From assembly GCA_027214125.1 (NCBI GenBank), contig JAPWHF010000002.1, positions 124,001 through 188,000 of the forward strand: 64,000 nt of DNA, written 5' to 3'. How positions within the stretch are numbered: position 1 is the stretch's first letter; every line of letters begins with the position of its first letter. The stretch is from Zoogloeaceae bacterium G21618-S1. GTDB lineage: Bacteria; Pseudomonadota; Gammaproteobacteria; Burkholderiales; Rhodocyclaceae. The notes beneath the pieces are model-generated. The model searched no databases. It had not been told where the DNA came from and saw only the letters and a list, made by a program, of their open reading frames with translations. Below are positions 1-64,000 of this stretch, piece by piece. A program made the position numbers and the translations under genes.

Positions 1-1692
<1,692 letters not shown>

Positions 1693-1707
1693 GACGCTTT
1701 AGATCCC

Positions 1708-1725
1708 GGCCGGGTTCGCCCGGCC
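1708..1725 (+). promoter_or_regulatory. Stable hairpin just upstream of ychJ start
   Basis: A perfect 7-bp GC stem (GGCCGGG with CCCGGCC) closes on a TTCG tetraloop and ends 6 bases before the ychJ ATG. No T-tract follows, so it does not look like a terminator. It occupies the place where a ribosome binding site would be expected, so it may hinder initiation; that is inference. Confidence 0.5.
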
Positions 1726-1731
1726 CGCGCC

Positions 1732-2127
1732 ATGAAGAAAAAGCCCACCCCCTGTCCCTGCGGCCGCCCCGCCACCTTCGACGCCTGTTGCGGCCCGATC
1801 CTCGCTGGCGAACGGCCCGCCGACACGCCCGAAACACTGATGCGCAGCCGCTACACGGCCTTCGCGCGCGAAGACGCCGCTTATCTGCTGGCCAGCTGGC
1901 ACCCCGACACCCAGCCCGACCACCTCTCGCTCGACGATACACCGCCCATGCGCTGGCTGGGGCTCACCATTCGCTCGGCACCAGCAGCGGATGGTGACAC
2001 CGGTACTGTCGAGTTCATCGCCCGCTATCGCAGCGGCGGTCGCGCCGGGCAGATTCATGAGCTGAGCCGGTTTCGCCGTGAGCAGGATCGGTGGTTCTAT
2101 GTGGACGGCGATATTCAGGACGACTGA
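1732..2127 (+). CDS. ychJ: YchJ family protein (UPF0225, SEC-C motif)
   Basis: A 131-residue protein that opens with a Cys-rich CPCGR...CCGP segment (residues about 7 to 22), the SEC-C-like zinc motif that defines YchJ proteins. It is followed by the family's MRSRYTAF segment and a conserved RYR...ELSRF region with a C-terminal WFYVDGD. The family fold resembles NTF2/SnoaL proteins and the molecular role is unknown. It lies 39 bp after the aconitase gene in the same direction, with a hairpin in the gap, so it may be co-transcribed. Confidence 0.9.
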   Translation: MKKKPTPCPCGRPATFDACCGPILAGERPADTPETLMRSRYTAFAREDAAYLLASWHPDTQPDHLSLDDTPPMRWLGLTIRSAPAADGDTGTVEFIARYRSGGRAGQIHELSRFRREQDRWFYVDGDIQDD

Positions 2128-2153
2128 CAGCCCGTCCAAGCGGTGCCTATAAT
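2124..2153 (+). promoter_or_regulatory. Sigma-70-like promoter for the DUF6394/potassium channel pair
   Basis: CTGACA at 2124-2129 and a perfect TATAAT at 2148-2153 are 18 bp apart. Transcription would start near 2160, giving a leader of about 25 bases before the ATG at 2185. The -35 box overlaps the stop codon of ychJ. Confidence 0.7.
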
Positions 2154-2184
2154 CAGGCTTTGCCGCCATCCGGAGCGTCCGCGC

Positions 2185-2568
2185 ATGAATCTCGAGAAGG
2201 TCATCTTCGGCTTCTTCATCGTCCTCGCCGCCACGCTCAACTTCGGCTTCTTCGTCGGCGACTTGAGCAACCCCGAACATCACGACATCTACGAGCTGTT
2301 TGCCGCCATCGTGGTGAACCTGATCGCCACCGTGCTCAAGTTCGGTGATCGCACCCAGATCGGCGCGGTGCATCTATCCACCTCGCTGGTGGCCGACCTG
2401 CAACTGATCGCCGCGGCCATGGTCTGGGGATACGGCGCGCACGTGCTCGGCACCGGCATGACGCCCGACATGACGTCCAAGGTCGTGTCGCTGTCGGGCG
2501 GCGCGCTGTTTGCCAACGTGGTATCGGTCATCATCCTGATCGCCGAAACCATCATGCAGCGTCGATGA
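2185..2568 (+). CDS. Small membrane protein, DUF6394-like, paired with a K+ channel
   Basis: A 127-residue protein with an N-terminal hydrophobic helix (about residues 5-22), a second at about 33-48 and further helices around 70-85 and 100-120. I believe it matches DUF6394, from recognition only. The frame stays open upstream, but the ATG at 2185 gives an N-terminus (MNLEKVIFGFFIV) that starts directly with the first membrane helix. Its stop overlaps the start of the channel gene (ATGA), so the two are translationally coupled and the product may be a channel accessory subunit. Function is not established. Confidence 0.75.
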   Translation: MNLEKVIFGFFIVLAATLNFGFFVGDLSNPEHHDIYELFAAIVVNLIATVLKFGDRTQIGAVHLSTSLVADLQLIAAAMVWGYGAHVLGTGMTPDMTSKVVSLSGGALFANVVSVIILIAETIMQRR

Positions 2569-4283
2569 CGCCGGCTACCCACCACAGCACACTGTTTCTC
2601 GCCATGCGGCGCCTTCGGGCGCCGCTGCTCACGCTCATCGTCATCTTTTCGATCTCGGTACTCGGACTCACCCTGGTGCCTGGGACGGATGGCGCACAGA
2701 TGAGCTTCTTCCACGCCTTCTATTTCATCAGCTACACCGCCACCACGATCGGTTTCGGCGAAGTCCCCGAAGTGTTCTCCGAGCAACAACGGCTGTGGGT
2801 GACGATCTGCATCTACATGGCGGTGGTCGGCTGGGCGTACACCATCGGCTCGGTTTTCGCGCTGTTGCAGGACCACACCTTCCAAAGCGCCATCGCAACC
2901 GAACGCTTCGCCCGCCAGGTGAAGCGCATCCATGAGCCCTTCTATCTGGTATGCGGCTACGGCGAGACCGGGCGCCTGGTGTGCAAGGCGCTGGACCGCC
3001 TCGGTGAGCGCGCAGTCGTCGTCGAACGCAACCCGACCAAGGCAGGCGAGCAAGAGCTGCACGGCTATGTCACCGACATGCCCTGCCTCGCGGCCGATGC
3101 CGGCCTTCCCGAAACGCTGCGCTTTGCCGGGCTCACGAGTCGCCACTGTCGCGGCGTGCTGGCGCTGACCGACGATGACAACACCAATCTGGCCGTGGCC
3201 ATTTCGGCCCGGCTGCTGGCGCCGACATTGCCCGTGCTGTGCCGCGCCGGATCGAGCGAAATAGCTGCCAACATGGCCTCCTTCGGCACTCGCCACATCA
3301 TCAACCCTTACGCAAAATTCGCCGAATACCTAGCCCTGGCGCTGCATGCGCCCAACACGTATCACCTGCTGACCTGGCTCACCGGCCTGCCCGGCACCAC
3401 CATCGAACGTCACCGCGATCCACCGCGAGGCAAGTGGGTGTTGTGCGGTTACGGGGGGTTCGGCCGGGTGATCGTCGAGGCCTTCGACCGCGAAGAGGTT
3501 CCGGTCACCATCATCGATCGTGACGCGCCCGACGGTCATGGCCACCGGGTCGTCAAAGGCGATGGCACCGGCGCGGCCACCCTGGAGCGTGCCAATATCC
3601 GTCAGGTCGCCGGCATCGTCGCCAGCACCGGCAACGACTTCGACAACCTGTCGATTGCCGTCACGGCCCGCGAACTGAACCCGAACCTGTTCGTGATTCT
3701 GCGCATGAACGCCTATGCCAACCACGCGCTGTTCGACGCCTTCGAATCAGATGTCACGGTGGTGCCCAGCGAGATCATCGGCCATGAGTGCCTGGCGGTG
3801 CTGACCACCCCCCTGCTCCAACCCTTCCTCGACGAAATTGCCACCCAGGACGACGCCTGGTCCGCCGAGCTGGTCGAGCAACTCACCGGCCGCTTCGGCT
3901 GGACGGTGCCCGCCGTCTGGAGCGTTCGTCTCAACCTTCGGCGCGCCCCGGCGCTGTATCGGCATCTCATGCGCAAGGGCGGCAGCGTGCGCCTGGGCGA
4001 ATTGATGCGAAACCCCCACGATCGCGCCACTGCCCTCGATGCCGCCGTGTTGTACCTGCGGCGCGACGACGACGACCACATCATCCGGCCGTCGGCTGAC
4101 GAAATCATCCGGCCGGGTGATCGCCTGTTGTTTGCCGGTCTGGCGGCAGCACGGCGCGATTTTGCACTAACGGTGTCCAACAGCCAGACGCTGGACTACG
4201 TGCTGACTGGTGCAGACCGGCCCGGTGGCTGGGTGTGGGAATGGTTAGCCGAGCGTCGGCGGCGTGCCGCCGGTACCCGCTGA
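2565..4283 (+). CDS. Two-TM potassium channel with tandem RCK (TrkA-N) domains
   Basis: A 572-residue inner-membrane K+ channel. TM1 is at about residues 18-38, the pore loop ends in TTIGFGE (about 60-66, a variant of the TVGYG filter) and TM2 is at about 76-100. Two cytoplasmic nucleotide-binding folds follow: GYGETG at about 131 and GYGGFG at about 294. A TrkA-C-like segment near 510-550 carries IIRPGDRLLFAG. Ligand gating by nucleotides is typical of RCK domains. The start overlaps the preceding small membrane gene. The 3' end overlaps the convergent response regulator gene by 39 bp. Confidence 0.92.
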   Translation: MTPATHHSTLFLAMRRLRAPLLTLIVIFSISVLGLTLVPGTDGAQMSFFHAFYFISYTATTIGFGEVPEVFSEQQRLWVTICIYMAVVGWAYTIGSVFALLQDHTFQSAIATERFARQVKRIHEPFYLVCGYGETGRLVCKALDRLGERAVVVERNPTKAGEQELHGYVTDMPCLAADAGLPETLRFAGLTSRHCRGVLALTDDDNTNLAVAISARLLAPTLPVLCRAGSSEIAANMASFGTRHIINPYAKFAEYLALALHAPNTYHLLTWLTGLPGTTIERHRDPPRGKWVLCGYGGFGRVIVEAFDREEVPVTIIDRDAPDGHGHRVVKGDGTGAATLERANIRQVAGIVASTGNDFDNLSIAVTARELNPNLFVILRMNAYANHALFDAFESDVTVVPSEIIGHECLAVLTTPLLQPFLDEIATQDDAWSAELVEQLTGRFGWTVPAVWSVRLNLRRAPALYRHLMRKGGSVRLGELMRNPHDRATALDAAVLYLRRDDDDHIIRPSADEIIRPGDRLLFAGLAAARRDFALTVSNSQTLDYVLTGADRPGGWVWEWLAERRRRAAGTR

Positions 4284-4634
4284 GCGGGGCAGCAACGCCT
4301 CGAGAATCTCGGCAGGCGACACCGGTTTGAGCAACAGGGCATCAAAACCCGATGCCAGTACCTGATCACGCAATCCGTCCACACCGTAGGCGGTGTAAGC
4401 CACGACTCGCAGTCGACCGCTGTCGTCACCGATCCGCAATTGGCGACACACCTCGTAGCCGCTCATATCCGGCATGGTCAGGTCCAGCAGCACCACATCG
4501 AACACGCCGCTCGCCACACACGCCAATGCCTCGGCGCCCGTGGCGGCCTCGACGACCTCATGACCGATGCGCCCAAGAACCACCGCAGGCAACTTACGAT
4601 TCACAAAATCATCGTCGACTATCAGGATTCGCAT
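4245..4634 (-). CDS. Stand-alone response regulator (receiver domain only)
   Basis: A 129-residue CheY-like receiver with no output domain. The acidic pair is in MRILIVDDD, the phospho-acceptor Asp is in VVLLDLTMPDMSG and the conserved Lys is in LLLKPVSPAEI. I chose the ATG at 4634 because MRILIVDDD is the usual receiver N-terminus; the frame is open further upstream. No kinase gene is adjacent. It is divergent from the Ap4A phosphorylase-like gene and its 3' end lies within the coding tail of the channel gene, so read-through of either would give overlapping antisense RNA. Confidence 0.9.
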   Translation of the reverse strand: MRILIVDDDFVNRKLPAVVLGRIGHEVVEAATGAEALACVASGVFDVVLLDLTMPDMSGYEVCRQLRIGDDSGRLRVVAYTAYGVDGLRDQVLASGFDALLLKPVSPAEILEALLPRSAGTGGTPPTLG

Positions 4635-4701
4635 GTGCTCACGCTCGTCGCATAAATTGCTTCGAAGACCTGCATATTGCCTGAAGATGATCACGGCCGG
4701 T

Positions 4702-4729
4702 TTGCCGCCTCGACACAAATCGCTATGAT
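4702..4729 (+). promoter_or_regulatory. Candidate promoter of the Ap4A phosphorylase-like gene
   Basis: TTGCCG at 4702-4707 and TATGAT at 4724-4729 are separated by 16 bp. The ATG at 4739 is only 9 bases past the -10 box, so the transcript would have almost no leader. Confidence 0.5.
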
Positions 4730-4738
4730 GACCCGGCC

Positions 4739-5584
4739 ATGACTGCCCCGCCCGTCCCACTCGACCTGAGTCTTGATGCCATCGACCGTCGTCTCGGCAC
4801 GGCCTACGCGTGTGGCGCGCTGCAACCGATCGAGACCGACCAGGTGCAACTGAGCGACCACGGCGTCCCGTTCGTCGTCAAATGGATCTGCCGGCGCGAC
4901 GGCCAGGTGCATCGCCACAAACCCACCCGCTCGGCGACCCACAACCCCTTTCTGCCGCCCGAACCCACGCTGACGCTCGGCGCCATCGGCCAGAACCATC
5001 GGGTGCTACTCAACAAGTATCCGGTGATGGCGCGCCACCTGCTGATTGTGACGCGCGACTTCGAAGCGCAAACCCGCCCGATCACCGACGACGACTTGGC
5101 CGCACTGGGCTCGATACTCGCAGTGCACGGCGGGCTGGGTTTCTACAATGCCGGCGCGCGCGCGGGAGCCAGCCAGGACCACAAACACCTGCAGTGGATT
5201 CCCGACCTGCCGCCGCTGGCTCAGCGCCTGTCCGAGCAGCCGGTCGACACCACCACGCTCTTCGGATTTCGCCACGCCTATGCATCGCTCCCCGCCGCGC
5301 TTTGGTCGTCCGAGGCGATCGGAGCCTCTCTGGGGCAATGCTATCGCGCACTGCTCGTGCAACTTGGCATTGCACCGAACACGCCGGACCTGCCGCCATA
5401 CAACCTCTTGATGACCCGCGAATGGATGTGTGTGATCCCTCGCTCAGTTGAGCGTTGGGAGCAGATATCGATCAACGCCCTCGGCTTCGCCGGCTCCTTG
5501 TTCGTCAAATCCCGTGATCAACTCGGCCCGCTGGCACAGATCGGCCCACTCGAGATTCTCAAGGCCGTTGCCGAACCGCTGTGA
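4739..5584 (+). CDS. ATP adenylyltransferase / Ap4A phosphorylase family (HIT-like)
   Basis: A 281-residue protein of the GHMP-unrelated HIT-like ATP adenylyltransferase family, which splits diadenosine tetraphosphate phosphorolytically into ATP and ADP. The N-terminal half has the nucleotide-binding NHRVLLNKYPVMARHLLIVT segment (shown in two parts in the family alignment), and the catalytic histidine triad-like motif is SQDHKHLQWIP at about residues 142-152. The C-terminal domain has YNLLMTREWM and FAGSLFVKS, both typical of Apa1/2-like enzymes. Its stop codon abuts the stop of the convergent YkgJ gene with no spacer. Confidence 0.88.
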   Translation: MTAPPVPLDLSLDAIDRRLGTAYACGALQPIETDQVQLSDHGVPFVVKWICRRDGQVHRHKPTRSATHNPFLPPEPTLTLGAIGQNHRVLLNKYPVMARHLLIVTRDFEAQTRPITDDDLAALGSILAVHGGLGFYNAGARAGASQDHKHLQWIPDLPPLAQRLSEQPVDTTTLFGFRHAYASLPAALWSSEAIGASLGQCYRALLVQLGIAPNTPDLPPYNLLMTREWMCVIPRSVERWEQISINALGFAGSLFVKSRDQLGPLAQIGPLEILKAVAEPL

Positions 5585-5944
5585 TCAGGCCGCCGTCGGC
5601 AAAATCCACGGCTCAATCGCCGGCAGGCCGATCAAGGCGCGCAACTCATCGCATTTCGGGTTGGGTGTTCCGTCGGCAAAAAACACCGGGAATTCACGAC
5701 ACGGCGTCGGGCGATTTTCGTAAATGCTGCACGACACCGCCTCACCGATCACCCCTTCGAGCGCGCTGCAGCGGCGCGGCATCTGATTGCTGCCTTTCAT
5801 GCAACGCATGTGATGGTTGAGCTTCTCGGTCATGTGGGCCGGCACGAAGCCGCCGGGGGCATCATCCGCCTCCGCCCAATAGAACGAGATGCGGAAATGG
5901 GTGCAGCAGATGCCGCACTCAAGACACGGGTTCGGTTCAGTCAT
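5585..5944 (-). CDS. YkgJ family cysteine-cluster protein
   Basis: A 119-residue zinc/iron-chelating Cys-cluster protein. It opens with CLECGICCTHF (C6, C9, C12, C13) and continues with CSALEG, CSIYENRPTPCREFP and a C-terminal CDELR, the family's Cys set. I chose the ATG at 5944 (MTEPNPCLECG) because it puts the first cluster at the usual distance from the N-terminus; alternatives upstream have no ribosome site. Function of the family is unknown. The stop abuts that of the neighbouring convergent gene. Confidence 0.9.
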   Translation of the reverse strand: MTEPNPCLECGICCTHFRISFYWAEADDAPGGFVPAHMTEKLNHHMRCMKGSNQMPRRCSALEGVIGEAVSCSIYENRPTPCREFPVFFADGTPNPKCDELRALIGLPAIEPWILPTAA

Positions 5945-6136
5945 GTCCAACACACGCAATGGAAATGCCGGCATGCACCACGGGTGCACACCGCCAAATC
6001 GACGACGCCTCGCGCCTGCTGGACTGTGGCGTCCCGGACGGGACACCACGGGGGGCTAATTGTGACTGCGATCCATCGATTCCGGCGCGCGGATTATATC
6101 GATTTTCGCCCGGAAAACAATGGGTTCCTGGCCAAC

Positions 6137-7366
6137 TTACGGTTCTTTCCGGCGCACGGCGAAACTGCGCTTGGCGTCTTCCTTGAAGGCGTAGTCAATC
6201 CGCCCCTGGCGCACTACGCCGAGCACCAGCATGTTCTCGGTAATCGCGTCGTGATCCTCCGCCGTGAAGGGACGTATATAGGTCGTGACCACCCCCTCCA
6301 CACCCCGGTTCAACTGCTCCAGGGCCAGACGGATCCGATCGCCATCATCACTGCCAGCCAGGGACATCGCATTGAACAACACCCGCATGGCGTCATAGCC
6401 TTGCGCCGCCGCCATCGCCGACTCCATGGCATCCTTGCCGAAACGCGTCGCGAACTCGCTGACGAACTGGCGATGGCGCGAATTTTCACTCCCCGGAATG
6501 AAGGACTGCACCGTCATCACGCCATCGCCCGCCGGTCCAGCCTGATCCAGAAAATTGCGCATGGACACCGTCCAGCTGGCAAACGTGGGCACCGTCCATC
6601 CCATCTCGACCTTGGCCTTGGCGATCGCTGCCAGCTCGGGGCCAATGCCATACATCACCAGCGCCTGTGCGCCAGCGGCGCGCACCGCATCCAGCTGGGC
6701 GCGCATATCACGGTCGCCGATGCCGAAGCGCTCGACCCGCACCGGGGTCACGCCATGCGTGGCCAGTGCCTTGACCAGATCGCCCATTTCGGCCTCGCCA
6801 TAACCCGTATCGTCGGCGAGGATGCCGATCTGGCGAAAGCCGCGCGCCTCGACCAGATGCCGCGCCAAGAAGGCGTTCGACACACCGGTGCGCGGCGACA
6901 TGCGAAACACGAAGTTGGCTGATGCATTCGGCGGTGCAAACCGCTGGGTGACTTCGCTACCGGTCGACACCGCCACCACCACCGGCACCTTGGCCTTCTG
7001 ATAGACATCGATGGACTTGAGCGCGACGCCCGTATTGACGATGCCGACCGCTGCCACCACCTTCACCTTGCCAACGAGTTCCTCCGCGATCTCCAGCCCC
7101 TTGGCCGGGTTAGCCGTATCGTCGCGTTCGATCAGTTCGATCTTGCGCCCCAGCACCCCACCAACATAGGTGTTGATTTCGTCGGCCGCCATGCGGATAC
7201 CCAAACGCATACTGTTGCCCATGGGCGCGCTACCGCCGCTGAACGGGCCAGACAAGCCAATCTTGATGGTGTCTTCGGCGTAGGCCGAGCTGGCGGCGAG
7301 GCCGAAGGCGAGACACAGAGCCGGCAGCAAACGGCCTCGACGTCGCGGGAGAAGCGGTGTGATCAT
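6137..7366 (-). CDS. Branched-chain amino acid-type ABC transporter substrate-binding protein
   Basis: A 409-residue periplasmic binding protein of the LivK/Peripla_BP_6 class. An N-terminal signal peptide ends near SSAYA (residues about 26-30). The mature part begins DTIKIGLSGPFSGG and includes the family segments IELIERDD, AAVGIVNTG and YGEAEMG. No permease or ATPase genes are adjacent, so it is an orphan that may feed a transporter encoded elsewhere or act as a sensor. The ligand cannot be read from sequence. A 12-bp inverted repeat lies 73-99 bp upstream of the start. Confidence 0.9.
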   Translation of the reverse strand: MITPLLPRRRGRLLPALCLAFGLAASSAYAEDTIKIGLSGPFSGGSAPMGNSMRLGIRMAADEINTYVGGVLGRKIELIERDDTANPAKGLEIAEELVGKVKVVAAVGIVNTGVALKSIDVYQKAKVPVVVAVSTGSEVTQRFAPPNASANFVFRMSPRTGVSNAFLARHLVEARGFRQIGILADDTGYGEAEMGDLVKALATHGVTPVRVERFGIGDRDMRAQLDAVRAAGAQALVMYGIGPELAAIAKAKVEMGWTVPTFASWTVSMRNFLDQAGPAGDGVMTVQSFIPGSENSRHRQFVSEFATRFGKDAMESAMAAAQGYDAMRVLFNAMSLAGSDDGDRIRLALEQLNRGVEGVVTTYIRPFTAEDHDAITENMLVLGVVRQGRIDYAFKEDAKRSFAVRRKEP

Positions 7367-7438
7367 GAATTGTCTCCGTCATGCCGTCACTTGTGGACAT
7401 GACGGTCGCGTTTAAGTGTAGAGCGTCGGAATGGCCGC

Positions 7439-7465
7439 CCCTGATCGGGATTTTCCCGATCAGGG
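7439..7465. repeat. Perfect 12-bp inverted repeat upstream of the substrate-binding protein gene
   Basis: CCCTGATCGGGA (7439-7450) and TCCCGATCAGGG (7454-7465) are exact inverted copies separated by TTT. There is no flanking T-run in either direction, so a terminator is unlikely. Its place 73-99 bp upstream of the start at 7366 suits an operator. Confidence 0.7.
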
Positions 7466-7537
7466 AAAACCCGCAACAACGCGCAACGGGCGGACACTCC
7501 GGCCACCTTGGACCGGGTAAACCGATGCAAGAAGCGC

Positions 7538-8176
7538 TCAGGCGTCCAGCGACTTGGGCGACGGCGCCCCTGCCGTGGTCGTGGCATGCGGCACCGGCGG
7601 CAAGCCGCAGGCGTCGCGCAAATGGCGCATGGCACGCACGGCAGCGGCTGTCGCGGTCAGCCATTCAATTCGGGTGTCGTCATCGGCGGCTTCGACTGCG
7701 TCGTCGGCCCACGGCGCCATGGCACGCTCGATCAAGCCCTCGAACGTCGCTGCATCATGACCATCGAGACCATCCGCCCAGTCATCGGCCCAGAGGCTCA
7801 AACCGAGCTCAAAGCCGGTCATCCATTCATCCCCCAGGCGCGTGCCGTCGGGATCCTCGTCGCTGCCATAGAAGAACGGCGCCCAACCTTCTGGGTCGCC
7901 CAGGGTTTCGACCAGTTCGTCGTGATAGCGCAAGACCAGGGAGAGGACTTTCTGCACGCCGGCGCCACGCATGTCGACATCCGACTCCGACCACACGGAC
8001 GGCAGCCACTCGACCGGCTTCAAGGGCTTAGGCGCAACGATCACGCCAGCGAGATAGCCATCGAGCATTTCAAGGCTCATGCAGTCATCAGGGACCGTGT
8101 CCGACGCGAGCAGCGCCTCAAAGGCGTCCATTTCCGATTCGCTCAGGTAAACAGCGTCCTGTTGCGTGGTGTTCAT
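7538..8176 (-). CDS. YecA/YgfB family protein (UPF0149)
   Basis: A 212-residue protein with the UPF0149 pattern: an N-terminal acidic helix (LSESEMDAFEALL), the signature MLDGYLAGVIVAPKP at about 38-53, and WMTGFELGLSLWADDW at about 117-132. The C-terminal SEC-C zinc motif found in some YecA proteins is absent; the chain ends in a short Pro/Ser tail. The family's role is unclear. It lies 78 bp downstream of the dusC/TrmB-like pair in the same direction and may belong to that transcript. Confidence 0.88.
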   Translation of the reverse strand: MNTTQQDAVYLSESEMDAFEALLASDTVPDDCMSLEMLDGYLAGVIVAPKPLKPVEWLPSVWSESDVDMRGAGVQKVLSLVLRYHDELVETLGDPEGWAPFFYGSDEDPDGTRLGDEWMTGFELGLSLWADDWADGLDGHDAATFEGLIERAMAPWADDAVEAADDDTRIEWLTATAAAVRAMRHLRDACGLPPVPHATTTAGAPSPKSLDA

Positions 8177-8254
8177 GCGCCTCTCCTAGGATATCGCCGG
8201 TGATCACCGGCGCCCGCCAGCATGCCGCAAGACGACAGGCACCGCAAGAACAAC

Positions 8255-8932
8255 TCAGCGCGGCGCGTCCAGATCGACCACAGCGCGATACAGCGGCTGT
8301 CCCGAGTCACGATACTTGCGTTCGAACGGGGTCAGCGGCGTCTTGGCTTCAAAGGTTTCCCATGCCACCGGCCGGCCAATCAACAGCCCCAGCGCGATCA
8401 CGTATTCCTGGATATAGACCTGCCAGTTGGTGCGACATTCAAGCACGCCCCCTAGACGCGGAAGCGTCGGGAACACCGAATGCGCATGCCAGCGACGTCC
8501 AAGGTGACCGATCTTCGGCCACGGGTTGGGGTACAACACGTAATGCTTGGCCAAACGCAAACCGGTCTGCTCCAGCAGACGCCAGAAATCCAGCAAATCA
8601 GCACGTGCCAGCACCATGTTTTTCGGCATCAGCGCGTCCGGGTAGGGCTTGCGCCGGGCCAGCCGGTCCGCTGACTGATCGACTCCGATCACCCAATGAT
8701 CCGGGTGTGCTCGGGCCAGCGCGATGGTGCTGTGCGCCACCCCGCAGCCTGCATCGAGAATCAAGGGTGCGCTCTGGTCCCAGCCCGACAAGGCCAGATC
8801 AAAGGCTGCGCGGTTGTACTGCGCAAACGGCTTGGCAAAAGGCCGCTCGCGGTGACGCTCGACCTGACGAATCAGGTCACCGTGCACCGCGTCCTGGGCG
8901 CTGGTCGGAATTCGGGAGTTGGCGTAGCTCAT
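8255..8932 (-). CDS. TrmB-like SAM-dependent methyltransferase
   Basis: A 225-residue class I methyltransferase. The SAM-binding loop is LILDAGCGVAHST (about 57-69), an acidic second-strand end occurs in VIGVDQSADRLARR, and the TrmB signature is YPNPWPK (about 133-139), normally PDPWPK in tRNA m7G46 methyltransferases. The rest of the TrmB core diverges, so this may be a paralogue acting on another tRNA or position. It lies 9 bp downstream of dusC, so the two form a likely tRNA-modification operon. Confidence 0.8.
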   Translation of the reverse strand: MSYANSRIPTSAQDAVHGDLIRQVERHRERPFAKPFAQYNRAAFDLALSGWDQSAPLILDAGCGVAHSTIALARAHPDHWVIGVDQSADRLARRKPYPDALMPKNMVLARADLLDFWRLLEQTGLRLAKHYVLYPNPWPKIGHLGRRWHAHSVFPTLPRLGGVLECRTNWQVYIQEYVIALGLLIGRPVAWETFEAKTPLTPFERKYRDSGQPLYRAVVDLDAPR

Positions 8933-8941
8933 GGTGTTGAC

Positions 8942-9934
8942 CTATGCAGCGTGAGCAAGGTAATCCGCACCGGCTGCCGCCAGCACCGCATTGATCGCAT
9001 GAATATCATTCAAGGGGCGCAAAGCTTGGCAAAGTGCATCCGCCTGGCCAAAACGCCGGCTCAAGAAAACCAGCCACTGCTTGAGCCGACCTGGCGCATG
9101 ACGCGCTGCCAACTTGCGACGCACACGCGCCCAGAAGAAGGCGATCGCCGGCAGGAGCTCGGCCCAATCGGCATCCCGCGGGTCCGCCGCCTCGCGAATC
9201 AGGCCGGCACGAATGTCGCGGGCCAGAAAGGGGTCGGCTACCGCCCCTCGGCCCAGCATCACGTCCGCCACGCCGCTTTCCTGCCGGCAACGCTGCCAAT
9301 CCGCGACCGACCACACCTCACCATTGGCCACCACCGGCACCCTGACATGGTCGGCAATCCGCCCGACCCATACCCAATGCGCCGGTGGGCGATAGCCTTC
9401 GAGCTTGGTTCTGGCGTGGACCACAATCCGTTCGACACCCGCCTCGGCCAATGCCTCCGCACATGCCAGGGTCAGGCCGGTATCGCGCACACCAAGCCGC
9501 ATCTTTGCCGTCAGCTTCGGGCCACCGACGGGCATCACCGCCCGCACGGCCGCCGCCACGGCATGCACGGTTTCAGGTTCATCAAGCAACACCGCGCCGC
9601 CACGATGACGATTCACCAACGGCGCCGGACAACCAAAATTCAAATCAATACCGGCGGGCGACCACTGCGCCGCGCGCGCCGCATTGCACGCCATCAAATC
9701 AGGATCAGAGCCCATCAACTGCAACTGCACGGGCGTCCCCGCGGCTGTCCGTCCGCCCTGCGCCAACTCGGGGCTGATGCGGAAGAAGCTGCGTTGCGGC
9801 AGCACCGTCGCCGAGATGCGCACAAACTCGCTCACCGCCTCGTCATACGAAGACAACCGGGTGAGCACATCGCGCAGCACCTCGTCAGCCAAACCCTCCA
9901 TCGGCGCCAGCAAAAGCTTCACGAGGCGCTCCAA
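8942..9934 (-). CDS. dusC: tRNA-dihydrouridine(16) synthase DusC
   Basis: A 330-residue FMN-dependent TIM-barrel enzyme that reduces uridine 16 in the tRNA D-loop. It begins with LLLAPMEGLADEVLRDVL, carries VQLQLMGSDP, and has the catalytic cysteine in DLNFGCPAPLVNRHRGGA followed by the FMN-binding HARTKLEGY and PVVANGEV segments. The PMEG start and NRHRGGA loop match the DusC rather than the DusA/B branch. It is transcribed ahead of the TrmB-like gene and diverges from arsC across a 42-bp gap. Confidence 0.93.
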   Translation of the reverse strand: MERLVKLLLAPMEGLADEVLRDVLTRLSSYDEAVSEFVRISATVLPQRSFFRISPELAQGGRTAAGTPVQLQLMGSDPDLMACNAARAAQWSPAGIDLNFGCPAPLVNRHRGGAVLLDEPETVHAVAAAVRAVMPVGGPKLTAKMRLGVRDTGLTLACAEALAEAGVERIVVHARTKLEGYRPPAHWVWVGRIADHVRVPVVANGEVWSVADWQRCRQESGVADVMLGRGAVADPFLARDIRAGLIREAADPRDADWAELLPAIAFFWARVRRKLAARHAPGRLKQWLVFLSRRFGQADALCQALRPLNDIHAINAVLAAAGADYLAHAA

Positions 9935-9976
9935 CGCAGTAAACTCATGGGTCTCTCTCTCAGAAAACCGTTAGAC

Positions 9977-10330
9977 ATGTCCGACTCAATTACCCTGCTC
10001 CACAATCCGCGCTGCTCCAAGAGCCGCACCGCCCTTAATTTATTGCTGGACGCTGGCGCCGACGTCAATGTGGTGCTCTACCTCGACACACCACCCAGCC
10101 GCGACACCCTGGCGCGCATCGTTACGCAACTGGGTATCACGCCCGACGCCCTGATCCGCCGTAGCGAAGATGTCTTCAAGACCGACTATCAGGGCAAAAC
10201 CCTGAACGCAGACGCATGGCTGGACGCGCTGGCGGCCCACCCGAAACTGATCGAGCGCCCCATCGCCATTCGTGGAGCGCGCGCAGTGATTGGCCGCCCG
10301 CCGGAGAAGGTGCTTGAGCTGCTCGACTGA
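9977..10330 (+). CDS. arsC: Arsenate reductase, glutaredoxin-dependent ArsC family
   Basis: A 117-residue thioredoxin-fold protein. The catalytic Cys13 sits in LLHNPRCSKSRTAL, a conserved TPPSRD segment follows the second strand, and ERPIAIRG carries the C-terminal arginines that bind the oxyanion. This is the ArsC/YffB pattern; reduction of As(V) to As(III) with glutaredoxin is the family activity. I chose the ATG at 9977 because MSDSITLLHNP matches family N-termini. There is no arsR or arsB nearby, but an ArsS-type module lies 26 kb away. Confidence 0.88.
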   Translation: MSDSITLLHNPRCSKSRTALNLLLDAGADVNVVLYLDTPPSRDTLARIVTQLGITPDALIRRSEDVFKTDYQGKTLNADAWLDALAAHPKLIERPIAIRGARAVIGRPPEKVLELLD

Positions 10331-10377
10331 GCAGAGCAGATTCTAACCCGACGAGCGCACCGCAAACGCCGCACTTT

Positions 10378-10407
10378 CTTGATTTTCATAGAGTGATCAA
10401 GGATAAT
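10378..10407 (+). promoter_or_regulatory. rpmE promoter with an inverted repeat across the spacer
   Basis: TTGATT (10379-10384) and GATAAT (10402-10407) are exactly 17 bp apart. CTTGAT (10378-10383) and ATCAAG (10396-10401) are perfect inverted copies that overlap the -35 and touch the -10 box, as an operator would. Confidence 0.75.
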
Positions 10408-10469
10408 GCTCGGCTTTACAGCCTAGGGCGGTCACAATCGCCGCCCGCGAACCAGACGAGACGAACGCC

Positions 10470-10688
10470 ATGAAAGCGGACATCCACCCGAAGTACAAAG
10501 ACATCACCATCAACTGCAGCTGCGGCAACTCCTTCGTGACCCGCTCGACCTCTGACAAAGAAGCCATGACGATCGAAGTGTGTTCCGAGTGCCACCCGTT
10601 CTACACCGGCAAGCAGAAGATCGTCGACACCGCCGGCCGCGTCGAGCGCTTCAACAAGAAGTTTGGCAACGTTCAGCGCCTGGGTTAA
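10470..10688 (+). CDS. rpmE: 50S ribosomal protein L31 (zinc-binding form)
   Basis: A 72-residue protein starting MKADIHPKY with the L31 zinc ligands Cys16, Cys18, Cys38 and Cys41 (CSC and CSEC). It is the C+ type, which holds zinc; the C- paralogue, if any, is not here. L31 bridges the two ribosomal subunits. It is monocistronic, between a good promoter and an intrinsic terminator. Confidence 0.97.
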
Positions 10689-10715
10689 TTTGCCCCTGCG
10701 CGCACTTGCACTATC

Positions 10716-10743
10716 AAAAAAGGCAGCCCCGGCTGCCTTTTTT
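10716..10743 (+). terminator. Intrinsic terminator after rpmE
   Basis: AAAAAAGGCAGC (10716-10727) pairs with GCTGCCTTTTTT (10732-10743) around CCCG, ending in a T-run. It lies 27 bp past the rpmE stop. Confidence 0.92.
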
Positions 10744-10829
10744 GTTTGTCATTCAGGCCGACCGCCGCGCCAGGAGACACGCACTGGCGTAAAATTCGCA
10801 CGCCACTACGGCGCAACCAACCGCCTCGG

Positions 10830-12419
10830 ATGACGACACGCCCTGACCCTTTCGCCCCAACGCTGGCACCGCCGCCGCCTGCGATCCTGATCGGGATTCT
10901 GCTGGCCGTGTACCTGTTGGCGGGCCTCACCGGCCACGCCCCCTGGCGCGGCGACGACGGTCGATTTTTCGGGCCAATTCTCGGCATGGTACGTGACGGA
11001 CACTGGCTCGTTCCGCACTTGGCCGGCGAACCCTTTCTGGATTTCGGTCCGCTCTACTATTGGATTGCGGCATCACTGGCCACCGTGCTCGGCGCGATAC
11101 TACCCCTGCATGACGCCGCCCGCCTGGCCAGTGGCTTGCTCACCGCAATCGCCTTGCTTCTGAGCGCCGACGCCGCGCGCCGCCTGCACGGCGAGCGCAC
11201 TCATGCCCCGGCAATGCTGATGCTGATTGCGAGCCTGGGACTCGTGGTCCACGCCCACGAAACCCAACCCATGCTCGCCGTCATGGCAGCCCAGGCGGTC
11301 ACCTTCTGGGGCATGGCCGTCTCCATGAAACATGCCGGCAAAGGCGCTTTGATTGCCGGCCTGGGCGTTGGCCTGGCTTGCCTGGCCCACGGCTTGAATG
11401 CCTTGTTGATGACCGCACCGCTGCTGCTTTTACTGCCGTCCATGGCTACCCGCCTCATTGGCGCCGTTGCCGCGACCTCTATCGCCGGACTGTGGCTGGC
11501 GCCCCTGGCAGCGTCTGCGCCCGAAGCGCTCGCCAAATGGTGGGCCATCAGCCTGGCTTCCTCCATGCCGCATGCGGGTAAACTCAGCGACACGGCCGAG
11601 CTCTTCGGCCTGCTCGGCTGGTTCACCTGGCCAATGTGGCCGATTGCCGGCTGGGCATTATGGCGCGAGCGTCGGCATCTGGGCAGCCGCGCATGGCAGA
11701 TCATCTGCACCGGCGCCGTGCTTGCGCTGTTGCTCACCAGCCTGACCGGCACGTTACGCCCCGCCAGTTTCCTGCCCCTGCTGCTGCCGGTTGCGCTGGT
11801 CGCCTCCGCTGGGGTGACTACCTTGCGCCGCGGTGCAGCCAATGCGTTTGACTGGTTTGGCGGCATGACCTTTGCTGCCTTCGCGCTCTTGCTCTGGATC
11901 GCCTGGAGTGCCATGGCCTTTCAGTGGCCACCCGGGCTCGGTCGGCATTTTGCCAAAGTGACTCCCGCCTTTGCGCTCGACAGCCTGCTATGGCCGGCGG
12001 TGCTTGGCATTGCACTTTGCGCCATCTGGACCTGGCTGGTGTCCACGGCGAAGCGCAGCCCGTATCGCGGCGCCCAGAACTCCGCGCTTGGCATGACCAT
12101 GTTGTGGTGTCTGGCGGTGATTCTGCTGCAGCCCTGGTTTGACTACAGCAAGAGCCACGATCCGGCCGTGATGTCCTTGCGAGCAGCGCTCAAGGATCAA
12201 CCCGCGGGCTGCCTCTCCGGCCTCGGCCTGTCGCAGAGCCAGCTGGTCAGCCTGGACTATCGCGCCGGCATCCGTCCCCACGCGATTGCAGACAAAACCT
12301 GCCCGCTGCTGCTCATTGCCGGCACCGAAGTACGCGACATGGGCAAGCCGCTATGGCGCTACGAGCGCGGCGGCGGCAGTCGCAAGGAAGTCCTCAGTCT
12401 GTACGCGCGAGGCGAGTAG
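10830..12419 (+). CDS. GT-C fold membrane glycosyltransferase, ArnT-like
   Basis: A 529-residue polytopic protein with about eleven or twelve predicted membrane helices. The first periplasmic loop has the acidic pair in WRGDDGRFFGPILGM, matching the DE/DD motif of ArnT/PMT-type (GT83/GT39) enzymes, followed by FLDFGPLYYWIA. Such enzymes move a sugar from an undecaprenyl carrier to lipid A or protein at the periplasmic face. The ATG at 10830 puts MTTRPDPFAP directly before TM1. The C-terminal soluble part is short. The acceptor and sugar cannot be told from sequence. Confidence 0.8.
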   Translation: MTTRPDPFAPTLAPPPPAILIGILLAVYLLAGLTGHAPWRGDDGRFFGPILGMVRDGHWLVPHLAGEPFLDFGPLYYWIAASLATVLGAILPLHDAARLASGLLTAIALLLSADAARRLHGERTHAPAMLMLIASLGLVVHAHETQPMLAVMAAQAVTFWGMAVSMKHAGKGALIAGLGVGLACLAHGLNALLMTAPLLLLLPSMATRLIGAVAATSIAGLWLAPLAASAPEALAKWWAISLASSMPHAGKLSDTAELFGLLGWFTWPMWPIAGWALWRERRHLGSRAWQIICTGAVLALLLTSLTGTLRPASFLPLLLPVALVASAGVTTLRRGAANAFDWFGGMTFAAFALLLWIAWSAMAFQWPPGLGRHFAKVTPAFALDSLLWPAVLGIALCAIWTWLVSTAKRSPYRGAQNSALGMTMLWCLAVILLQPWFDYSKSHDPAVMSLRAALKDQPAGCLSGLGLSQSQLVSLDYRAGIRPHAIADKTCPLLLIAGTEVRDMGKPLWRYERGGGSRKEVLSLYARGE

Positions 12420-12461
12420 AGCGGGAACCGCTTCGCGCGGCCCCGACTCAGCCCGACAAAC

Positions 12462-13013
12462 TCATTCCGGCAAGCGCAGGAAATTCGCCCGGTAGTGCTT
12501 CAGTTCTTCAATGGATTCATAGATATCGGCAAGCGCCTCATGCTTGCCTTTCTTCTGCACGCCTTTGTGCACCTCGGGGTGCCAGCGCTTGGCCAGCTCC
12601 TTGAGCGTTGATACATCGAGGTTCCGATAATGGAACCACGCCTCAAGCTTGGGCATATGCCGTGCCAGAAACCGGCGATCCTGGCAGATCGAATTGCCCG
12701 CCATCGGCGACGCGCGCTCCGGCACATGCTCGGCCAGAAAGGCCAGCATCTGCGCTTCGACCGCCGCTTCGTCCAGCGATGAGGCTCGCACCCGCGCCGT
12801 CAGACCGGATTGACCATGCGTGCGGGTGTTCCATTCATCCATACCGTTCAGTACGTCATCAGATTGATGGACGGCCAGCACCGGCGCCTCGGCCACCGTT
12901 TCGAGCTGGCTGTTGGTGACCACAATCGCCACCTCGATAATGCGATCCGTATCGGGTTCGAGTCCGGTCATCTCCATGTCGATCCAGATCAGGTAGGTAG
13001 AATCCTGTGCCAT
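12462..13013 (-). CDS. orn: Oligoribonuclease
   Basis: A 183-residue DEDDh 3'-5' exoribonuclease that finishes degradation of short RNAs and pGpG. The exonuclease motifs are [12 protein letters not shown] (Exo I), [10 protein letters not shown] (Exo II) and [10 protein letters not shown] with the catalytic His (Exo III). Length and the end LPE fit the family. It diverges from the M48 peptidase gene across 93 bp, an arrangement common in Betaproteobacteria. pGpG removal ties it to the c-di-GMP proteins in this window. Confidence 0.97.
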
Positions 13014-13106
13014 AATTTTGCCAAAAGCCGTTGATAATCGCGCATTGTGTCATAGTTCGTGCGCCTTTCGGCCCGCCCGCAGCCCTCTCCCATTTCCAGA
13101 CAGCGC

Positions 13107-14360
13107 ATGACCGACACCCTGTTTTCCAGCCTGTTTCTTGCCGTCCTTGTGGCCACCGCCGCATTCAAACTCTGGCTCGGCTATCGCCACCAAAAACACG
13201 TCGCCGAACACCGCAACGAGGTGCCGCGTGAATTCGCCCAGCAAATCTCGCTTGGCGCACATCACAAGGCGGCCGACTACACCCTTGCCCGCCTCGGGCT
13301 CGGCCGCGTTGATCTGCTGATCAACGCGGCCTGGGTGCTTATTCTGACGCTCGGCGGTGGCCTGCAATGGTTGCACACGACCTGGGCCGGCGTGTTCGCC
13401 GAGGGATCGCTCCTCCATGGCACGGCATTCCTCGCGTCGATCGGTGTGCTTGGCGCGCTCATCGACCTGCCCCTGACGCTGTATCGCACCTTCGTCACCG
13501 AAGCACGCTTCGGCTTCAACAAGATGACACCGGGACTTTTCCTGGCCGACACGGCCAAAAACACGGCCCTGGCCGCGCTGATCGGGCTGCCTGTTGTCGC
13601 CGCCGTGCTGTGGTTGATGAATGCCATGGGCGCACACTGGTGGTGGGCCGTATGGCTGTTCTGGCTGGGCTTCAACCTGCTGGTGCTGCTCATCTGGCCG
13701 ACCTTTATCGCGCCCTTGTTCAACCGCTTCACGCCCCTCGAAGACGAGCGGATGCGCGGTCGCATCGACGCGCTGCTGGCCCGCTGCGGCTTTCGCAGCA
13801 ACGGCTTGTTCGTGATGGACGGCTCGCGTCGCTCCGCCCACGGCAACGCCTATTTCACCGGCTTCGGCCAGAGCAAACGGATCGTGTTCTTCGACACCTT
13901 GCTCAACACCCTTGAGCCCATTGAGGTCGAAGCCGTGCTGGCCCACGAGTTGGGGCACTTCAAGCATCGCCATGTCACCAAACGCCTGGTGCTGATGTCC
14001 GCCATGATGCTGGGCCTGCTGTGGCTGCTCTCCGTGCTGATGGCAACCCCATGGTTCTTTGCTGGCCTGGGCGTGACAGCGCAAAGCACCGCCATGGCAC
14101 TGGCGCTATTCATGATCGCCCTGCCCGTCTTCAGCTTTCCCTTCTCGCCCTTGATGAGTGCCTGGTCGCGCAAACACGAGTTTGAAGCCGACCGCTACGC
14201 CACCCAGCAATCGAGTGGCGAGGCACTGGTCAGCGCGCTGGTCAAACTCTATCGCGACAACGCCAGCACGCTGACGCCCGACCCGCTGTATTCGCGCATT
14301 TACGACTCACACCCCCCCGCCAGCATCCGGATCGCCCACCTTCAGGGAAAAACGCTTTGA
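13107..14360 (+). CDS. M48 family metallopeptidase (Ste24/CAAX prenyl protease 1-like)
   Basis: A 417-residue integral membrane zinc peptidase. The catalytic motif is LAHELGHFKHRH (HExxH), with a downstream third ligand in HEFEADRYA. Several membrane helices lie at about 5-25, 65-85, 105-125, 150-175 and 180-200, and two more follow the active site, as in Ste24. The ATG at 13107 (MTDTLFSSLFL) starts right at the first helix. In bacteria the substrates are probably membrane or lipoprotein quality-control targets. rsgA follows after 10 bp. Confidence 0.93.
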   Translation: MTDTLFSSLFLAVLVATAAFKLWLGYRHQKHVAEHRNEVPREFAQQISLGAHHKAADYTLARLGLGRVDLLINAAWVLILTLGGGLQWLHTTWAGVFAEGSLLHGTAFLASIGVLGALIDLPLTLYRTFVTEARFGFNKMTPGLFLADTAKNTALAALIGLPVVAAVLWLMNAMGAHWWWAVWLFWLGFNLLVLLIWPTFIAPLFNRFTPLEDERMRGRIDALLARCGFRSNGLFVMDGSRRSAHGNAYFTGFGQSKRIVFFDTLLNTLEPIEVEAVLAHELGHFKHRHVTKRLVLMSAMMLGLLWLLSVLMATPWFFAGLGVTAQSTAMALALFMIALPVFSFPFSPLMSAWSRKHEFEADRYATQQSSGEALVSALVKLYRDNASTLTPDPLYSRIYDSHPPASIRIAHLQGKTL

Positions 14361-14370
14361 GAAACACCCG

Positions 14371-15261
14371 ATGAACCAGGGCACCATCGTCGCCTCCTTC
14401 GGCCGTCAGTTTGAAGTCATCGACGCAGACAACGAGCGCTGGCTATGCGTCACCCGGGGCAAGCGAATCGATTTCGCCTGCGGCGACAAGGTCGAGTTCA
14501 AAACCACCAGCGCCGGCCATGGCGTCATCCAGAAAAACGAAGCGCGCCAGAGCCTGCTTCACCGCTCCGATGCCTTTCGCCAAAAACTCCTGGCCGCCAA
14601 CGTCAGTCAGATTCTGATCGTCGTCGCCACCGAGCCCAGCTTCAGCGATGAACTCATTTCCCGCTGCCTGTGCGCGGCGGAGCACCAGAATTTGAAGGCG
14701 CGAATCGTCCTGAACAAGGCCGACGTTACTGCGGGCCTGGACGACGCACGCCGCCGCCTGGCCATGTTCACCGCCCTCGGCTACACACTGATCGAACTGT
14801 CAGCCATGCAGGACGTCAGCGCGCTGGCGGTGGTCCTGAGCGGCGAGACCAGCGTGCTGGTCGGGCAGTCCGGCATGGGCAAGTCCACGCTCACCAACGC
14901 ACTCATCCCCGACGCCAACGCCGCGACACGCGAAATTTCCGCAGCACTGGATACCGGCAAGCACACCACCACAACCACCCGGCTCTATGCCCTGCCCGGC
15001 GGCGGCGCGCTCATCGACAGCCCCGGCTTGCAGGCATTCGGTCTGGCTCACCTGACCGAGGACGATCTGCTCGCTGGCTTCTGTGAGTTCGCCCCCTTTC
15101 TCGGCAAGTGCCGCTTCCGCAATTGCAAACACGATGCCGAGCCGGGCTGCGCACTGCTCACCGCGGTCGAAGAAGGGGTCATCTCGGCGCGTCGTTTCTC
15201 GCACTACCGGCTGCTTCACAACGAGATTCACCACGCAAAACGGCTTTCGCAAGGCTGGTAG
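14371..15261 (+). CDS. rsgA: Ribosome small-subunit-dependent GTPase A
   Basis: A 296-residue circularly permuted GTPase that checks 30S maturation. An OB-fold is N-terminal (1-65). The G motifs come in permuted order: NKAD (G4, about 115), then GQSGMGKST (G1, about 168) and DSPG (G3, about 216). A C-terminal zinc knuckle carries CRFRNCKHDAEPGC. It is co-directional with the M48 gene and ends at a bidirectional terminator. Confidence 0.97.
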   Translation: MNQGTIVASFGRQFEVIDADNERWLCVTRGKRIDFACGDKVEFKTTSAGHGVIQKNEARQSLLHRSDAFRQKLLAANVSQILIVVATEPSFSDELISRCLCAAEHQNLKARIVLNKADVTAGLDDARRRLAMFTALGYTLIELSAMQDVSALAVVLSGETSVLVGQSGMGKSTLTNALIPDANAATREISAALDTGKHTTTTTRLYALPGGGALIDSPGLQAFGLAHLTEDDLLAGFCEFAPFLGKCRFRNCKHDAEPGCALLTAVEEGVISARRFSHYRLLHNEIHHAKRLSQGW

Positions 15262-15286
15262 TTGAAGCCCTGCGCGATCAAGGCGT

Positions 15287-15313
15287 AAAAAACCCCGCCG
15301 GAGCGGGGTTTTT
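15287..15313. terminator. Bidirectional terminator between rsgA and the thiolase gene
   Basis: AAAAAACCCCGC (15287-15298) pairs with GCGGGGTTTTT (15303-15313) around CGGA. It serves convergent genes on both strands. Confidence 0.92.
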
Positions 15314-15331
15314 CTTGATGCCTGAAACTGA

Positions 15332-16516
15332 TTACATGCGCTCGAAAATAGCGGCAATACCCTGGCCGCCACCGATACACATGGTCACCAGCGCATAGCG
15401 GCCGCCGGTGCGCTGCAATTCATAAACCGCTTTGGTCGCAATGAAGGCGCCCGAACAACCGACCGGGTGGCCCAGTGCAATGGCACCACCGTTGGGATTG
15501 GTCTTGGCCGGATCGAGACCGAGCACTTTGGTGACGGTCAGTGCCTGAGCGGCAAAGGCTTCGTTCGACTCGATCACGTCCATCTGATCCAGCGTCAGAC
15601 CACCCTTCTTGAGCGCCAGACGAGTTGCCGGGATCGGACCCTCACCCATGATCTCGTTCGGCACACCAGCGATCGCGTACGACACCAGACGCGCGATCGG
15701 CTTGTGGCCGGCCTTGGCAGCTACTTCGCTATCAGCGAGCACAAAGAAGGCGGCGCCGTCGTTGATACCCGACGCGTTACCTGCCGTCACCGTGCCGTCT
15801 TTCTTGAACGCCGGCTTCATCTTGGCCAGCGATTCCATGGTGGTGCCCGGCTTGAGGTGCTCATCTGCTGCAAACACAACTTCGCCCTTACGCGTTTGCT
15901 TGACGATCGGGACGATCTGGGACTCGAAATAGCCTGCCTCTTGCGCCGCGGCTGCACGACGCTGCGACTCGACCGCGAAAGCATCCTGCTCTTCACGGCT
16001 GAAGCCATGCTTGGCCGCGAGGTTTTCAGCCGTGATACCCATGTGACCCACACCGAATGGATCGGTCAGCACGGCAACCATGCTGTCGAAAGCCTTGGTG
16101 TCACCCATGCGGGCGCCGGAACGCAGCGCGGGGAGCATGTAGGCGCCCTTTGACATCACCTCAACGCCACCACCAATACCGTAGTCGGCATCGCCCAGAA
16201 GGATGTTCTGAGCGGTGGTCACGATGCCTTGCAAACCCGAGGAGCACAGACGGCTGACCTGCATGGCCACCGACTCCATCGGCAGACCTGCCTGGATGGA
16301 CGCAACACGCGAAACGTAGGCGTAACGCGCGTCGGTCGGAATGCAGTTACCGACGGTCACGTAATTGATCAGTTGAGGGTCGACACCGGAACGGGCGACC
16401 GACTCCTTCATGACGATTCCGGCCAGTTCGGATGCTTCGAAATCGGCCAGGCTGCCACCGAACGCGCCGATCGGCGAACGCACGGCACTCAAAACCACTA
16501 CTTCACGATTAGCCAT
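15332..16516 (-). CDS. Acetyl-CoA C-acyltransferase (thiolase)
   Basis: A 394-residue thiolase. The nucleophile Cys91 is in SRLCSSG, His350 in GGAIALGHPVGCSG and the second Cys380 in MCIGGGQG. Biosynthetic (PhaA/BktB) and degradative thiolases share these; length and the start REVVVLSAVRSPIG fit the PhaA/BktB group, so it may supply acetoacetyl- or 3-ketoacyl-CoA for polyhydroxyalkanoate. No phaB or phaC is adjacent. It lies 21 bp downstream of the CobD/AmpE-like gene and is probably read with it. Confidence 0.92.
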   Translation of the reverse strand: MANREVVVLSAVRSPIGAFGGSLADFEASELAGIVMKESVARSGVDPQLINYVTVGNCIPTDARYAYVSRVASIQAGLPMESVAMQVSRLCSSGLQGIVTTAQNILLGDADYGIGGGVEVMSKGAYMLPALRSGARMGDTKAFDSMVAVLTDPFGVGHMGITAENLAAKHGFSREEQDAFAVESQRRAAAAQEAGYFESQIVPIVKQTRKGEVVFAADEHLKPGTTMESLAKMKPAFKKDGTVTAGNASGINDGAAFFVLADSEVAAKAGHKPIARLVSYAIAGVPNEIMGEGPIPATRLALKKGGLTLDQMDVIESNEAFAAQALTVTKVLGLDPAKTNPNGGAIALGHPVGCSGAFIATKAVYELQRTGGRYALVTMCIGGGQGIAAIFERM

Positions 16517-16537
16517 CTACACTCCCTCCAGGAAAAC

Positions 16538-17467
16538 TCAAGGTGCCACCCATACCACCAGACTACCCAAGGTCAGCATGAGCAAACACATGAGCAAGGC
16601 ACGCCATAGTAATCCGATCGCACCCTGCATGGATTCAACGCGGACATCGTCACCAGCGCCCAGTTCCGGACGCTCAAGCAAAGAGCCCGATTGACGGATT
16701 GGCAAGCCCAGTTTTAAACCAAGCGCACCGCCTCCGCTGGCCAATACTATACCCGAACTCGGATCAGCCCATTGGGCCGCCTGGGTGCGCCAACAGAGGA
16801 TTGCGTCTTCGAAGTTTCCGACGATCGCAAACGAGATGCCGGTCAGGCGCGCCGGCACCCAATCCAGCACACTGAACGCCCGACGTGCAAACCGATCAAG
16901 GGCGCTCGGCTCGCTGCCGCCGCTCGCCTTGCGCCAACGCCGCACCAGGAAATCCGACAGGCGATAAGCCACCGCGCCCACGGGCCCCGGCAACACCACA
17001 AACCAGAACATCACCCCAAACACGTTCCGGTGCGCAGCAAGCAGCGCTTCTTCGATGGCAAGACGCGCCACTTCGGTGTCGGTCGCGTCCGAATACGACT
17101 CACCCCGCCACTGCCCCAAAAGCTGCCGGGCACGCGACAACTCGCCCATGCCAAGCGCCAGATGAATGTCGGTGAAGTAGTGACTTTCGTGCCGAAAACC
17201 CAAGGTCAAATACAGCACGAGCAGATTGAAACCGAAGGCCAGCACCGGCTGCACGGACCACAATAGCCAATACAGCGCCAGCGTTGCAAGGCTGCTCGCG
17301 CCAACAAAAGCAAGCCAGACAAACACCGCACTGCCACTTCTTCCGGCATAAAACCGGCGCGCACAGGCGTCCGCCAGCCGGTTCAGGGGCGCATGAACCC
17401 AACGCTCGACCAACAGGGGGCGTACTTGTTCGACCAACAAGGCCAATACGATTGCAAGGAGTTTCAT
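16538..17467 (-). CDS. CobD/CbiB-AmpE family membrane protein
   Basis: A 309-residue inner-membrane protein. It begins MKLLAIVLALLVEQVRPL, the usual start of AmpE/CobD-like proteins, with membrane helices at about 3-18, 45-90, 145-170 and at the C-terminus (285-308). The FRHESHYFTDIHLALG segment and AHRNVFGVMFWFVVLPG are shared with CobD/CbiB. No other cobalamin genes are nearby, so a sensory or envelope role as for AmpE is as likely as cobinamide synthesis. Confidence 0.85.
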   Translation of the reverse strand: MKLLAIVLALLVEQVRPLLVERWVHAPLNRLADACARRFYAGRSGSAVFVWLAFVGASSLATLALYWLLWSVQPVLAFGFNLLVLYLTLGFRHESHYFTDIHLALGMGELSRARQLLGQWRGESYSDATDTEVARLAIEEALLAAHRNVFGVMFWFVVLPGPVGAVAYRLSDFLVRRWRKASGGSEPSALDRFARRAFSVLDWVPARLTGISFAIVGNFEDAILCWRTQAAQWADPSSGIVLASGGGALGLKLGLPIRQSGSLLERPELGAGDDVRVESMQGAIGLLWRALLMCLLMLTLGSLVVWVAP

Positions 17468-17580
17468 TCAGGCCAACGATGCGGTGTCTGGACAGACGGG
17501 AATCGCTGAAGAACATACCACAATTGCCCGCCGCTCAAAGCGCTGAGCACGCCACCTCGGCACCCATTTTTTCGACCGAC

Positions 17581-18198
17581 TTACTCAGGCTCGCCGAGAA
17601 AACGCGAGAGCATTACCAGCATGCCCGCGGTCGCCCCCCAGATATGGTGATGACGCCACGGCATGGCGTAGTAGGTCCGTGCCCGTCCGTCGATCAGGAG
17701 CTGCTCCTGACGACGATTGACCGGATCGATCAAAAAGCTCAGCGGCACCTCGAAAATCTCGGCAACCTCGAACGTGTCGGGCGTCAGATCAAAGGGCGGC
17801 TGGATCAACCCCACCACCGGCGTCACGCAAAACCCCGTACCGGTGTGGTATTCGGAGAGTGCGCCCAACAGCTCGACGCGCTCGGGATGCAAACCGATTT
17901 CCTCATGCGTTTCGCGCAGCGCCGTCATTTCCGCATCCCTGTCGCCGGCCTCGACTCGCCCGCCCGGAAAGCTCACCTGGCCGGGGTGATGATGCAGGTG
18001 GTCCGTCCGGCGCGTGAGCAAAACGGTCAGCCCGTCATCGCGATCGATAAGTGGCACCAGCACGGCCGCGGGTCGCAAACGATCGGGCGCCGCATCGTCG
18101 CGCATCACCGCAGGTGGCGACGACTGAGAAAACCGCTCACGCAAGACGGCTGCGGTCAGCAGGCGGTCGGAAAGTGCGTCGGGCCGGGACACGATCAA
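17581..18198 (-). CDS. NUDIX hydrolase, CoA pyrophosphatase (NudL/YeaB) type
   Basis: A 205-residue NUDIX protein. The NUDIX box runs from GGRVEAGD to RETHEEIGL (about 84-106), and the upstream HHHPGQVSFPGG is the UPF0035/NudL signature for CoA pyrophosphatases. It would hydrolyse CoA or oxidised CoA to phosphopantetheine and 3',5'-ADP. The start overlaps the stop of the aspartic protease gene by 4 bp, so the two are coupled. Confidence 0.92.
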   Translation of the reverse strand: MIVSRPDALSDRLLTAAVLRERFSQSSPPAVMRDDAAPDRLRPAAVLVPLIDRDDGLTVLLTRRTDHLHHHPGQVSFPGGRVEAGDRDAEMTALRETHEEIGLHPERVELLGALSEYHTGTGFCVTPVVGLIQPPFDLTPDTFEVAEIFEVPLSFLIDPVNRRQEQLLIDGRARTYYAMPWRHHHIWGATAGMLVMLSRFLGEPE

Positions 18199-18842
18199 TA
18201 CCGTTTTCGGAGCGTCAAGGTATCGCCCGAGCGCTGCATTTCCATGCGATTGAGCACGCTCATGCCCAGCAAGGCGACCGGCAGTTCCGAATCATGAATC
18301 GCGGCATCCACCTGATGCAGGGTCACTCCCGCCAGATTGACTTCGGCAAGCTTGACGACCCAGGTCCGCACCATGCCATTGGCGGTATGGGAAACGCTTG
18401 GACGACCATGTTTGAGATAATCGATACGCGCGCGCTCGGCATCGGCTCGCCCGAGCGCCACCATGCTCGCACCGGTATCCACCAGAAAGCGCATGGGCGC
18501 ACCATTGATACTGCCTGTGGCGAGGAAGTGCCCCCGTGAATCTGCAGTGAGGTTGACCGTCGGCGCCTCAGTCGATGCCGCCGATTTCACCACGCGCTGA
18601 CCAAGGCGGAGCGTCTCGCGTGCGCCATTGATCTCGACGACCACCTGATCGCCCTGCACCGACACCACTTTCACGCCGTTTTTTGTGCTACGCCCAACCG
18701 CCAGGGTGGCTGGGCGGCCACCATCGATGACCAACACCGCCTTACCGGGAAACAGGCCCACTACGGCGATATCTGTCGCCTGTGCGGCGCCAGCCAGCAG
18801 TGCCGTGGCGTAAAGCAAAACCCACCGGGCCTGTTGCAACAT
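18195..18842 (-). CDS. Retropepsin-like aspartic protease (clan AA), secreted or anchored
   Basis: A 215-residue protein with an N-terminal signal peptide ending near AAQA (about 19-22). A small beta-rich segment is followed by a single retropepsin half: active-site FLVDTGAS at about 126-133, and VALLGMSVLNRM near the C-terminus. It matches the TIGR02281 clan AA family, which would act as a dimer in the periplasm. Substrates are unknown. It is the first gene of a two-gene unit with the NUDIX hydrolase. Confidence 0.9.
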   Translation of the reverse strand: MLQQARWVLLYATALLAGAAQATDIAVVGLFPGKAVLVIDGGRPATLAVGRSTKNGVKVVSVQGDQVVVEINGARETLRLGQRVVKSAASTEAPTVNLTADSRGHFLATGSINGAPMRFLVDTGASMVALGRADAERARIDYLKHGRPSVSHTANGMVRTWVVKLAEVNLAGVTLHQVDAAIHDSELPVALLGMSVLNRMEMQRSGDTLTLRKRY

Positions 18843-18893
18843 CGTCCTCTCCCGACCATATCAGTCTTCATCATAACGCTTGGCCGCCATTCA

Positions 18894-18933
18894 GAAAACG
18901 AAGCGGCCGGTTCCCCTGAAGGTACCCGGCCGC
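18894..18933 (-). terminator. Terminator after the yjfB-like gene
   Basis: On the minus strand GCGGCCGG (18933-18926) pairs with CCGGCCGC (18910-18903) and is followed by TTCGTTTTC. It closes the leftward run that starts at argD. Confidence 0.7.
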
Positions 18934-18957
18934 ACGTTGAAAGCCCAGTCGATCGAT

Positions 18958-19146
18958 TTAGACGAATATGTCGATCTTTCCACCCACAATCGCGTTCGGA
19001 TCGGGCGCAGCCGCCGGTTGCGGCAAAGCCTCAATCAACTGCGCCGCATTGCTGGCCGCAATATCCTGCGCCTTGCGCTGCATCAGCAGCGCCGCCTGGC
19101 TTTGAAGATCGGTCAGCGAGTTTGCCGATACCGCTGAAACATCCAT
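18958..19146 (-). CDS. YjfB-like putative motility protein
   Basis: A 62-residue protein starting MDVSAVSA, with the amphipathic centre QAALLMQRKAQDIAASNAAQ and a conserved LIEALPQPA stretch, ending KIDIFV. This pattern matches the Pfam putative motility protein YjfB. Such proteins often lie near flagellar or c-di-GMP genes and have no known mechanism. The frame is open upstream, but the ATG at 19146 gives the family N-terminus. It begins 4 bp after the yajQ stop. Confidence 0.8.
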   Translation of the reverse strand: MDVSAVSANSLTDLQSQAALLMQRKAQDIAASNAAQLIEALPQPAAAPDPNAIVGGKIDIFV

Positions 19147-19150
19147 GCGT

Positions 19151-19636
19151 TCAATCCCGGAAGTTCTCGTATTGCAAAGGATAGTCGGTAATTTCCTTGC
19201 GAACCAGGGCAATACAGTCTTGCAGGTCATCCCGTTTCTTGCCGGTGACCCGGATCGACTCGCCCTGAATCGCCGCCTGCACCTTGACCTTTCCGTCCTT
19301 GATCAGCTTGACGATCTTCTTGGCCAGATCCTGCTCGACACCGACGCGAACGCGAATTTCCTGCTTCACCTTGTTGCCGCCAACCTTCTGCAGCTTCTCC
19401 TCTTCCAGGCAACGCACGTCGATCTTCTTGGCTGTCAGCTCAGGCAGCAAGATTGCCTTCATTTGATCGATCTGGAAATCATTGTCGCCGTGCAGCGTGA
19501 GCATCTTGTCCTTGTGCTCGACCCGCGCATCAGTCCCTTTGAAGTCGTAACGATTGGTGATTTTCTTGTTGGTACTGTCGATAGCGTTGTTGAGCGACGG
19601 CATATCCACTTCTGAGGTGATGTCAAAAGACGGCAT
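19151..19636 (-). CDS. yajQ: YajQ family nucleotide-binding protein
   Basis: A 161-residue UPF0234 protein starting MPSFDITSEVD, with NRYDFKGTDA and the two ferredoxin-like domains typical of YajQ. Homologues bind c-di-GMP and affect virulence or motility in Xanthomonas and Pseudomonas. I chose the ATG at 19636 because AGGAG precedes it by 6 bases; a GTG two codons earlier would overlap that site. It is followed at once by the yjfB-like motility gene. Confidence 0.95.
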   Translation of the reverse strand: MPSFDITSEVDMPSLNNAIDSTNKKITNRYDFKGTDARVEHKDKMLTLHGDNDFQIDQMKAILLPELTAKKIDVRCLEEEKLQKVGGNKVKQEIRVRVGVEQDLAKKIVKLIKDGKVKVQAAIQGESIRVTGKKRDDLQDCIALVRKEITDYPLQYENFRD

Positions 19637-19678
19637 AAGCACTCCTGTCTGTACTGTTTTTCAAACCGCGCGAGCAGC

Positions 19679-19707
19679 AAAAAAAGCAACGGCGGCCTGA
19701 GCCGCCG
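19679..19707 (-). terminator. Terminator between ppnP and yajQ
   Basis: On the minus strand CGGCGGC (19707-19701) pairs with GCCGCCG (19696-19690), then TTGC and seven T. yajQ therefore probably has its own promoter or depends on read-through. Confidence 0.8.
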
Positions 19708-19730
19708 CGCTTCGGCTCATTCGTGCCAGG

Positions 19731-20054
19731 TCAACCAAAATGGCAAACGTAATGCATCGGAGAACCGACCACCTGGATGTCAAAGCTGGAGGACCCAGCA
19801 ACTTTAAAAGTTTGCCCGGCCTGGAAACTGCGCCACTCCGCGTCGCCCCCCATGCGCACACTGCACGCACCAACCACGATCTCCATCACTTCGGGCGATG
19901 CGGTGGTAAAGGTCAGCGTTGCCGGCAGAACCACCCCTACCGACTTCCGCGTTCCGTCGGGCAAGGTGATGTTGTGACTGACGCACTTTCCGCCAAAATA
20001 CACATTGGCTTCCTTGGCAACCGACACGCCTTCTATCAGCGCTTTTTCTGTCAT
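19731..20054 (-). CDS. ppnP: Pyrimidine/purine nucleoside phosphorylase
   Basis: A 107-residue cupin-fold protein (former YaiE/DUF1255) that phosphorolyses several nucleosides. It carries the family segments ANVYFGGKCVSHNITLPDG (first cupin strand set), GVVLPATLTFTT and HYVCHFG at the end. The ATG at 20054 has a strong GGAGG site 3-7 bases upstream, which decides the start; the open frame runs on further. It follows DUF2788 in the arginine gene run. Confidence 0.93.
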   Translation of the reverse strand: MTEKALIEGVSVAKEANVYFGGKCVSHNITLPDGTRKSVGVVLPATLTFTTASPEVMEIVVGACSVRMGGDAEWRSFQAGQTFKVAGSSSFDIQVVGSPMHYVCHFG

Positions 20055-20082
20055 GACTCCTCCCTGAAACCCCTCCCCGGGG

Positions 20083-20313
20083 TCACTCGATACCCAACAA
20101 ACGGGCAATAAGCCCTTTGGCAATGAAGCCGATAAAGCCCAGCCCCAAACCCGCGAACATCCAGATGGTGCCGTACTTGCCGGCCTTCGATTCCTTGGCA
20201 AGGTTTCCGATGATAAACAGCATGTAAAGGATCAATCCGCTAAAGCAGACCTTGAGCGAAATTTCTTCAAATTCCGCGACGGTCAGACCGAACAGGATGA
20301 CATCACTTTCCAC
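20083..20313 (-). CDS. DUF2788 small membrane protein
   Basis: A 76-residue protein with two membrane helices (about 22-38 and 49-70) separated by a short basic loop (LAKESKAGKYGT), ending IARLLGIE. The pattern GLILYMLFIIGNLA...SKAGK...GFIAKG is that of DUF2788, unknown function, common in Proteobacteria. The start is a GTG at 20313, 12 bp after the argG stop, so it is probably co-transcribed with argG. Confidence 0.88.
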   Translation of the reverse strand: MESDVILFGLTVAEFEEISLKVCFSGLILYMLFIIGNLAKESKAGKYGTIWMFAGLGLGFIGFIAKGLIARLLGIE

Positions 20314-20325
20314 GCCGTTACATCC

Positions 20326-21555
20326 TTAGCCGCGCTTGTTGCGCGCATTCTCTGCAATGCGCAAGCGCAGTGCGTTAAGGCGGATGAAGCCATGCGCGTC
20401 TTTCTGGTCATAGGCGCCCTGATCATCTTCAAAGGTCGCAATGGTCGGGTCGAACAGCGAGTCGGTTTTCGAGTCGCGGCTGACGACAATCACATTGCCT
20501 TTATAGAGCTTGATACGCACCCAGCCATTGACGGTCTTTTGGGTCTGGTCGATCAGCGCCTGCATGGCCAGGCGCTCGGGCGCCCACCAGTAGCCGTTGT
20601 AGATCGTGCTGGCGTAGCGCGGCATGATGTCGTCCTTGAGGTGGGCGACTTCACGATCCAGCGTCACCGACTCAATCGCGCGGTGCGCCTTGAGAATGAT
20701 GGTGCCGCCCGGAGTTTCGTAGCAACCGCGTGACTTCATGCCGACGTAGCGGTTTTCGACGAGATCCAGCCGGCCCACGCCGTGCTTGCCGCCGACCTGA
20801 TTCAGCGTCGCGAGCAGCTCATGCGCCTTCATGCGTTTGCCGTTGATCGATACCAGATCGCCGTTTTCGAATTCCAGATCCAGGTATTCAGCCGCGTCCG
20901 GCGCCGCCTCGGGCGACACGGTCCAGCGCCACATCGACTCTTCGGCTTCGGCAGCGGGGTTCTCGAGGTGACGACCTTCGTAAGAGATGTGCAGCAGGTT
21001 GGCGTCCATTGAATACGGCGCGCCGCCCTGGCGATGCTTCATGTCGATGGCAATACCCGCATCTTCGGCGTATTTAAGCAGCTTCTCGCGCGAGAGCAGA
21101 TCCCACTCACGCCACGGAGCAATGACTTTCACGTTCGGCATCAAGGCGTAGTAACCGAGCTCGAAACGCACTTGGTCATTGCCCTTGCCGGTCGCGCCAT
21201 GGGAGACCGCATTAGCGCCGGTCTGACGGGCAATTTCAATCTGACGCTTGGCGATCAGCGGGCGGGCAATCGAGGTGCCCAGCAGATACTCGCCCTCGTA
21301 CACAGTGTTGGCACGGAACATCGGAAACACGAAATCGCGAACAAACTCCTCGCGCAAATCGTCGATGAAAATATTCTCCGGCTTGATGCCGAACTTCAGC
21401 GCCTTCTGGCGTGCCGGGTCGAGTTCCTCGCCCTGCCCCAGGTCGGCGGTAAAGGTCACCACCTCACACTGATACGTATCTTGAAGCCACTTCAGGATCA
21501 CTGAAGTATCCAGGCCGCCCGAATAGGCCAGCACTACCTTGTTCACATCGCTCAT
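20326..21555 (-). CDS. argG: Argininosuccinate synthase
   Basis: A 409-residue enzyme that joins citrulline and aspartate with ATP in arginine synthesis. The ATP-binding [15 protein letters not shown] is at about 10-24, with [23 protein letters not shown] and YEGRHLENP following, all type-I ArgG features. It is the third gene of the leftward argD-argF-argG set, 64 bp after argF. Confidence 0.98.
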
Positions 21556-21619
21556 AGCTTTCCCTGACGATAAAACATGCCGCGGATCACGCGGCCAGAT
21601 TCAAATTCACCCGCATGGA

Positions 21620-22543
21620 TCAACTATCCACACGGCCAACAACGAGGTATTCCAGCAGTGCTTTTTGCGCATGCAAACGATTTTCCGCCTCATCCCACAC
21701 CACCGACTGCGGTCCATCGATCACGCCAGCGGTGACTTCTTCACCGCGATGCGCCGGCAGGCAATGCATGAACACAGCGTCGGCTGCCGCCACCTGCATC
21801 ATGTCTTCATCGACACACCAATCGGCAAAGGCTTTCATCCGTTCTTCGTTTTCCGCCTCGAAGCCCATGGAGGTCCACACATCGGTGGTCACCAGATCAG
21901 CGCCCTTGCAGGCGTCCATCGGGTCGGCAAACTGCTCGAAATGATTCGTGCCATACAAACCGGCGCGCTCAGGTTCAATCTCATACCCCGGCGGCGTCGA
22001 CACATGCACATTGAAATCCAGCAGTTCGGCAGCCTGCAGCCAGGTATTGCACATGTTGTTCGAGTCACCGATCCAGGCTACGGTCTTGCCCTGAATATCG
22101 CCACGATGCTCGATGAAGGTGTAGATATCGGCCATGATCTGGCAGGGGTGATACTCGTTGGTCAAACCGTTGATGATCGGCACGCGCGAGTTCTCGGCGA
22201 AACGCTCGATCACCGACTGCTCGAAGGTACGGATCATCACCGCATCGCTCATGCGCGAAATCACCTGCGCTGCATCTTCGACCGGCTCACCGCGACCGAG
22301 TTGCGAATCGCGCGTATTGAGGTAAATCGCCGAGCCACCCAACTGGTGCATGCCCGCCTCGAACGACAGGCGAGTCCGCGTGCTGGCCTTCTCGAAGATC
22401 ATCACCAGGGTGCGATCAAACAAGGGGTGATGCGGCTCGTAGCGCTTGAACTTTTCCTTGATCCAGCGCGTACGCTCGAACAGGTACGCGTACTCGTCGC
22501 GCGTAAAATCCTTGAACTGCAAATAATGTTTTATGGCGTTCAT
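21620..22543 (-). CDS. argF: Ornithine carbamoyltransferase
   Basis: A 307-residue enzyme making citrulline from ornithine and carbamoyl phosphate. The carbamoyl-phosphate loop FEKASTRTRLSFE, the HPCQIMAD segment and the ornithine-binding FMHCLPAHRGEEV are present. I used the ATG at 22543 (MNAIKHYLQF), the family N-terminus, with AAGAG upstream. It starts 19 bp after the argD stop. Confidence 0.97.
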   Translation of the reverse strand: MNAIKHYLQFKDFTRDEYAYLFERTRWIKEKFKRYEPHHPLFDRTLVMIFEKASTRTRLSFEAGMHQLGGSAIYLNTRDSQLGRGEPVEDAAQVISRMSDAVMIRTFEQSVIERFAENSRVPIINGLTNEYHPCQIMADIYTFIEHRGDIQGKTVAWIGDSNNMCNTWLQAAELLDFNVHVSTPPGYEIEPERAGLYGTNHFEQFADPMDACKGADLVTTDVWTSMGFEAENEERMKAFADWCVDEDMMQVAAADAVFMHCLPAHRGEEVTAGVIDGPQSVVWDEAENRLHAQKALLEYLVVGRVDS

Positions 22544-22562
22544 GACACGCTCTTGGAATGGG

Positions 22563-23735
22563 TTACGCCGACAGAAACCGACGCACCAACGGCGCCAGCG
22601 CGTCAATCAGCGCTGTCACATCTGCGTCAGTAAAAGTCAGCGGCGGCAGGAGCCGAATCACACGCTCCGCCGTCACATTGATCAGCAAGCCAGCCTCCAA
22701 GGCCTGGCCCACCAGCTCTGCGCACGGTCGATCCAGCTCAACACCGACCATCAAACCGTCACCACGAATATCCACGATCCCGGCAACATCAGCGAGCGCA
22801 GCCGTCAAGCCTTCGCGCAGCTGCACGCCTCGTGCGGCCGCATTGTCGAGCAAGCCGTCACGCGACATCACATCAATTGTTGTCAGGCCGGCGGTACACG
22901 CCAAGGGGTTGCCGCCAAAGGTCGAGCCGTGATTGCCCGGACCGAACACACCGGTTGCCCGCCCGGCCGTCAGGCACGCACCAACAGGCACACCCGAGCC
23001 GAGGCCCTTGGCCAGGGTCATGACATCCGGCTTGATGCCCGACCACTGATGCCCAAACCACTTGCCCGTCCGGCCAACGCCGCACTGAACCTCGTCAACG
23101 ATGAGCAACCACTGCCGCGCATCGCACAACGCTCGCAGCGCCTGGAGATACTCCGGATGAGCGACACGAATACCGCCTTCACCCTGAATCGGCTCCAGCA
23201 TCACAGCGACTACATCGGAATTGGCCTTGGCCACCTGCTCGACCGCCGCGATGTTATCAAAGGGCACACGAATGAAGCCCGGCACCAGCGGCTCGAAGCC
23301 TGCCTGGACCTTGCGGTTGCCGGTTGCCGACAAGGTCGCCAGCGTGCGTCCGTGAAATGCCTGCTCCATCACCACGATGGCCGGCTGGGTCACGCCGCGC
23401 TTGTGACCGTAATAGCGCGCCAGCTTGATCGCCGCCTCATTGGCTTCGCAGCCCGAGTTCGAAAAAAACACCTCGTCCATCTGCGACAGCTCGGCCAAAC
23501 GATCGGCCAGCACTTCCTGGGCCGGAATCCGGTACAGATTGGACGTATGCAGGACACGCCCTGCCTGGTCGGCCAGCGCCTTGACCAGATCCGGGTGATT
23601 GTGGCCCAGCGTGGACACCGCGATTCCGGCCAATGCATCCAGGTAGCGCTTGCCTTCGGTGTCAAAAAGGTAAGCCCCTTCACCGTGGGAAAACGCGACC
23701 GGCAGGCGGCCATAGGTGTTCATGACATGCGACAT
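22563..23735 (-). CDS. argD: Acetylornithine transaminase
   Basis: A 390-residue PLP-dependent class III aminotransferase in arginine synthesis, possibly also DapC in lysine synthesis. The PLP-contacting SGCEANEAAIKLAR, the acidic IVDEVQCGVGRTG and the Schiff-base lysine region MTLAKGLGSGVPVG are all present. ATG at 23735 and 23723 are both possible; the first has GGGG upstream at fair spacing. It heads the argD-argF-argG run. Confidence 0.96.
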   Translation of the reverse strand: MSHVMNTYGRLPVAFSHGEGAYLFDTEGKRYLDALAGIAVSTLGHNHPDLVKALADQAGRVLHTSNLYRIPAQEVLADRLAELSQMDEVFFSNSGCEANEAAIKLARYYGHKRGVTQPAIVVMEQAFHGRTLATLSATGNRKVQAGFEPLVPGFIRVPFDNIAAVEQVAKANSDVVAVMLEPIQGEGGIRVAHPEYLQALRALCDARQWLLIVDEVQCGVGRTGKWFGHQWSGIKPDVMTLAKGLGSGVPVGACLTAGRATGVFGPGNHGSTFGGNPLACTAGLTTIDVMSRDGLLDNAAARGVQLREGLTAALADVAGIVDIRGDGLMVGVELDRPCAELVGQALEAGLLINVTAERVIRLLPPLTFTDADVTALIDALAPLVRRFLSA

Positions 23736-23784
23736 GCAAAAACCCCAAAATCAGGAATCAGAAATTGATCCGTTCAAAACACAT

Positions 23785-23803
23785 ACGGCGGCCGCGCCGC
23801 CGT
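23785..23803. repeat. GC-rich inverted repeat upstream of argD
   Basis: ACGGCGGC (23785-23792) and GCCGCCGT (23796-23803) are exact inverted copies around CGC, 50 bp before the argD start. It could be a leader hairpin or an operator. The rest of the 287-bp gap to DUF3579 shows a TAGAAT -10-like box at about 23914 and a GC-rich leader, with no gene I can support. Confidence 0.45.
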
Positions 23804-24022
23804 GAACTGTAAGCGTTCGATGGTAAGTGAAACGGGCTTTGATGTACATATTGCCCGCCAAACCCGCGCCCCGTCACGCACTCGGAGCCGACGGCAGCGC
23901 CACAATTTCTGCTAGAATCCCGCCCTGTCGCGGGACGTCCGCCAGAGGCCGTACAGAGCCTCAGCCGTCGCGCTTTCGGGAGGGGCTGCGGCTCGAGCAC
24001 GGCCGCGCGAAGACAGAACAAC

Positions 24023-24319
24023 ATGACCAAAAAGATTGATAGCTTTGTCATCATCGGCGTCACGCGGGACGGCAAGAAATTCCGCCCCAGCGACTGGGCC
24101 GACCGTCTGTGCGGCATCATGTCGGCGTTTGGCTCCGACAACCGCATGAAGTATTCCCCCTACGTGCGTCCAGGCTGCACGCTGACCGGCGACAAGAGCG
24201 TCGTGGTCGACGCCCGCCTCTACGACATCGAACCACTTGCGTACAAGTTTCTGATCAATTTCGCCGACGACAACAATCTCAAGATCGAAACCATCGACCC
24301 GGAGCAAAGCGCGGTCTAG
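24023..24319 (+). CDS. DUF3579 protein
   Basis: A 98-residue soluble protein: IVGVTRDGKKFRPSDW-like start (here IIGVTRDGKKFRPSDWAD), the core ...LCGIMSAFG and YSPYVRPGC, then DPEQSAV at the end. This matches DUF3579, found mainly in Betaproteobacteria, of unknown function. It is transcribed toward rpsT and stops at a shared terminator. Confidence 0.88.
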   Translation: MTKKIDSFVIIGVTRDGKKFRPSDWADRLCGIMSAFGSDNRMKYSPYVRPGCTLTGDKSVVVDARLYDIEPLAYKFLINFADDNNLKIETIDPEQSAV

Positions 24320-24360
24320 TGACGCAGTACAAGCTACCGGCGAGCTGGCGGCACAAAACA

Positions 24361-24388
24361 AAAAGGCGACCCGAAGGTCGCCTTTTTT
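24361..24388. terminator. Bidirectional terminator between DUF3579 and rpsT
   Basis: AAAAGGCGACC (24361-24371) pairs with GGTCGCCTTTT (24376-24386) around CGAA, with T-runs in both directions. It ends both convergent genes. Confidence 0.92.
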
Positions 24389-24404
24389 GCATTACGCGCA
24401 GCGC

Positions 24405-24671
24405 TTAGGCGGCCATCCCTTTGATCGCTGCAGACAGGCGGCTCTTGTGGCGCGCAGCAGCGTTCTTGTGAATGATTCGCTTGTCAGCGATGGTGTCGAT
24501 GGTTTTCACCGAGCTCTGAAACAGCGTGCGTGCAACGTCCTGATCGCCTGCATCGACTGCCTTACGCACAGCCTTGATCGCAGTGCGAAGACGCGAGCGC
24601 AGGCTTGCGTTGTGAGCACGCGCGGCGTCGTTTTGGCGAGCGCGCTTGCGGGCTTGTGCCGTATTGGCCAT
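24405..24671 (-). CDS. rpsT: 30S ribosomal protein S20
   Basis: An 88-residue basic helical protein starting [15 protein letters not shown], with [16 protein letters not shown] and the end [18 protein letters not shown]. It binds 16S rRNA during 30S assembly. It is divergent from murJ, a very common arrangement, and has its own promoter and terminator. Confidence 0.98.
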
Positions 24672-24709
24672 AAGTCTTCGTCCGTGTTGATAGATACTGA
24701 AAGCGCGAG

Positions 24710-24739
24710 ATGATAGCGCGTCGAGCCGCTACAGCGCAA
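24710..24739 (-). promoter_or_regulatory. Promoter of rpsT
   Basis: On the minus strand TTGCGC (24739-24734) and TATCAT (24715-24710) are 18 bp apart. The start codon at 24671 leaves a leader of about 30 bases. Confidence 0.6.
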
Positions 24740-24808
24740 GCCAAAACCGCATTCCACTGATTTAGATACAACACAGTATCATGCGCAGTTTGCCGGACGC
24801 CTCATTCA

Positions 24809-26344
24809 ATGAACCTGCTTCGCGCCCTCGCCACCGTCAGCAGCATGACGCTGATTTCACGCATTCTCGGCTTCGCCAGAGACTTCGTGATCGCGCGCGC
24901 GTTTGGCGCGGGCGCTGCCACCGACGCCTTCTTTGTCGCGTTCCGGCTGCCCAACCTGCTGCGCCGGATGTTCGCCGAAGGTGCATTTTCGCAAGCCTTC
25001 GTCCCGATCCTGGCCGAATACAAAAACCGCCGGGGTGAAACCGAAGCGCAGCAACTGGTCAGCAAGGTCGCCACGCTCCTTGGCCTGATCGTGCTGCTGA
25101 TTTCCATCATCGGGGCCTTCGCCGCGCCGCTCATCATCTATGTCTCTGCACCCGGCTTCTCGACAGACGCCGACAAATTCGCGCTGACGGTCGAGCTCAC
25201 CCGCATCACCTTTCCCTACATCTTCTTCATGTCACTGGTCGCCCTGTCGGGCGGCGTCCTCAACACCTGGAGCCGCTTCGCGATCCCGGCCTTCACCCCG
25301 GTGCTGCTCAATCTCAGCTTCATCGCAATGGCGCTGTTTGCAGCGCCACTGTTTGACCCACCCATACTCGCGCTGGCCTGGGCGGTGTTTCTCGGCGGCG
25401 CGCTGCAACTGATTCTTCAGCTGCGCCCGCTGTCACGCATCGGCATGCTGCCGCGCTTCCGGCTCGACACCAAAGACCCCGGCGTGCGCCGGATTCTGTA
25501 CCTGATGGCACCGGCGATCCTAGGCGTGTCGGTCAGCCAGATTTCGCTGCTCATCAACACTATCTTCGCGTCCTTTCTAACCAGCGGCAGCGTGTCCTGG
25601 CTGTATTTTGCCGACCGTCTGATGGAGTTCCCCGCTGGCCTGCTCGGCGTCGCGCTGGGCACCATCTTGTTGCCCAGCCTGTCCAAATGCCACGCCGATG
25701 AAGACCCGACCCAGTTCTCCGACCTGCTGGACTGGGGGCTGCGCCTGACCCTGATGCTCACCCTGCCGGCAGCGCTTGCCCTCGCGGTGCTCGCTGTCCC
25801 GCTGGTCGCCACACTGTTCCATTACGGCGCCTTCAGCGTCACCGACGTTCTTAATACACGCACTGCCCTGATCGCGTACAGCGTCGGGCTCACCGGCATG
25901 ATTCTGGTCAAGGTGCTTGCCCCTGGCTTCTACGCACGGCAAGACATCCGCACCCCGGTCAAGATCGCACTCTTTACCCTGGCGGCAACCCAATTGATGA
26001 ACCTGGCCTTCATCGGTCCGCTCAAACACGCCGGTCTGGCCTTGTCGATCGGCCTTGCCGCCTGCCTGAACGCCGGCCTGCTGTATCGCGGACTGCGTCA
26101 GCGCGGTGTCTTCCTGCCCCGTCCCGGCTGGCGGATGTTTGCCCTCAAGCTGCTCATCGCGCTGATTGCGCTGGGCGTGGTGATGTGGTTTGCCAAAGGC
26201 GCCGACCTGAGCTGGACCGCCGAAGGCGGCTGGGCACGCGCAATCCGCCTGTCACTGGTCGTACTCGCGGGCATTGCGACCTATTTCGCCACGCTGTTCG
26301 CGCTGGGCTTCCGGCCCCGCGACTTTTCCCGTCGGGCCGCCTGA
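24809..26344 (+). CDS. murJ: Lipid II flippase MurJ
   Basis: A 511-residue MOP-superfamily protein with about 14 membrane helices that flips lipid II across the inner membrane. Family features include [39 protein letters not shown] (residues about 40-59, with the conserved arginines) and [14 protein letters not shown]. Length is usual. It diverges from rpsT across 137 bp. Confidence 0.97.
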
Positions 26345-26400
26345 GCGCATCAACACCAAGTCAGCCTAGAATGCAGGCATCGCTTTCCCGACAAGCCATC

Positions 26401-26414
26401 AGGAGATGCCCGTG
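26401..26414 (+). promoter_or_regulatory. Ribosome site that decides the PEBP start
   Basis: AGGAG (26401-26405) directly abuts an ATG at 26406 but lies 6 bases before a GTG at 26412, the normal spacing. The GTG is the better start. Confidence 0.65.
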
Positions 26415-27041
26415 AAAATATCCAGTCGCAGTTTGAAAGACGGCCAGCCGATCGACGGCACCTACGCCTTTTGCGTGCCCGCCGCCGAGGGGCACGTCGC
26501 GCTCAGCGACAACCGCAGCCCGCACATCGCCTGGTCCGACCTGCCCGCCGGCACCCGCTCACTGGTATTGATCTGTCACGACCCGGACGTGCCAAGCCAG
26601 GGCGATGACGTCAATCAGGAAGGCCGCTCGGTACCCGCGGACCTGCCGCGTGTCGACTTCTTTCACTGGGTGCTCATTGACATCGACCCCGCCCTTGGTG
26701 AGCTGGCCGAAGCCGCCTTTTCGTCAGGCGTCACCGCACGCGGCAAACCCGGCCCGGCGGCACCCCATGACACCCGGCAAGGCATCAATGACTATACCGG
26801 TTGGTTCGCAGGCGACCCGAACATGAGCGGCGACTACCACGGCTACGACGGTCCCTGCCCCCCGTGGAACGACAGCATCGTCCATCGCTACGTATTCACA
26901 CTGTTCGCGACGGATCTGACCCGCTGCCCGATGAGCGAGCGCTTTACCGGCCAGCAAGTCCGTGACGCACTGGCGGGTCACATCCTGGGCCAGGCCGCGC
27001 TGACCGTTCGTTACAGCCTGAATCCCGCCGTTCCCGCCTGA
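26412..27041 (+). CDS. PEBP family protein (YbhB/YbcL type)
   Basis: A 209-residue cytoplasmic phosphatidylethanolamine-binding-protein fold. The ligand-pocket motif is LVLICHDPDVP (about 54-64), followed by FFHWVLIDIDP and PPWNDSIVHRYVFTLFATD. E. coli homologues are of unknown function; the fold binds anionic ligands. The GTG start is preferred for spacing reasons. It is convergent with the phosphofructokinase gene. Confidence 0.9.
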   Translation: MKISSRSLKDGQPIDGTYAFCVPAAEGHVALSDNRSPHIAWSDLPAGTRSLVLICHDPDVPSQGDDVNQEGRSVPADLPRVDFFHWVLIDIDPALGELAEAAFSSGVTARGKPGPAAPHDTRQGINDYTGWFAGDPNMSGDYHGYDGPCPPWNDSIVHRYVFTLFATDLTRCPMSERFTGQQVRDALAGHILGQAALTVRYSLNPAVPA

Positions 27042-27089
27042 TCCGCGCTCGCGTCAATGCTGCGCAGCCTTCGGGCGCGCAGCATGGCG

Positions 27090-28346
27090 TCAGCCGGTGT
27101 AGGGGCCAAGCTTTTTGCCCACGGCAACAAATGTCGGCGGCCGGTAGTCCGGCAAGCCCTCAAAAAACGCAGGGTAGATCTCGCCCGCAATCAATGGGCG
27201 CAACCAGCGCAGCGCTTTGCCGGTGAGGTCAAAACCCGCTCCAGCAATAAAGTCTGCCGGCAACCGTCGCTCGGCATTGGCGATCGGCTCCAGTGGCGCT
27301 GGCTCAATGTGCCAGCGATACGGCGCATCACCCTCCCGCACAATCGCCGGCATCACCGCGTCGCGCCCCTCAAGCGCATAGCACACCGCGGCCTGCCCCA
27401 CCGCCTCGGCCTGCGCCCGGTCGGTCGCCGATACCAGATGGCCCGCCGAGCGTTGCAGGTAGTCGGGCACCGCCCAATGGTGCTTGTAGCCGAGCTTGTC
27501 ATGCACCAACCGAGCCAGCCACTGACCGATGCCACCGAGTTGAACGTGGCCGCGGACGTCTTCATCTTGCTCGACGAGGAGCACTCCGTCCCGGTTGCGC
27601 ACCCCCTCGGCGGCGGTGATCGCGCAATAGCCCAGGCGCTCCACGCAGGCCTCGACACGCGCCAGAAATGCGTCTGCGTCAAAAGGCACTTCAGGCAGCA
27701 GCAGCACATGTGGCGGGTCGTCCGGCGCCTGCCGGGCCAAGACGGTGGCGGCGGCGAGCCAGCCACAGTTGCGACCCATCACTTCCATCACAAAAATGCG
27801 CCCGCGCCGACCGCTCATGGCGCGCAGATCCATGCCTGCCTCGCGCATGGAAGTCGCCAGATACTTGGCGGCGGAACCATAGCCCGGTGACACATCGGTG
27901 CCGACCAGGTCGTTATCCACGGTCTTTGGCACACCAATGCAGGTCAGCGGATAGTTGCGGGCCCGCGCAGCGGCCGACAGCTTGAGGACCGTATCCATCG
28001 AGCCGTTGCCACCGTTGTATAGAAAATAGCCCACGTCATGCGCGGAAAACACTTCAAACAGGCGTTCGAACTGGGCGGGGTTTTCGCTGGGCGCATCGAG
28101 ATCAAAGCGGCAAGAGCCAAACGCCCCGCCCGGCTGCCCAGCCAGCGCCGCCAGATCCGGGACGCTCAGACCCGCGGTGTCCAGCAGGTCTTCTCCCAGC
28201 ACACCGAGCACCCCCTGGCGCGCGCCAAGCACGCGGCCAATCTGTGCGGGGTGCTTGCGGGCCTCGGTGATCACCCCCGCCGCCGTGGCGTTGATAACCG
28301 CGGTCACACCGCCGGACTGGGCATACAACAGGGTTCTGGGCGCCAT
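27090..28346 (-). CDS. 6-phosphofructokinase, PPi-type/group III-like
   Basis: A 418-residue phosphofructokinase. The donor-site segment is NGGNGSMDT (111-119) and the catalytic loop is GVPKTVDND (138-146), with Asp144 as the base and Lys141 in place of the glycine found in classical ATP enzymes. MGRNCGWLAA and ITAAEGVRNRDG follow. Lys at 141 marks PPi-type or group III enzymes. The residue after Asn114 is Gly, where PPi enzymes usually have Asp, so the donor (PPi or ATP) is not certain. It is 80 bp downstream of adk. Confidence 0.9.
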   Translation of the reverse strand: MAPRTLLYAQSGGVTAVINATAAGVITEARKHPAQIGRVLGARQGVLGVLGEDLLDTAGLSVPDLAALAGQPGGAFGSCRFDLDAPSENPAQFERLFEVFSAHDVGYFLYNGGNGSMDTVLKLSAAARARNYPLTCIGVPKTVDNDLVGTDVSPGYGSAAKYLATSMREAGMDLRAMSGRRGRIFVMEVMGRNCGWLAAATVLARQAPDDPPHVLLLPEVPFDADAFLARVEACVERLGYCAITAAEGVRNRDGVLLVEQDEDVRGHVQLGGIGQWLARLVHDKLGYKHHWAVPDYLQRSAGHLVSATDRAQAEAVGQAAVCYALEGRDAVMPAIVREGDAPYRWHIEPAPLEPIANAERRLPADFIAGAGFDLTGKALRWLRPLIAGEIYPAFFEGLPDYRPPTFVAVGKKLGPYTG

Positions 28347-28426
28347 CAGGCGAATCTCCCTCGATCAAAAAACGCGGCGGGCCGGTCGAAACCGGGCACC
28401 GCCGCGCTTGGGGTCCTGCGGGTGAA

Positions 28427-29923
<1,497 letters not shown>

Positions 29924-29927
<4 letters not shown>

Positions 29928-30109
29928 GGCCCGCCGTCCTCGGTCAAGGACAAGGCCCGCGCTTCGTCTTCGAGCATGACGGGGATGCCGTCACGAATCG
30001 GGTAGGCCAGCCGGCAGGGTTTGCAGAGCAGTTCCTGCTCGGTCTTGCGGTAGTCGAGTGGCCCCTTACACAAGGGGCAGACCAGAATTTCAAGCAGCTT
30101 GGCGTCCAT
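29924..30109 (-). CDS. Trm112 family protein (YcaR-like)
   Basis: A 61-residue zinc-ribbon-like protein: [14 protein letters not shown] at the start, with Cys11 and Cys14, then [19 protein letters not shown] with Cys29 and Cys32. It is usually sandwiched between lpxK and kdsB in Betaproteobacteria and Gammaproteobacteria, and its function there is unknown. It overlaps lpxK by 20 bp and kdsB by 4 bp. Confidence 0.93.
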
Positions 30110-31106
30110 GACGGGAAAGCTTCTCCAGAATTGGCTGCAGGGCAGCGTCGGGGATCGAGGCACGCACCGGAAACACCCATGTGTTCGCTGGTGCGAATGC
30201 GGCGCATTTTACCGCATCCTTCTCGGTCAGAATTGTTGCTTCACCCTCACCGAAGGCCAGATCGGCCGGCGTGAAGGCATGGTGATCGGGAAACGGGTGC
30301 GCAATCACCGCCAACCCCAAGTCGGACAACTGGTCGAAGAAGCGTTGTGGCCGCCCGATGCCGGCCACCGCGTGCACCGACTGGCCCGAAAAATCGGCAG
30401 CGACCGCCGTCTGCGCCGGATGGCCGAGTCGCTCAAAGCGCTCGCCGACAAGCGCCATCGCGGCGCGCGACACACCGTTCAAACGATCCGCCAGGGCTGA
30501 CGAGACCGGGCCATGCGTCAGCACCAGATCGGCCTGCACGGCACGCCGGACGCCTTCGCGCAGCGGCCCCGCCGGCAGCAGCCAGCCATTGCCAAGTACC
30601 CGCTCGTCGATCACCACAATTTCCGCGGTGCGCGCCAGAGCGTAATGCTGCAGCCCGTCGTCGCTGATGATCACATCCACCTTGGGGTGGGCGTCGCACA
30701 GCACTCGCGCAGCAAGCGGGCGGTCTCGTCCGACTGCCACCGGACAACCCGTCCTGCGGGCCATCAGAAGCGGTTCGTCCCCCACGTCTTCGGGCCGGGA
30801 AGAGGCGACCACACAGCGCACATCGGCCCGCTGCCCGCCATACCCTCGACTGATGATGCCGGGCCGGTAGCCCTGCGCCGTCAATTGCTCGGCCAGCCAG
30901 ATCACCACGGGCGTCTTTCCACTCCCCCCAACGGCCACGTTGCCGACCACGACGACGGGTACGGGCGCGGCCTGCGACGGCAGCACACCGACGCGATACG
31001 CCAGCCGGCGCAAGCCAGAGAGCGCAGCAAAAACCAAAGAAAGCGGGAGAAGAAGCACGGCGCGCCAGCCTCGGCGCTGCCAGAATGCCGGCGCAGTCGC
31101 CGTCAT
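30090..31106 (-). CDS. lpxK: Tetraacyldisaccharide 4'-kinase
   Basis: A 338-residue inner-membrane-associated P-loop kinase that phosphorylates the lipid A precursor. An N-terminal hydrophobic helix (about 15-32) is followed by the Walker A motif [12 protein letters not shown] (about 55-66), then ISRGYGG and the acidic [15 protein letters not shown]. The end of the gene overlaps the Trm112 gene. It follows exbD by 16 bp. Confidence 0.96.
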
Positions 31107-31122
31107 GAGTGCGTGACCAGGC

Positions 31123-31539
31123 TCACTCGCCGCGGGTCGCGAAGGTAATCTGCGGCAAACCGACCCTTTGTGCCGCCTGCATCACATCCACGACGCGCTG
31201 GTGGCGCGCCTTGGCATCGGCGTTGATCACCACCAGCGGGGGCTCGGCGTCGGCCGGCGCTGCACGCCCAAGCGCTGAAGCGATCGCGTCGATATCCCGC
31301 CCGACCACCGGCACACGGTTGATCAACACATCGCCATCAGCGGTCACCGCGATATTGATTTCATTGGCCTGCGTTTGGATGGCATCAGCGCTGGCCGTCG
31401 GCAAATTCAGCTCAAGCCCCGAAAACTTCGCGTAGGTGGTGGTGAGCATCAAAAAGATGATGATCACCAGCAACACGTCGATCAAGGGGATGAGGTTGAT
31501 CTCGGGTTCTTCCTGTCGGCGGTTGGACTGAAATCGCAT
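31123..31539 (-). CDS. exbD: ExbD/TolR biopolymer transport protein
   Basis: A 138-residue protein with one membrane helix (about 15-37). The proton-path Asp21 lies in NLIPLIDVLLVI. A periplasmic domain with EINIAVTADGDVLIN follows. With ExbB it forms the proton-driven motor for TonB or a related envelope system; the tonB gene is not here. The ATG at 31539 gives the family MRFQ...EPEINLIP start. Gap to exbB is 13 bp. Confidence 0.95.
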   Translation of the reverse strand: MRFQSNRRQEEPEINLIPLIDVLLVIIIFLMLTTTYAKFSGLELNLPTASADAIQTQANEINIAVTADGDVLINRVPVVGRDIDAIASALGRAAPADAEPPLVVINADAKARHQRVVDVMQAAQRVGLPQITFATRGE

Positions 31540-31552
31540 TGCGTTTTCCCGA

Positions 31553-32161
31553 TCAGCCGCGGCGCTCGCCGTGCACAACCTCGACCAGCTTGACCGCTTG
31601 CTGCTCCATGTCGAGCACAAAGCTATTGACCAGCGCACGGAAATGGCGCCAGAAGATCATGGCCGGAATGGCAATGATCAGGCCGAAACCCGTGTTGTAC
31701 AGCGCCACAGAGATACCGTGCGCCAGCTGCTGCGGGTTGGCGCCGCCCGGCGTCTGCGATCCGAAGATTTCAATCATGCCGACGATGGTGCCGAACAAGC
31801 CCATCAACGGCGCAATGGATGCAATCGTGCCCAATGTGGTGAGAAAACGTTCGAGGTCGTGCACCACCGTACGGCCGGCCTCCTCAATCGCCTCTTTCAT
31901 CACCTCGCGCGAACTCTTCACATTGCGCAGCCCGGCAGCCAACACCTGCCCCAGCGGCGAATGGGCGGCAACACGTTGAATCATTTCCGCGCTCACGCCC
32001 TGACGCCGCAAATCGGCAACGACCTTGTCAAGCAAGCCGCGCGGCGCAATCCGCGAGCGTCGCAGGGTGATGGATCGCTCGATGATGAGCGCAACGGCAA
32101 TGACAGATGCAAACAACAGCGGCCAGATTGGCCAGCCCGCCGCCTTGATGATCTCGAACAC
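31553..32161 (-). CDS. exbB: ExbB/TolQ-type proton channel protein
   Basis: A 202-residue MotA/TolQ/ExbB family protein with three membrane helices (about 6-28, 110-135 and 150-175) and the core IAPLMGLFGTIVGMIE and GISVALYNTGFGLIIAIPA. I chose a GTG at 32161 (reading V/M-FEIIKAAGWPIWPLL) because it equals the family N-terminus and has AGGGG 9 bases upstream; a TTG nine codons earlier is open but lacks a ribosome site. It heads the exbB-exbD-lpxK-Trm112-kdsB-adk run. Confidence 0.93.
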   Translation of the reverse strand: MFEIIKAAGWPIWPLLFASVIAVALIIERSITLRRSRIAPRGLLDKVVADLRRQGVSAEMIQRVAAHSPLGQVLAAGLRNVKSSREVMKEAIEEAGRTVVHDLERFLTTLGTIASIAPLMGLFGTIVGMIEIFGSQTPGGANPQQLAHGISVALYNTGFGLIIAIPAMIFWRHFRALVNSFVLDMEQQAVKLVEVVHGERRG

Positions 32162-32518
32162 GCGCGCAATCCCCTGCGAATCTTTCAAAGGCGGAACTGT
32201 AGCGCCGGGCAGGCAATCTCGTCCAGCGCGGTGACCTCAACGCTTTGCGAACTCTGCGCAAACCGTGACGCCACAAGGGCTTCGCGCAGACATCCACAAA
32301 ATCTGTGGATAACTTTGTGGATGAGCTTGGTGTGATGCCCCTAAACCCGCTAAATGTAAGGACTTTTCCTACTTAGACCAAAAATGAGGCGACGATAAAT
32401 AACCAATAAAATCAACCGCTTGAAAAACACCCAAAGTATTCCATTCCATTTTGACTGATGCACCGCAGCAAGCCTTGACATTGCCAGTCCTGTGTGGATT
32501 GCCGATACAATCGCGGCC
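32162..32518. other. Divergent intergenic region between exbB and xseA
   Basis: This 357-bp gap has no gene I can support. It holds a cluster of three DnaA-box-like sites (32291-32324) and then, from about 32340 to 32460, a stretch clearly richer in A and T than the surrounding DNA. A TACAAT -10-like box at 32506-32511 lies 7 bases before the xseA ATG, so the xseA transcript may be leaderless. Confidence 0.7.
32291..32324. promoter_or_regulatory. DnaA-box cluster in an inverted repeat
   Basis: A perfect DnaA box, TGTGGATAA (the complement of TTATCCACA), lies at 32304-32312. It is flanked by CATCCACAAA (32291-32300) and its exact inverse TTTGTGGATG (32314-32323), each containing the TGTGGAT core. 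Three sites therefore fall in 34 bp. Confidence 0.7.
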
Positions 32519-33889
32519 ATGGAAACAGCGCCGACACGCCCGAATGCCCCCCCAATGACCTTGTCCGTCAGCGATTTGAACCGCCTTGCCCGTGAGGCGC
32601 TGGAAACCGGCTTTCCACCCTTGTGGGTGCAAGGCGAGCTCTCCAACGTTACTCACGCGCCATCCGGTCATATCTATTTCACACTCAAGGACGCGGGAGC
32701 CCAAGTGCGCTGCACACTGTGGCGCAGCCGCGCACAACGCATCAGTATCAGCTTGCGGGCCGGCATGCAGGTGGAGCTGCGCGCGCAGGTCACGCTGTAC
32801 GAACCGCGCGGCGACTACCAGCTCAGCGTCGAATCCGTGCGCGAGGCCGGTGTTGGCCATCTGTTCGACACCTTTGTCCGCCTCAAGTCAAGGCTCGAGG
32901 CCGAAGGCCTGTTCGCCGCCGAACACAAGCGTTCACCGCCCCACTATCCGCGTGGCGTGGCCATCATCAGCAGTCCCCAGGCGGCCGCATTGAAAGACGT
33001 GTGCGCCAGCTTCGCCCGCCGCGCCCCTCACTTGAAGCTCGTGTTGCTGCCGACCCCCGTACAAGGCGACGGCGCCGGCGCGCGCATCGCCGCGGCGCTC
33101 GACCGACTCGCGCGCATCGCACCCGCCAAAGGCCTGGATGTCGTGCTGCTGGTGCGCGGCGGCGGCAGCATTGAAGACCTGTGGGCCTTCAATGAAGAAG
33201 TCGTGGCGCGGGCCATTCGCCGCTGCGCCTTGCCCGTGATTAGCGGCGTCGGGCACGAAACCGACTTCACCATTGCAGACTTTGCGGCCGACTTGCGCGC
33301 CACCACGCCTACCGCTGCAGCCGAGCTGGCCAGCGCAGGGTTTTACGCCACCCCTGATCTGCTGGACCGGCGCCACATCGCCATGCAACGCGCCATGCAA
33401 CGCCGACTGAACACCGCGCAACAACAAACCGACCGTATCGTCCTGCGCCTGACACACCCCCGCCAACGCCTGGCCGACAGTCGCGCCGCCGTGAACGCAT
33501 TAGCGCGGCGCATGCGGATCGCCATGACCGGCCACACTCAATCCCTGGCGAGCCAGCGCGCGCACCTGGGCGCACGACTCAGCGCCTTGCGGCCCACGCC
33601 AGCACGCTACCGGCCCGCCCTCGACGCCATGCACAGCGCACTGCGACGCACCGTTGCGCGGCAACTCAGCCAGCGACGCTCGCAACTCGACGCCATCGCC
33701 GCCCACCTCGACCATCTGAACCCCGAAGCGGTGCTCTCACGCGGCTACAGCATCACGCGCGACGAAAACGGCCGCATCCTGCGTGAGGCCGCTGCCACCG
33801 CGGCGAACAGTGACATCACGGTGCAACTGCATCGCGGCAAGCTGATCGCCCGGATCACCCATCAATACACCGCGACCGATAACGACTGA
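32519..33889 (+). CDS. xseA: Exodeoxyribonuclease VII large subunit
   Basis: A 456-residue protein. The N-terminal OB-fold has LWVQGELSNVTHAPSGHIYFTLKD-type sequence (about 35-58), the catalytic core carries ISSPQAAALKD, LVRGGGSIEDLWAFN and VISGVGHETDFTIAD, and a long coiled coil runs from about 285 to 405. It degrades single-stranded DNA with XseB, which is not in the window. ATG at 32519 and 32555 are both possible; neither has a clear ribosome site. Confidence 0.96.
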   Translation: METAPTRPNAPPMTLSVSDLNRLAREALETGFPPLWVQGELSNVTHAPSGHIYFTLKDAGAQVRCTLWRSRAQRISISLRAGMQVELRAQVTLYEPRGDYQLSVESVREAGVGHLFDTFVRLKSRLEAEGLFAAEHKRSPPHYPRGVAIISSPQAAALKDVCASFARRAPHLKLVLLPTPVQGDGAGARIAAALDRLARIAPAKGLDVVLLVRGGGSIEDLWAFNEEVVARAIRRCALPVISGVGHETDFTIADFAADLRATTPTAAAELASAGFYATPDLLDRRHIAMQRAMQRRLNTAQQQTDRIVLRLTHPRQRLADSRAAVNALARRMRIAMTGHTQSLASQRAHLGARLSALRPTPARYRPALDAMHSALRRTVARQLSQRRSQLDAIAAHLDHLNPEAVLSRGYSITRDENGRILREAAATAANSDITVQLHRGKLIARITHQYTATDND

Positions 33890-33901
33890 GCCGCAGCGCG
33901 G

Positions 33902-33938
33902 TTGTCATTTCCCCTCAATCCCGACTAGAATTGTCGGG
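33902..33938 (+). promoter_or_regulatory. sodB promoter with inverted repeat around the -10
   Basis: TTGTCA (33902-33907) and TAGAAT (33926-33931) are 18 bp apart. CCCGAC (33920-33925) and GTCGGG (33933-33938) are exact inverted copies flanking the -10 box. The start codon at 33977 is preceded by AGGAG. Confidence 0.7.
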
Positions 33939-33976
33939 TTAATTGACTTCCGTCAAGGCTTCAACAAGGAGAAACC

Positions 33977-34561
33977 ATGGAACACGTTTTGCCCCAACTG
34001 CCGTACGCCAAAGATGCTCTGGCCCCGCACGTCTCTGCCGAAACGCTGGAATTCCACTACGGCAAGCACCATCAAGCCTATGTCACCAACCTGAACAACC
34101 TGATCAAGGGCACCGAGTACGACAGCCTCGATCTGGAAGCCATCATCAAGAAGGCACCGGCCGGCGGCCTGTTCAACAACGCCGCTCAGGTCTGGAACCA
34201 CACCTTCTTCTGGAACAGCATGGCCCCCAACGGTGGCGGTGAGCCCACCGGCGCGCTGGCCGCTGCCATCAAAGCCAAATGGGGTTCCTTCGAAGACTTC
34301 GCCAAGGCCTTTACCGCCTCGGCCGTGGGCAACTTCGGTTCGGGCTGGACCTGGCTGGTCAAGAAGGCCGACGGTTCGGTCGACATCGTCAACACCACGG
34401 CCGCCGGCACCCCGCTGACCACCGGCGACACCGCGCTGCTCTGTATCGATGTGTGGGAACACGCCTACTACATCGACTACCGCAACCGTCGCCCCGACTT
34501 CGTCGCCACCTTCCTCAAGAGCCTGGCGAACTGGAACTTTGCAGCGAAGAACTTCGGCTGA
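33977..34561 (+). CDS. sodB: Superoxide dismutase [Fe]
   Basis: A 194-residue cytoplasmic Fe/Mn-family superoxide dismutase. Metal ligands lie in [12 protein letters not shown] (His27), QVWNHTFFW (His74) and [11 protein letters not shown] (Asp and His near 157/161). The [13 protein letters not shown] and GSGWTWL sequences fit the iron form. It has its own promoter and terminator and precedes the sigma factor operon. Confidence 0.97.
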
Positions 34562-34582
34562 TTTTTAGCCGACAAGCCTTGC

Positions 34583-34614
34583 AAAAAAGCCACGGCACTC
34601 GTCGTGGCTTTTTT
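34583..34614 (+). terminator. Intrinsic terminator after sodB
   Basis: AAAAAAGCCACG (34583-34594) pairs with CGTGGCTTTTTT (34603-34614) over an 8-base loop. Confidence 0.9.
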
Positions 34615-34713
34615 GTTTTCCGTGACCCGGCCATGCCGGACGGCAAACATCCGAGGCATTGGTGTATCCTGCGCCCAGCCCCTACGCGCTGCCCGGCGCC
34701 CCAAGGACATCCC

Positions 34714-35319
34714 GTGACTTCACCCGCCCCTGACACCCTAAAAGTGACCCCCGAAGCCTTGGCGGCGATACGCACCGACATGCTGCGCTTTGCCACCATG
34801 CAACTGCGTGACAGCCACCTGGCCGAAGACCTGGTGCAGGACACAATGATCACCGCGCTCAGCAAGGCAGCGCAGTTTGGCGGCCGCTCCTCGGTCAAGA
34901 CCTGGGTGTTCGCGATTTTGCGCAACAACGTGATCGACGCCATCAAGCAACGCTCGCGCACCGTCAATGCCGGCGACTACATCGCCGAAGGCGAGAGCAT
35001 GGACAGCGCCTTCGATACGCTGTTCAAGGCCAACGAACACTGGACACCGGCGGCCCGCCCCACCGACTGGGGCGACCCGGAAGACGCGCTGCGCGAACAA
35101 CAATTCTGGAAGGTTTTCGACGCCTGCCTCAACCGGCTGCCCGAAAACACGGCGCGCGTTTTCATGATGCGCGAGATCCTGGAACTCGACAGCGCCGAGA
35201 TCTGCGACACCTTGTCAATCAGCATGAGCAACTGCCACGTCATCCTGCACCGCGCCCGCAACGGCCTGCGCCGCTGCCTTGAATCCAACTGGTTTTCGGA
35301 GGGATCACCGGCATGCTGA
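34714..35319 (+). CDS. Sigma-70 family RNA polymerase sigma factor (ECF-like)
   Basis: A 201-residue sigma factor with region 2 (DSHLAEDLVQDTMITALSKA, then VKTWVFAILRNNVIDAIKQR) and region 4 (RLPENTARVFMMREILELDS, then ISMSNCHVILHRARNGLRRCL). It resembles the TIGR02943 group. AAGGA at 34703-34707 is 7 bases before a GTG at 34714, which decides the start in a long open frame. The stop overlaps the start of the zinc-binding anti-sigma gene by 7 bp. Position after sodB suggests, but does not show, an oxidative stress role. Confidence 0.9.
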   Translation: MTSPAPDTLKVTPEALAAIRTDMLRFATMQLRDSHLAEDLVQDTMITALSKAAQFGGRSSVKTWVFAILRNNVIDAIKQRSRTVNAGDYIAEGESMDSAFDTLFKANEHWTPAARPTDWGDPEDALREQQFWKVFDACLNRLPENTARVFMMREILELDSAEICDTLSISMSNCHVILHRARNGLRRCLESNWFSEGSPAC

Positions 35320-35510
35320 GCTGCAAGGAAACCTCTCACCTCATCTCCCAAGCGCAGGATCGCGAGCTGGGCATTGTCGAGCGCATGCAACTCGAGCTGC
35401 ACCTGGCCATGTGCAAAGGCTGCAGCAACCTGCGCAAACAAATGGATTTTATGCGTAGCGTGATTCGCCGCCACTCCGCGGCTGACGACGATACCCACTC
35501 CGATCACTGA
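35313..35510 (+). CDS. Zinc-binding anti-sigma factor (zf-HC2 type)
   Basis: A 65-residue soluble protein with the HxxxCxxC motif in LHLAMCKGCSNL (about 27-38) and an N-terminal CKETSHLISQAQDREL segment. Such ZAS-domain proteins hold their partner sigma factor and can release it on thiol oxidation. There is no membrane helix. It is translationally coupled to the sigma gene and ends 1 bp before truC. Confidence 0.88.
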   Translation: MLSCKETSHLISQAQDRELGIVERMQLELHLAMCKGCSNLRKQMDFMRSVIRRHSAADDDTHSDH

Positions 35511-35511
35511 C

Positions 35512-36273
35512 GTGATCAATGCAGCAGCGCCGGCGGCTGACGCACCGCTGGAGATCCTGTATCGCGACGACACGCTCGTCGCCATCCACAAACCCGCCGG
35601 CCTGCTGGTCCACCGCACCGCACTTGATCGCCACGAAACCCGCTTTGCCGTGCAGCTGCTGCGCGACCAGATCGGCCAGCACGTCTGGCCCGCCCATCGG
35701 CTCGACCGGGGCACCTCCGGCGTGCTGGTGTTCGCGCTCGACGCCGACACTGCCGGCCGCATCGGTCGGCAATTCGAAGCGCAGACGGTAGCCAAACGCT
35801 ATGTTGCGGTGGTGCGAGGCCATCCATCCGAATCCGGTCTGATTGATCACCCCCTCAGCAAACAGCGTGACGACCGCGAATGGGTCGATCCGCGCGCGCA
35901 ATCCGCACCCCAGGACGCGCGCACGGTCTACCGGCGCCTGGCCACCATCGAGCTGCCGATCGCAGTCGATCCCTACCCGAACAGCCGCTACGCCTTACTC
36001 GAGGTCCAACCCGAGACCGGCCGCAAACACCAGATCCGGCGTCACCTCAAGCACATCGCCCACCCCATCATCGGCGACGCCACCTACGGCAAGGGCCAGC
36101 ACAACCGCATGTTTGCCGAGCATTTCGGCAGCCAACGCCTGTTGCTCGCCAGCACCGACCTGTGGCTCGATCACCCGCACAGCGGCGAACGTCTGCACCT
36201 GCGTGCATCACCGGCGGATGACTTCATGGCGCTTTTGACGCAGTTCGGCTGGGTCACTGCATTACATAAATAA
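35512..36273 (+). CDS. truC: tRNA pseudouridine(65) synthase TruC
   Basis: A 253-residue RluA-family enzyme. The catalytic Asp is in AHRLDRGTSGVL (about 62-73); other shared segments are LVAIHKPAGLLVH near the start, the TGRKHQIRRHLKHI loop and IGDATYGKG. The LDRHETRFAVQLLRDQIGQH region and the end LLTQFGW match TruC rather than RluA/C/D. The start is a GTG 1 bp after the anti-sigma gene, so it may be read with that operon. Confidence 0.93.
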   Translation: MINAAAPAADAPLEILYRDDTLVAIHKPAGLLVHRTALDRHETRFAVQLLRDQIGQHVWPAHRLDRGTSGVLVFALDADTAGRIGRQFEAQTVAKRYVAVVRGHPSESGLIDHPLSKQRDDREWVDPRAQSAPQDARTVYRRLATIELPIAVDPYPNSRYALLEVQPETGRKHQIRRHLKHIAHPIIGDATYGKGQHNRMFAEHFGSQRLLLASTDLWLDHPHSGERLHLRASPADDFMALLTQFGWVTALHK

Positions 36274-36304
36274 CATCGCGTTGTAAGCTTTTTGCCGCGC
36301 CGAT

Positions 36305-36325
36305 GGTCTGATTCCCCACCAGACC
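36305..36325 (+). repeat. Hairpin between truC and arsS
   Basis: GGTCTG (36305-36310) and CAGACC (36320-36325) form a 6-bp stem with a 9-base loop. There is no T-run, so it is not a convincing terminator. Confidence 0.35.
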
Positions 36326-36376
36326 GATCCTCATCGAATTCGGCCGATACAACGCCCCAAACACAGGAGACGGCGC

Positions 36377-37342
36377 ATGCTCGCCACCTTGCCCCTGCTT
36401 CGCAAGACCGCCTTCCCCGCGCTGACCCGCAGCCGCATCGAAACCCTGCAGATCAACCTCGGCTACCGCTGCAACCAGCAATGCCTGCACTGCCATGTGA
36501 ATGCCGGCCCCAAGCGCACCGAGGAGATGGACAGCGACACCATCGACGCCATCCTGCGCTTCGTCGACAGCAACCCCGACGTGCGCATGCTCGACCTCAC
36601 CGGCGGCGCGCCGGAACTCAACCCGCACTTTCGCCGCTTGGTGGTCTCGGCCCGCGCCCGTGGCATGCGTGTCATCGACCGTTGCAACCTGACCATCCTC
36701 AGCGAGCCGGGCTACGAGACCCTCGCCGACTTCCTCGCCGAGCAAAGCGTGGAGGTCGTTGCCTCGCTGCCCTGTTATCTCGAAGACAACGTCAATGCCC
36801 AGCGCGGCAAGGGCGTGTTCGAAGCGAGCATCAACGGCCTCAAGCAACTCAACGCGCTCGGCTACGGCCAGCCCGACAGCGCGCTGACGCTCAACCTGGT
36901 TTTCAATCCCCAGGGCGCCGTCCTGCCGCCGCCGCAAGAAGCGCTCGAAGCGGCCTACAAGACCCACCTCGGCGAGCATTTCGGCATCGTCTTCAACCAG
37001 CTGTTCACGCTGGCCAACATGCCGATCCAGCGCTTTGGCTCCACCCTGCTTTCCAAAGGCGGCTTCAACCGCTACATGGATCTGCTCAAGTCCGCCCACC
37101 GCGACGACAACCTGCCCGGCGTGATGTGCCGCACCCAGATCAGCATCGACTGGCAGGGCAATCTGTACGACTGCGACTTCAACCAGATGCTTGAAATGCA
37201 CACCGAAGACGCCAACGGCCAGCGGCTGAACATTCACGACGCCACCGCGCAGCAGCTCGAAGGCGGTCGCATTCAGGTGGCCGGCCACTGCTACGGCTGC
37301 ACCGCCGGCCAGGGCTCAAGCTGCGGTGGCGCGCTGAGCTGA
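36377..37342 (+). CDS. arsS: Radical SAM/Cys-rich protein ArsS (arsenosugar biosynthesis family)
   Basis: A 321-residue radical SAM enzyme. The [4Fe-4S] motif is CNQQCLHC (Cys32, 36, 39), a GGAPELN segment binds SAM, and the C-terminal Cys-rich domain ends HCYGCTAG...SSCGGALS (Cys305, 308, 316). This is the TIGR04167 pattern. Family members in some bacteria contain selenocysteine in this tail; here all positions are Cys. ArsS is known to add a 5'-deoxyadenosyl group to methylated arsenic in arsenosugar synthesis. AGGAG precedes the ATG by 8 bases. It heads an operon with a symporter and a phosphoesterase. No arsM is in the window. Confidence 0.92.
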   Translation: MLATLPLLRKTAFPALTRSRIETLQINLGYRCNQQCLHCHVNAGPKRTEEMDSDTIDAILRFVDSNPDVRMLDLTGGAPELNPHFRRLVVSARARGMRVIDRCNLTILSEPGYETLADFLAEQSVEVVASLPCYLEDNVNAQRGKGVFEASINGLKQLNALGYGQPDSALTLNLVFNPQGAVLPPPQEALEAAYKTHLGEHFGIVFNQLFTLANMPIQRFGSTLLSKGGFNRYMDLLKSAHRDDNLPGVMCRTQISIDWQGNLYDCDFNQMLEMHTEDANGQRLNIHDATAQQLEGGRIQVAGHCYGCTAGQGSSCGGALS

Positions 37343-37367
37343 TTCTCTGGACATCACGGGGCTGACA

Positions 37368-38765
37368 ATGAATTTCTCCAACACACAAGGCGTCTACTTC
37401 TGGGGCTTTCTGGTGGTCTTCGGGGTAGTGATGTATCTCATTTCCCCCAAGGTCAAGGACGAAGGCGGCTTCTTTCGCGGCACCGACACCGAGGGCCGTC
37501 CGGCCTCGTCGTGGGCCTTGATGATGAGCATCTTCATCAGCTGGATTTTCGCCAAATCGGTCACCAATGCCGCCAACCTCGGCGCCGCCTACGGCATCGT
37601 CGGCGGGCTGGCCTACGCCACCTACTGGCTGTCGATTCCCTTCGCCGGCTGGATCATCTACCGCCTTCGCACCCGCGAAGGCGCAACCGGACTGGTGCCC
37701 TTTCTCGTCGCCAAATACGGGCGCTTCGCCGCCATGGCCTTTTCGGCCGCCATACTGATCCGCCTCTACAACGAAGTGTGGAGCAACACCGCGGTGGTCG
37801 GCGGTTACTACGGCGAATCCGGCTCTTTCGCCTTCATCGCCTCGGCGCTGCTGTTCACCGCCGCCGTGCTGCTCTACAGCCTCAAGGGCGGGCTGCGCAG
37901 CTCGATCTTTACCGATGTGATCCAGGCCGTGGTGTTCGTGCTCTTCCTTGGCCTGGTGCTGATCTGGATTGTGCCCACCCATGGCCCGGTGGCGCTGCTG
38001 ACCGAAGGCCATTTCGCGCTCGATGCAGGTGCCGATCTGCTGCTCGTCGCGCTGTTGCAGGTCTTGTCCTACCCCTTCCACGACCCGGTCCTCACCGACC
38101 GCGGCTTCATCACCCGCGAAAAAACCATGCTGCGCGCCTTCGTGATCGCCGGCGTACTGGGCTTCTTCGCCATCCTCGCCTTCAGTCTGGTCGGCGTGCA
38201 CGCCAAGCTCGAAGGCATCGCCGCGGCCGGCAACGCGCCGGCGCAAGTCGCCAAAGGATTGGGATTGGCCGGTTTCTTCGCGATGAGCGTGGTGATGATC
38301 TCTTCCGCCGCTTCGACGCTGGACTCGACCTTCACCTCACTGTCCAAATCGGTTGCGCACGAGCTGCCGCTGCTGGCCGGACGCACGCCAGGCACCCGCG
38401 CCATCCGCAACGGCGTGGTGACCATGGCGGTGTTCGCCCTGCTCGGCAACCTGCCCATGATGGCCGGCACCGACATCCTCAAGGCCACCACGCTGTCGGG
38501 CACCATGGTGATCGGGCTGGCGCCCATATTTCTGCTCTCGCGCTGGGTCAGCTACTCGCCGCTGTCCTTCCATCTGGCCTTCTGGAGCGGCATGGCGTTG
38601 GGCGTGATGCTCGCGCTCGGCGCGATTCCGGCCAGCTGGGCGATCGGCACCGGCAAGTACGGCCTGCTGCTGGGCACCAACCTGTACGGTCTGATCATCT
38701 GCACCGCCGGCTTCCTGCTACCGCTGGCGCTCGGCCATCGCCGTAGCGCAACCGAAGCCGCATGA
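37368..38765 (+). CDS. Sodium:solute symporter family protein
   Basis: A 465-residue inner-membrane transporter with about 12 helices, of the SSS (LeuT-fold) family. Conserved parts include SIFISWIFAKSVTNAANLGAAYG-type sequence in helix 2 (about 50-72), GLRSSIFTDVIQAVVF and a Ser-rich SSAASTLDSTFTSLSKS stretch around 310-326 that normally forms the Na+ site. It starts 25 bp after arsS and overlaps the next gene by 4 bp, so it probably imports or exports a substrate of the same pathway. The solute is unknown. Confidence 0.88.
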   Translation: MNFSNTQGVYFWGFLVVFGVVMYLISPKVKDEGGFFRGTDTEGRPASSWALMMSIFISWIFAKSVTNAANLGAAYGIVGGLAYATYWLSIPFAGWIIYRLRTREGATGLVPFLVAKYGRFAAMAFSAAILIRLYNEVWSNTAVVGGYYGESGSFAFIASALLFTAAVLLYSLKGGLRSSIFTDVIQAVVFVLFLGLVLIWIVPTHGPVALLTEGHFALDAGADLLLVALLQVLSYPFHDPVLTDRGFITREKTMLRAFVIAGVLGFFAILAFSLVGVHAKLEGIAAAGNAPAQVAKGLGLAGFFAMSVVMISSAASTLDSTFTSLSKSVAHELPLLAGRTPGTRAIRNGVVTMAVFALLGNLPMMAGTDILKATTLSGTMVIGLAPIFLLSRWVSYSPLSFHLAFWSGMALGVMLALGAIPASWAIGTGKYGLLLGTNLYGLIICTAGFLLPLALGHRRSATEAA

Positions 38766-39688
38766 GCGACGCCGGGCGCGTCTGTCCGCTGCGCTATCGC
38801 TATGGCGCAGCGGACATTGCCGCCGCCCCCGAGCGCGTCGCCGAAACGCTGTATGTAGTCGGCGGGTTATATGGCAACCCGGCGGCACTCGATGCGCTGC
38901 AGGCCATGGTCGCCGCCGAACCCGGCCCGGTGACCCTGTGCTTCAACGGTGATTTCAACTGGTTCAACGTCGATGACGCCGGCTTCGACCAGATCAACAC
39001 TGCGGTCGCGAGGCACGACGCCATCCTCGGCAACGTCGAGGCCGAACTGCAGCCCGAGGCGGACGACGCCGGCTGTGGCTGCGCCTACCCGGACACGGTC
39101 GATACGGCCGTGGTGGAACGGTCCAACCTGATCCACGCCCGCCTCAAGGCCACCGCTGCCCGTCACCCCGCTCACCTCGCCCGATTGGCAACGCTGCCGA
39201 TGTTTGCGCGCTACCGGATCGGCGCGCTGCGCGTCGGCGTGGTGCATGGCGACGCCAACGCCCTGGCGGGCTGGGAATTCGACGTCGGCCGCCTTGGCGA
39301 CGCTTCACACCGCGCACGCTTGACGCAACAATTTCACACCGCCGAAGTGGACGTCTTTGCCAGCAGTCACACCTGCCTGCCCGTGTGCCGAGCGCTCGCC
39401 GACAGCAAGGTGCTGATCAACAACGGCGCCGCCGGCATGCCAAATTTCAGCGGCACGCAACACGGCATCCTCACCCGCATCAGCCAACACCCCGGCCCGC
39501 ATCCGGCACTGTATGGCCTGCGCGTTGGCGTGCATCGAATCGAAGCCCTGGCGTTGCCTTACGACCCCGCCGCCTGGCACGCCGACTTCGTCACCAACTG
39601 GCCACCGGGCAGCCCGGCGCATCAGTCATATTTTGACCGCATCGCAAATGGCCCCGCCTTCACGCTGGCGCAAGCCGCACCGGAGTAA
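38762..39688 (+). CDS. Metallophosphoesterase-like protein with degenerate first metal motif
   Basis: A 308-residue calcineurin-like phosphoesterase fold. The expected DxH(GN) motif reads VVGGLYGN (33-40), with Gly34 and Tyr37 in place of the metal-binding Asp and His. Later motifs are better kept: FNGDFNWF (61-68), GNVEAEL, VVHGDANA and FASSHTCLP. It may bind metal differently or be non-catalytic. The start overlaps the symporter gene (ATGA). It ends the arsS operon. Confidence 0.82.
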   Translation: MSDAGRVCPLRYRYGAADIAAAPERVAETLYVVGGLYGNPAALDALQAMVAAEPGPVTLCFNGDFNWFNVDDAGFDQINTAVARHDAILGNVEAELQPEADDAGCGCAYPDTVDTAVVERSNLIHARLKATAARHPAHLARLATLPMFARYRIGALRVGVVHGDANALAGWEFDVGRLGDASHRARLTQQFHTAEVDVFASSHTCLPVCRALADSKVLINNGAAGMPNFSGTQHGILTRISQHPGPHPALYGLRVGVHRIEALALPYDPAAWHADFVTNWPPGSPAHQSYFDRIANGPAFTLAQAAPE

Positions 39689-39691
39689 ACG

Positions 39692-39717
39692 AAAAAGGCC
39701 GAGGCATGGCCCCGGCC
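39692..39717 (-). terminator. Terminator after the PEP-CTERM genes
   Basis: On the minus strand GGCCGGGGC (39717-39709) pairs imperfectly with GCCTCGGCC (39705-39697), followed by TTTTTC. It lies 25 bp past the SdiA-regulated-like gene. Confidence 0.75.
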
Positions 39718-39741
39718 CTTGGCTTCAGTGCAGCACCGACC

Positions 39742-40677
39742 TCAGGTGCGACGCCGACGCAGGCGATGGGCCAGGCCCGCCAGACCGACCAGCATCATCG
39801 CCCAGGTCTCGGGCTCCGGCACCGGCGAGAGCACGAACAAGCGCGAATTCGGCGTGCCGGAATCTTCAGCCACCAGATAGATCCGACCGAACTCGTCCAC
39901 GGTCACCCCTTCAATCGCCTGCGTGGTCACGCCGGACAGATCGAAACGGCTCAAGGTGTTGCCGGCGCGGTCGATCTCCAGCAGCATCTGCGACCCTAGG
40001 CTCAGCACCAGCAGATTGTCAGCCGCGGCCGTGCCGGCCAACGCGTCGATCGGCGACAGCGTCTGCACATCCGACAGGCTGCTCACCCCGAGCATGCTGG
40101 CGTCGAACAACGGCGTCATGGTCGAGATACCGCCACCGGCGGCAAACGTCAGCGATCCAGCACGGACCTCCATCGGGCTGTCCTGCTTGACCGACACGAA
40201 GCTGCCGTCACGCGGGTCATAGCTGATGCCTTCGATGCCGTTGTTGGCGTAGGCGTAGTCGGAGATCGACGCCCAGGGCACATTGGCCAGCGACACGCTG
40301 CCACCGGCGACGTAGTTAAACTGAAAAGCATCCTGAAGGCGCTCTTCAGCCACTACCAGCACGCCGCCACCCAGATAGGTCAGACCTTCGGCATCGTTGT
40401 GACGAGTCGCCGCCGGCCAGGCGCTGAACGCCATCGACGACAGCGTTTGGCCGGTCAGCGACACTTCAACCACGCCTTCGCCCTCGTCTCCGACAAAGAA
40501 CAGCGAGCCGCGATCGCGGGCATAGGTAACGGCAGACGCTTCCAGGCCCATTGTCCCGAGCGAATCGAGCGCGTAGTTTCCAGTCACCGAGTAAGACGAG
40601 AGGTCGATCGAGTTTGCGGCGTGGGCAACGGAGCCGAAAAGCGCCAGCGCGGCGACGAGACAATGCATGCGTTTCAT
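39742..40677 (-). CDS. SdiA-regulated-domain protein with PEP-CTERM anchor
   Basis: A 311-residue exported protein. A signal peptide ends near SVAHA. The body is a beta-propeller-like repeat (ASAVTYARDRGSLFFVGDEG, then DAEGLTYLGGGVLVVAEER and IEGVTVDEFGRIYLVAEDSG) as in the SdiA-regulated/esterase-like phytase group. The C-terminal sorting signal is VPEPETWAMMLVGLAGL followed by RRRR, read by an exosortase encoded elsewhere. The second of two nearby ATGs (40677) is spaced better from GAGGAG. It follows the lamin-tail gene by 16 bp. Confidence 0.88.
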   Translation of the reverse strand: MKRMHCLVAALALFGSVAHAANSIDLSSYSVTGNYALDSLGTMGLEASAVTYARDRGSLFFVGDEGEGVVEVSLTGQTLSSMAFSAWPAATRHNDAEGLTYLGGGVLVVAEERLQDAFQFNYVAGGSVSLANVPWASISDYAYANNGIEGISYDPRDGSFVSVKQDSPMEVRAGSLTFAAGGGISTMTPLFDASMLGVSSLSDVQTLSPIDALAGTAAADNLLVLSLGSQMLLEIDRAGNTLSRFDLSGVTTQAIEGVTVDEFGRIYLVAEDSGTPNSRLFVLSPVPEPETWAMMLVGLAGLAHRLRRRRT

Positions 40678-40693
40678 GGCCATGTCTCCTCAA

Positions 40694-41365
40694 TCAGCGC
40701 GCAGCACGGCGGCGGGCAATGCCGCCAACCAGGGCCAACCCGGCCAGCATCATGGCGTAGGTTTCAGGCTCGGGCACCGGTGCAGCGACGTAGTAGCCCG
40801 GGTTGCCGACATCGCCACTTGTCGCTGCATAAGAGCCGAAGCTGTCGCCGACACTCGCCAGCACCCAGTTGGCAGTCACGGTGGTCCCGGCCAGATCGGC
40901 CGCGCTGAGCGGGTTGCCGGTCGCGTTCTGGGTACGCACCGTGCCGGCAAAGACCTGGTCACCATAGGTGAGACGGTCAATCAGGCTGCCCGACGCATCA
41001 AACAGATTGATTTCATCCCCGCGGCTCAGATTATTGGTATATCCACCCAGGACTTTCACCCCGGCGGCCAGCGACCAATCGAGACGGAAATCGGCCTCGG
41101 CACTTTCGGTAATGATCACCGACTCACCAACGCCTACCAGGCCAAAACCTGACAGATCGAATACACCTGCCAGACGGCTCTCATCGTCATAACTCCAGCC
41201 GGCAAAATCCACCGCCGAGTGACCCATATTGGTAAACTCGACGAATTCACCACCGCTGCCGCTGTACATCCATTCGGTGATCTGGATGTCCGCCACCGAC
41301 ACGGCCGAAAATGCCGGCCCCGACAGCAGCATGGCCAAACCAAAACCGCATAGCGTCTTCTTCAT
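40694..41365 (-). CDS. Lamin-tail-domain protein with PEP-CTERM anchor
   Basis: A 223-residue exported protein. The signal peptide ends near GPAFSA. An Ig-like lamin tail domain begins IQITEWMYSGSGGEFVEFTN and continues through DFAGWSYDD and GDEINLFDASGSLIDRLTYGD. The C-terminus is VPEPETYAMMLAGLALVGG with a basic tail, an exosortase signal. It is the first gene of a two-gene PEP-CTERM unit probably destined for the surface or the extracellular matrix. Confidence 0.9.
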   Translation of the reverse strand: MKKTLCGFGLAMLLSGPAFSAVSVADIQITEWMYSGSGGEFVEFTNMGHSAVDFAGWSYDDESRLAGVFDLSGFGLVGVGESVIITESAEADFRLDWSLAAGVKVLGGYTNNLSRGDEINLFDASGSLIDRLTYGDQVFAGTVRTQNATGNPLSAADLAGTTVTANWVLASVGDSFGSYAATSGDVGNPGYYVAAPVPEPETYAMMLAGLALVGGIARRRAAR

Positions 41366-41558
41366 CGTACTGACCTCATCGTTTTTTGTTGGACCACGCC
41401 GACCAAACCCGATCGGCCGTGGATGACACCATGCTAGCGACGATGTGTGACGATTCGACGATGGGTAAATACGCCAATGGCGCGACGCCCCGATTGGCTC
41501 AATTTCCGTGCCCCAGCGCCGATAATATGAGTATCGACACCGCTGGATTCACCGCCCC

Positions 41559-42458
41559 ATGCCCCTTTGGCCATTCTCTCGTCGTCGTCAGAATCCTAGG
41601 GACGCCCTGCAGCTGATGCACACCTTGCTGGCCATGGCCTGGGTCGTTGAAGCCCGAGATCCCTACACCGGCGGTCACCTGTGGCGTGTGTCGCGTCTGG
41701 CCGAAACGCTCGCCCGCCGTGCCGGCCTGGGCGAGCGGGATATTGCCCGCATTGCCGTCGGTGGCTTTTTGCATGACCTGGGGAAAGTCAGCATTCCCGA
41801 CGCCATTTTGCGCAAGCCGGATCGACTCACCGACTACGAATTCGACATCGTCCGCACTCACCCCGCAGTCGGCGCCCGCCTGCTCGCGGGTCACCCCCTG
41901 GCAGCACTGGCGGTCGACGCGGTGCTATCCCATCACGAACGCCCCGACGGCAAGGGCTACCCGGCCGGCCTGAACGCCGACGACATCCCGCGCGACGCGC
42001 GAATCATCGGCATCTGCGATGCCTTCGACGCCATGACCAGCACCCGCCCCTATCGCAAGGGCATGCCGGTCGACACCGCGCTGAACATCATCCGGGAGAA
42101 CCTCGGCATCCAGTTCGACGCGCAATTCGGCGAGCACTTTCTCAGCCTGACCGACACCGGCGCTCTGGAACACATCGTCGGCCACACCGACGAAGGCATT
42201 CCACTGCTCGACTGCATGATGTGCGGCCCCACGCTGGTGGCCCGGCGCGAGCAGGATGTGGGCGGCACCCTGTTCTGCCCACAATGCAGCGGTGAATACC
42301 GCCTCGCCACCGGCACAAACGGACAACTCGAAGCCCGCCAGACCGGCAACGTGGCCTCGGCGGCGGATCTGGCCCCCGTCGCCGACAGCGCGCTCATCCA
42401 GCGTTTTCTGAACGGTGCAGCGCGCAGCGCGTGGGCCAGCGGTGTGATCGACGGCTAG
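41559..42458 (+). CDS. HD-GYP phosphodiesterase with C-terminal zinc ribbon
   Basis: A 299-residue cytoplasmic HD-GYP protein, predicted to hydrolyse c-di-GMP. HD is at His72-Asp73 (GFLHDLGK) and the GYP motif is HHERPDGKGYP (125-135). After the domain a four-Cys zinc-ribbon pattern appears: Cys219, Cys222, Cys240 and Cys243 (CMMC and CPQC). No receiver or sensor domain is present, so the zinc ribbon may be the control element. No ribosome site is clear at the ATG. It ends at a terminator shared with infA. Confidence 0.9.
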   Translation: MPLWPFSRRRQNPRDALQLMHTLLAMAWVVEARDPYTGGHLWRVSRLAETLARRAGLGERDIARIAVGGFLHDLGKVSIPDAILRKPDRLTDYEFDIVRTHPAVGARLLAGHPLAALAVDAVLSHHERPDGKGYPAGLNADDIPRDARIIGICDAFDAMTSTRPYRKGMPVDTALNIIRENLGIQFDAQFGEHFLSLTDTGALEHIVGHTDEGIPLLDCMMCGPTLVARREQDVGGTLFCPQCSGEYRLATGTNGQLEARQTGNVASAADLAPVADSALIQRFLNGAARSAWASGVIDG

Positions 42459-42482
42459 GCCTCACCCTCGAAGCACGGACGT

Positions 42483-42509
42483 AAAAAAGCCCGGTCGAAC
42501 CGGGCTTTT
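42483..42509. terminator. Bidirectional terminator between HD-GYP and infA
   Basis: AAAAAAGCCCGGT (42483-42495) and ACCGGGCTTTT (42499-42509) pair around CGA. It serves the two convergent genes. Confidence 0.92.
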
Positions 42510-42526
42510 GACTGTGTCGCACCCGC

Positions 42527-42769
42527 TCAGTGCGGGCGGCGCTGTTGGACTTCCTTGTGGCGGAAGCTGATGCGCGCTTTGGACAGGTCGTAGGGCGACA
42601 TTTCGAGCGTCACCCGATCACCGGCCAGGATCCGGATGCGGAACTTGCGCATCTTGCCCGAGGCGTAGGCTGCCACGTCCATGCCGTTATCCAGTTTGAC
42701 CAGAAAACGGGCATCGCGAAGCACTTCCTGCACTACACCTTCGAACTGGATCATTTCTTCTTTTGCCAT
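42527..42769 (-). CDS. infA: Translation initiation factor IF-1 (paralogue type)
   Basis: An 80-residue S1/OB-fold protein starting [17 protein letters not shown] with [30 protein letters not shown]. It is eight residues longer than E. coli IF-1, with a [10 protein letters not shown] tail, and lies alone rather than in the ribosomal protein operon. Betaproteobacteria often have a second infA like this. AGGAG lies 9 bases before the ATG. Confidence 0.93.
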
Positions 42770-43231
42770 AAATGCTCTCTCCTAATCTGTTGTGGGTCCG
42801 GCGATGCCATCGGTGCGGCAGTCAAAAACACGCCCCTCACGACTGGCGAGCGCGCCGGTTTCAATTCTTTAGCTGGCGGCAGGCAATTGTTGCCCGGTGC
42901 CGACGGGCTGCCCGGACAAACAACGACCGGACGCAATTGACGGGACCACGCCCGACGTTCCGACCACCCCGGCGCCTCGAAGGCCTGCCAGAATGGCGGG
43001 TATGACGACGCTTATTGCGCCATGCTGATTCGCTGCGGCCGCGCAGTTACAGATTTGCGGCCGAGATAAGGGCTTCATTCTACTCGATTTTTGTGCCTCG
43101 CACAAAAATCTCCCGCTACGCCACGACAATTCACTGTCAGGTTTTCACCCCCAGGACGGTCTGAACCATCACAAGCCCGCCGGTCAGCCACCTGACCGCG
43201 AGGCAACCAACCCAGGGAGCGCCGTGAGGCC
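42770..43231. other. Intergenic region between infA and the VTT/oxidoreductase gene
   Basis: This 462-bp divergent gap has no supported gene. It holds a perfect inverted repeat at 43086-43110, a smaller GC palindrome at 43034-43047 (CTGCG and CGCAG around GCCG) and the infA leader. I see no clear -35/-10 pair for the rightward gene. Confidence 0.6.
43086..43110. promoter_or_regulatory. Perfect 11-bp inverted repeat, operator-like
   Basis: GATTTTTGTGC (43086-43096) and GCACAAAAATC (43100-43110) are exact inverted copies around CTC, about 120 bp before the next start codon. The AT-rich arms and lack of a T-tail argue for a protein-binding site over a terminator. Confidence 0.65.
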
Positions 43232-45382
43232 ATGAACAAGAAAAAACTCGGACTCGTCATCGTCCTGCTGGCCCTGATCGCCAGTTATTTCATCTTCGAT
43301 CTGGGGCGCTTTTTCAGCCTCGATTTCTTCAAGAGCCAGCAAGCGGCCATTGAAGCCTACCGCGTCGCCAACCCGTGGACGACCGCCGGCATCTTCTTTT
43401 CCGTGTATGTCGCGGTGACCGCGCTGTCCTTTCCCGGCGCAGCGGTACTCACCCTGGCAGCGGGGGCAATCTTCGGGTTGCTGATCGGTCTGGTCATTGT
43501 CTCCTTCGCGTCATCGATCGGCGCCACACTGGCGTTTCTTGCTTCGCGCTTTTTGCTGCGCGACTGGGTGCAAAGCCGCTTTGGCGATCGCCTCAAGGCG
43601 CTCAACGCAGGCGTCAAAAAAGACGGCGGCTTCTACCTCTTCACCCTGCGCCTGGTACCGGCCTTCCCTTTTTTCGTCATCAATCTGGTGATGGGTCTCA
43701 CGCCGATCCGCACCACCACCTTCTACTGGGTCAGCCAGATCGGCATGCTCGCCGGCACCATCGTGTATGTGAACGCCGGCACGCAATTGGGGCAAATCGA
43801 TTCGCTGGCCGGCATTCTGTCGCCGGGGCTGCTCGGCTCTTTTGTGCTGCTCGGCATTTTCCCGCTCATCGCCAAAAAAATTGTCGCGGCGGTGCAGGCC
43901 AAAAAGGTCTACGCCCAATGGGTTTACAAGAAGCCCGCCACGTTTGATCGCAATCTTGTCGTGATCGGTGGCGGCTCGGCCGGCCTGGTGAGCGCCTATA
44001 TCGCCGCGGCGGTGAAGTCGAAAGTCACTCTGATCGAGCGCCACAAGCTGGGCGGCGACTGCCTGAACACCGGCTGCGTGCCGTCCAAGGCGCTTATCCG
44101 CTCGGCCAAGTTTCTGTCGCACGTCGAGCGCGCCCGGGAGTTCGGCATCGATTCGGCCGAAGCGAAAATGGACTTCGCCAAGGTGATGGAACGCGTGCAG
44201 TCGGTGGTCAAGGCCATCGAGCCGCACGACTCGGTCGAGCGCTACACCGGACTGGGCGTGGACGTGGTCGAAGGCTCGGCCAAAATCACCTCGCCGTGGA
44301 CGGTCGAAGTGACCCACAACGATGGCCGGGTCGAGACGCTCACCACCCGCGCCATCATCATCGCCACCGGCGCGCGGCCCTTCGTGCCGCCGATTCCCGG
44401 TATCGAAGACATGGACTACCTGACCTCCGACAATCTGTGGGCGCTGCGCGAACAGCCGCGCCGCCTGCTGGTGCTCGGCGGCGGCCCGATCGGTAGCGAA
44501 CTCACCCAAGCCTTCGCCCGCCTGGGCAGCCAGGTGACGCAAGTCGAGATGCTGCCGCGGATCATGGCGCGGGAAGACGAAGACGTCTCGCAACTGGTAA
44601 TGGAACGCTTCATCGCTGAGGGCATCGATGTGCGCGTCGGAACGAAAGCCAAACAGTTCGTGATCGAAGACGGCGAGAAAGTGCTGATTGCCGAGCACGA
44701 AGGCAAGGATGTGCGCATCCCCTTCGACGCCGTGCTGGTCGCCGTCGGCCGCGCTGCCAATCTCAAGGGTTTCGGCCTCGAGGAAATAGGTATCCCGACC
44801 GGGAAAACAGTAGAGACCAACGAACTCCTGCAAACGATCTACCCCAACATCTACGCCGCTGGCGATGTCGCCGGCCCCTTCCAATTCACGCACACCGCCG
44901 CCCATCAGGCGTGGTACGCCGCGGTCAATGCCCTGTTCGACCCGTTCAAGACCTTCAAGGCCGACTACTCGGTGATCCCCTGGGCCACTTTTGTCGAACC
45001 CGAAGTCGCCCGCGTCGGGCTGAACGAAGCCGACGCCACGGCCGAAGGCATTGCCTACGAAGTCACCAAGTTCGGCATCGACGACCTCGACCGCGCGATC
45101 GCCGACTCGGAAGCCCACGGCTTTGTGAAAGTGCTCACCGTGCCGGGCAAAGACCGCATTCTCGGGGTCACCATCGTGGGCGAACACGCCGGCGACCTGA
45201 TCGCCGAATACGTGCTGGCCATGAAGCAAGGCATCGGCCTCAACAAGATCCTCGGCACCATCCACATCTACCCGACCATGGCCGAGGCCAACAAATACGT
45301 CGCCGGGCAATGGAAGCGCGCCCACGCCCCGCAGAAGCTGCTCGAATGGGTCGGTCGCTTCCATGCCTGGCGCCGCGCGTAA
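43232..45382 (+). CDS. VTT (TVP38/TMEM64) membrane domain fused to mercuric-reductase-like FAD oxidoreductase
   Basis: A 716-residue fusion. Residues 1-225 form a VTT/DedA-like membrane domain with helices at about 6-23, 50-65, 70-105, 135-155, 163-185 and 195-215. Residues 240-716 form a class I pyridine nucleotide-disulfide oxidoreductase: FAD motif VVIGGGSAG, redox pair Cys277 and Cys282 in GDCLNTGCVPSK, NAD motif LGGGPIGSELTQAF, and the C-terminal HIYPTMAEANK with the base His. The mercury-binding C-terminal Cys pair of MerA is absent. Such fusions often accompany ArsS-type clusters. It heads the second half of that module. Confidence 0.92.
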   Translation: MNKKKLGLVIVLLALIASYFIFDLGRFFSLDFFKSQQAAIEAYRVANPWTTAGIFFSVYVAVTALSFPGAAVLTLAAGAIFGLLIGLVIVSFASSIGATLAFLASRFLLRDWVQSRFGDRLKALNAGVKKDGGFYLFTLRLVPAFPFFVINLVMGLTPIRTTTFYWVSQIGMLAGTIVYVNAGTQLGQIDSLAGILSPGLLGSFVLLGIFPLIAKKIVAAVQAKKVYAQWVYKKPATFDRNLVVIGGGSAGLVSAYIAAAVKSKVTLIERHKLGGDCLNTGCVPSKALIRSAKFLSHVERAREFGIDSAEAKMDFAKVMERVQSVVKAIEPHDSVERYTGLGVDVVEGSAKITSPWTVEVTHNDGRVETLTTRAIIIATGARPFVPPIPGIEDMDYLTSDNLWALREQPRRLLVLGGGPIGSELTQAFARLGSQVTQVEMLPRIMAREDEDVSQLVMERFIAEGIDVRVGTKAKQFVIEDGEKVLIAEHEGKDVRIPFDAVLVAVGRAANLKGFGLEEIGIPTGKTVETNELLQTIYPNIYAAGDVAGPFQFTHTAAHQAWYAAVNALFDPFKTFKADYSVIPWATFVEPEVARVGLNEADATAEGIAYEVTKFGIDDLDRAIADSEAHGFVKVLTVPGKDRILGVTIVGEHAGDLIAEYVLAMKQGIGLNKILGTIHIYPTMAEANKYVAGQWKRAHAPQKLLEWVGRFHAWRRA

Positions 45383-45398
45383 AGGAGGTAAGACGATG
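45381..45398 (+). promoter_or_regulatory. Strong ribosome site for the DUF547 gene
   Basis: AAAGGAGGT (45381-45389) lies 6 bases before the ATG at 45396 and overlaps the stop of the previous gene. It fixes the start within a longer open frame. Confidence 0.8.
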
Positions 45399-46205
45399 AC
45401 ACGCCTCAAGTCCCTCCTGCTCGCCGCCAGCCTCACCCTGCTCAGCGCCGCCGCGCAGGCCTTTGACCACAGGCATGCCGCCTGGAACGCGCTGCTCAAG
45501 CAGCATGTGGTGGTCAATACCGCAGGCACCGCGTCGGCGGTCCGCTACGCCGCGCTGAAGAAAGATCGCGCCCCGCTCAAGGCCTACCTCGACGCCGTAT
45601 CAGCCGTCACGCCCGCCGACTACGCCAGCTGGCCGAAGCCGCAGCAACTCGCCTTCCTGATCAACGCCTACAACGCCTTCACGGTCGAACTGATCCTTAC
45701 CCGCTACCCGGACCTGGCCTCGATCAAGGATCTGGGCAGCCTGTTCTCCTCACCCTGGAAGCAGAAGTTCTTTACCCTGCTCGGCCAGGAAGAGAGTCTG
45801 GACGGCATCGAACACGGCCGTATCCGCGCCGCCGGCGTCTTCGACGACCCGCGCATCCACGCTGCGGTGGTATGCGCCTCGATCGGCTGCCCCATGCTGC
45901 GCAACGAGGCCTTCGTGGCCGAACGCCTCGACACTCAACTCGAAGACGGCATGCGCCGCTTCCTCTCCGACCGCAGCCGCAACCGCTTCGACGCGGCCAG
46001 CAACACGCTCTACGTGTCAAAGATTTTCGACTGGTACGCCGACGACTTCACCCGTGGCCACAAGGGGTTCGACTCTCTCCAGGCCACCTTCGCCCACTAT
46101 GCCGAGGCCCTCGCTGGCACACCGGACGCCGTCCAGAAGCTGCGCAGCAGCGCGCCGACAATCGAGCACCTCGACTACGACTGGAGGCTCAACGATGCCC
46201 GCTAA
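45396..46205 (+). CDS. DUF547 domain protein, exported
   Basis: A 269-residue protein with a signal peptide ending near AAAQA. The DUF547 core follows: LAFLINAYNAFTVELIL at about 85-101, SLDGIEHGRIR, and the Cys-containing VVCASIGCPMLRNEAF at about 150-165, then FDWYADDF. The domain has a cysteine-based active-site appearance but no proven activity. It starts 13 bp after the VTT/oxidoreductase gene and overlaps the DUF1223 gene by 11 bp. Confidence 0.9.
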   Translation: MTRLKSLLLAASLTLLSAAAQAFDHRHAAWNALLKQHVVVNTAGTASAVRYAALKKDRAPLKAYLDAVSAVTPADYASWPKPQQLAFLINAYNAFTVELILTRYPDLASIKDLGSLFSSPWKQKFFTLLGQEESLDGIEHGRIRAAGVFDDPRIHAAVVCASIGCPMLRNEAFVAERLDTQLEDGMRRFLSDRSRNRFDAASNTLYVSKIFDWYADDFTRGHKGFDSLQATFAHYAEALAGTPDAVQKLRSSAPTIEHLDYDWRLNDAR

Positions 46206-46926
46206 ACCCCTCCTCGCCCTTGCCGCCGCGCTGTGCGCCGGTGGCGCCGTGGCCGCCGAATGCACCGCCAGCAGCGGCCCGCTGCAAACCCCGCTGGTCG
46301 AGCTCTACACCTCCGAGGGCTGCAGCTCCTGCCCGCCGGCCGATCGCTGGCTAGGCACGCTCAAACAATCGACCGACACCGTGGCGCTGGCCTATCACGT
46401 CGACTACTGGGACTACATCGGCTGGAAAGACCGCTTCGCCGAACCGCGCAATGGCCAACGCCAACGCAACAAGGTGGCGCTCACCGGCGGGCGCACGGTC
46501 TACACCCCGCAGATCATGATCAACGGCCGCGACAGCCGCGCATGGCGCGGAAACGACCCGCTGGCCGGTGTCACCCGGGGCGCTGCGACAGCACATATCC
46601 AGCTCACATCCGCCAAAGCATCCACTGGTGCAACGGTCAGCGTGCGCGCCACGGCGCCGAGCGACCGCCAGACGCAACTCGTTGTCGCGCGCTATGAAAA
46701 TGGTCATCAAAGCGAAGTCAAAGCCGGCGAAAATAGGGGCGAAACGCTCAATCACAGCTTTGTGGTGCGCGACTGGGAGACCCGAGCCATGCCGAGCAAG
46801 GCCCCGCTGAACGCCGATGTGCGCTTCCTGCCGCAAGAGAATACGGGCGGCGTCGTCGCCTTTATCGAAGACCTGCGCAGCGGCGAGGTGCTGCAAGCCC
46901 TGGCCTTGCCCGACTGCCACAGCTGA
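46195..46926 (+). CDS. DUF1223 protein, exported, thioredoxin-like
   Basis: A 243-residue protein. The signal peptide ends near GGAVAA. The conserved core begins VELYTSEGCSSCPPADRWL with a CxxC pair at about 41-44, followed by HVDYWDYIGWKDRFA and VYTPQIMINGRDS, all DUF1223 features and thioredoxin-like in layout. GGAGG lies 8 bases before the ATG inside the DUF547 gene. A periplasmic redox role is plausible from the CxxC but is not proven. Confidence 0.9.
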   Translation: MPAKPLLALAAALCAGGAVAAECTASSGPLQTPLVELYTSEGCSSCPPADRWLGTLKQSTDTVALAYHVDYWDYIGWKDRFAEPRNGQRQRNKVALTGGRTVYTPQIMINGRDSRAWRGNDPLAGVTRGAATAHIQLTSAKASTGATVSVRATAPSDRQTQLVVARYENGHQSEVKAGENRGETLNHSFVVRDWETRAMPSKAPLNADVRFLPQENTGGVVAFIEDLRSGEVLQALALPDCHS

Positions 46927-46934
46927 TCGCGCCC

Positions 46935-47630
46935 ATGCCGACACCGACGCTGTCGATCATCCTCCCCGTGCTCAACGAAGCCGCCGGCATCGCGTCGGTG
47001 CTCGCCCCGCTACAAGCACTGCGGCCAGCGGGCGTTGAATTGATCGTGGTCGACGGCGGCAGCACCGATGACACCGCCCGTGTGGCGACGCCGCTGTGCG
47101 AGCGCCTCATCACGGCGCCGCGCGGACGCGCCAGCCAGATGAACGCCGGCGCCAACATCGCGCAGGCAGATCGTCTGCTGTTTCAGCACGCCGACACCCG
47201 CCTGCCGCAAGACGCCATCACCGCCATCCACTCCGCGCTCGACACGCACGTCTGGGGGCGCTTCGATGTACACATCGACGGCCGGCATCCGATGCTCAAG
47301 GTGGTCGCCGCCATGATGAACCTGCGCTCCCGCCTCACCGGTATCGCCACCGGCGACCAGGCGATCTTCGTCCGCCGCACCGCCTTCGATCAGATCGGCG
47401 GCTTCGCCGACCTGCCGCTGATGGAAGACATCGCCCTGTCGCGCCGCCTCAAAGCACTTGGCCGCCCGGCCTGCCTGCGCCAGCGCGTCGCCACCGCCGG
47501 CCGACGCTGGGAGACCCACGGTGTGCTCCGCACCATCGTCCTGATGTGGCGGCTGCGCACCGCCTATGCCCTCGGCGCCAACCCGGCCGACCTTGCCAGA
47601 CGCTATGGCTATGCCCCCCGTGAATCCTGA
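46935..47630 (+). CDS. TIGR04283 family glycosyltransferase (ArsS-associated)
   Basis: A 231-residue GT-A family 2-type transferase. The nucleotide-sugar site is LIVVDGGSTDDTA (about 36-48), then LFQHADTRLP with the DxD-like motif, and a GDQAIFVRR ... EDIALSRRLK acceptor segment. It matches rSAM/selenodomain-associated transferase 2 (TIGR04283), annotated in arsenosugar clusters. It lies 8 bp after the DUF1223 gene and overlaps the partner TIGR04282 gene. Confidence 0.9.
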   Translation: MPTPTLSIILPVLNEAAGIASVLAPLQALRPAGVELIVVDGGSTDDTARVATPLCERLITAPRGRASQMNAGANIAQADRLLFQHADTRLPQDAITAIHSALDTHVWGRFDVHIDGRHPMLKVVAAMMNLRSRLTGIATGDQAIFVRRTAFDQIGGFADLPLMEDIALSRRLKALGRPACLRQRVATAGRRWETHGVLRTIVLMWRLRTAYALGANPADLARRYGYAPRES

Positions 47631-48246
47631 CGCCATCAACATCGCCATCTTCGCCAAGGCGCCTATCGCCGGCACAGCCAAGACACGGCTCATCCCCGCC
47701 CTTGGCGCCGCCGGTGCCGCACGGCTGCATCGACAGCTGGTGCGCCACGCGCTGCACACCGCGCAGGCCGCCGCGCTCGGCCCGGTCAGCCTGTGGTGCG
47801 CGCCCGACACCACGCACCGCTTCTTCCGCGCGCTGGCAGCCACCACCGGCATACCGCTGCATGTGCAATACGGCGAGCATCTCGGCGCGCGCATGCATCA
47901 CGCGCTCAGCGCACTCACCGCCACCGCGCCAACCCTGCTGATCGGCACCGATTGCCCAATGCTTGACCCCGCCACCTTGCAGGCGTGTGCCGTGGCGCTG
48001 CGCGGTGGCGAAGACGCCGTCTTTCTGCCGGCTGAAGATGGCGGCTACGCGCTGGTCGGTTTGCGCCGACCGCAGCCCGGGCTGTTTCGCGATATCGACT
48101 GGGGCAGCGGCGCCGTGATGGCACAAACCCGCGACCGCCTGCGCGAATGCCACTTGCGCTGGGCCGAGCCCGCCACGGTGTGGGACGTCGATCGCCCGCA
48201 AGACCTCGCCCGCCTGCAGCAAAGCGCCTTGCTCGCCGCGCGATGA
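47611..48246 (+). CDS. TIGR04282 family transferase (ArsS-associated)
   Basis: A 211-residue nucleotidyl/glycosyl-transferase-like protein, rSAM/selenodomain-associated transferase 1. It has IAIFAKAPIAGTAKTRLIP near the start, LLIGTDCPMLDP in the middle and AEDGGYALVGLRRPQPGLF, all typical. Starts at 47605, 47611 and 47620 are possible and none has a good ribosome site; overlap with the upstream gene suggests coupling. It normally occurs together with TIGR04283. Confidence 0.88.
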   Translation: MPPVNPDAINIAIFAKAPIAGTAKTRLIPALGAAGAARLHRQLVRHALHTAQAAALGPVSLWCAPDTTHRFFRALAATTGIPLHVQYGEHLGARMHHALSALTATAPTLLIGTDCPMLDPATLQACAVALRGGEDAVFLPAEDGGYALVGLRRPQPGLFRDIDWGSGAVMAQTRDRLRECHLRWAEPATVWDVDRPQDLARLQQSALLAAR

Positions 48247-48311
48247 GGGGGAACACGCACGCGCCCTTCAAGTCACACCGCATTCGAATCCTCCCGCCGG
48301 AGCCCCGATTC

Positions 48312-49046
48312 ATGCCGTCTCGCATCGCCCGCAGCCTGTGTCTTGGCGCCGCGCTCATCGTGCCGCTGTGCGCCACCGCAGTCACCCCACAGCCCGCGCC
48401 GTTCACCGACGCCCCCGCGGGCAAGCCCCCGGCCAGCTGGGTGTACACACACATCAACAAGGATCTGCCCGGCACCGATTTCTCGATCGTTCCAGAACCG
48501 ACCGGCAACGTGCTTCGCGCCTACGCCAAATCCGCCGCCTCCAGCCTCGTCTACACCTTGCCCGGCGCCGTCGTGGCCAACACCCGGCTGCAATGGCGCT
48601 GGAAAGTCTCCGAAGCTGTGCCGAAATCCGCCATGGCCAGCAAAGCCACCGACGACTACGCGGCAAGGGTTTACGTGTTCTTCGACTACGACAAATCGCG
48701 CCTGCCCTTCACCGACCGGGTCAAGATCGACATGGCACGCACGCTCTACGGCGCCGACCTGCCCACCGCCGCGCTGTGCTACGTGTGGGGCACGGCCGAT
48801 GCCATCGGCGCCATCGCGCCCAACCCCTACACCGACCGGGTGCGCATGATCGTCCTCCAGCGCGGCGACGCCAAGGCCGGACAGTGGATTGCCGAATCGC
48901 GCGATCTGGCCGCCGACTTCCAGGCCGCCTTTGGCGAGCCGGCACCCGCCGTCACCGGCATCGCGCTTGGCGCCGACACCGACAACACCGGCGCCACGGT
49001 CGAAGCCCGCTTCGGCGATCTGCAACTGGTTCCGATCGCCCAGTGA
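48312..49046 (+). CDS. DUF3047 protein, exported
   Basis: A 244-residue protein with a signal peptide ending near CATA. It carries the DUF3047 core: LQWRWKVSE, DDYAARVYVFFDYD, ALCYVWGT and VRMIVLQRGDAKAGQW. Function is unknown; the fold is probably a beta-sandwich. It begins 65 bp after the TIGR04282 gene and overlaps the next gene by 4 bp (GTGA). Confidence 0.88.
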   Translation: MPSRIARSLCLGAALIVPLCATAVTPQPAPFTDAPAGKPPASWVYTHINKDLPGTDFSIVPEPTGNVLRAYAKSAASSLVYTLPGAVVANTRLQWRWKVSEAVPKSAMASKATDDYAARVYVFFDYDKSRLPFTDRVKIDMARTLYGADLPTAALCYVWGTADAIGAIAPNPYTDRVRMIVLQRGDAKAGQWIAESRDLAADFQAAFGEPAPAVTGIALGADTDNTGATVEARFGDLQLVPIAQ

Positions 49047-50143
49047 AACGCCTCGTGCTGCTCGGCGGCGGTCACGCCCATGTGTATGTGCTCGACGCGC
49101 TGGCCCGCGCGCGCCTGCCAGATACCGAGGTCACGCTCATCTCGCCCTACCCGCGGCAGATCTACTCCGGCATGCTGCCCGGCTGGATCGCCGGCCACTA
49201 CCACATTGACGAGACAGCCATCCCGCTCACGCCGCTGGCCGAACGCGCCGGCGTGCGCTTCAAGCAAGCCCGCGGCATCGGGCTGGATCTCGACGCCCGC
49301 CGTGTGCGGTGCGACGACGGCAGCGAGATCCCCTTCACCTGGCTGTCCATCGACACCGGCCCGACCACCGCCAGCGCACGCATCGACGGCGGCATGCAAC
49401 ACGGCATTCCGGTGCGGCCGATCGAAGATTTCGTCACCCGAATCGATGCGCTGATCGCCGCCGCCAACGCTGACCCGGACTGCAGCGCCGCCATCATCGG
49501 TAGCGGCGCGGCAGGGGTTGAGCTCGCCCTCGCCCTGCGCGCGCGCCTGCCCGATCTGTCGCTGGCGCTGATCGGCAGCACCGCCCTGCCGCTCGACGGG
49601 CTCCCCGGCCGTTTGCAGCGCCGGGCGCGTCGCCTGCTCGACGCACGCCACATCCGCTGGATTGGCCAGCGCCGCGCCAAGGCCATCGACGCCGAGGGCG
49701 TCTGGTTGGATGACGACGAACAGGTGCCCGCCCACCATGTGCTGCAAGTGACCGGCGCCGCTGCGCCCGACTGGCCAGCGCTCGCTGGCCTGAGCACCGA
49801 CGCAGGCGGTTTCATTCGCGTTGGCCCGACGCTGCAATCGGTGTCGCACCCCGTCGTCTTCGCCGCCGGCGACGTGGCGGCCTATGCCGACCCACGCCCG
49901 AAATCCGGCGTCTTCGCTGTGCGCGCCGGGCCGCCGCTGGCCGAGAATCTGCGCCGCGCCATCGCTGGCGAAGCGCTCCTGCCGTGGCAAGCGCAGCGCC
50001 GCGCGCTGTATCTGATCAGCACCGGCGACCGGCGCGCCCTCGCCGCCTGGGGCCTCTTGTCGATCGAAGGCGCCTGGGTGTGGCGCTGGAAAGATCACAT
50101 CGACCGCGCCTTCATGGCCCGTTTCAGCCAGCACGGCATGTGA
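49043..50143 (+). CDS. Stand-alone SelD-N-terminal-type pyridine nucleotide oxidoreductase
   Basis: A 366-residue NDH-2-like FAD/NAD oxidoreductase. The N-terminus reads RLVLLGGGHAHVYVLDAL, the mark of TIGR03169, the domain found fused N-terminally to selenide, water dikinase in many bacteria. Here there is no SelD part; the protein ends after the NADH-dehydrogenase fold. FAAGDVAAYADPRPKSGV marks the second FAD segment and YSGMLPGWIAGHY the substrate region. The GTG start overlaps the DUF3047 stop. Confidence 0.88.
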   Translation: MKRLVLLGGGHAHVYVLDALARARLPDTEVTLISPYPRQIYSGMLPGWIAGHYHIDETAIPLTPLAERAGVRFKQARGIGLDLDARRVRCDDGSEIPFTWLSIDTGPTTASARIDGGMQHGIPVRPIEDFVTRIDALIAAANADPDCSAAIIGSGAAGVELALALRARLPDLSLALIGSTALPLDGLPGRLQRRARRLLDARHIRWIGQRRAKAIDAEGVWLDDDEQVPAHHVLQVTGAAAPDWPALAGLSTDAGGFIRVGPTLQSVSHPVVFAAGDVAAYADPRPKSGVFAVRAGPPLAENLRRAIAGEALLPWQAQRRALYLISTGDRRALAAWGLLSIEGAWVWRWKDHIDRAFMARFSQHGM

Positions 50144-50211
50144 GGTGACTTTCGATTGACGGCGTTTGCGGGCACAATGGACCGCTAACAATTATTCGAC
50201 TCGTTTTCCCC

Positions 50212-51288
50212 ATGAATCGTCTTCTCGAAGTTCGCAAGCTTGGCCAGCAAATCTGGCTCGACAACCTGTCCCGCAGTCTCATTCGTGATGGTCACCTCGC
50301 CCGCTTCGTGCAAGAAAACGGCGTTGCCGGCGTCACCACCAACCCCGCCATTTTTCAGAAAGCCATCGCCGGCGGACGCTATTACGAAGACGATCTGGCC
50401 CGCCTCAAGGCCGAGCCGATCACGGCCGAAGCGCGCTACGAGCAACTGGTGATCCCCGACGTTCAGGCCGCCTGCGACCTGCTGCACGCCACCTGGTCCG
50501 ACGCCAAAGGCGAGGCCGGCTATGTCAGCCTCGAAGTCTCCCCCGCGCTGGCGCATGACGAAGACGGCACCGTGGCCGCAGCGCATCGCCTGCACGCCGA
50601 AGTCGCCCGCGACAATGTGCTCATCAAGGTGCCCGCCACGCCTGCCGGCGTGCGCGCCATTGAACGGCTGATCGCCGACGGCATCAGCATCAACGTCACC
50701 CTGCTCTTCTCACTCGCCCAGACCGACGCCGTCGCGGCCGCCTATGTACGCGGCCTCAACACACGCGCCGCCGCCGGCAAGCCGGTGACCGGCGTGTTCT
50801 CGGTCGCCAGCCTGTTCCTCAGCCGGGTCGATACCCTGGTCGATAGTCGTCTGGACGCCCTGGATGACAGCGCCCGTGAGCTGCGCGGCGGCACCGCCGT
50901 GGCCATGGCGCGGCTGGCCTATCAGGCCTACTGCAACCGCTTCGACAGTGACGAATTCGCCGCGCTACGCGCCCAGGGCGCCCGCCCGCAATATCTACTG
51001 TGGGCCAGCACCGGCACCAAGAACGCCGCCTACAGCGACTTGCTGTATGTCGAACCCTTGATCGGCCCCGACACCGTCAACACCCTGCCCGACGCCACCC
51101 TGGCCGCACTGCTGGATCATGGTCGGGTTGAACGCACGGTGGACTGCAACGTGGTCGGCGCACAAGCGCAGTTCTCTGGCCTGGCACGACGCGGGCTGGA
51201 TATGAGCGCTATCGGGGATGAACTGCAAACGGCCGGCCTGGCCCAGTTCGAAACCGCCTTCGCAGAACTGCTCGCCGCCACAGCGTGA
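50212..51288 (+). CDS. tal: Transaldolase
   Basis: A 358-residue transaldolase of the longer TalB-unlike (type 3) group. The Schiff-base lysine is in NVLIKVPATPAG, with GVTTNPAIFQKAI near the N-terminus and ISINVTLLFSL and YLLWASTGTKN later. It moves a C3 unit in the pentose phosphate pathway. It starts 68 bp after the oxidoreductase gene, so it may or may not share that transcript. Confidence 0.95.
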   Translation: MNRLLEVRKLGQQIWLDNLSRSLIRDGHLARFVQENGVAGVTTNPAIFQKAIAGGRYYEDDLARLKAEPITAEARYEQLVIPDVQAACDLLHATWSDAKGEAGYVSLEVSPALAHDEDGTVAAAHRLHAEVARDNVLIKVPATPAGVRAIERLIADGISINVTLLFSLAQTDAVAAAYVRGLNTRAAAGKPVTGVFSVASLFLSRVDTLVDSRLDALDDSARELRGGTAVAMARLAYQAYCNRFDSDEFAALRAQGARPQYLLWASTGTKNAAYSDLLYVEPLIGPDTVNTLPDATLAALLDHGRVERTVDCNVVGAQAQFSGLARRGLDMSAIGDELQTAGLAQFETAFAELLAATA

Positions 51289-51294
51289 TTAAAC

Positions 51295-51326
51295 GGCCAG
51301 CGGCGTTACACCGCTGGCCCGGTTTT
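51295..51326 (+). terminator. Terminator after tal
   Basis: GGCCAGCGG (51295-51303) pairs with CCGCTGGCC (51311-51319) over CGTTACA, then CGGTTTT. It ends the rightward run that starts at 43232. Confidence 0.75.
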
Positions 51327-51333
51327 CAACCAC

Positions 51334-51690
51334 TCAAACGGCCGCGACGATCGTAATTTCAACCCGCAGCGCGGGCGAAGCCAGACGCGCTTCCACAGTG
51401 GTCCGCGCCGGCGCAGCCCCCTCAGGCAACCACGCCTCCCACACCGCGTTCATCGCCGCAAAATCGGCCATGTCGGCAACATGGATCAGCGCCGACAAGA
51501 TACGCCCGCGATCACTGCCCGCTTCAATCAGCAAATGATCCACCCGCGACAGCATCTCGGTCGTCTGGGCCGTCACATCACCCGGTTCATCAATTCCGCC
51601 TGCGGTCTGCCCGCACAAGTAGACCAGGCCGCCATGGCGGACAATCTTGGACATGCGCGGACCGGTGTGCATCCGTTCGATTTCAGACAT
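51334..51690 (-). CDS. RidA family protein
   Basis: A 118-residue YjgF/YER057c/UK114 protein. It has [10 protein letters not shown] near the start, [17 protein letters not shown] in the middle and [18 protein letters not shown] at the end with the substrate-anchoring Arg. The family deaminates reactive enamine/imine intermediates. The ATG at 51690 has AAGGAG upstream. It is convergent with tal. Confidence 0.92.
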
Positions 51691-51766
51691 CGTGACTCCT
51701 TGGGTTGAGATGCGCTCACCCACGTATCGCGACAAACACGCGCATCGCTGGCGAGGTGAAGCGAAT

Positions 51767-52114
51767 TTAGTTGCTGCGATCCGTGCCGGAATCCTCAGGT
51801 GGCGGCAACAGCAAGCGCTGGCGCAGCGCCTCGAGCTCGTCGGTGTTCCGGTGGAGGGCCCGCACGCGCGAGCGCATGGCCTCAAGGCGGTCTTCGATCA
51901 TGCCGACCAGTTCGCGGGTAGCCTTGATCGGGGAGCCCGCCAGTGCCCGGACGCTGTCGATCTGCGCCTGAAACTCGCGCAGCCGGTGAGCCTCCGCTGG
52001 CGGGTGCGATGCAATCAAGCGGTCAATGGCCCGCTCACGCGCACGAAAGTACGCGGCCGGGCTACGTCTAGCCAGATTGCTCCAGGCATCGAAATCGAAA
52101 TCCGCCACGCTCAC
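51767..52114 (-). CDS. DUF3135 protein
   Basis: A 115-residue helical protein starting from a GTG ([29 protein letters not shown]), the DUF3135 pattern. It has no membrane helix and is rich in Arg and Glu. Function is unknown. It lies between the che locus terminator and ridA in the same direction as both; the terminator at 52188-52226 sits before it. Confidence 0.8.
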
Positions 52115-52187
52115 CCGCCCCCATCGGACTCGTGTATGAGTCCGATCCTACGGCGGGACCCTCACGACGGCAAGGCAAGGATGTCAC

Positions 52188-52226
52188 GAAAAGAAAAACC
52201 CAAGCGGCCAAAGCGCGCTTGGGTTT
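52188..52226 (-). terminator. Terminator after cheA
   Basis: On the minus strand AAACCCAAGCG (52226-52216) pairs with CGCTTGGGTTT (52206-52196), followed by TTCTTTTC. It closes the chemotaxis operon. Confidence 0.85.
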
Positions 52227-52245
52227 GTCTTGAAGCGAATGCGAA

Positions 52246-54165
52246 TCAGGCGGCGAGCAGCTTCTTCTTGGAGTGTTGAATCAGCACGGCGCGTGACACG
52301 CCATGGCGTTCGCCGACGCCGAGCAGTTCTTTCATGTCGAGAATCAGTACGATCTGACCATTGGAGAGCGTCGTGACACCCGCGACACCCTTGGGCCGGA
52401 AGTCGTCGAGTGATTTGATCACTGCGTCTTCGCGTCCGGCAAAGCTGTCGATCGCCAGGATGAAACTCTGCTCCGCCGTCTGCATGAGTACGCCGTACTC
52501 CGGCTGGGTGTCCTGCGGCCAGCCGAGCAGATTGGCCAGCGGCACGATCGGCAGGACTTCACCCCGCACCACCATCGTGGCGCGGCCACCGACTTCCTGA
52601 ACCTCGTCGGGCGTAATCGGCAGGATTTCGCGCACCATCGACAGCGGCACCGCCAGCGGTTGATCGCCGAGGCGCACCAGCAAGACCGGCAGGATGGCCA
52701 GCGTCAGCGGGAGGCTGATGACAAAGCTGGTGCCTTGACCGGCGACCGACTTGATATCGATCTGGCCATTGAGCTTCTGGATGTTGGTGCGCACCACGTC
52801 CATGCCAACGCCACGGCCGGACACATCGGAGACCACACCTGCCGTCGAGAAACCGGGCAGAAACACCAGGTTGTAGCTCTGGCGCTCGTCCATGGTGTTG
52901 GCTTCCTCATCGGTGATGAGGCCTTTGGACACCGCCGAGGCGCGCAGGTTTTCGGCGTTCATGCCGCGGCCGTCGTCGGCGACGAGGATGATGATGTGGT
53001 CGCCTTCCTGACGCGCTTCGAGACGCAGGATGGATTTCTCGCCCTTGCCATTGGCGAGGCGCTCGGCCTTGCCTTCGACGCCGTGATCGACGGCATTACG
53101 AATCAAGTGGATGATCGGATCGGACAGATCTTCGATCATGGTCTTGTCGATTTCGGTGTCTTCTCCCGCCAGCACCAGCTCGACATCCTTGCCCAGGTTG
53201 CGGGCCAGATCACGCGCAATCCGCGGGTATTTCTGGAACAGTCGGCCAATCGGCTGCATGCGGGTCTTCATGACCGCGTTCTGCAGATCCGACACCAGCA
53301 AGTCGAGCTGGCTCACCGCCACGTCGAGCGCGTGCATGGTTTCGGGGTCGTCATCGCCGTTCAGAATCTGGCTGCGCAACGCGTTGAGCCGGTTCTTGGT
53401 CAGGCCGATTTCACCCGACAGATTCAACACCTGATCCAGACGCGTGGTGTCGACACGGATCGAGTTGTCGCGCTGCTTTTCGCTATCTCGGCGGCCAGTC
53501 GGGCCGGAATAGCCGGGTTTGTCGGCCGCGCGACGTCCGATCGCGGCCTTGATGATTTCTTCGGGTTTTTCAACCGGCACCGGGGCCGGGGCCACCTGAG
53601 CCGGTGTGCTCGCGCCGGCAACGGCCGGCACACCGGTCACCGCCTGCTGCAGCTTTGCCCAATCGGGTTCACCACCGGCGGCAGCAGGCGCCGACGCAGC
53701 GGACGCAGCGGACGCGGCCGGCGCGGCCGACGCAGCGGACGCGGCCGCCACAGGAGCCTCGCCCTTGCCGAGTTCGCCGGCAATCGCGCGCTTGAGGCTA
53801 TCGATCAGGGCGGGATCTGCGGCACGCGGCTGGGAACCGCTTTCCAGCGCGCCAAACATGTCGCGCACCGCGCCGGTAGCCGAGAGGATGACGTCCATCG
53901 ACTCGGCCGTCACCCGAAGCTCACCGTTTCGCAGCTTGTCGAACAGGTTTTCCGTCAAATGACACAGGGTCACCAGTTCGGTGGCGTTCAGAAATCCGGC
54001 GCCGCCCTTGATGGTGTGAAAGCCGCGGAAAATCTCGTTGAGCATGCCGCGATCATCGGGTGCCCGCTCCAGGTCCACCAGCTTGTTGTCCACATCGGAC
54101 AACAGATCGCCGGCCTCGAGGAGAAAGTCCTGCAGCAGGTCTTCCATTCCACCGAAATCGCTCAT
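52246..54165 (-). CDS. cheA: Chemotaxis histidine kinase CheA (no recognisable P2)
   Basis: A 639-residue CheA. The HPt domain has the phospho-acceptor His50 in FRGFHTIKGGAGFLN. A low-complexity Ala/Ser/Pro linker (about 135-200) replaces the CheY-binding P2 domain. The dimerisation helix begins near IRVDTTRLDQVLNLSGE, the ATPase has HLIRNAVDHG (N box), VADDGRGMN (G1) and GRGVGMDVVRTNI (G2), and a CheW-like P5 domain ends the chain. It is the last gene of the leftward che locus, 64 bp after cheZ. Confidence 0.96.
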   Translation of the reverse strand: MSDFGGMEDLLQDFLLEAGDLLSDVDNKLVDLERAPDDRGMLNEIFRGFHTIKGGAGFLNATELVTLCHLTENLFDKLRNGELRVTAESMDVILSATGAVRDMFGALESGSQPRAADPALIDSLKRAIAGELGKGEAPVAAASAASAAPAASAASAASAPAAAGGEPDWAKLQQAVTGVPAVAGASTPAQVAPAPVPVEKPEEIIKAAIGRRAADKPGYSGPTGRRDSEKQRDNSIRVDTTRLDQVLNLSGEIGLTKNRLNALRSQILNGDDDPETMHALDVAVSQLDLLVSDLQNAVMKTRMQPIGRLFQKYPRIARDLARNLGKDVELVLAGEDTEIDKTMIEDLSDPIIHLIRNAVDHGVEGKAERLANGKGEKSILRLEARQEGDHIIILVADDGRGMNAENLRASAVSKGLITDEEANTMDERQSYNLVFLPGFSTAGVVSDVSGRGVGMDVVRTNIQKLNGQIDIKSVAGQGTSFVISLPLTLAILPVLLVRLGDQPLAVPLSMVREILPITPDEVQEVGGRATMVVRGEVLPIVPLANLLGWPQDTQPEYGVLMQTAEQSFILAIDSFAGREDAVIKSLDDFRPKGVAGVTTLSNGQIVLILDMKELLGVGERHGVSRAVLIQHSKKKLLAA

Positions 54166-54229
54166 TTTGGCTCACTCCACTGTGTTGCTGGTACATGACC
54201 GGGCACCTGGCACCGGTCACACCGTATCG

Positions 54230-55117
54230 TCAGAATCCCAGGCTCTCGAGCAGGTCGTCGACCTGCTCCTGGCTGGACACCACATCGTCACGGCCTTCGG
54301 CACTGATCACCGGGCCGTTCATGAGGCCGTCCTCTTTGCGGACGGGTTTCTTGTCATTGGGTGCCGTTTCGATGAGCACTTCGAGCAACTGCTTTTCAAG
54401 TTGCTGGGCCATCGCGACGACTTTCTTGATCACCTGACCGGTCAAGTCCTGGAAGTCCTGGGCCATCATGATTTCGGTCAGCTGCACATTGGTGGCACGA
54501 CTGTCGTCAACCGTTTTGCCAAGAAACTCTCGCGTCTGCGCGGCCAAAGCCTTGAACTCGTCCGCCGAAAGCTGATTGGCAAAGAGCTTGTCCCACTGAG
54601 TCTTGAGCCCTGTCGCGCCGCTTTCGATCCGGTCCTGCATTGGCTTGGCGATATCGGTCGCATTGAGCACTTTGCTGGCCGCCTGCTCGGTCATCTGCGC
54701 GATGTAGTTCAAGCGCTCGCGAGCGTCCGGCATTGCTTCGGCAGCCGATTGCAGATTTTGGTCGTAGCCCAGTTCTCTCAAAGAATCGTGCACCTTGCGG
54801 GTCATCTGGCCGAGGCGCTTGTACACCACCTCGCAGCTATGGTCGTCACCTGGTACGCCAGACATTGTTGCTGCGGCTGCCGCAGGCACGCTCTCTACCT
54901 CGGCAGCCACCTCCGGGATAGCCTCCGGCGCCGCAGCAAAATCTCCCGCAACCGCATCGAACAGAGCCTGCAGATCATCCGAGTCGCTGCCATCATCGAC
55001 AACCGACTGGGAGATGACTTCGAGCTTCGGCTTTTCCGGGACCGCGGCAATGCTGTCGAACAGCGCCTGCAGATCGTCAGAGTCGCCGGATTCATCGAAT
55101 TTCAATTTCTTTGACAT
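54230..55117 (-). CDS. cheZ: Protein phosphatase CheZ
   Basis: A 295-residue CheZ, longer than the 214 residues of E. coli. The phosphatase helix is MMAQDFQDLTGQVIKKV with the catalytic Gln (about 224 in DFQDLTGQ), and the C-terminal CheY-docking tail reads VDDLLESLGF. The extra N-terminal part carries two copies of DSDDLQALFD (about 12-21 and 45-54) resembling that tail. GGAGG precedes the ATG. It follows cheY by 28 bp. Confidence 0.93.
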   Translation of the reverse strand: MSKKLKFDESGDSDDLQALFDSIAAVPEKPKLEVISQSVVDDGSDSDDLQALFDAVAGDFAAAPEAIPEVAAEVESVPAAAAATMSGVPGDDHSCEVVYKRLGQMTRKVHDSLRELGYDQNLQSAAEAMPDARERLNYIAQMTEQAASKVLNATDIAKPMQDRIESGATGLKTQWDKLFANQLSADEFKALAAQTREFLGKTVDDSRATNVQLTEIMMAQDFQDLTGQVIKKVVAMAQQLEKQLLEVLIETAPNDKKPVRKEDGLMNGPVISAEGRDDVVSSQEQVDDLLESLGF

Positions 55118-55145
55118 GCTTGAGCCTCCTGTTGTCCAACGGCGC

Positions 55146-55547
55146 TCAAGCGGCCGCCTTCTTCCCCATGCGTTCGAAAATCTTCTCGAGTTTCTCCGCC
55201 ATCGTGGCGGCCGTGAAGGGCTTGACGATATAGCCGCTGGCGCCAGCCTGGGCGGCGGCGATGATGTTTTCCTTCTTGGCCTCAGCCGTAATCATCAGCA
55301 CGGGCAAATCTTTGTACTGTGGCGTCTGGCGAATGGTCTGCAACAAGGTCAGCCCATCCATATTGGGCATGTTCCAGTCCGTCACGACAAACTCGAATCC
55401 ACCGCTGGCAAGTTTCTGAAGCGCGGCCACGCCGTCTTCAGCCTCGTCCACATTGGTGTAGCCGAGTTCCTTGAGGAGGTTGCGCACGATTCGGCGCATG
55501 GTCGAAAAATCATCGACAACGAGGAATTTCATGTTGGGATCCGCCAT
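55146..55547 (-). CDS. cheY: Chemotaxis response regulator CheY
   Basis: A 133-residue receiver. Asp12-Asp13 are in [16 protein letters not shown], the phospho-acceptor Asp57 in [12 protein letters not shown], with [12 protein letters not shown] (Thr and Lys) and GYIVKPFTA. This is a near-canonical CheY that binds the flagellar switch. It lies between cheV and cheZ. Confidence 0.97.
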
Positions 55548-55583
55548 CTTTTTCTCCGGAGTATTGCTTGTACCTGATACGGC

Positions 55584-56561
55584 TTAGCGGTTGCGCATCA
55601 GCAGCGGACGCAGTGTGTCCGCGAGATTGTCTGCATCAAACTTTGCAACGTAGGCATCCACGCCCACGCGCTTCCCCATGGCCCGATTGGCCTCGGACGA
55701 CAAGGACGAATGCATCACCACGGGGATGCCTTCAAAGCGGATATCGGCCTTGATATTGCGCGTCAGCACATAGCCGTCCATTTCGGGCATTTCTGCATCG
55801 ACCAGGATCAAATCGACTTCATCGATCAGCGGTCGGCCGCAGGCGTGCGCGTGCTTGGCCATGCCTTCGAGACGCGTCCACGCTTCGAGCCCGTTCTGGG
55901 CATGCTTGTGTTTGACGTCGAGTTTGTCGAGGACTTCAGCGATCTTCTTGCGCGCCACGGCAGAGTCATCAACAAAGAAGATATTCACGTCATGCTCGGC
56001 GTTGAGCGGCTCGATGTTGCCGATGATCGCTTCGCCAAAGGTGTTCGCGAGGATGGTCTCGACATCGAGGATCGACACCAGCGTGCCGTCGGGCAACTCG
56101 GTAATCGCGGTAATGAAGCTATTGACGCCGCTCGACACGTTTTCGGGCGTACGCACCTTGTCCCAGTCCACCCGGATGATGCGGTCCACTTCATCGACCA
56201 GGAAGCCAAGCGTGCGCTTGCTGTATTCGGTCACCATCATCGAGCCGCCGAGCGGATCACCCGGCTGCGTCAGCTCCAGCACCTTGGCCAGGGCCAGTAC
56301 AGGAATGACGTTGCCACGCAGCGAAATCAAGCCTTCGACGCCCTTGGGCATGTTCGGTGCCTTGGTGACGAACGGCGCCTTGGACACCTCTCGCACCTTG
56401 AACACGTTGATCCCGAAGGTCTCGCCCGTACCGAGGGAGAACAACAGAATCTCCATCCGGTTGGAACCGGCCAGGGTCGTGCGCGCATCTACCGCGTCGA
56501 GCAGATTCTTCTCTGCGGCCGCGTAGGCTTCGCTCTTGGTTTTTGCCTGCACTTTGCTCAT
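55584..56561 (-). CDS. cheV: CheV coupling protein (CheW domain plus receiver), copy 1
   Basis: A 325-residue CheV. The CheW-like domain (about 25-180) contains ILLFSLGTGETFGINVFKVREV and EGLISLRGNVIPVLAL. The receiver (about 190-320) has IFFVDDSAVARKKI and the Asp in LILVDAEMPEMDGY. The ATG at 56561 is 9 bases from GAGG and is preferred over one that abuts it. It lies 15 bp after the second cheV gene; the two are tandem paralogues. Confidence 0.95.
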   Translation of the reverse strand: MSKVQAKTKSEAYAAAEKNLLDAVDARTTLAGSNRMEILLFSLGTGETFGINVFKVREVSKAPFVTKAPNMPKGVEGLISLRGNVIPVLALAKVLELTQPGDPLGGSMMVTEYSKRTLGFLVDEVDRIIRVDWDKVRTPENVSSGVNSFITAITELPDGTLVSILDVETILANTFGEAIIGNIEPLNAEHDVNIFFVDDSAVARKKIAEVLDKLDVKHKHAQNGLEAWTRLEGMAKHAHACGRPLIDEVDLILVDAEMPEMDGYVLTRNIKADIRFEGIPVVMHSSLSSEANRAMGKRVGVDAYVAKFDADNLADTLRPLLMRNR

Positions 56562-56576
56562 GTGCGTCATCCTCGC

Positions 56577-57545
56577 TCAGGCCGCCGCAGCGTCCGATTC
56601 GCCTTTATTCAGCAAGCGTCGCAACGTCGACGACAAACGCTGGGGTTCGAACTTGGGAACGTATTCATCCACCCCGACCGACAGTCCAAGCTGCTGATTC
56701 GACATCCCGGACAGGGACGAATGCATCAACACGGGGACACCTTCGAAGCGGGGGTCGGACTTGATCTTCTTGGTCAGGATGTAGCCATCCATTTCCGGCA
56801 TCTCGATATCGGTGAGCACCACGCCGACCAGATCCTTGACCTTGCAACCGGTGCTATCGGCCACGAGCGCAATCTTCTGCAGCTCTTCCCAGGCCATGCG
56901 TCCATTCACTGCAACAATGCCCTTTACGCCCAATACTTCCAGTGTGCGGGCAATCTGGTTGCGTGCCACGGACGAGTCATCGGCATACAGCACCGTCGCC
57001 TCTGGATTGCCGATCGGCTCGATGCCTTTGAACAGGTGATCGTCGTCGTATCCAGTGGTCTCCGAAAGCACCTTTTCCACGTCGAGCATCATCACCAGTT
57101 CGCCATTGGGCAGTTCGGTCACGGCCGTGACCAGTCCGCCCAGCTTGGCGGCCAGCATCTGTGGTGGCACGCGCATCTGCGACCAGTCCAGACGGAGGAT
57201 GGTGTCCACCGCTTCGACCAGAAAACCCTGGGTGTGACCGTTGTATTCGGTCACGATCATGATGTCGCGCTCCGACTCCAGTCCGATGCCGGCGTACTTG
57301 GCCAGATCGACCACCGGCACCAGGGTGCCGCGCAAACTGACCATGCCTTCGACCGAGCTTGGCATTTCGGGCGCTGCCGTAATGTTCGGCGTGCGCATGA
57401 CCTCGCGCACCTTGAAAACGTTAATGCCAAATGTCTCGCGGCGTCCGGTACGCGAATCCGTCCCTAGCGAGAACAGCAGGATCTCCAACTTGTTGGTACC
57501 TGCGAGGCGGGTACGCGCATCGATATTCTTGAGCAAATCCGACAT
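56577..57545 (-). CDS. cheV: CheV coupling protein, copy 2
   Basis: A 322-residue CheV paralogue of the next gene, with the same layout: a CheW domain (ILLFSLGTDSRTGRRETFGI, then EGMVSLRGTLVPVVDLAKYAG) and a receiver (VLYADDSSVARNQI and VVLTDIEMPEMDGY). It starts with GGAGA upstream of the ATG at 57545. CheV can tie receptors to CheA as CheW does, with control by phosphorylation. No cheW gene is seen in this window. Confidence 0.95.
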   Translation of the reverse strand: MSDLLKNIDARTRLAGTNKLEILLFSLGTDSRTGRRETFGINVFKVREVMRTPNITAAPEMPSSVEGMVSLRGTLVPVVDLAKYAGIGLESERDIMIVTEYNGHTQGFLVEAVDTILRLDWSQMRVPPQMLAAKLGGLVTAVTELPNGELVMMLDVEKVLSETTGYDDDHLFKGIEPIGNPEATVLYADDSSVARNQIARTLEVLGVKGIVAVNGRMAWEELQKIALVADSTGCKVKDLVGVVLTDIEMPEMDGYILTKKIKSDPRFEGVPVLMHSSLSGMSNQQLGLSVGVDEYVPKFEPQRLSSTLRRLLNKGESDAAAA

Positions 57546-57636
57546 CTTGTTTCTCCGTTGATGCTCTACCACCTCAGTGGCCAAACATCCTCTTGGCTAT
57601 TTCTGCTACTACTAACGGCACGTTGCCGATAGACCT

Positions 57637-59316
57637 TTAGGCACGATACCCAACCCGGAATCCGCCCCAATGCCGGCCATTGACATACACAGGTGCCGAC
57701 ACGTCGTGGAAAATTTCACCGGTGTCACGGCGATAGGTCTGGATCAGAAATTCAAGCTCATGTGCGCCGCACTGGCGCCCCACCGGGTCATCAAAAACAC
57801 GCTTGGTGCGGTTGCCGACAAAGTCTTTCTCGTAGTCCCCAGTGAGCGGCTGTGAGAACACCTTGTTGTGCGTTGGCACATAGGCCTTGTTGTCGGTGCT
57901 GATCGCATACGCGGCCTGAGGATGCTCCTTGAGCACCGGCTCCTGAATTCCCGGTAATATCTCGTCTGCCAGCTTGTCATAGCGCGAACTGAATTTTTGC
58001 GGCTTGGTATTCGGGATCGGATCGTACTTGCGATCAAACAGCGCCTCGAGCGTGATTCGCTTGCTGCTCACCGCCAACTCAAACGCAGCGCCCACCTTGG
58101 CAGCTGCCGCCTTGGCCAGATCAGGCATCTGCGCATGAACCTTCATGGCAGCCTCACCTGTCGCCCCCAACCGGAACACCTTGCTGATCTCGTGCAGGTT
58201 GACCGCAAGGCTTTCGAGGCGCTGGGCCTCGCTCAAAGTCGCCGAGGCGCCCTCGGTGTTGCGTTCCACCATCACCATGATTTCTCGCACATTGGACACC
58301 ACGCCGTCTGCGACCCGGCTCTGCTGACTGATCGCCACCGCAATGGCGTCGATCTTCTCCATGGTTTCGGTCGCGCCGCGGTTAATCTTGTCGAGCGAAT
58401 CGGCCGCCTGGCGGGCCAACTCAGCACCAGAACGCGCCTGGTCGCTACCCGCCTTGATCGACCCGATGGCGGTGCGCGTTTCGACCTGGATGGCTTCGAT
58501 CATCGCGCTGATTTCAGTCGTTGCCGTGGACGTCCGCTCCGCCAGCTTGCGCACCTCATCGGCCACCACGGCGAAGCCACGGCCTTGTTCGCCTGCGCGT
58601 GCCGCTTCGATAGCCGCGTTGAGCGCCAGCAGATTGGTCTGATCGGCGATTTCCCGAATGACTTTGACGATGCCGCTGATCGCTTCGGATCGCTCACCCA
58701 GAGCCGCAATCACTTGCGCTGACTGCTCGACCGACTTGGCGATCCGCTCGATCTCGTTGGAGGCCTCGGACACGATGCGTCCGCCTTCCAGCGACAATTC
58801 GCGTGCCTGCTGCGCGTTCTGCGCGGTTTGCCCGGCGTGCTCCGCAACGGCATTGACACCCGCGGTCATCTCTTCGATGGAATGCACCATGGTTTCAGAC
58901 TCAATGCGCTGGGTGCGAGAACCCTCCGCCACCTTGCCGGCATGCGCCGACAATTTGTCGGCCGCTTCGGCCACGCGATCGGCATCAAATATCACCTTGC
59001 CGACAATGCCCTGAAAGCTGCCAATGAGTTCGTTGAAGCGTTCGGCGCAGGCGCCCACGGGACCACCGCCGAGTTGCACCCGCTGAGACAGGTCGCCATC
59101 CCGGTACATCCGCGCAAACGCGGCCTGCAAGGTATCGAGCGGCACCAGAATACGGGCCTTGAGCAGTCCGGCCAAAAGGCCCACCATCACCAGGCCAACC
59201 AGCCCGTGCCCCGCAATCAGCGTCACCCCAAGCGGCGCCCCCGCCGCCATCGATATCGCCACACCTGCCGCCGCAGCGATCAGCCCGACAATACCCAATC
59301 CAAGAAACGTCCCCAT
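57637..59316 (-). CDS. Methyl-accepting chemotaxis protein with C-terminal sensor-like domain
   Basis: A 559-residue receptor. Two short N-terminal membrane helices (about 3-27 and 32-52) have almost no periplasmic loop, so it senses inside the cell or membrane. A HAMP-like stretch follows ([22 protein letters not shown]), then the signalling domain with hairpin tip [22 protein letters not shown]-type sequence. After it, about 140 residues form a Cache-like domain ([12 protein letters not shown] ... [17 protein letters not shown]). GGAAAGGA precedes the ATG at 59316. Confidence 0.9.
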
Positions 59317-59481
59317 TTCCTTTCCCCTTCCCGATTTCAATCGGGATACTTTCTCTATGTATCGAAGCAATCCGTGTCTTGCTGCTGTAAAGCGGATTAC
59401 GGGTCGGGGGACGCAATCTTTAGCGGCGTTTTCGTGCAATACGAGGAACGGTTGCCCTGCGACGGCGGGCGTTGACGAACA

Positions 59482-59519
59482 AAAGCCGCTGCGGGCCCGA
59501 ACGGGCCCGCAGCGGCTTT
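59482..59519. terminator. Very stable 17-bp perfect hairpin
   Basis: AAAGCCGCTGCGGGCCC (59482-59498) and its exact inverse (59503-59519) close on GAAC. On the minus strand a CTTTTG tract follows, so it can terminate transcription after the STAS gene; on the plus strand CTATTTCTTT follows. The rest of the 250-bp gap shows no gene. Confidence 0.75.
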
Positions 59520-59566
59520 CTATTTCTTTCGTACTATCTTCGCGCGAAGATACGCGCCATCGAAGC

Positions 59567-59866
59567 TCAGCTAATCGCGAATAACTTGCCGAAGTTGGCA
59601 ATGTCGAGCACCTGGCGAACACTGCCACGGGCATTGACCAGTTTCACCTGATGCCCGCCCGTCTTCACCTTGTCGCGCAGCATCAACAACATGCCGAGCG
59701 CGGAGCTATCGAGGTAGGACACTTCACCCAGATCGACATGCACGTCGCCCGCTTTGCCGAGCGCACGATCCACACTGTCTCGAAACTCGCGGTGCGCATT
59801 GAAATCAAATCGCCCGACCAGCTTGATCACCGCGCCCGACTCGCCTTGATTAACCGTTACGTCCAT
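59567..59866 (-). CDS. STAS domain protein (anti-sigma factor antagonist type)
   Basis: A 99-residue STAS protein. The phosphorylatable serine pair is in [17 protein letters not shown] (about 52-68), and [16 protein letters not shown] leads it. Such proteins reply to an anti-sigma kinase, or act as partner switches. It sits between cheB and an MCP gene in the che locus, and no partner kinase or phosphatase is adjacent. Confidence 0.92.
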
Positions 59867-59899
59867 ATCGATCCCCTATCCTTACCTTGCCTATCCAGC

Positions 59900-60973
59900 T
59901 CACGCGCCGTGCTTCGCAGTGGCGGTCGCGCCACCGCTTAATCGGCTCATGATGCGTTGTGCCACTTCAGCGAGCGGCGCCACTTCGGACACTGCCCCAA
60001 TGGCCACCGCTTCTCGCGGCATGCCGTAAACCACACAACTGGCCTGATCCTGCCCGATCGTCCACGCACCGGTACGATGCATGGCCAACAAACCCTGGGC
60101 GCCATCCTTGCCCATACCGGTCAACAAAACGCCCAGCGCGGCCTTGCCGGCCTGGTCCGCGGCCGAATGGAACAAGACATCGACCGAAGGCCGGTGCCGA
60201 TTGACCGGATCGGCGCGCGAAAGCTCGCAATGATAGGCCAGTCCGCGCCGCTTGAGCAGCAGATGTGAATGCCCCGGCGCCAGATACGCGCACCCGGGCT
60301 CAACGCGCTCGCCGTTCTCAGCTTCTTTTACGTGGATCTGACTGAGGCTGTCCAGCCGCTTGGCAAAGGCGCCGGTAAACATCTCGGGCATATGTTGCAC
60401 GATTAACACAGGCGGACAATGCTTGGGCAGGCGGGTCAAGACCTCGCGGATCGCCTCGGTACCACCGGTCGAGGCGCCAATGCAGACGATGCGCCCCTGC
60501 GCCGTGCGCGCACTGTGCTGCCCCACCGCGGAGTCGACCGGCGGGGTCGCACTTTCGGGCACAAAACGATGGACGTGTGCCGCCCGTGCGGCGCGAATCT
60601 TGTCGCAGATTTCGTCCGAATATGCCGCCAGTGACGACGGATTTCGAGCATCCGGCTTACCGAGTACGTCGACGGCGCCCAATTCCAGCGCCATGATCGA
60701 CGCGCTGGAATCCTTGCCGGTAAACGCGGAAACCATCACGACCGGCATCGGTCGCAAGCGCATCAGCCGCTCGAGAAACTCCAGCCCGTCCATTCGCGGC
60801 ATTTCGACGTCAAGCGTAAGTACATCGGGATTGAGCGACTTGATCATCTCCCGCGCAATCAATGCGTCAGCCGCGACACCGACAACGGTCATGTCTGCTT
60901 GCGCGTCGATCACCCGGCGAAGCAGCATCCGCGTTGCAGCGGAATCGTCACAGATCAGCACTTTGATGGTCAT
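59900..60973 (-). CDS. cheB: Protein-glutamate methylesterase/deamidase CheB
   Basis: A 357-residue response regulator-methylesterase. The receiver Asp55 is in VLTLDVEMPRMDGLEFL. The esterase triad is in CIGASTGGTEAI (Ser), VQHMPEMFTGAFA (His) and TGMGKDGAQG (Asp). It removes methyl groups from MCPs for adaptation. Its start overlaps the cheD stop by 4 bp. Confidence 0.97.
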   Translation of the reverse strand: MTIKVLICDDSAATRMLLRRVIDAQADMTVVGVAADALIAREMIKSLNPDVLTLDVEMPRMDGLEFLERLMRLRPMPVVMVSAFTGKDSSASIMALELGAVDVLGKPDARNPSSLAAYSDEICDKIRAARAAHVHRFVPESATPPVDSAVGQHSARTAQGRIVCIGASTGGTEAIREVLTRLPKHCPPVLIVQHMPEMFTGAFAKRLDSLSQIHVKEAENGERVEPGCAYLAPGHSHLLLKRRGLAYHCELSRADPVNRHRPSVDVLFHSAADQAGKAALGVLLTGMGKDGAQGLLAMHRTGAWTIGQDQASCVVYGMPREAVAIGAVSEVAPLAEVAQRIMSRLSGGATATAKHGA

Positions 60974-61626
60974 CTGCGCCTCCGAATCGGTTCGGCGTCA
61001 AACAGCTCCACCTCGCCCGCAATCGGCGCCGCAAGTAACCGGCGCTGATACATCCATTCGCGCTGGAGTTCGGCGCTCTGCGACGAGGCGCCTATCCGCT
61101 TCACCATCGCACGGCCGGTGGCAGGGAAAAACACGACCTTGCGCGCATGATCGTCCATCAAATCTTCGGCTACCAACGCAATATCTTCGGTGGCCAGATA
61201 GTCGCGCACGAACTCGGCATTGCGTGCTCCCACGTCACTGCGCGACAAAGATGCCACCACATTGCCGCCGCCAAATACCTTGGCTTCCAGGTACTGGCGC
61301 TGCGCCCCCATTTTCAACAAGTGATTGAGCAGCACCTCCATGGCGAACACCCCATAGCGCGCCGACGCCGACGACACCTGGCAGCCTGCCCCGCCGCCCG
61401 GCAACATGAAGTGGTTCAAGCCGCCCACGCCGAGACGCACATCGCGAATACACGCGGCAACGCATGAACCCAGCACGGTCACAATGGCTTCACCACGGGC
61501 ACTGACGTAATACTCACCCGGCAGGACTTTCACGGCCTCGCGCGCGAACTCCCGGTCGAAATAGCGCTGGGTGGCCAGATGCTCTGAAACCTCAGCGTGT
61601 GTCGCGCGGGGCATCGCTGCGCTCAT
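60970..61626 (-). CDS. cheD: Chemoreceptor glutamine deamidase CheD
   Basis: A 218-residue deamidase. The nucleophile Cys is in TVLGSCVAACIRD and its His partner in GGLNHFMLPGGG, with AKVFGGGNV later. It prepares receptor glutamines for methylation. Start choice is open: the ATG at 61626 or at 61614 inside the cheR gene; both have weak ribosome sites. It overlaps cheR by about 30 bp. Confidence 0.93.
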   Translation of the reverse strand: MSAAMPRATHAEVSEHLATQRYFDREFAREAVKVLPGEYYVSARGEAIVTVLGSCVAACIRDVRLGVGGLNHFMLPGGGAGCQVSSASARYGVFAMEVLLNHLLKMGAQRQYLEAKVFGGGNVVASLSRSDVGARNAEFVRDYLATEDIALVAEDLMDDHARKVVFFPATGRAMVKRIGASSQSAELQREWMYQRRLLAAPIAGEVELFDAEPIRRRR

Positions 61627-62527
61627 AAACCGTTCGCCCGCGGGAACGAAACAAATCCGCCGCATGAAGGAAACTCTCGGAATGCCCCGCAAACAGGAGC
61701 CCTTCCCGTTTCAGCAGGGGCGCAAAGCGCTGCAAGATGCCGTACTGGGTCGGTTTGTCGAAATAAATCATCACGTTTCGGCAGAAGATGAAGTCCAGCG
61801 GCCCCGACACCGTATAGCGCGCGTCGAGCAAATTCACCTGCCGAAAACTAATCAAACGTTGCAGTTCGGGGCGCACGCGCACCTGATCCGTCTGGCTGCC
61901 AACCCCCTTGAGAAAAAACCGCCGCACACGCGCCGGGTCCATCCGTTCAATCCGGTCGGCGCGATAAATGCCCGCCCGCCCATGGGCCAGCACATTGGTA
62001 TCGATGTCGCTCGCCAGGATCTGCACTGGTGGTGTCAGGGTGTTGAACGCCTCGCAGGCGGTCATCGCCAGCGAATAAGGCTCCTCACCGGTGGAAGCCG
62101 CGGTACACCAGATTTTGATCGGCTGCCGGTCGCCCAGTTGCTTGAGCTGCTCGGCGAGAATATCGAAATGGTGCGCTTCGCGAAAAAACGAAGTGAGATT
62201 GGTCGTCAAGGAATTGATGAAAGTCTCGGCCTCGGCCTTGTCGCGTTCGAGCCTGCCCAGATAGTCCGCGAAGGTTTTATCCCCACACGCGCGCAGGCGA
62301 CGCGACAGGCGGCTGTAAACCATGTCTTCCTTGGCACTCGACAGCGAAATGCCCGCGCGCTGATGAATCAGCTTTCGAATCTTGTCGAAGTCAGCCGTGG
62401 TGAATTGGAACTCGCGCATCGGCGAGGCCACCTGAATCGGTGACACTCCGCGGGTTCGGCTGGACGAGCTCCCCAGAGATGACGTTCCTACACTGGAGGA
62501 GAGGGGGCGCTTGAAGTCTTCAGCCAT
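61592..62527 (-). CDS. cheR: Chemotaxis methyltransferase CheR
   Basis: A 311-residue SAM-dependent methyltransferase. A Ser-rich N-terminal segment (about 8-30) precedes the helical CheR-N domain (FDKIRKLIHQRAGISL). The catalytic domain has IWCTAASTGEEPYSLAM (SAM loop), ILASDIDTNVL and FCRNVMIYFD. GGAGG lies 10 bases before the ATG at 62527. It starts 2 bp after the upstream MCP stop. Confidence 0.96.
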   Translation of the reverse strand: MAEDFKRPLSSSVGTSSLGSSSSRTRGVSPIQVASPMREFQFTTADFDKIRKLIHQRAGISLSSAKEDMVYSRLSRRLRACGDKTFADYLGRLERDKAEAETFINSLTTNLTSFFREAHHFDILAEQLKQLGDRQPIKIWCTAASTGEEPYSLAMTACEAFNTLTPPVQILASDIDTNVLAHGRAGIYRADRIERMDPARVRRFFLKGVGSQTDQVRVRPELQRLISFRQVNLLDARYTVSGPLDFIFCRNVMIYFDKPTQYGILQRFAPLLKREGLLFAGHSESFLHAADLFRSRGRTVYERSDAPRDTR

Positions 62528-62529
62528 GC

Positions 62530-64000
62530 TCAGAACTCCTCCCACTCATCTTCGAGCACGCTGCCGCGCGCGCGCTTGACCTTGGGCAATGGCGCCGCCA
62601 CGTGCGCGCGTCGCGTGGTTCGCGTAGGCAAGGTCGCCACTTTGGATCGGCGCGTCGAGGTCGGCACCGGTTCGATCGCGACCGATTCGGCGCTCAGCTG
62701 AAACTGGTGGACCACATCCACCAAGGCCCGCGCCTGATCCTCCAGGCTCACCGCAGCAGCGGTCGCCTGTTCGACCAGGGCGGCGTTGTGCTGGGTCACT
62801 TCGTCCATCTGGCCAACCGCCTGGGTCACCTGCTCGATGCCGGCGCTCTGCTCACGGCTGGCATTTGCGATATCTGTGACCAGTGCAGTGAGTCGCTTGA
62901 AGTTGCCCACCACGGAAGTCATCATCTCGCCGGTATCGTTGACCAATTGCGAGCCGTCTTCGATGGTCCGGGCCGAATCGGCGATCAGCGACTTGATCTC
63001 CTTGGCCGCCTGCGCGCTACGCTGTGCCAAACCCCGCACCTCCGATGCCACCACCGCAAACCCGCGCCCCTGTTCGCCGGCCCGCGCAGCTTCCACCGCG
63101 GCGTTGAGCGCCAGAATATTCGTCTGGAAGGCGATCGTATCGATCACCCCGATAATGTCGCTGATCTTGCGCGCCGAGCTCTGGATGGTCTGCATCATCG
63201 CGACCACTTCCGACATTTTTTCGCCACCCGCCTCGGCCTCGGCATTCGCCGCGACCGCCAATTCGTTCGCCTGGCGAGCACTTGCTGCATTCTGCTGAAC
63301 GGTGGCGTTCAGCTCTTCCATCGAGCTCGCCGTCTCTTCCAACGTGCTGGCCTGCTCTTCGGTCCGACTGGACAGGTCGGCATTGCCGGCCGCGATTTCT
63401 TCGGCCGTGCTATTGACCATGACGGCGCTTTCCTTGATCTGCCCCAACACCTCGCGCAGGCGAGCCACCGTCGTGTTGGTATCTTCCTTGAGCTGCCCAA
63501 GGGTGCCGCCGTACTCGGCCGTAATGGTGCGTGTCAGATCGTCGTTGGCCACACTGTTGAGCACGCCGGCGACGTCGCTCAGCCCCGCATGAATCGTATC
63601 CATCAGGGCATTCAGGTCGCAAGACAACTGGAGGAGGAAGCCGCTCTTGCCCTCTGCCGGCACCCGCTGGCTCAGGTCGCCGTGCGCGGCTGCCTTGACC
63701 AACGCGGCCACTTCCTCTTCGACCGCCACCTCCGCCGTCCGGTCGACCCACTCGATTGCGGTCCCCAAACGGTCGCCTTCGTCATCCAGAACAGGGGTCA
63801 CGGTCAGCCTGAAGGTTCGGCCACCCATATGAATGGTCGCGCAATGGGTAGTGCGAAGCTGCTCAAGCAATCGGCGCTGATGCACCGGTTCCTTGTGGAA
63901 GATGTCGATATTCTGCCCCATCAGACCAGCGGCCGTGAAATGCGGCAAATCCTTGCGAATATCCGCTTCGGCGACGCGGAACATTTCAGCAATGGCGCGG
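62530..64000 (-). CDS. PAS-type methyl-accepting chemotaxis protein, 5'-truncated by the window edge
   Basis: The C-terminal 489 residues of an MCP; the frame stays open to base 64000, so the start lies outside. A PAS-like segment (MGQNIDIFHKEPVHQ, then GTAIEWVDRTAEV) is followed by a HAMP-like linker, methylation helices (SSRTEEQASTLEETASSM) and the signalling hairpin (DTIAFQTNILALNAAVEAAR). No membrane helix lies in the visible part, so it may be soluble like the Tsr-unlike PAS receptors. It ends DEWEEF, fitting the NWETF-type pentapeptide that tethers CheR and CheB. Confidence 0.93.
   Translation of the reverse strand, partial: RAIAEMFRVAEADIRKDLPHFTAAGLMGQNIDIFHKEPVHQRRLLEQLRTTHCATIHMGGRTFRLTVTPVLDDEGDRLGTAIEWVDRTAEVAVEEEVAALVKAAAHGDLSQRVPAEGKSGFLLQLSCDLNALMDTIHAGLSDVAGVLNSVANDDLTRTITAEYGGTLGQLKEDTNTTVARLREVLGQIKESAVMVNSTAEEIAAGNADLSSRTEEQASTLEETASSMEELNATVQQNAASARQANELAVAANAEAEAGGEKMSEVVAMMQTIQSSARKISDIIGVIDTIAFQTNILALNAAVEAARAGEQGRGFAVVASEVRGLAQRSAQAAKEIKSLIADSARTIEDGSQLVNDTGEMMTSVVGNFKRLTALVTDIANASREQSAGIEQVTQAVGQMDEVTQHNAALVEQATAAAVSLEDQARALVDVVHQFQLSAESVAIEPVPTSTRRSKVATLPTRTTRRAHVAAPLPKVKRARGSVLEDEWEEF

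Follow-up and report, generated by a model that had tools for sequence, protein, structure and literature searches.

Gene content of the ArsS locus

The window, which is the whole 64,000-nucleotide stretch of the genome of the Denitromonas-like Zoogloeaceae bacterium G21618-S1 that was analyzed, carries two runs of genes parted by 3.5 kb. The gene identities proposed for both runs in the first-pass annotation were confirmed with Pfam and NCBIfam, and every module gene has an intact reading frame. That annotation placed the start of the module at the gene for the radical SAM enzyme ArsS, which is too late, because a sigma/anti-sigma pair lies upstream. The features are listed below; the start of the sigma factor gene (GTG) was picked by eye, and those of the DUF547, DUF1223, and DUF3047 genes were picked from the translation.

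34714..35319, + strand: ECF-type sigma factor of the TIGR02943 family (253 bits, cut-off 162), with Pfam sigma-70 regions 2 and 4
35313..35510, + strand: zf-HC2 anti-sigma factor (NF052368, 69 bits, cut-off 50; PF13490), overlapping the sigma factor gene
36377..37342, + strand: ArsS radical SAM enzyme (TIGR04167, 459 bits, curated equivalog cut-off 300; PF04055), with a C-terminal DUF3641 domain (PF12345, 188 bits)
37368..38765, + strand: SSS-type sodium:solute symporter (PF00474, 26.8 bits), 25 bases after ArsS
38762..39688, + strand: PEst, a phosphoesterase-like protein with apparently altered metal ligands and four invariant cysteines
39742..40683, − strand: PEP-CTERM SdiA-regulated-like protein (PF06977, PF07589), in the gap, outside the module
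40694..41365, − strand: PEP-CTERM lamin-tail-domain protein (PF00932, PF07589), in the gap, outside the module
41559..42458, + strand: HD-GYP protein (PF13487), in the gap, an occasional neighbor of the module
42530..42769, − strand: infA, translation initiation factor IF-1 (PF01176), unrelated
43232..45382, + strand: VTT membrane domain fused to a pyridine nucleotide-disulphide oxidoreductase (PF09335, PF07992, PF02852)
45396..46205, + strand: DUF547 protein (PF04784)
46195..46926, + strand: DUF1223 protein (PF06764)
46935..47630, + strand: TIGR04283 glycosyltransferase (274 bits, cut-off 182)
47611..48246, + strand: TIGR04282 CofC-like transferase (DUF2064; 189 bits, cut-off 134)
48312..49046, + strand: DUF3047 protein (PF11249)
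49043..50143, + strand: TIGR03169 oxidoreductase with an unfused SelD-N-type domain (378 bits, cut-off 310)

The oxidoreductase part of the VTT fusion is MerA/lipoamide-dehydrogenase-like according to Pfam and NCBIfam. The symporter exceeded the PF00474 gathering cut-off (26.8 versus 22.8 bits), with a match limited to positions 43–201, and reached 33.7 of the 184 bits set as the TIGR00813 cut-off. An ArsC gene (PF03960) lies at about 9.9–10.3 kb of the window, 26 kb from the module, as had been described. The genes of the gap had all been called unrelated, which is not supported for the HD-GYP protein, copies of which (55–60% identical) lie beside the module at L014, L099, L119, and L180. A PEP-CTERM SdiA-regulated-like gene is also found behind PEst at L010–L013.

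The two runs as one module in the order

ArsS was present in 119 of 399 genomes sampled from the source genome's order. Its presence is tracked by TIGR04283, encoded in 113/119 genomes with ArsS versus 11/280 without (for this family, as for ArsM and PEst, scoring covered the top five to seven candidates of each genome). The two runs thus form one module, usually carried together by relatives, as the first-pass annotation had supposed; the opposite outcome it had allowed for, in which genes of the second run occur mostly without ArsS in other genomes, was not observed.

Of 124 ArsS matches in the order sample, 100 were taken as loci; most of the 24 left out had low scores or lay at the edge of a contig. 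Because several locus stretches end at contig ends, the locus counts are lower bounds. The locus genes were named from their likeness to a few reference proteins, and the VTT-oxidoreductase, sigma factor, and other such counts may therefore include paralogues. Within these limits, homologues of the VTT-oxidoreductase were found at 81 of the 100 order loci, TIGR04283 at 74, TIGR04282 at 65, DUF547 at 47, DUF3047 at 37, and the TIGR03169 oxidoreductase at 34. Sigma factor homologues occurred near ArsS at 18/100 order loci (six of the 18 only 23–30% identical and possibly generic) and at 30/80 loci in a second set, the best 80 of a list of capped length, chosen by likeness to the window's ArsS; the corresponding counts for the anti-sigma factor were 12/100 and 29/80. 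DUF1223, previously listed among the general companions of ArsS, was found at none of the 100 order loci and at only two of the best 80 (L010 and L012, both Denitromonas-type).

Contiguous and nearly complete versions of the module occur at L098, L106, L116, L117, L124, and L149. The cluster is unbroken in many relatives and split by 3.5 kb in Denitromonas, and an identical split layout is found at L010 and L012, with proteins 77–97% identical (the stretches of L011 and L013 stop ahead of the second run). The split is a Denitromonas/Rhodocyclaceae rearrangement. It could also be taken as a sign that the module is a decaying, functionless remnant, from which arsM was lost and which insertions broke apart. 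This is highly improbable, given that all the module frames are intact and that the split layout is itself conserved at L010 and L012; moreover, decay would not leave a transporter and PEst where two relatives have ArsM.

Absence of ArsM from the genome

The source genome is 99.99% complete. No arsM was detected in it: the best score with NF008823 was 53.7 bits (cut-off 263), the best score with a profile of 12 ArsM sequences was 24.9 bits, and NF038099 gave 21 bits. The absence noted in the first-pass annotation therefore extends, by three models, to the entire genome, and an arsM elsewhere, which would have made this a standard pathway, was not found. It is not peculiar to this genome, because 81/119 ArsS genomes of the order also lack a detectable arsM. 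The 38 ArsM-bearing ArsS genomes were sorted by reading match lengths into 19 with a cluster-type ArsM and 19 with another ArsM. Pairs of ArsM and TIGR04283 without ArsS were observed in family f16.

An unrecognized methyltransferase elsewhere in the genome would turn the locus into a standard ArsM–ArsS pathway in dispersed form. Eight methyltransferases of the genome match the arsenite methyltransferase model weakly, the best being the 53.7-bit match, and cluster ArsMs are diverse, versions of 345–349 residues from three loci scoring 160–173 bits, below the NCBIfam cut-off of 263. However, in other genomes ArsMs of the cluster type reach about 108–192 bits with NF008823, well above 53.7, the two further models were empty, and similar weak matches occur in 14/14 control genomes, which makes this explanation quite unlikely.

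The slot behind ArsS

Two genomes of the same family encode ArsM directly 3′ of ArsS, overlapping it at L180 and lying 28 bases past its stop at L190. The new part is this slot, in which the window has the symporter and PEst. Among the 100 order loci, ArsM was found at 17, PEst at 39, and both at none (Fisher 9e-5, in a naive test). The two were likewise never together at the best 80 loci (p 0.19). Of 12 independent pairs on the ArsS tree, 0–2 were informative, none against the exclusion, so this phylogenetic control is without power. The exclusion is incomplete genome-wide, with PEst in 3/19 cluster-type ArsM genomes and 9/19 genomes with another ArsM. Neither protein was found in 36/119 ArsS genomes, and PEst is therefore not required every time ArsM is missing.

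Some relatives carry a PhnD/PhnE-like transporter inside the cluster, directly behind ArsS at L015, L016, and L056 (PEst was undetected at L056), and their PhnD-like proteins pass TIGR01098, the phosphate/phosphite/phosphonate subfamily, with 175 and 168 bits (cut-off 112). No PhnD-type ABC transporter was seen by the window's locus, where the symporter stands instead. Family f46 has both the SSS and the ABC versions, which therefore look interchangeable. Fifteen order loci carried a transporter (nine SSS, 69–76% identical to the window's symporter, and six PhnD), and all 15 had PEst and none had ArsM; the test of transporter against ArsM alone was not significant (p 0.07), and neither kind of transporter was seen at 24 of the 39 PEst loci. 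Symporter matches at E ≤ 1e-10 were found in 0/80 ArsS-negative genomes, a comparison that contained no positive genome.

PEst

PEst was encoded in 57/119 ArsS genomes versus 1/280 genomes without ArsS, and is thus nearly confined to ArsS genomes. The window's PEst alone matched no Pfam or NCBIfam model, and 11 of 18 members of its family matched Metallophos_2 (E up to 10, best 1.6e-6). Searched by sequence against solved structures, the PEst profile gave zero matches and two members gave nothing convincing; its similarity to Escherichia coli YfcE was weak (profile E 0.024, probability 2%; BLASTP E 0.15). The predicted fold, compared with VIA-align on Foldseek's ranking, is SapH-like and would place PEst among the calcineurin-like phosphoesterases.

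The motifs DxH, GD, GN, H, and GHTH, which supply the metal ligands of calcineurin-like phosphoesterases, were assigned in PEst from weak alignments to SapH and YfcE, and by this assignment the two-metal ligand set is incomplete (GxY for DxH, [ST]HTC for GHTH), with GD, GN, H162, and H203 retained. Relative to the SapH-type asymmetric Ap4A hydrolase and calcineurin-like phosphoesterases (3qfn and 3qfm), DxH has G in place of its D and Y in place of its H, and GHTH ends in Cys instead of His. Cysteines 8, 105, 107, and 205 are invariant in 37/37 sequences. The metal site thus appears to have been rebuilt, the aligned metal-1 ligands having been replaced. We infer that PEst represents a family of phosphoesterase-fold proteins that are dedicated partners of ArsS.

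Chemistry of ArsS

The window's ArsS retains the positions that are near-invariant among 181 relatives, including the radical SAM CxxxCxxC motif, of which C32, C36, and C39 are conserved in at least 98% of the 181 rows. The ArsS of ArsM loci and the ArsS of PEst loci are not cleanly separated by any position and have 78 near-invariant positions in common, so the same chemistry is expected. The first-pass annotation had left open whether this chemistry concerns arsenic or selenium. No direct support for selenium emerged: selD (436 bits) sits outside the module on a different contig (C66), and ArsS keeps its near-invariant positions. The selenium reading was set aside on these grounds, except as part of the rival explanation below. 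No selenium gene was recognized in the module beyond the unfused SelD-N-type oxidoreductase.

In genomes without ArsM, the compound adenosylated by ArsS might not be a dimethylated arsenical; the candidates are arsenite, monomethyl arsenic, and compounds of phosphorus or selenium. A PhnD-type transporter would point to a phosphonate or phosphite, and the PhnD-like proteins do exceed the TIGR01098 cut-off; selD is present in the genome, and of the 81 ArsS genomes without detectable arsM, 36 also lack PEst. Against this, the near-invariant ArsS positions are alike with and without ArsM, the ArsS tree intermingles loci of the PEst type with those of the ArsM type, and the SelD-N-type oxidoreductase is the sole selenium-type gene recognized in the module. 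We regard such substrates as fairly unlikely.

Proposed pathway

We tentatively propose, with a probability of about 0.4, that both runs constitute one organoarsenical (arsenosugar-type) pathway whose methyltransferase was lost or never present and which is fed from outside. The SSS symporter (or, in other bacteria, the PhnD-type ABC transporter) would import a methylated arsenical such as dimethylarsinate. Reduction of this compound to its trivalent form would follow, with the membrane-bound VTT-oxidoreductase as a candidate enzyme. ArsS would place a 5′-deoxyadenosyl group on the arsenic, as is known for its family. No dedicated nucleosidase was recognized in the window's module; the adenine could be removed by an MTAP-like purine phosphorylase encoded on contig C64 (273.3 bits, just below the cut-off of 274.85), and MTAP homologues lie near ArsS at 7/100 order loci and at two of the best 80. 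Judging from their family names, TIGR04282 and TIGR04283 would build the sugar conjugate, and the DUF547, DUF3047, and VTT proteins may work in or at the envelope. In the weakest step, PEst, with its SapH-like fold and changed metal site, perhaps acts on an adenosyl- or phospho-intermediate, or else handles the arsenical via its cysteines. From its position, the sigma/anti-sigma pair probably controls the cluster.

A bolder form of this proposal, rather unlikely as a whole, is that PEst and the SSS- or PhnD-type transporter make up a salvage front end replacing ArsM, by which bacteria unable to methylate arsenic take up methylated arsenic from neighbors for adenosylation by ArsS. PEst would then be a calcineurin-like protein of a new kind, with thiolates in place of one metal site and an arsenic-bearing adenosyl or phospho intermediate as its substrate, and the f16 pairs of ArsM and TIGR04283, which lack ArsS, would supply the complementary half. 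The usual explanation of arsenosugar formation is the action of ArsM and then ArsS within one cell. If two thirds of the ArsS genomes in the order sample have no means of methylating arsenic, then either organisms share methylated arsenic or ArsS accepts other substrates, and PEst and its transporters offer a concrete, deletable handle on this question. Among the papers listed in searches of an open library, we recognized none on ArsM-less ArsS clusters or on PEst.

Comparison with known systems

The arsQML cluster uses ArsL, a radical SAM enzyme different from ArsS. In Burkholderia gladioli, arsQML is the arsinothricin cluster (PMC8552651), and it resembles the present module in being a small organoarsenic cluster with radical SAM chemistry on arsenic (PMC12159101). 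Unlike for the window, the portions of text examined mention no ArsS, TIGR04283, or TIGR04282 for arsQML. Arsenic oxyanions can be bound by the PhnD-fold proteins AioX, ArxX, and ArrX, of which AioX is a sensor and not a transporter (PMC5908839). AioX-type proteins bind inorganic arsenic via a pocket cysteine, whereas 8 of the 10 PhnD-like stretches found here have no cysteine.

The likeness to the cyanobacterial ArsM–ArsS pathway lies in the window's ArsS, which is far above the equivalog cut-off, and in the presence of TIGR04283 and TIGR04282, both named arsenosugar biosynthesis glycosyltransferases by NCBI. The ArsS of that pathway was reportedly characterized by Cheng et al. in 2021 (cited in PMC12159101). 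Unlike the cyanobacterial pathway, the source genome has no ArsM and has the symporter and PEst behind ArsS, and the window adds the VTT-oxidoreductase, DUF547, DUF3047, and the sigma/anti-sigma pair.

Gene content and local split of the module

The genes that the first-pass annotation had grouped were all present where it had placed them, with arsC 26 kb upstream, and curated models (Pfam/NCBIfam) supported every identity except that of the phosphoesterase-like protein (PEst). ArsS scored 459 bits against TIGR04167 (cut-off 300), and the TIGR04283 and TIGR04282 proteins and the TIGR03169 oxidoreductase scored 274, 189, and 378 bits, respectively; the remaining module genes encode a sodium:solute symporter, PEst, a VTT membrane domain fused to an oxidoreductase (VTT-oxidoreductase), and DUF547, DUF1223, and DUF3047 proteins. 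PEst by itself had no match in the curated model libraries searched and is likened to phosphoesterases because of its relatives and predicted fold. Among the matches listed, the nearest named relatives were Denitromonas species (ArsS 88–94% identical).

Features in and around the module
34714–35319: ECF-type sigma factor
35313–35510: zf-HC2 anti-sigma factor, overlapping the sigma gene
38762–39688 (+): PEst
41559–42458: HD-GYP protein
43232–45382 (+): VTT-oxidoreductase

The sigma/anti-sigma pair, directly upstream and previously overlooked, is separated from ArsS by an RluA gene. Because similar pairs occur near ArsS in other bacteria, the module probably starts near 34.7 kb. Sigma homologues occurred near ArsS in 18 of 100 loci from the window's order (fetched out of 124 ArsS matches; "order loci") and in 30 of 80 further loci (the best 80 of a longer match list, picked by likeness to the window's ArsS), and zf-HC2 homologues in 12 and 29, respectively; six of the 18 sigma matches were only 23–30% identical and may be generic.

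In 399 genomes of the order, ArsS was found in 119 and TIGR04283 in 124, the latter in 113 of the 119 ArsS genomes versus 11 of the 280 others. Near ArsS, the order loci contained VTT-oxidoreductase (81/100), TIGR04283 (74), TIGR04282 (65), DUF547 (47), DUF3047 (37), and TIGR03169 (34), and a near-complete set without a gap was seen in L098, L106, L116, L117, L124, and L149, among others. The second run therefore belongs to ArsS, and the grouping of the genes is right, except for DUF1223, which was near ArsS in none of the 100 order loci. The split is a local rearrangement: 3.5 kb encoding two PEP-CTERM proteins, infA, and an HD-GYP protein separates the runs. The same layout occurs in L010 and L012, and an HD-GYP gene lies between PEst and the VTT gene in L014 (a Rhodocyclaceae MAG); the L011 and L013 stretches stop ahead of the second run. 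L012, a MAG titled Proteobacteria bacterium PRO3, has a Denitromonas-type module (module proteins 77–95% identical) and is probably a Denitromonas relative. Relatives of the HD-GYP protein in the gap, which has a CxxC-CxxC-like cysteine set in its C-terminal part, adjoin the ArsS-module sigma or VTT genes of L014, L099, L119, and L180 (55–60% identical). The module sometimes neighbors a gene for a YaeF/YiiX-type papain-like (C92) protein (L056:17904–18692, L099, L107, L112, L133, and L180).

Absence of arsM

The reported lack of an arsenite methyltransferase extends to the whole genome (99.99% complete) by three models, the best scores being 53.7 bits for NF008823 (cut-off 263), 24.9 bits for a 12-sequence ArsM profile, and 21 bits for NF038099. 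This absence is real, yet usual rather than special among ArsS genomes: an ArsM match (E ≤ 1e-25) was found in 38 of 119 and none in 81, although ArsM was enriched relative to genomes without ArsS (24/280; Fisher 2e-8).

An ArsM-like family of 345–349 residues lies beside ArsS at L180:10214–11251, L190:10091–11137, and L105:4026–5075; it scored 160–173 bits with the arsenite methyltransferase model (cut-off 263) and reached no curated NCBIfam cut-off among the matches listed. Five genomes of family f16 that lack an ArsS match have a TIGR04283 gene adjoining a long-kind ArsM-like gene, the pathway's ArsM half alone, at the following sites (genome:contig:positions).

G332:C4:154744–156160
G359:C53:3557–4982
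G359:C43:6744–8179
G015:C1:2946732–2948169
G146:C1:823918–825331
G384:C42:11880–13282

ArsM or PEst behind ArsS

Of the 13 genomes sampled from the window's family, three contain ArsS, one being the window's own genome. In the two relatives, ArsM directly follows and overlaps ArsS (L180) or begins 28 bases past its stop codon (L190); at that place the window has the symporter, 25 bases after ArsS, and then PEst. PEst is closely associated with ArsS, being found in 57 of 119 ArsS genomes versus one of 280 others, the latter (G242) a TIGR04283-positive assembly of 410 contigs. ArsM and PEst occurred in 17 and 39 of the 100 order loci, never together (Fisher 9e-5), and in 18 and eight of the 80 further loci, again never together (p = 0.19). 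Genome-wide, PEst was present in three of 19 genomes with cluster-type ArsM versus 54 of the 100 remaining ArsS genomes (Fisher 0.002), but also in nine of 19 ArsS genomes with other ArsM, and 36 of the 119 had neither. These counts, and PEst loci without a transporter (24 of 39 lacked the symporter or PhnD-type kind), speak against a strict rule. Independent pairs on the ArsS tree included none contrary, in a test without power.

PEst-type loci are not monophyletic on the ArsS tree, where well-supported branches force at least eight changes. Since no ArsS position cleanly separated ArsM loci from PEst loci, and 78 positions were shared by at least 98% of 181 rows, the ArsS chemistry is likely the same in both, which would make methylated arsenic from outside the simplest feed.

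Transporters and the proposed feed

In the order loci, PEst accompanies every symporter or PhnD-type ABC transporter (15 of 15 loci); also against a strict rule, PEst was not detected in L056, which has an ABC transporter. Family f46 has both transporter versions (symporter six, ABC two), pointing to a common substrate. A search of 80 ArsS-negative genomes, run without a positive control genome, did not find the symporter. With the model of the phosphate/phosphite/phosphonate subfamily (cut-off 112), the L056 and L016 PhnD-like proteins scored 175 and 168 bits; their scores with the selenate family (cut-off 250) were 100 and 93 bits. AioX, ArxX, and ArrX are proteins of PhnD-like fold that can bind arsenic oxyanions, AioX using a pocket cysteine (PMC5908839); no cysteine was shown in eight of 10 PhnD-like stretches of ArsS loci.

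The analysis establishes which genes are there, the lack of arsM by three models, the co-occurrence, and the predicted fold of PEst; we infer the substrate, its uptake, the order of steps, the product, and the regulation: methylated arsenic would be taken up rather than made by ArsM, and would feed ArsS. PEst is best read as an unnamed partner family within this variant, and the module as a whole would be a known kind of cluster, the arsenosugar-type ArsS cluster, in a variant fed by uptake.
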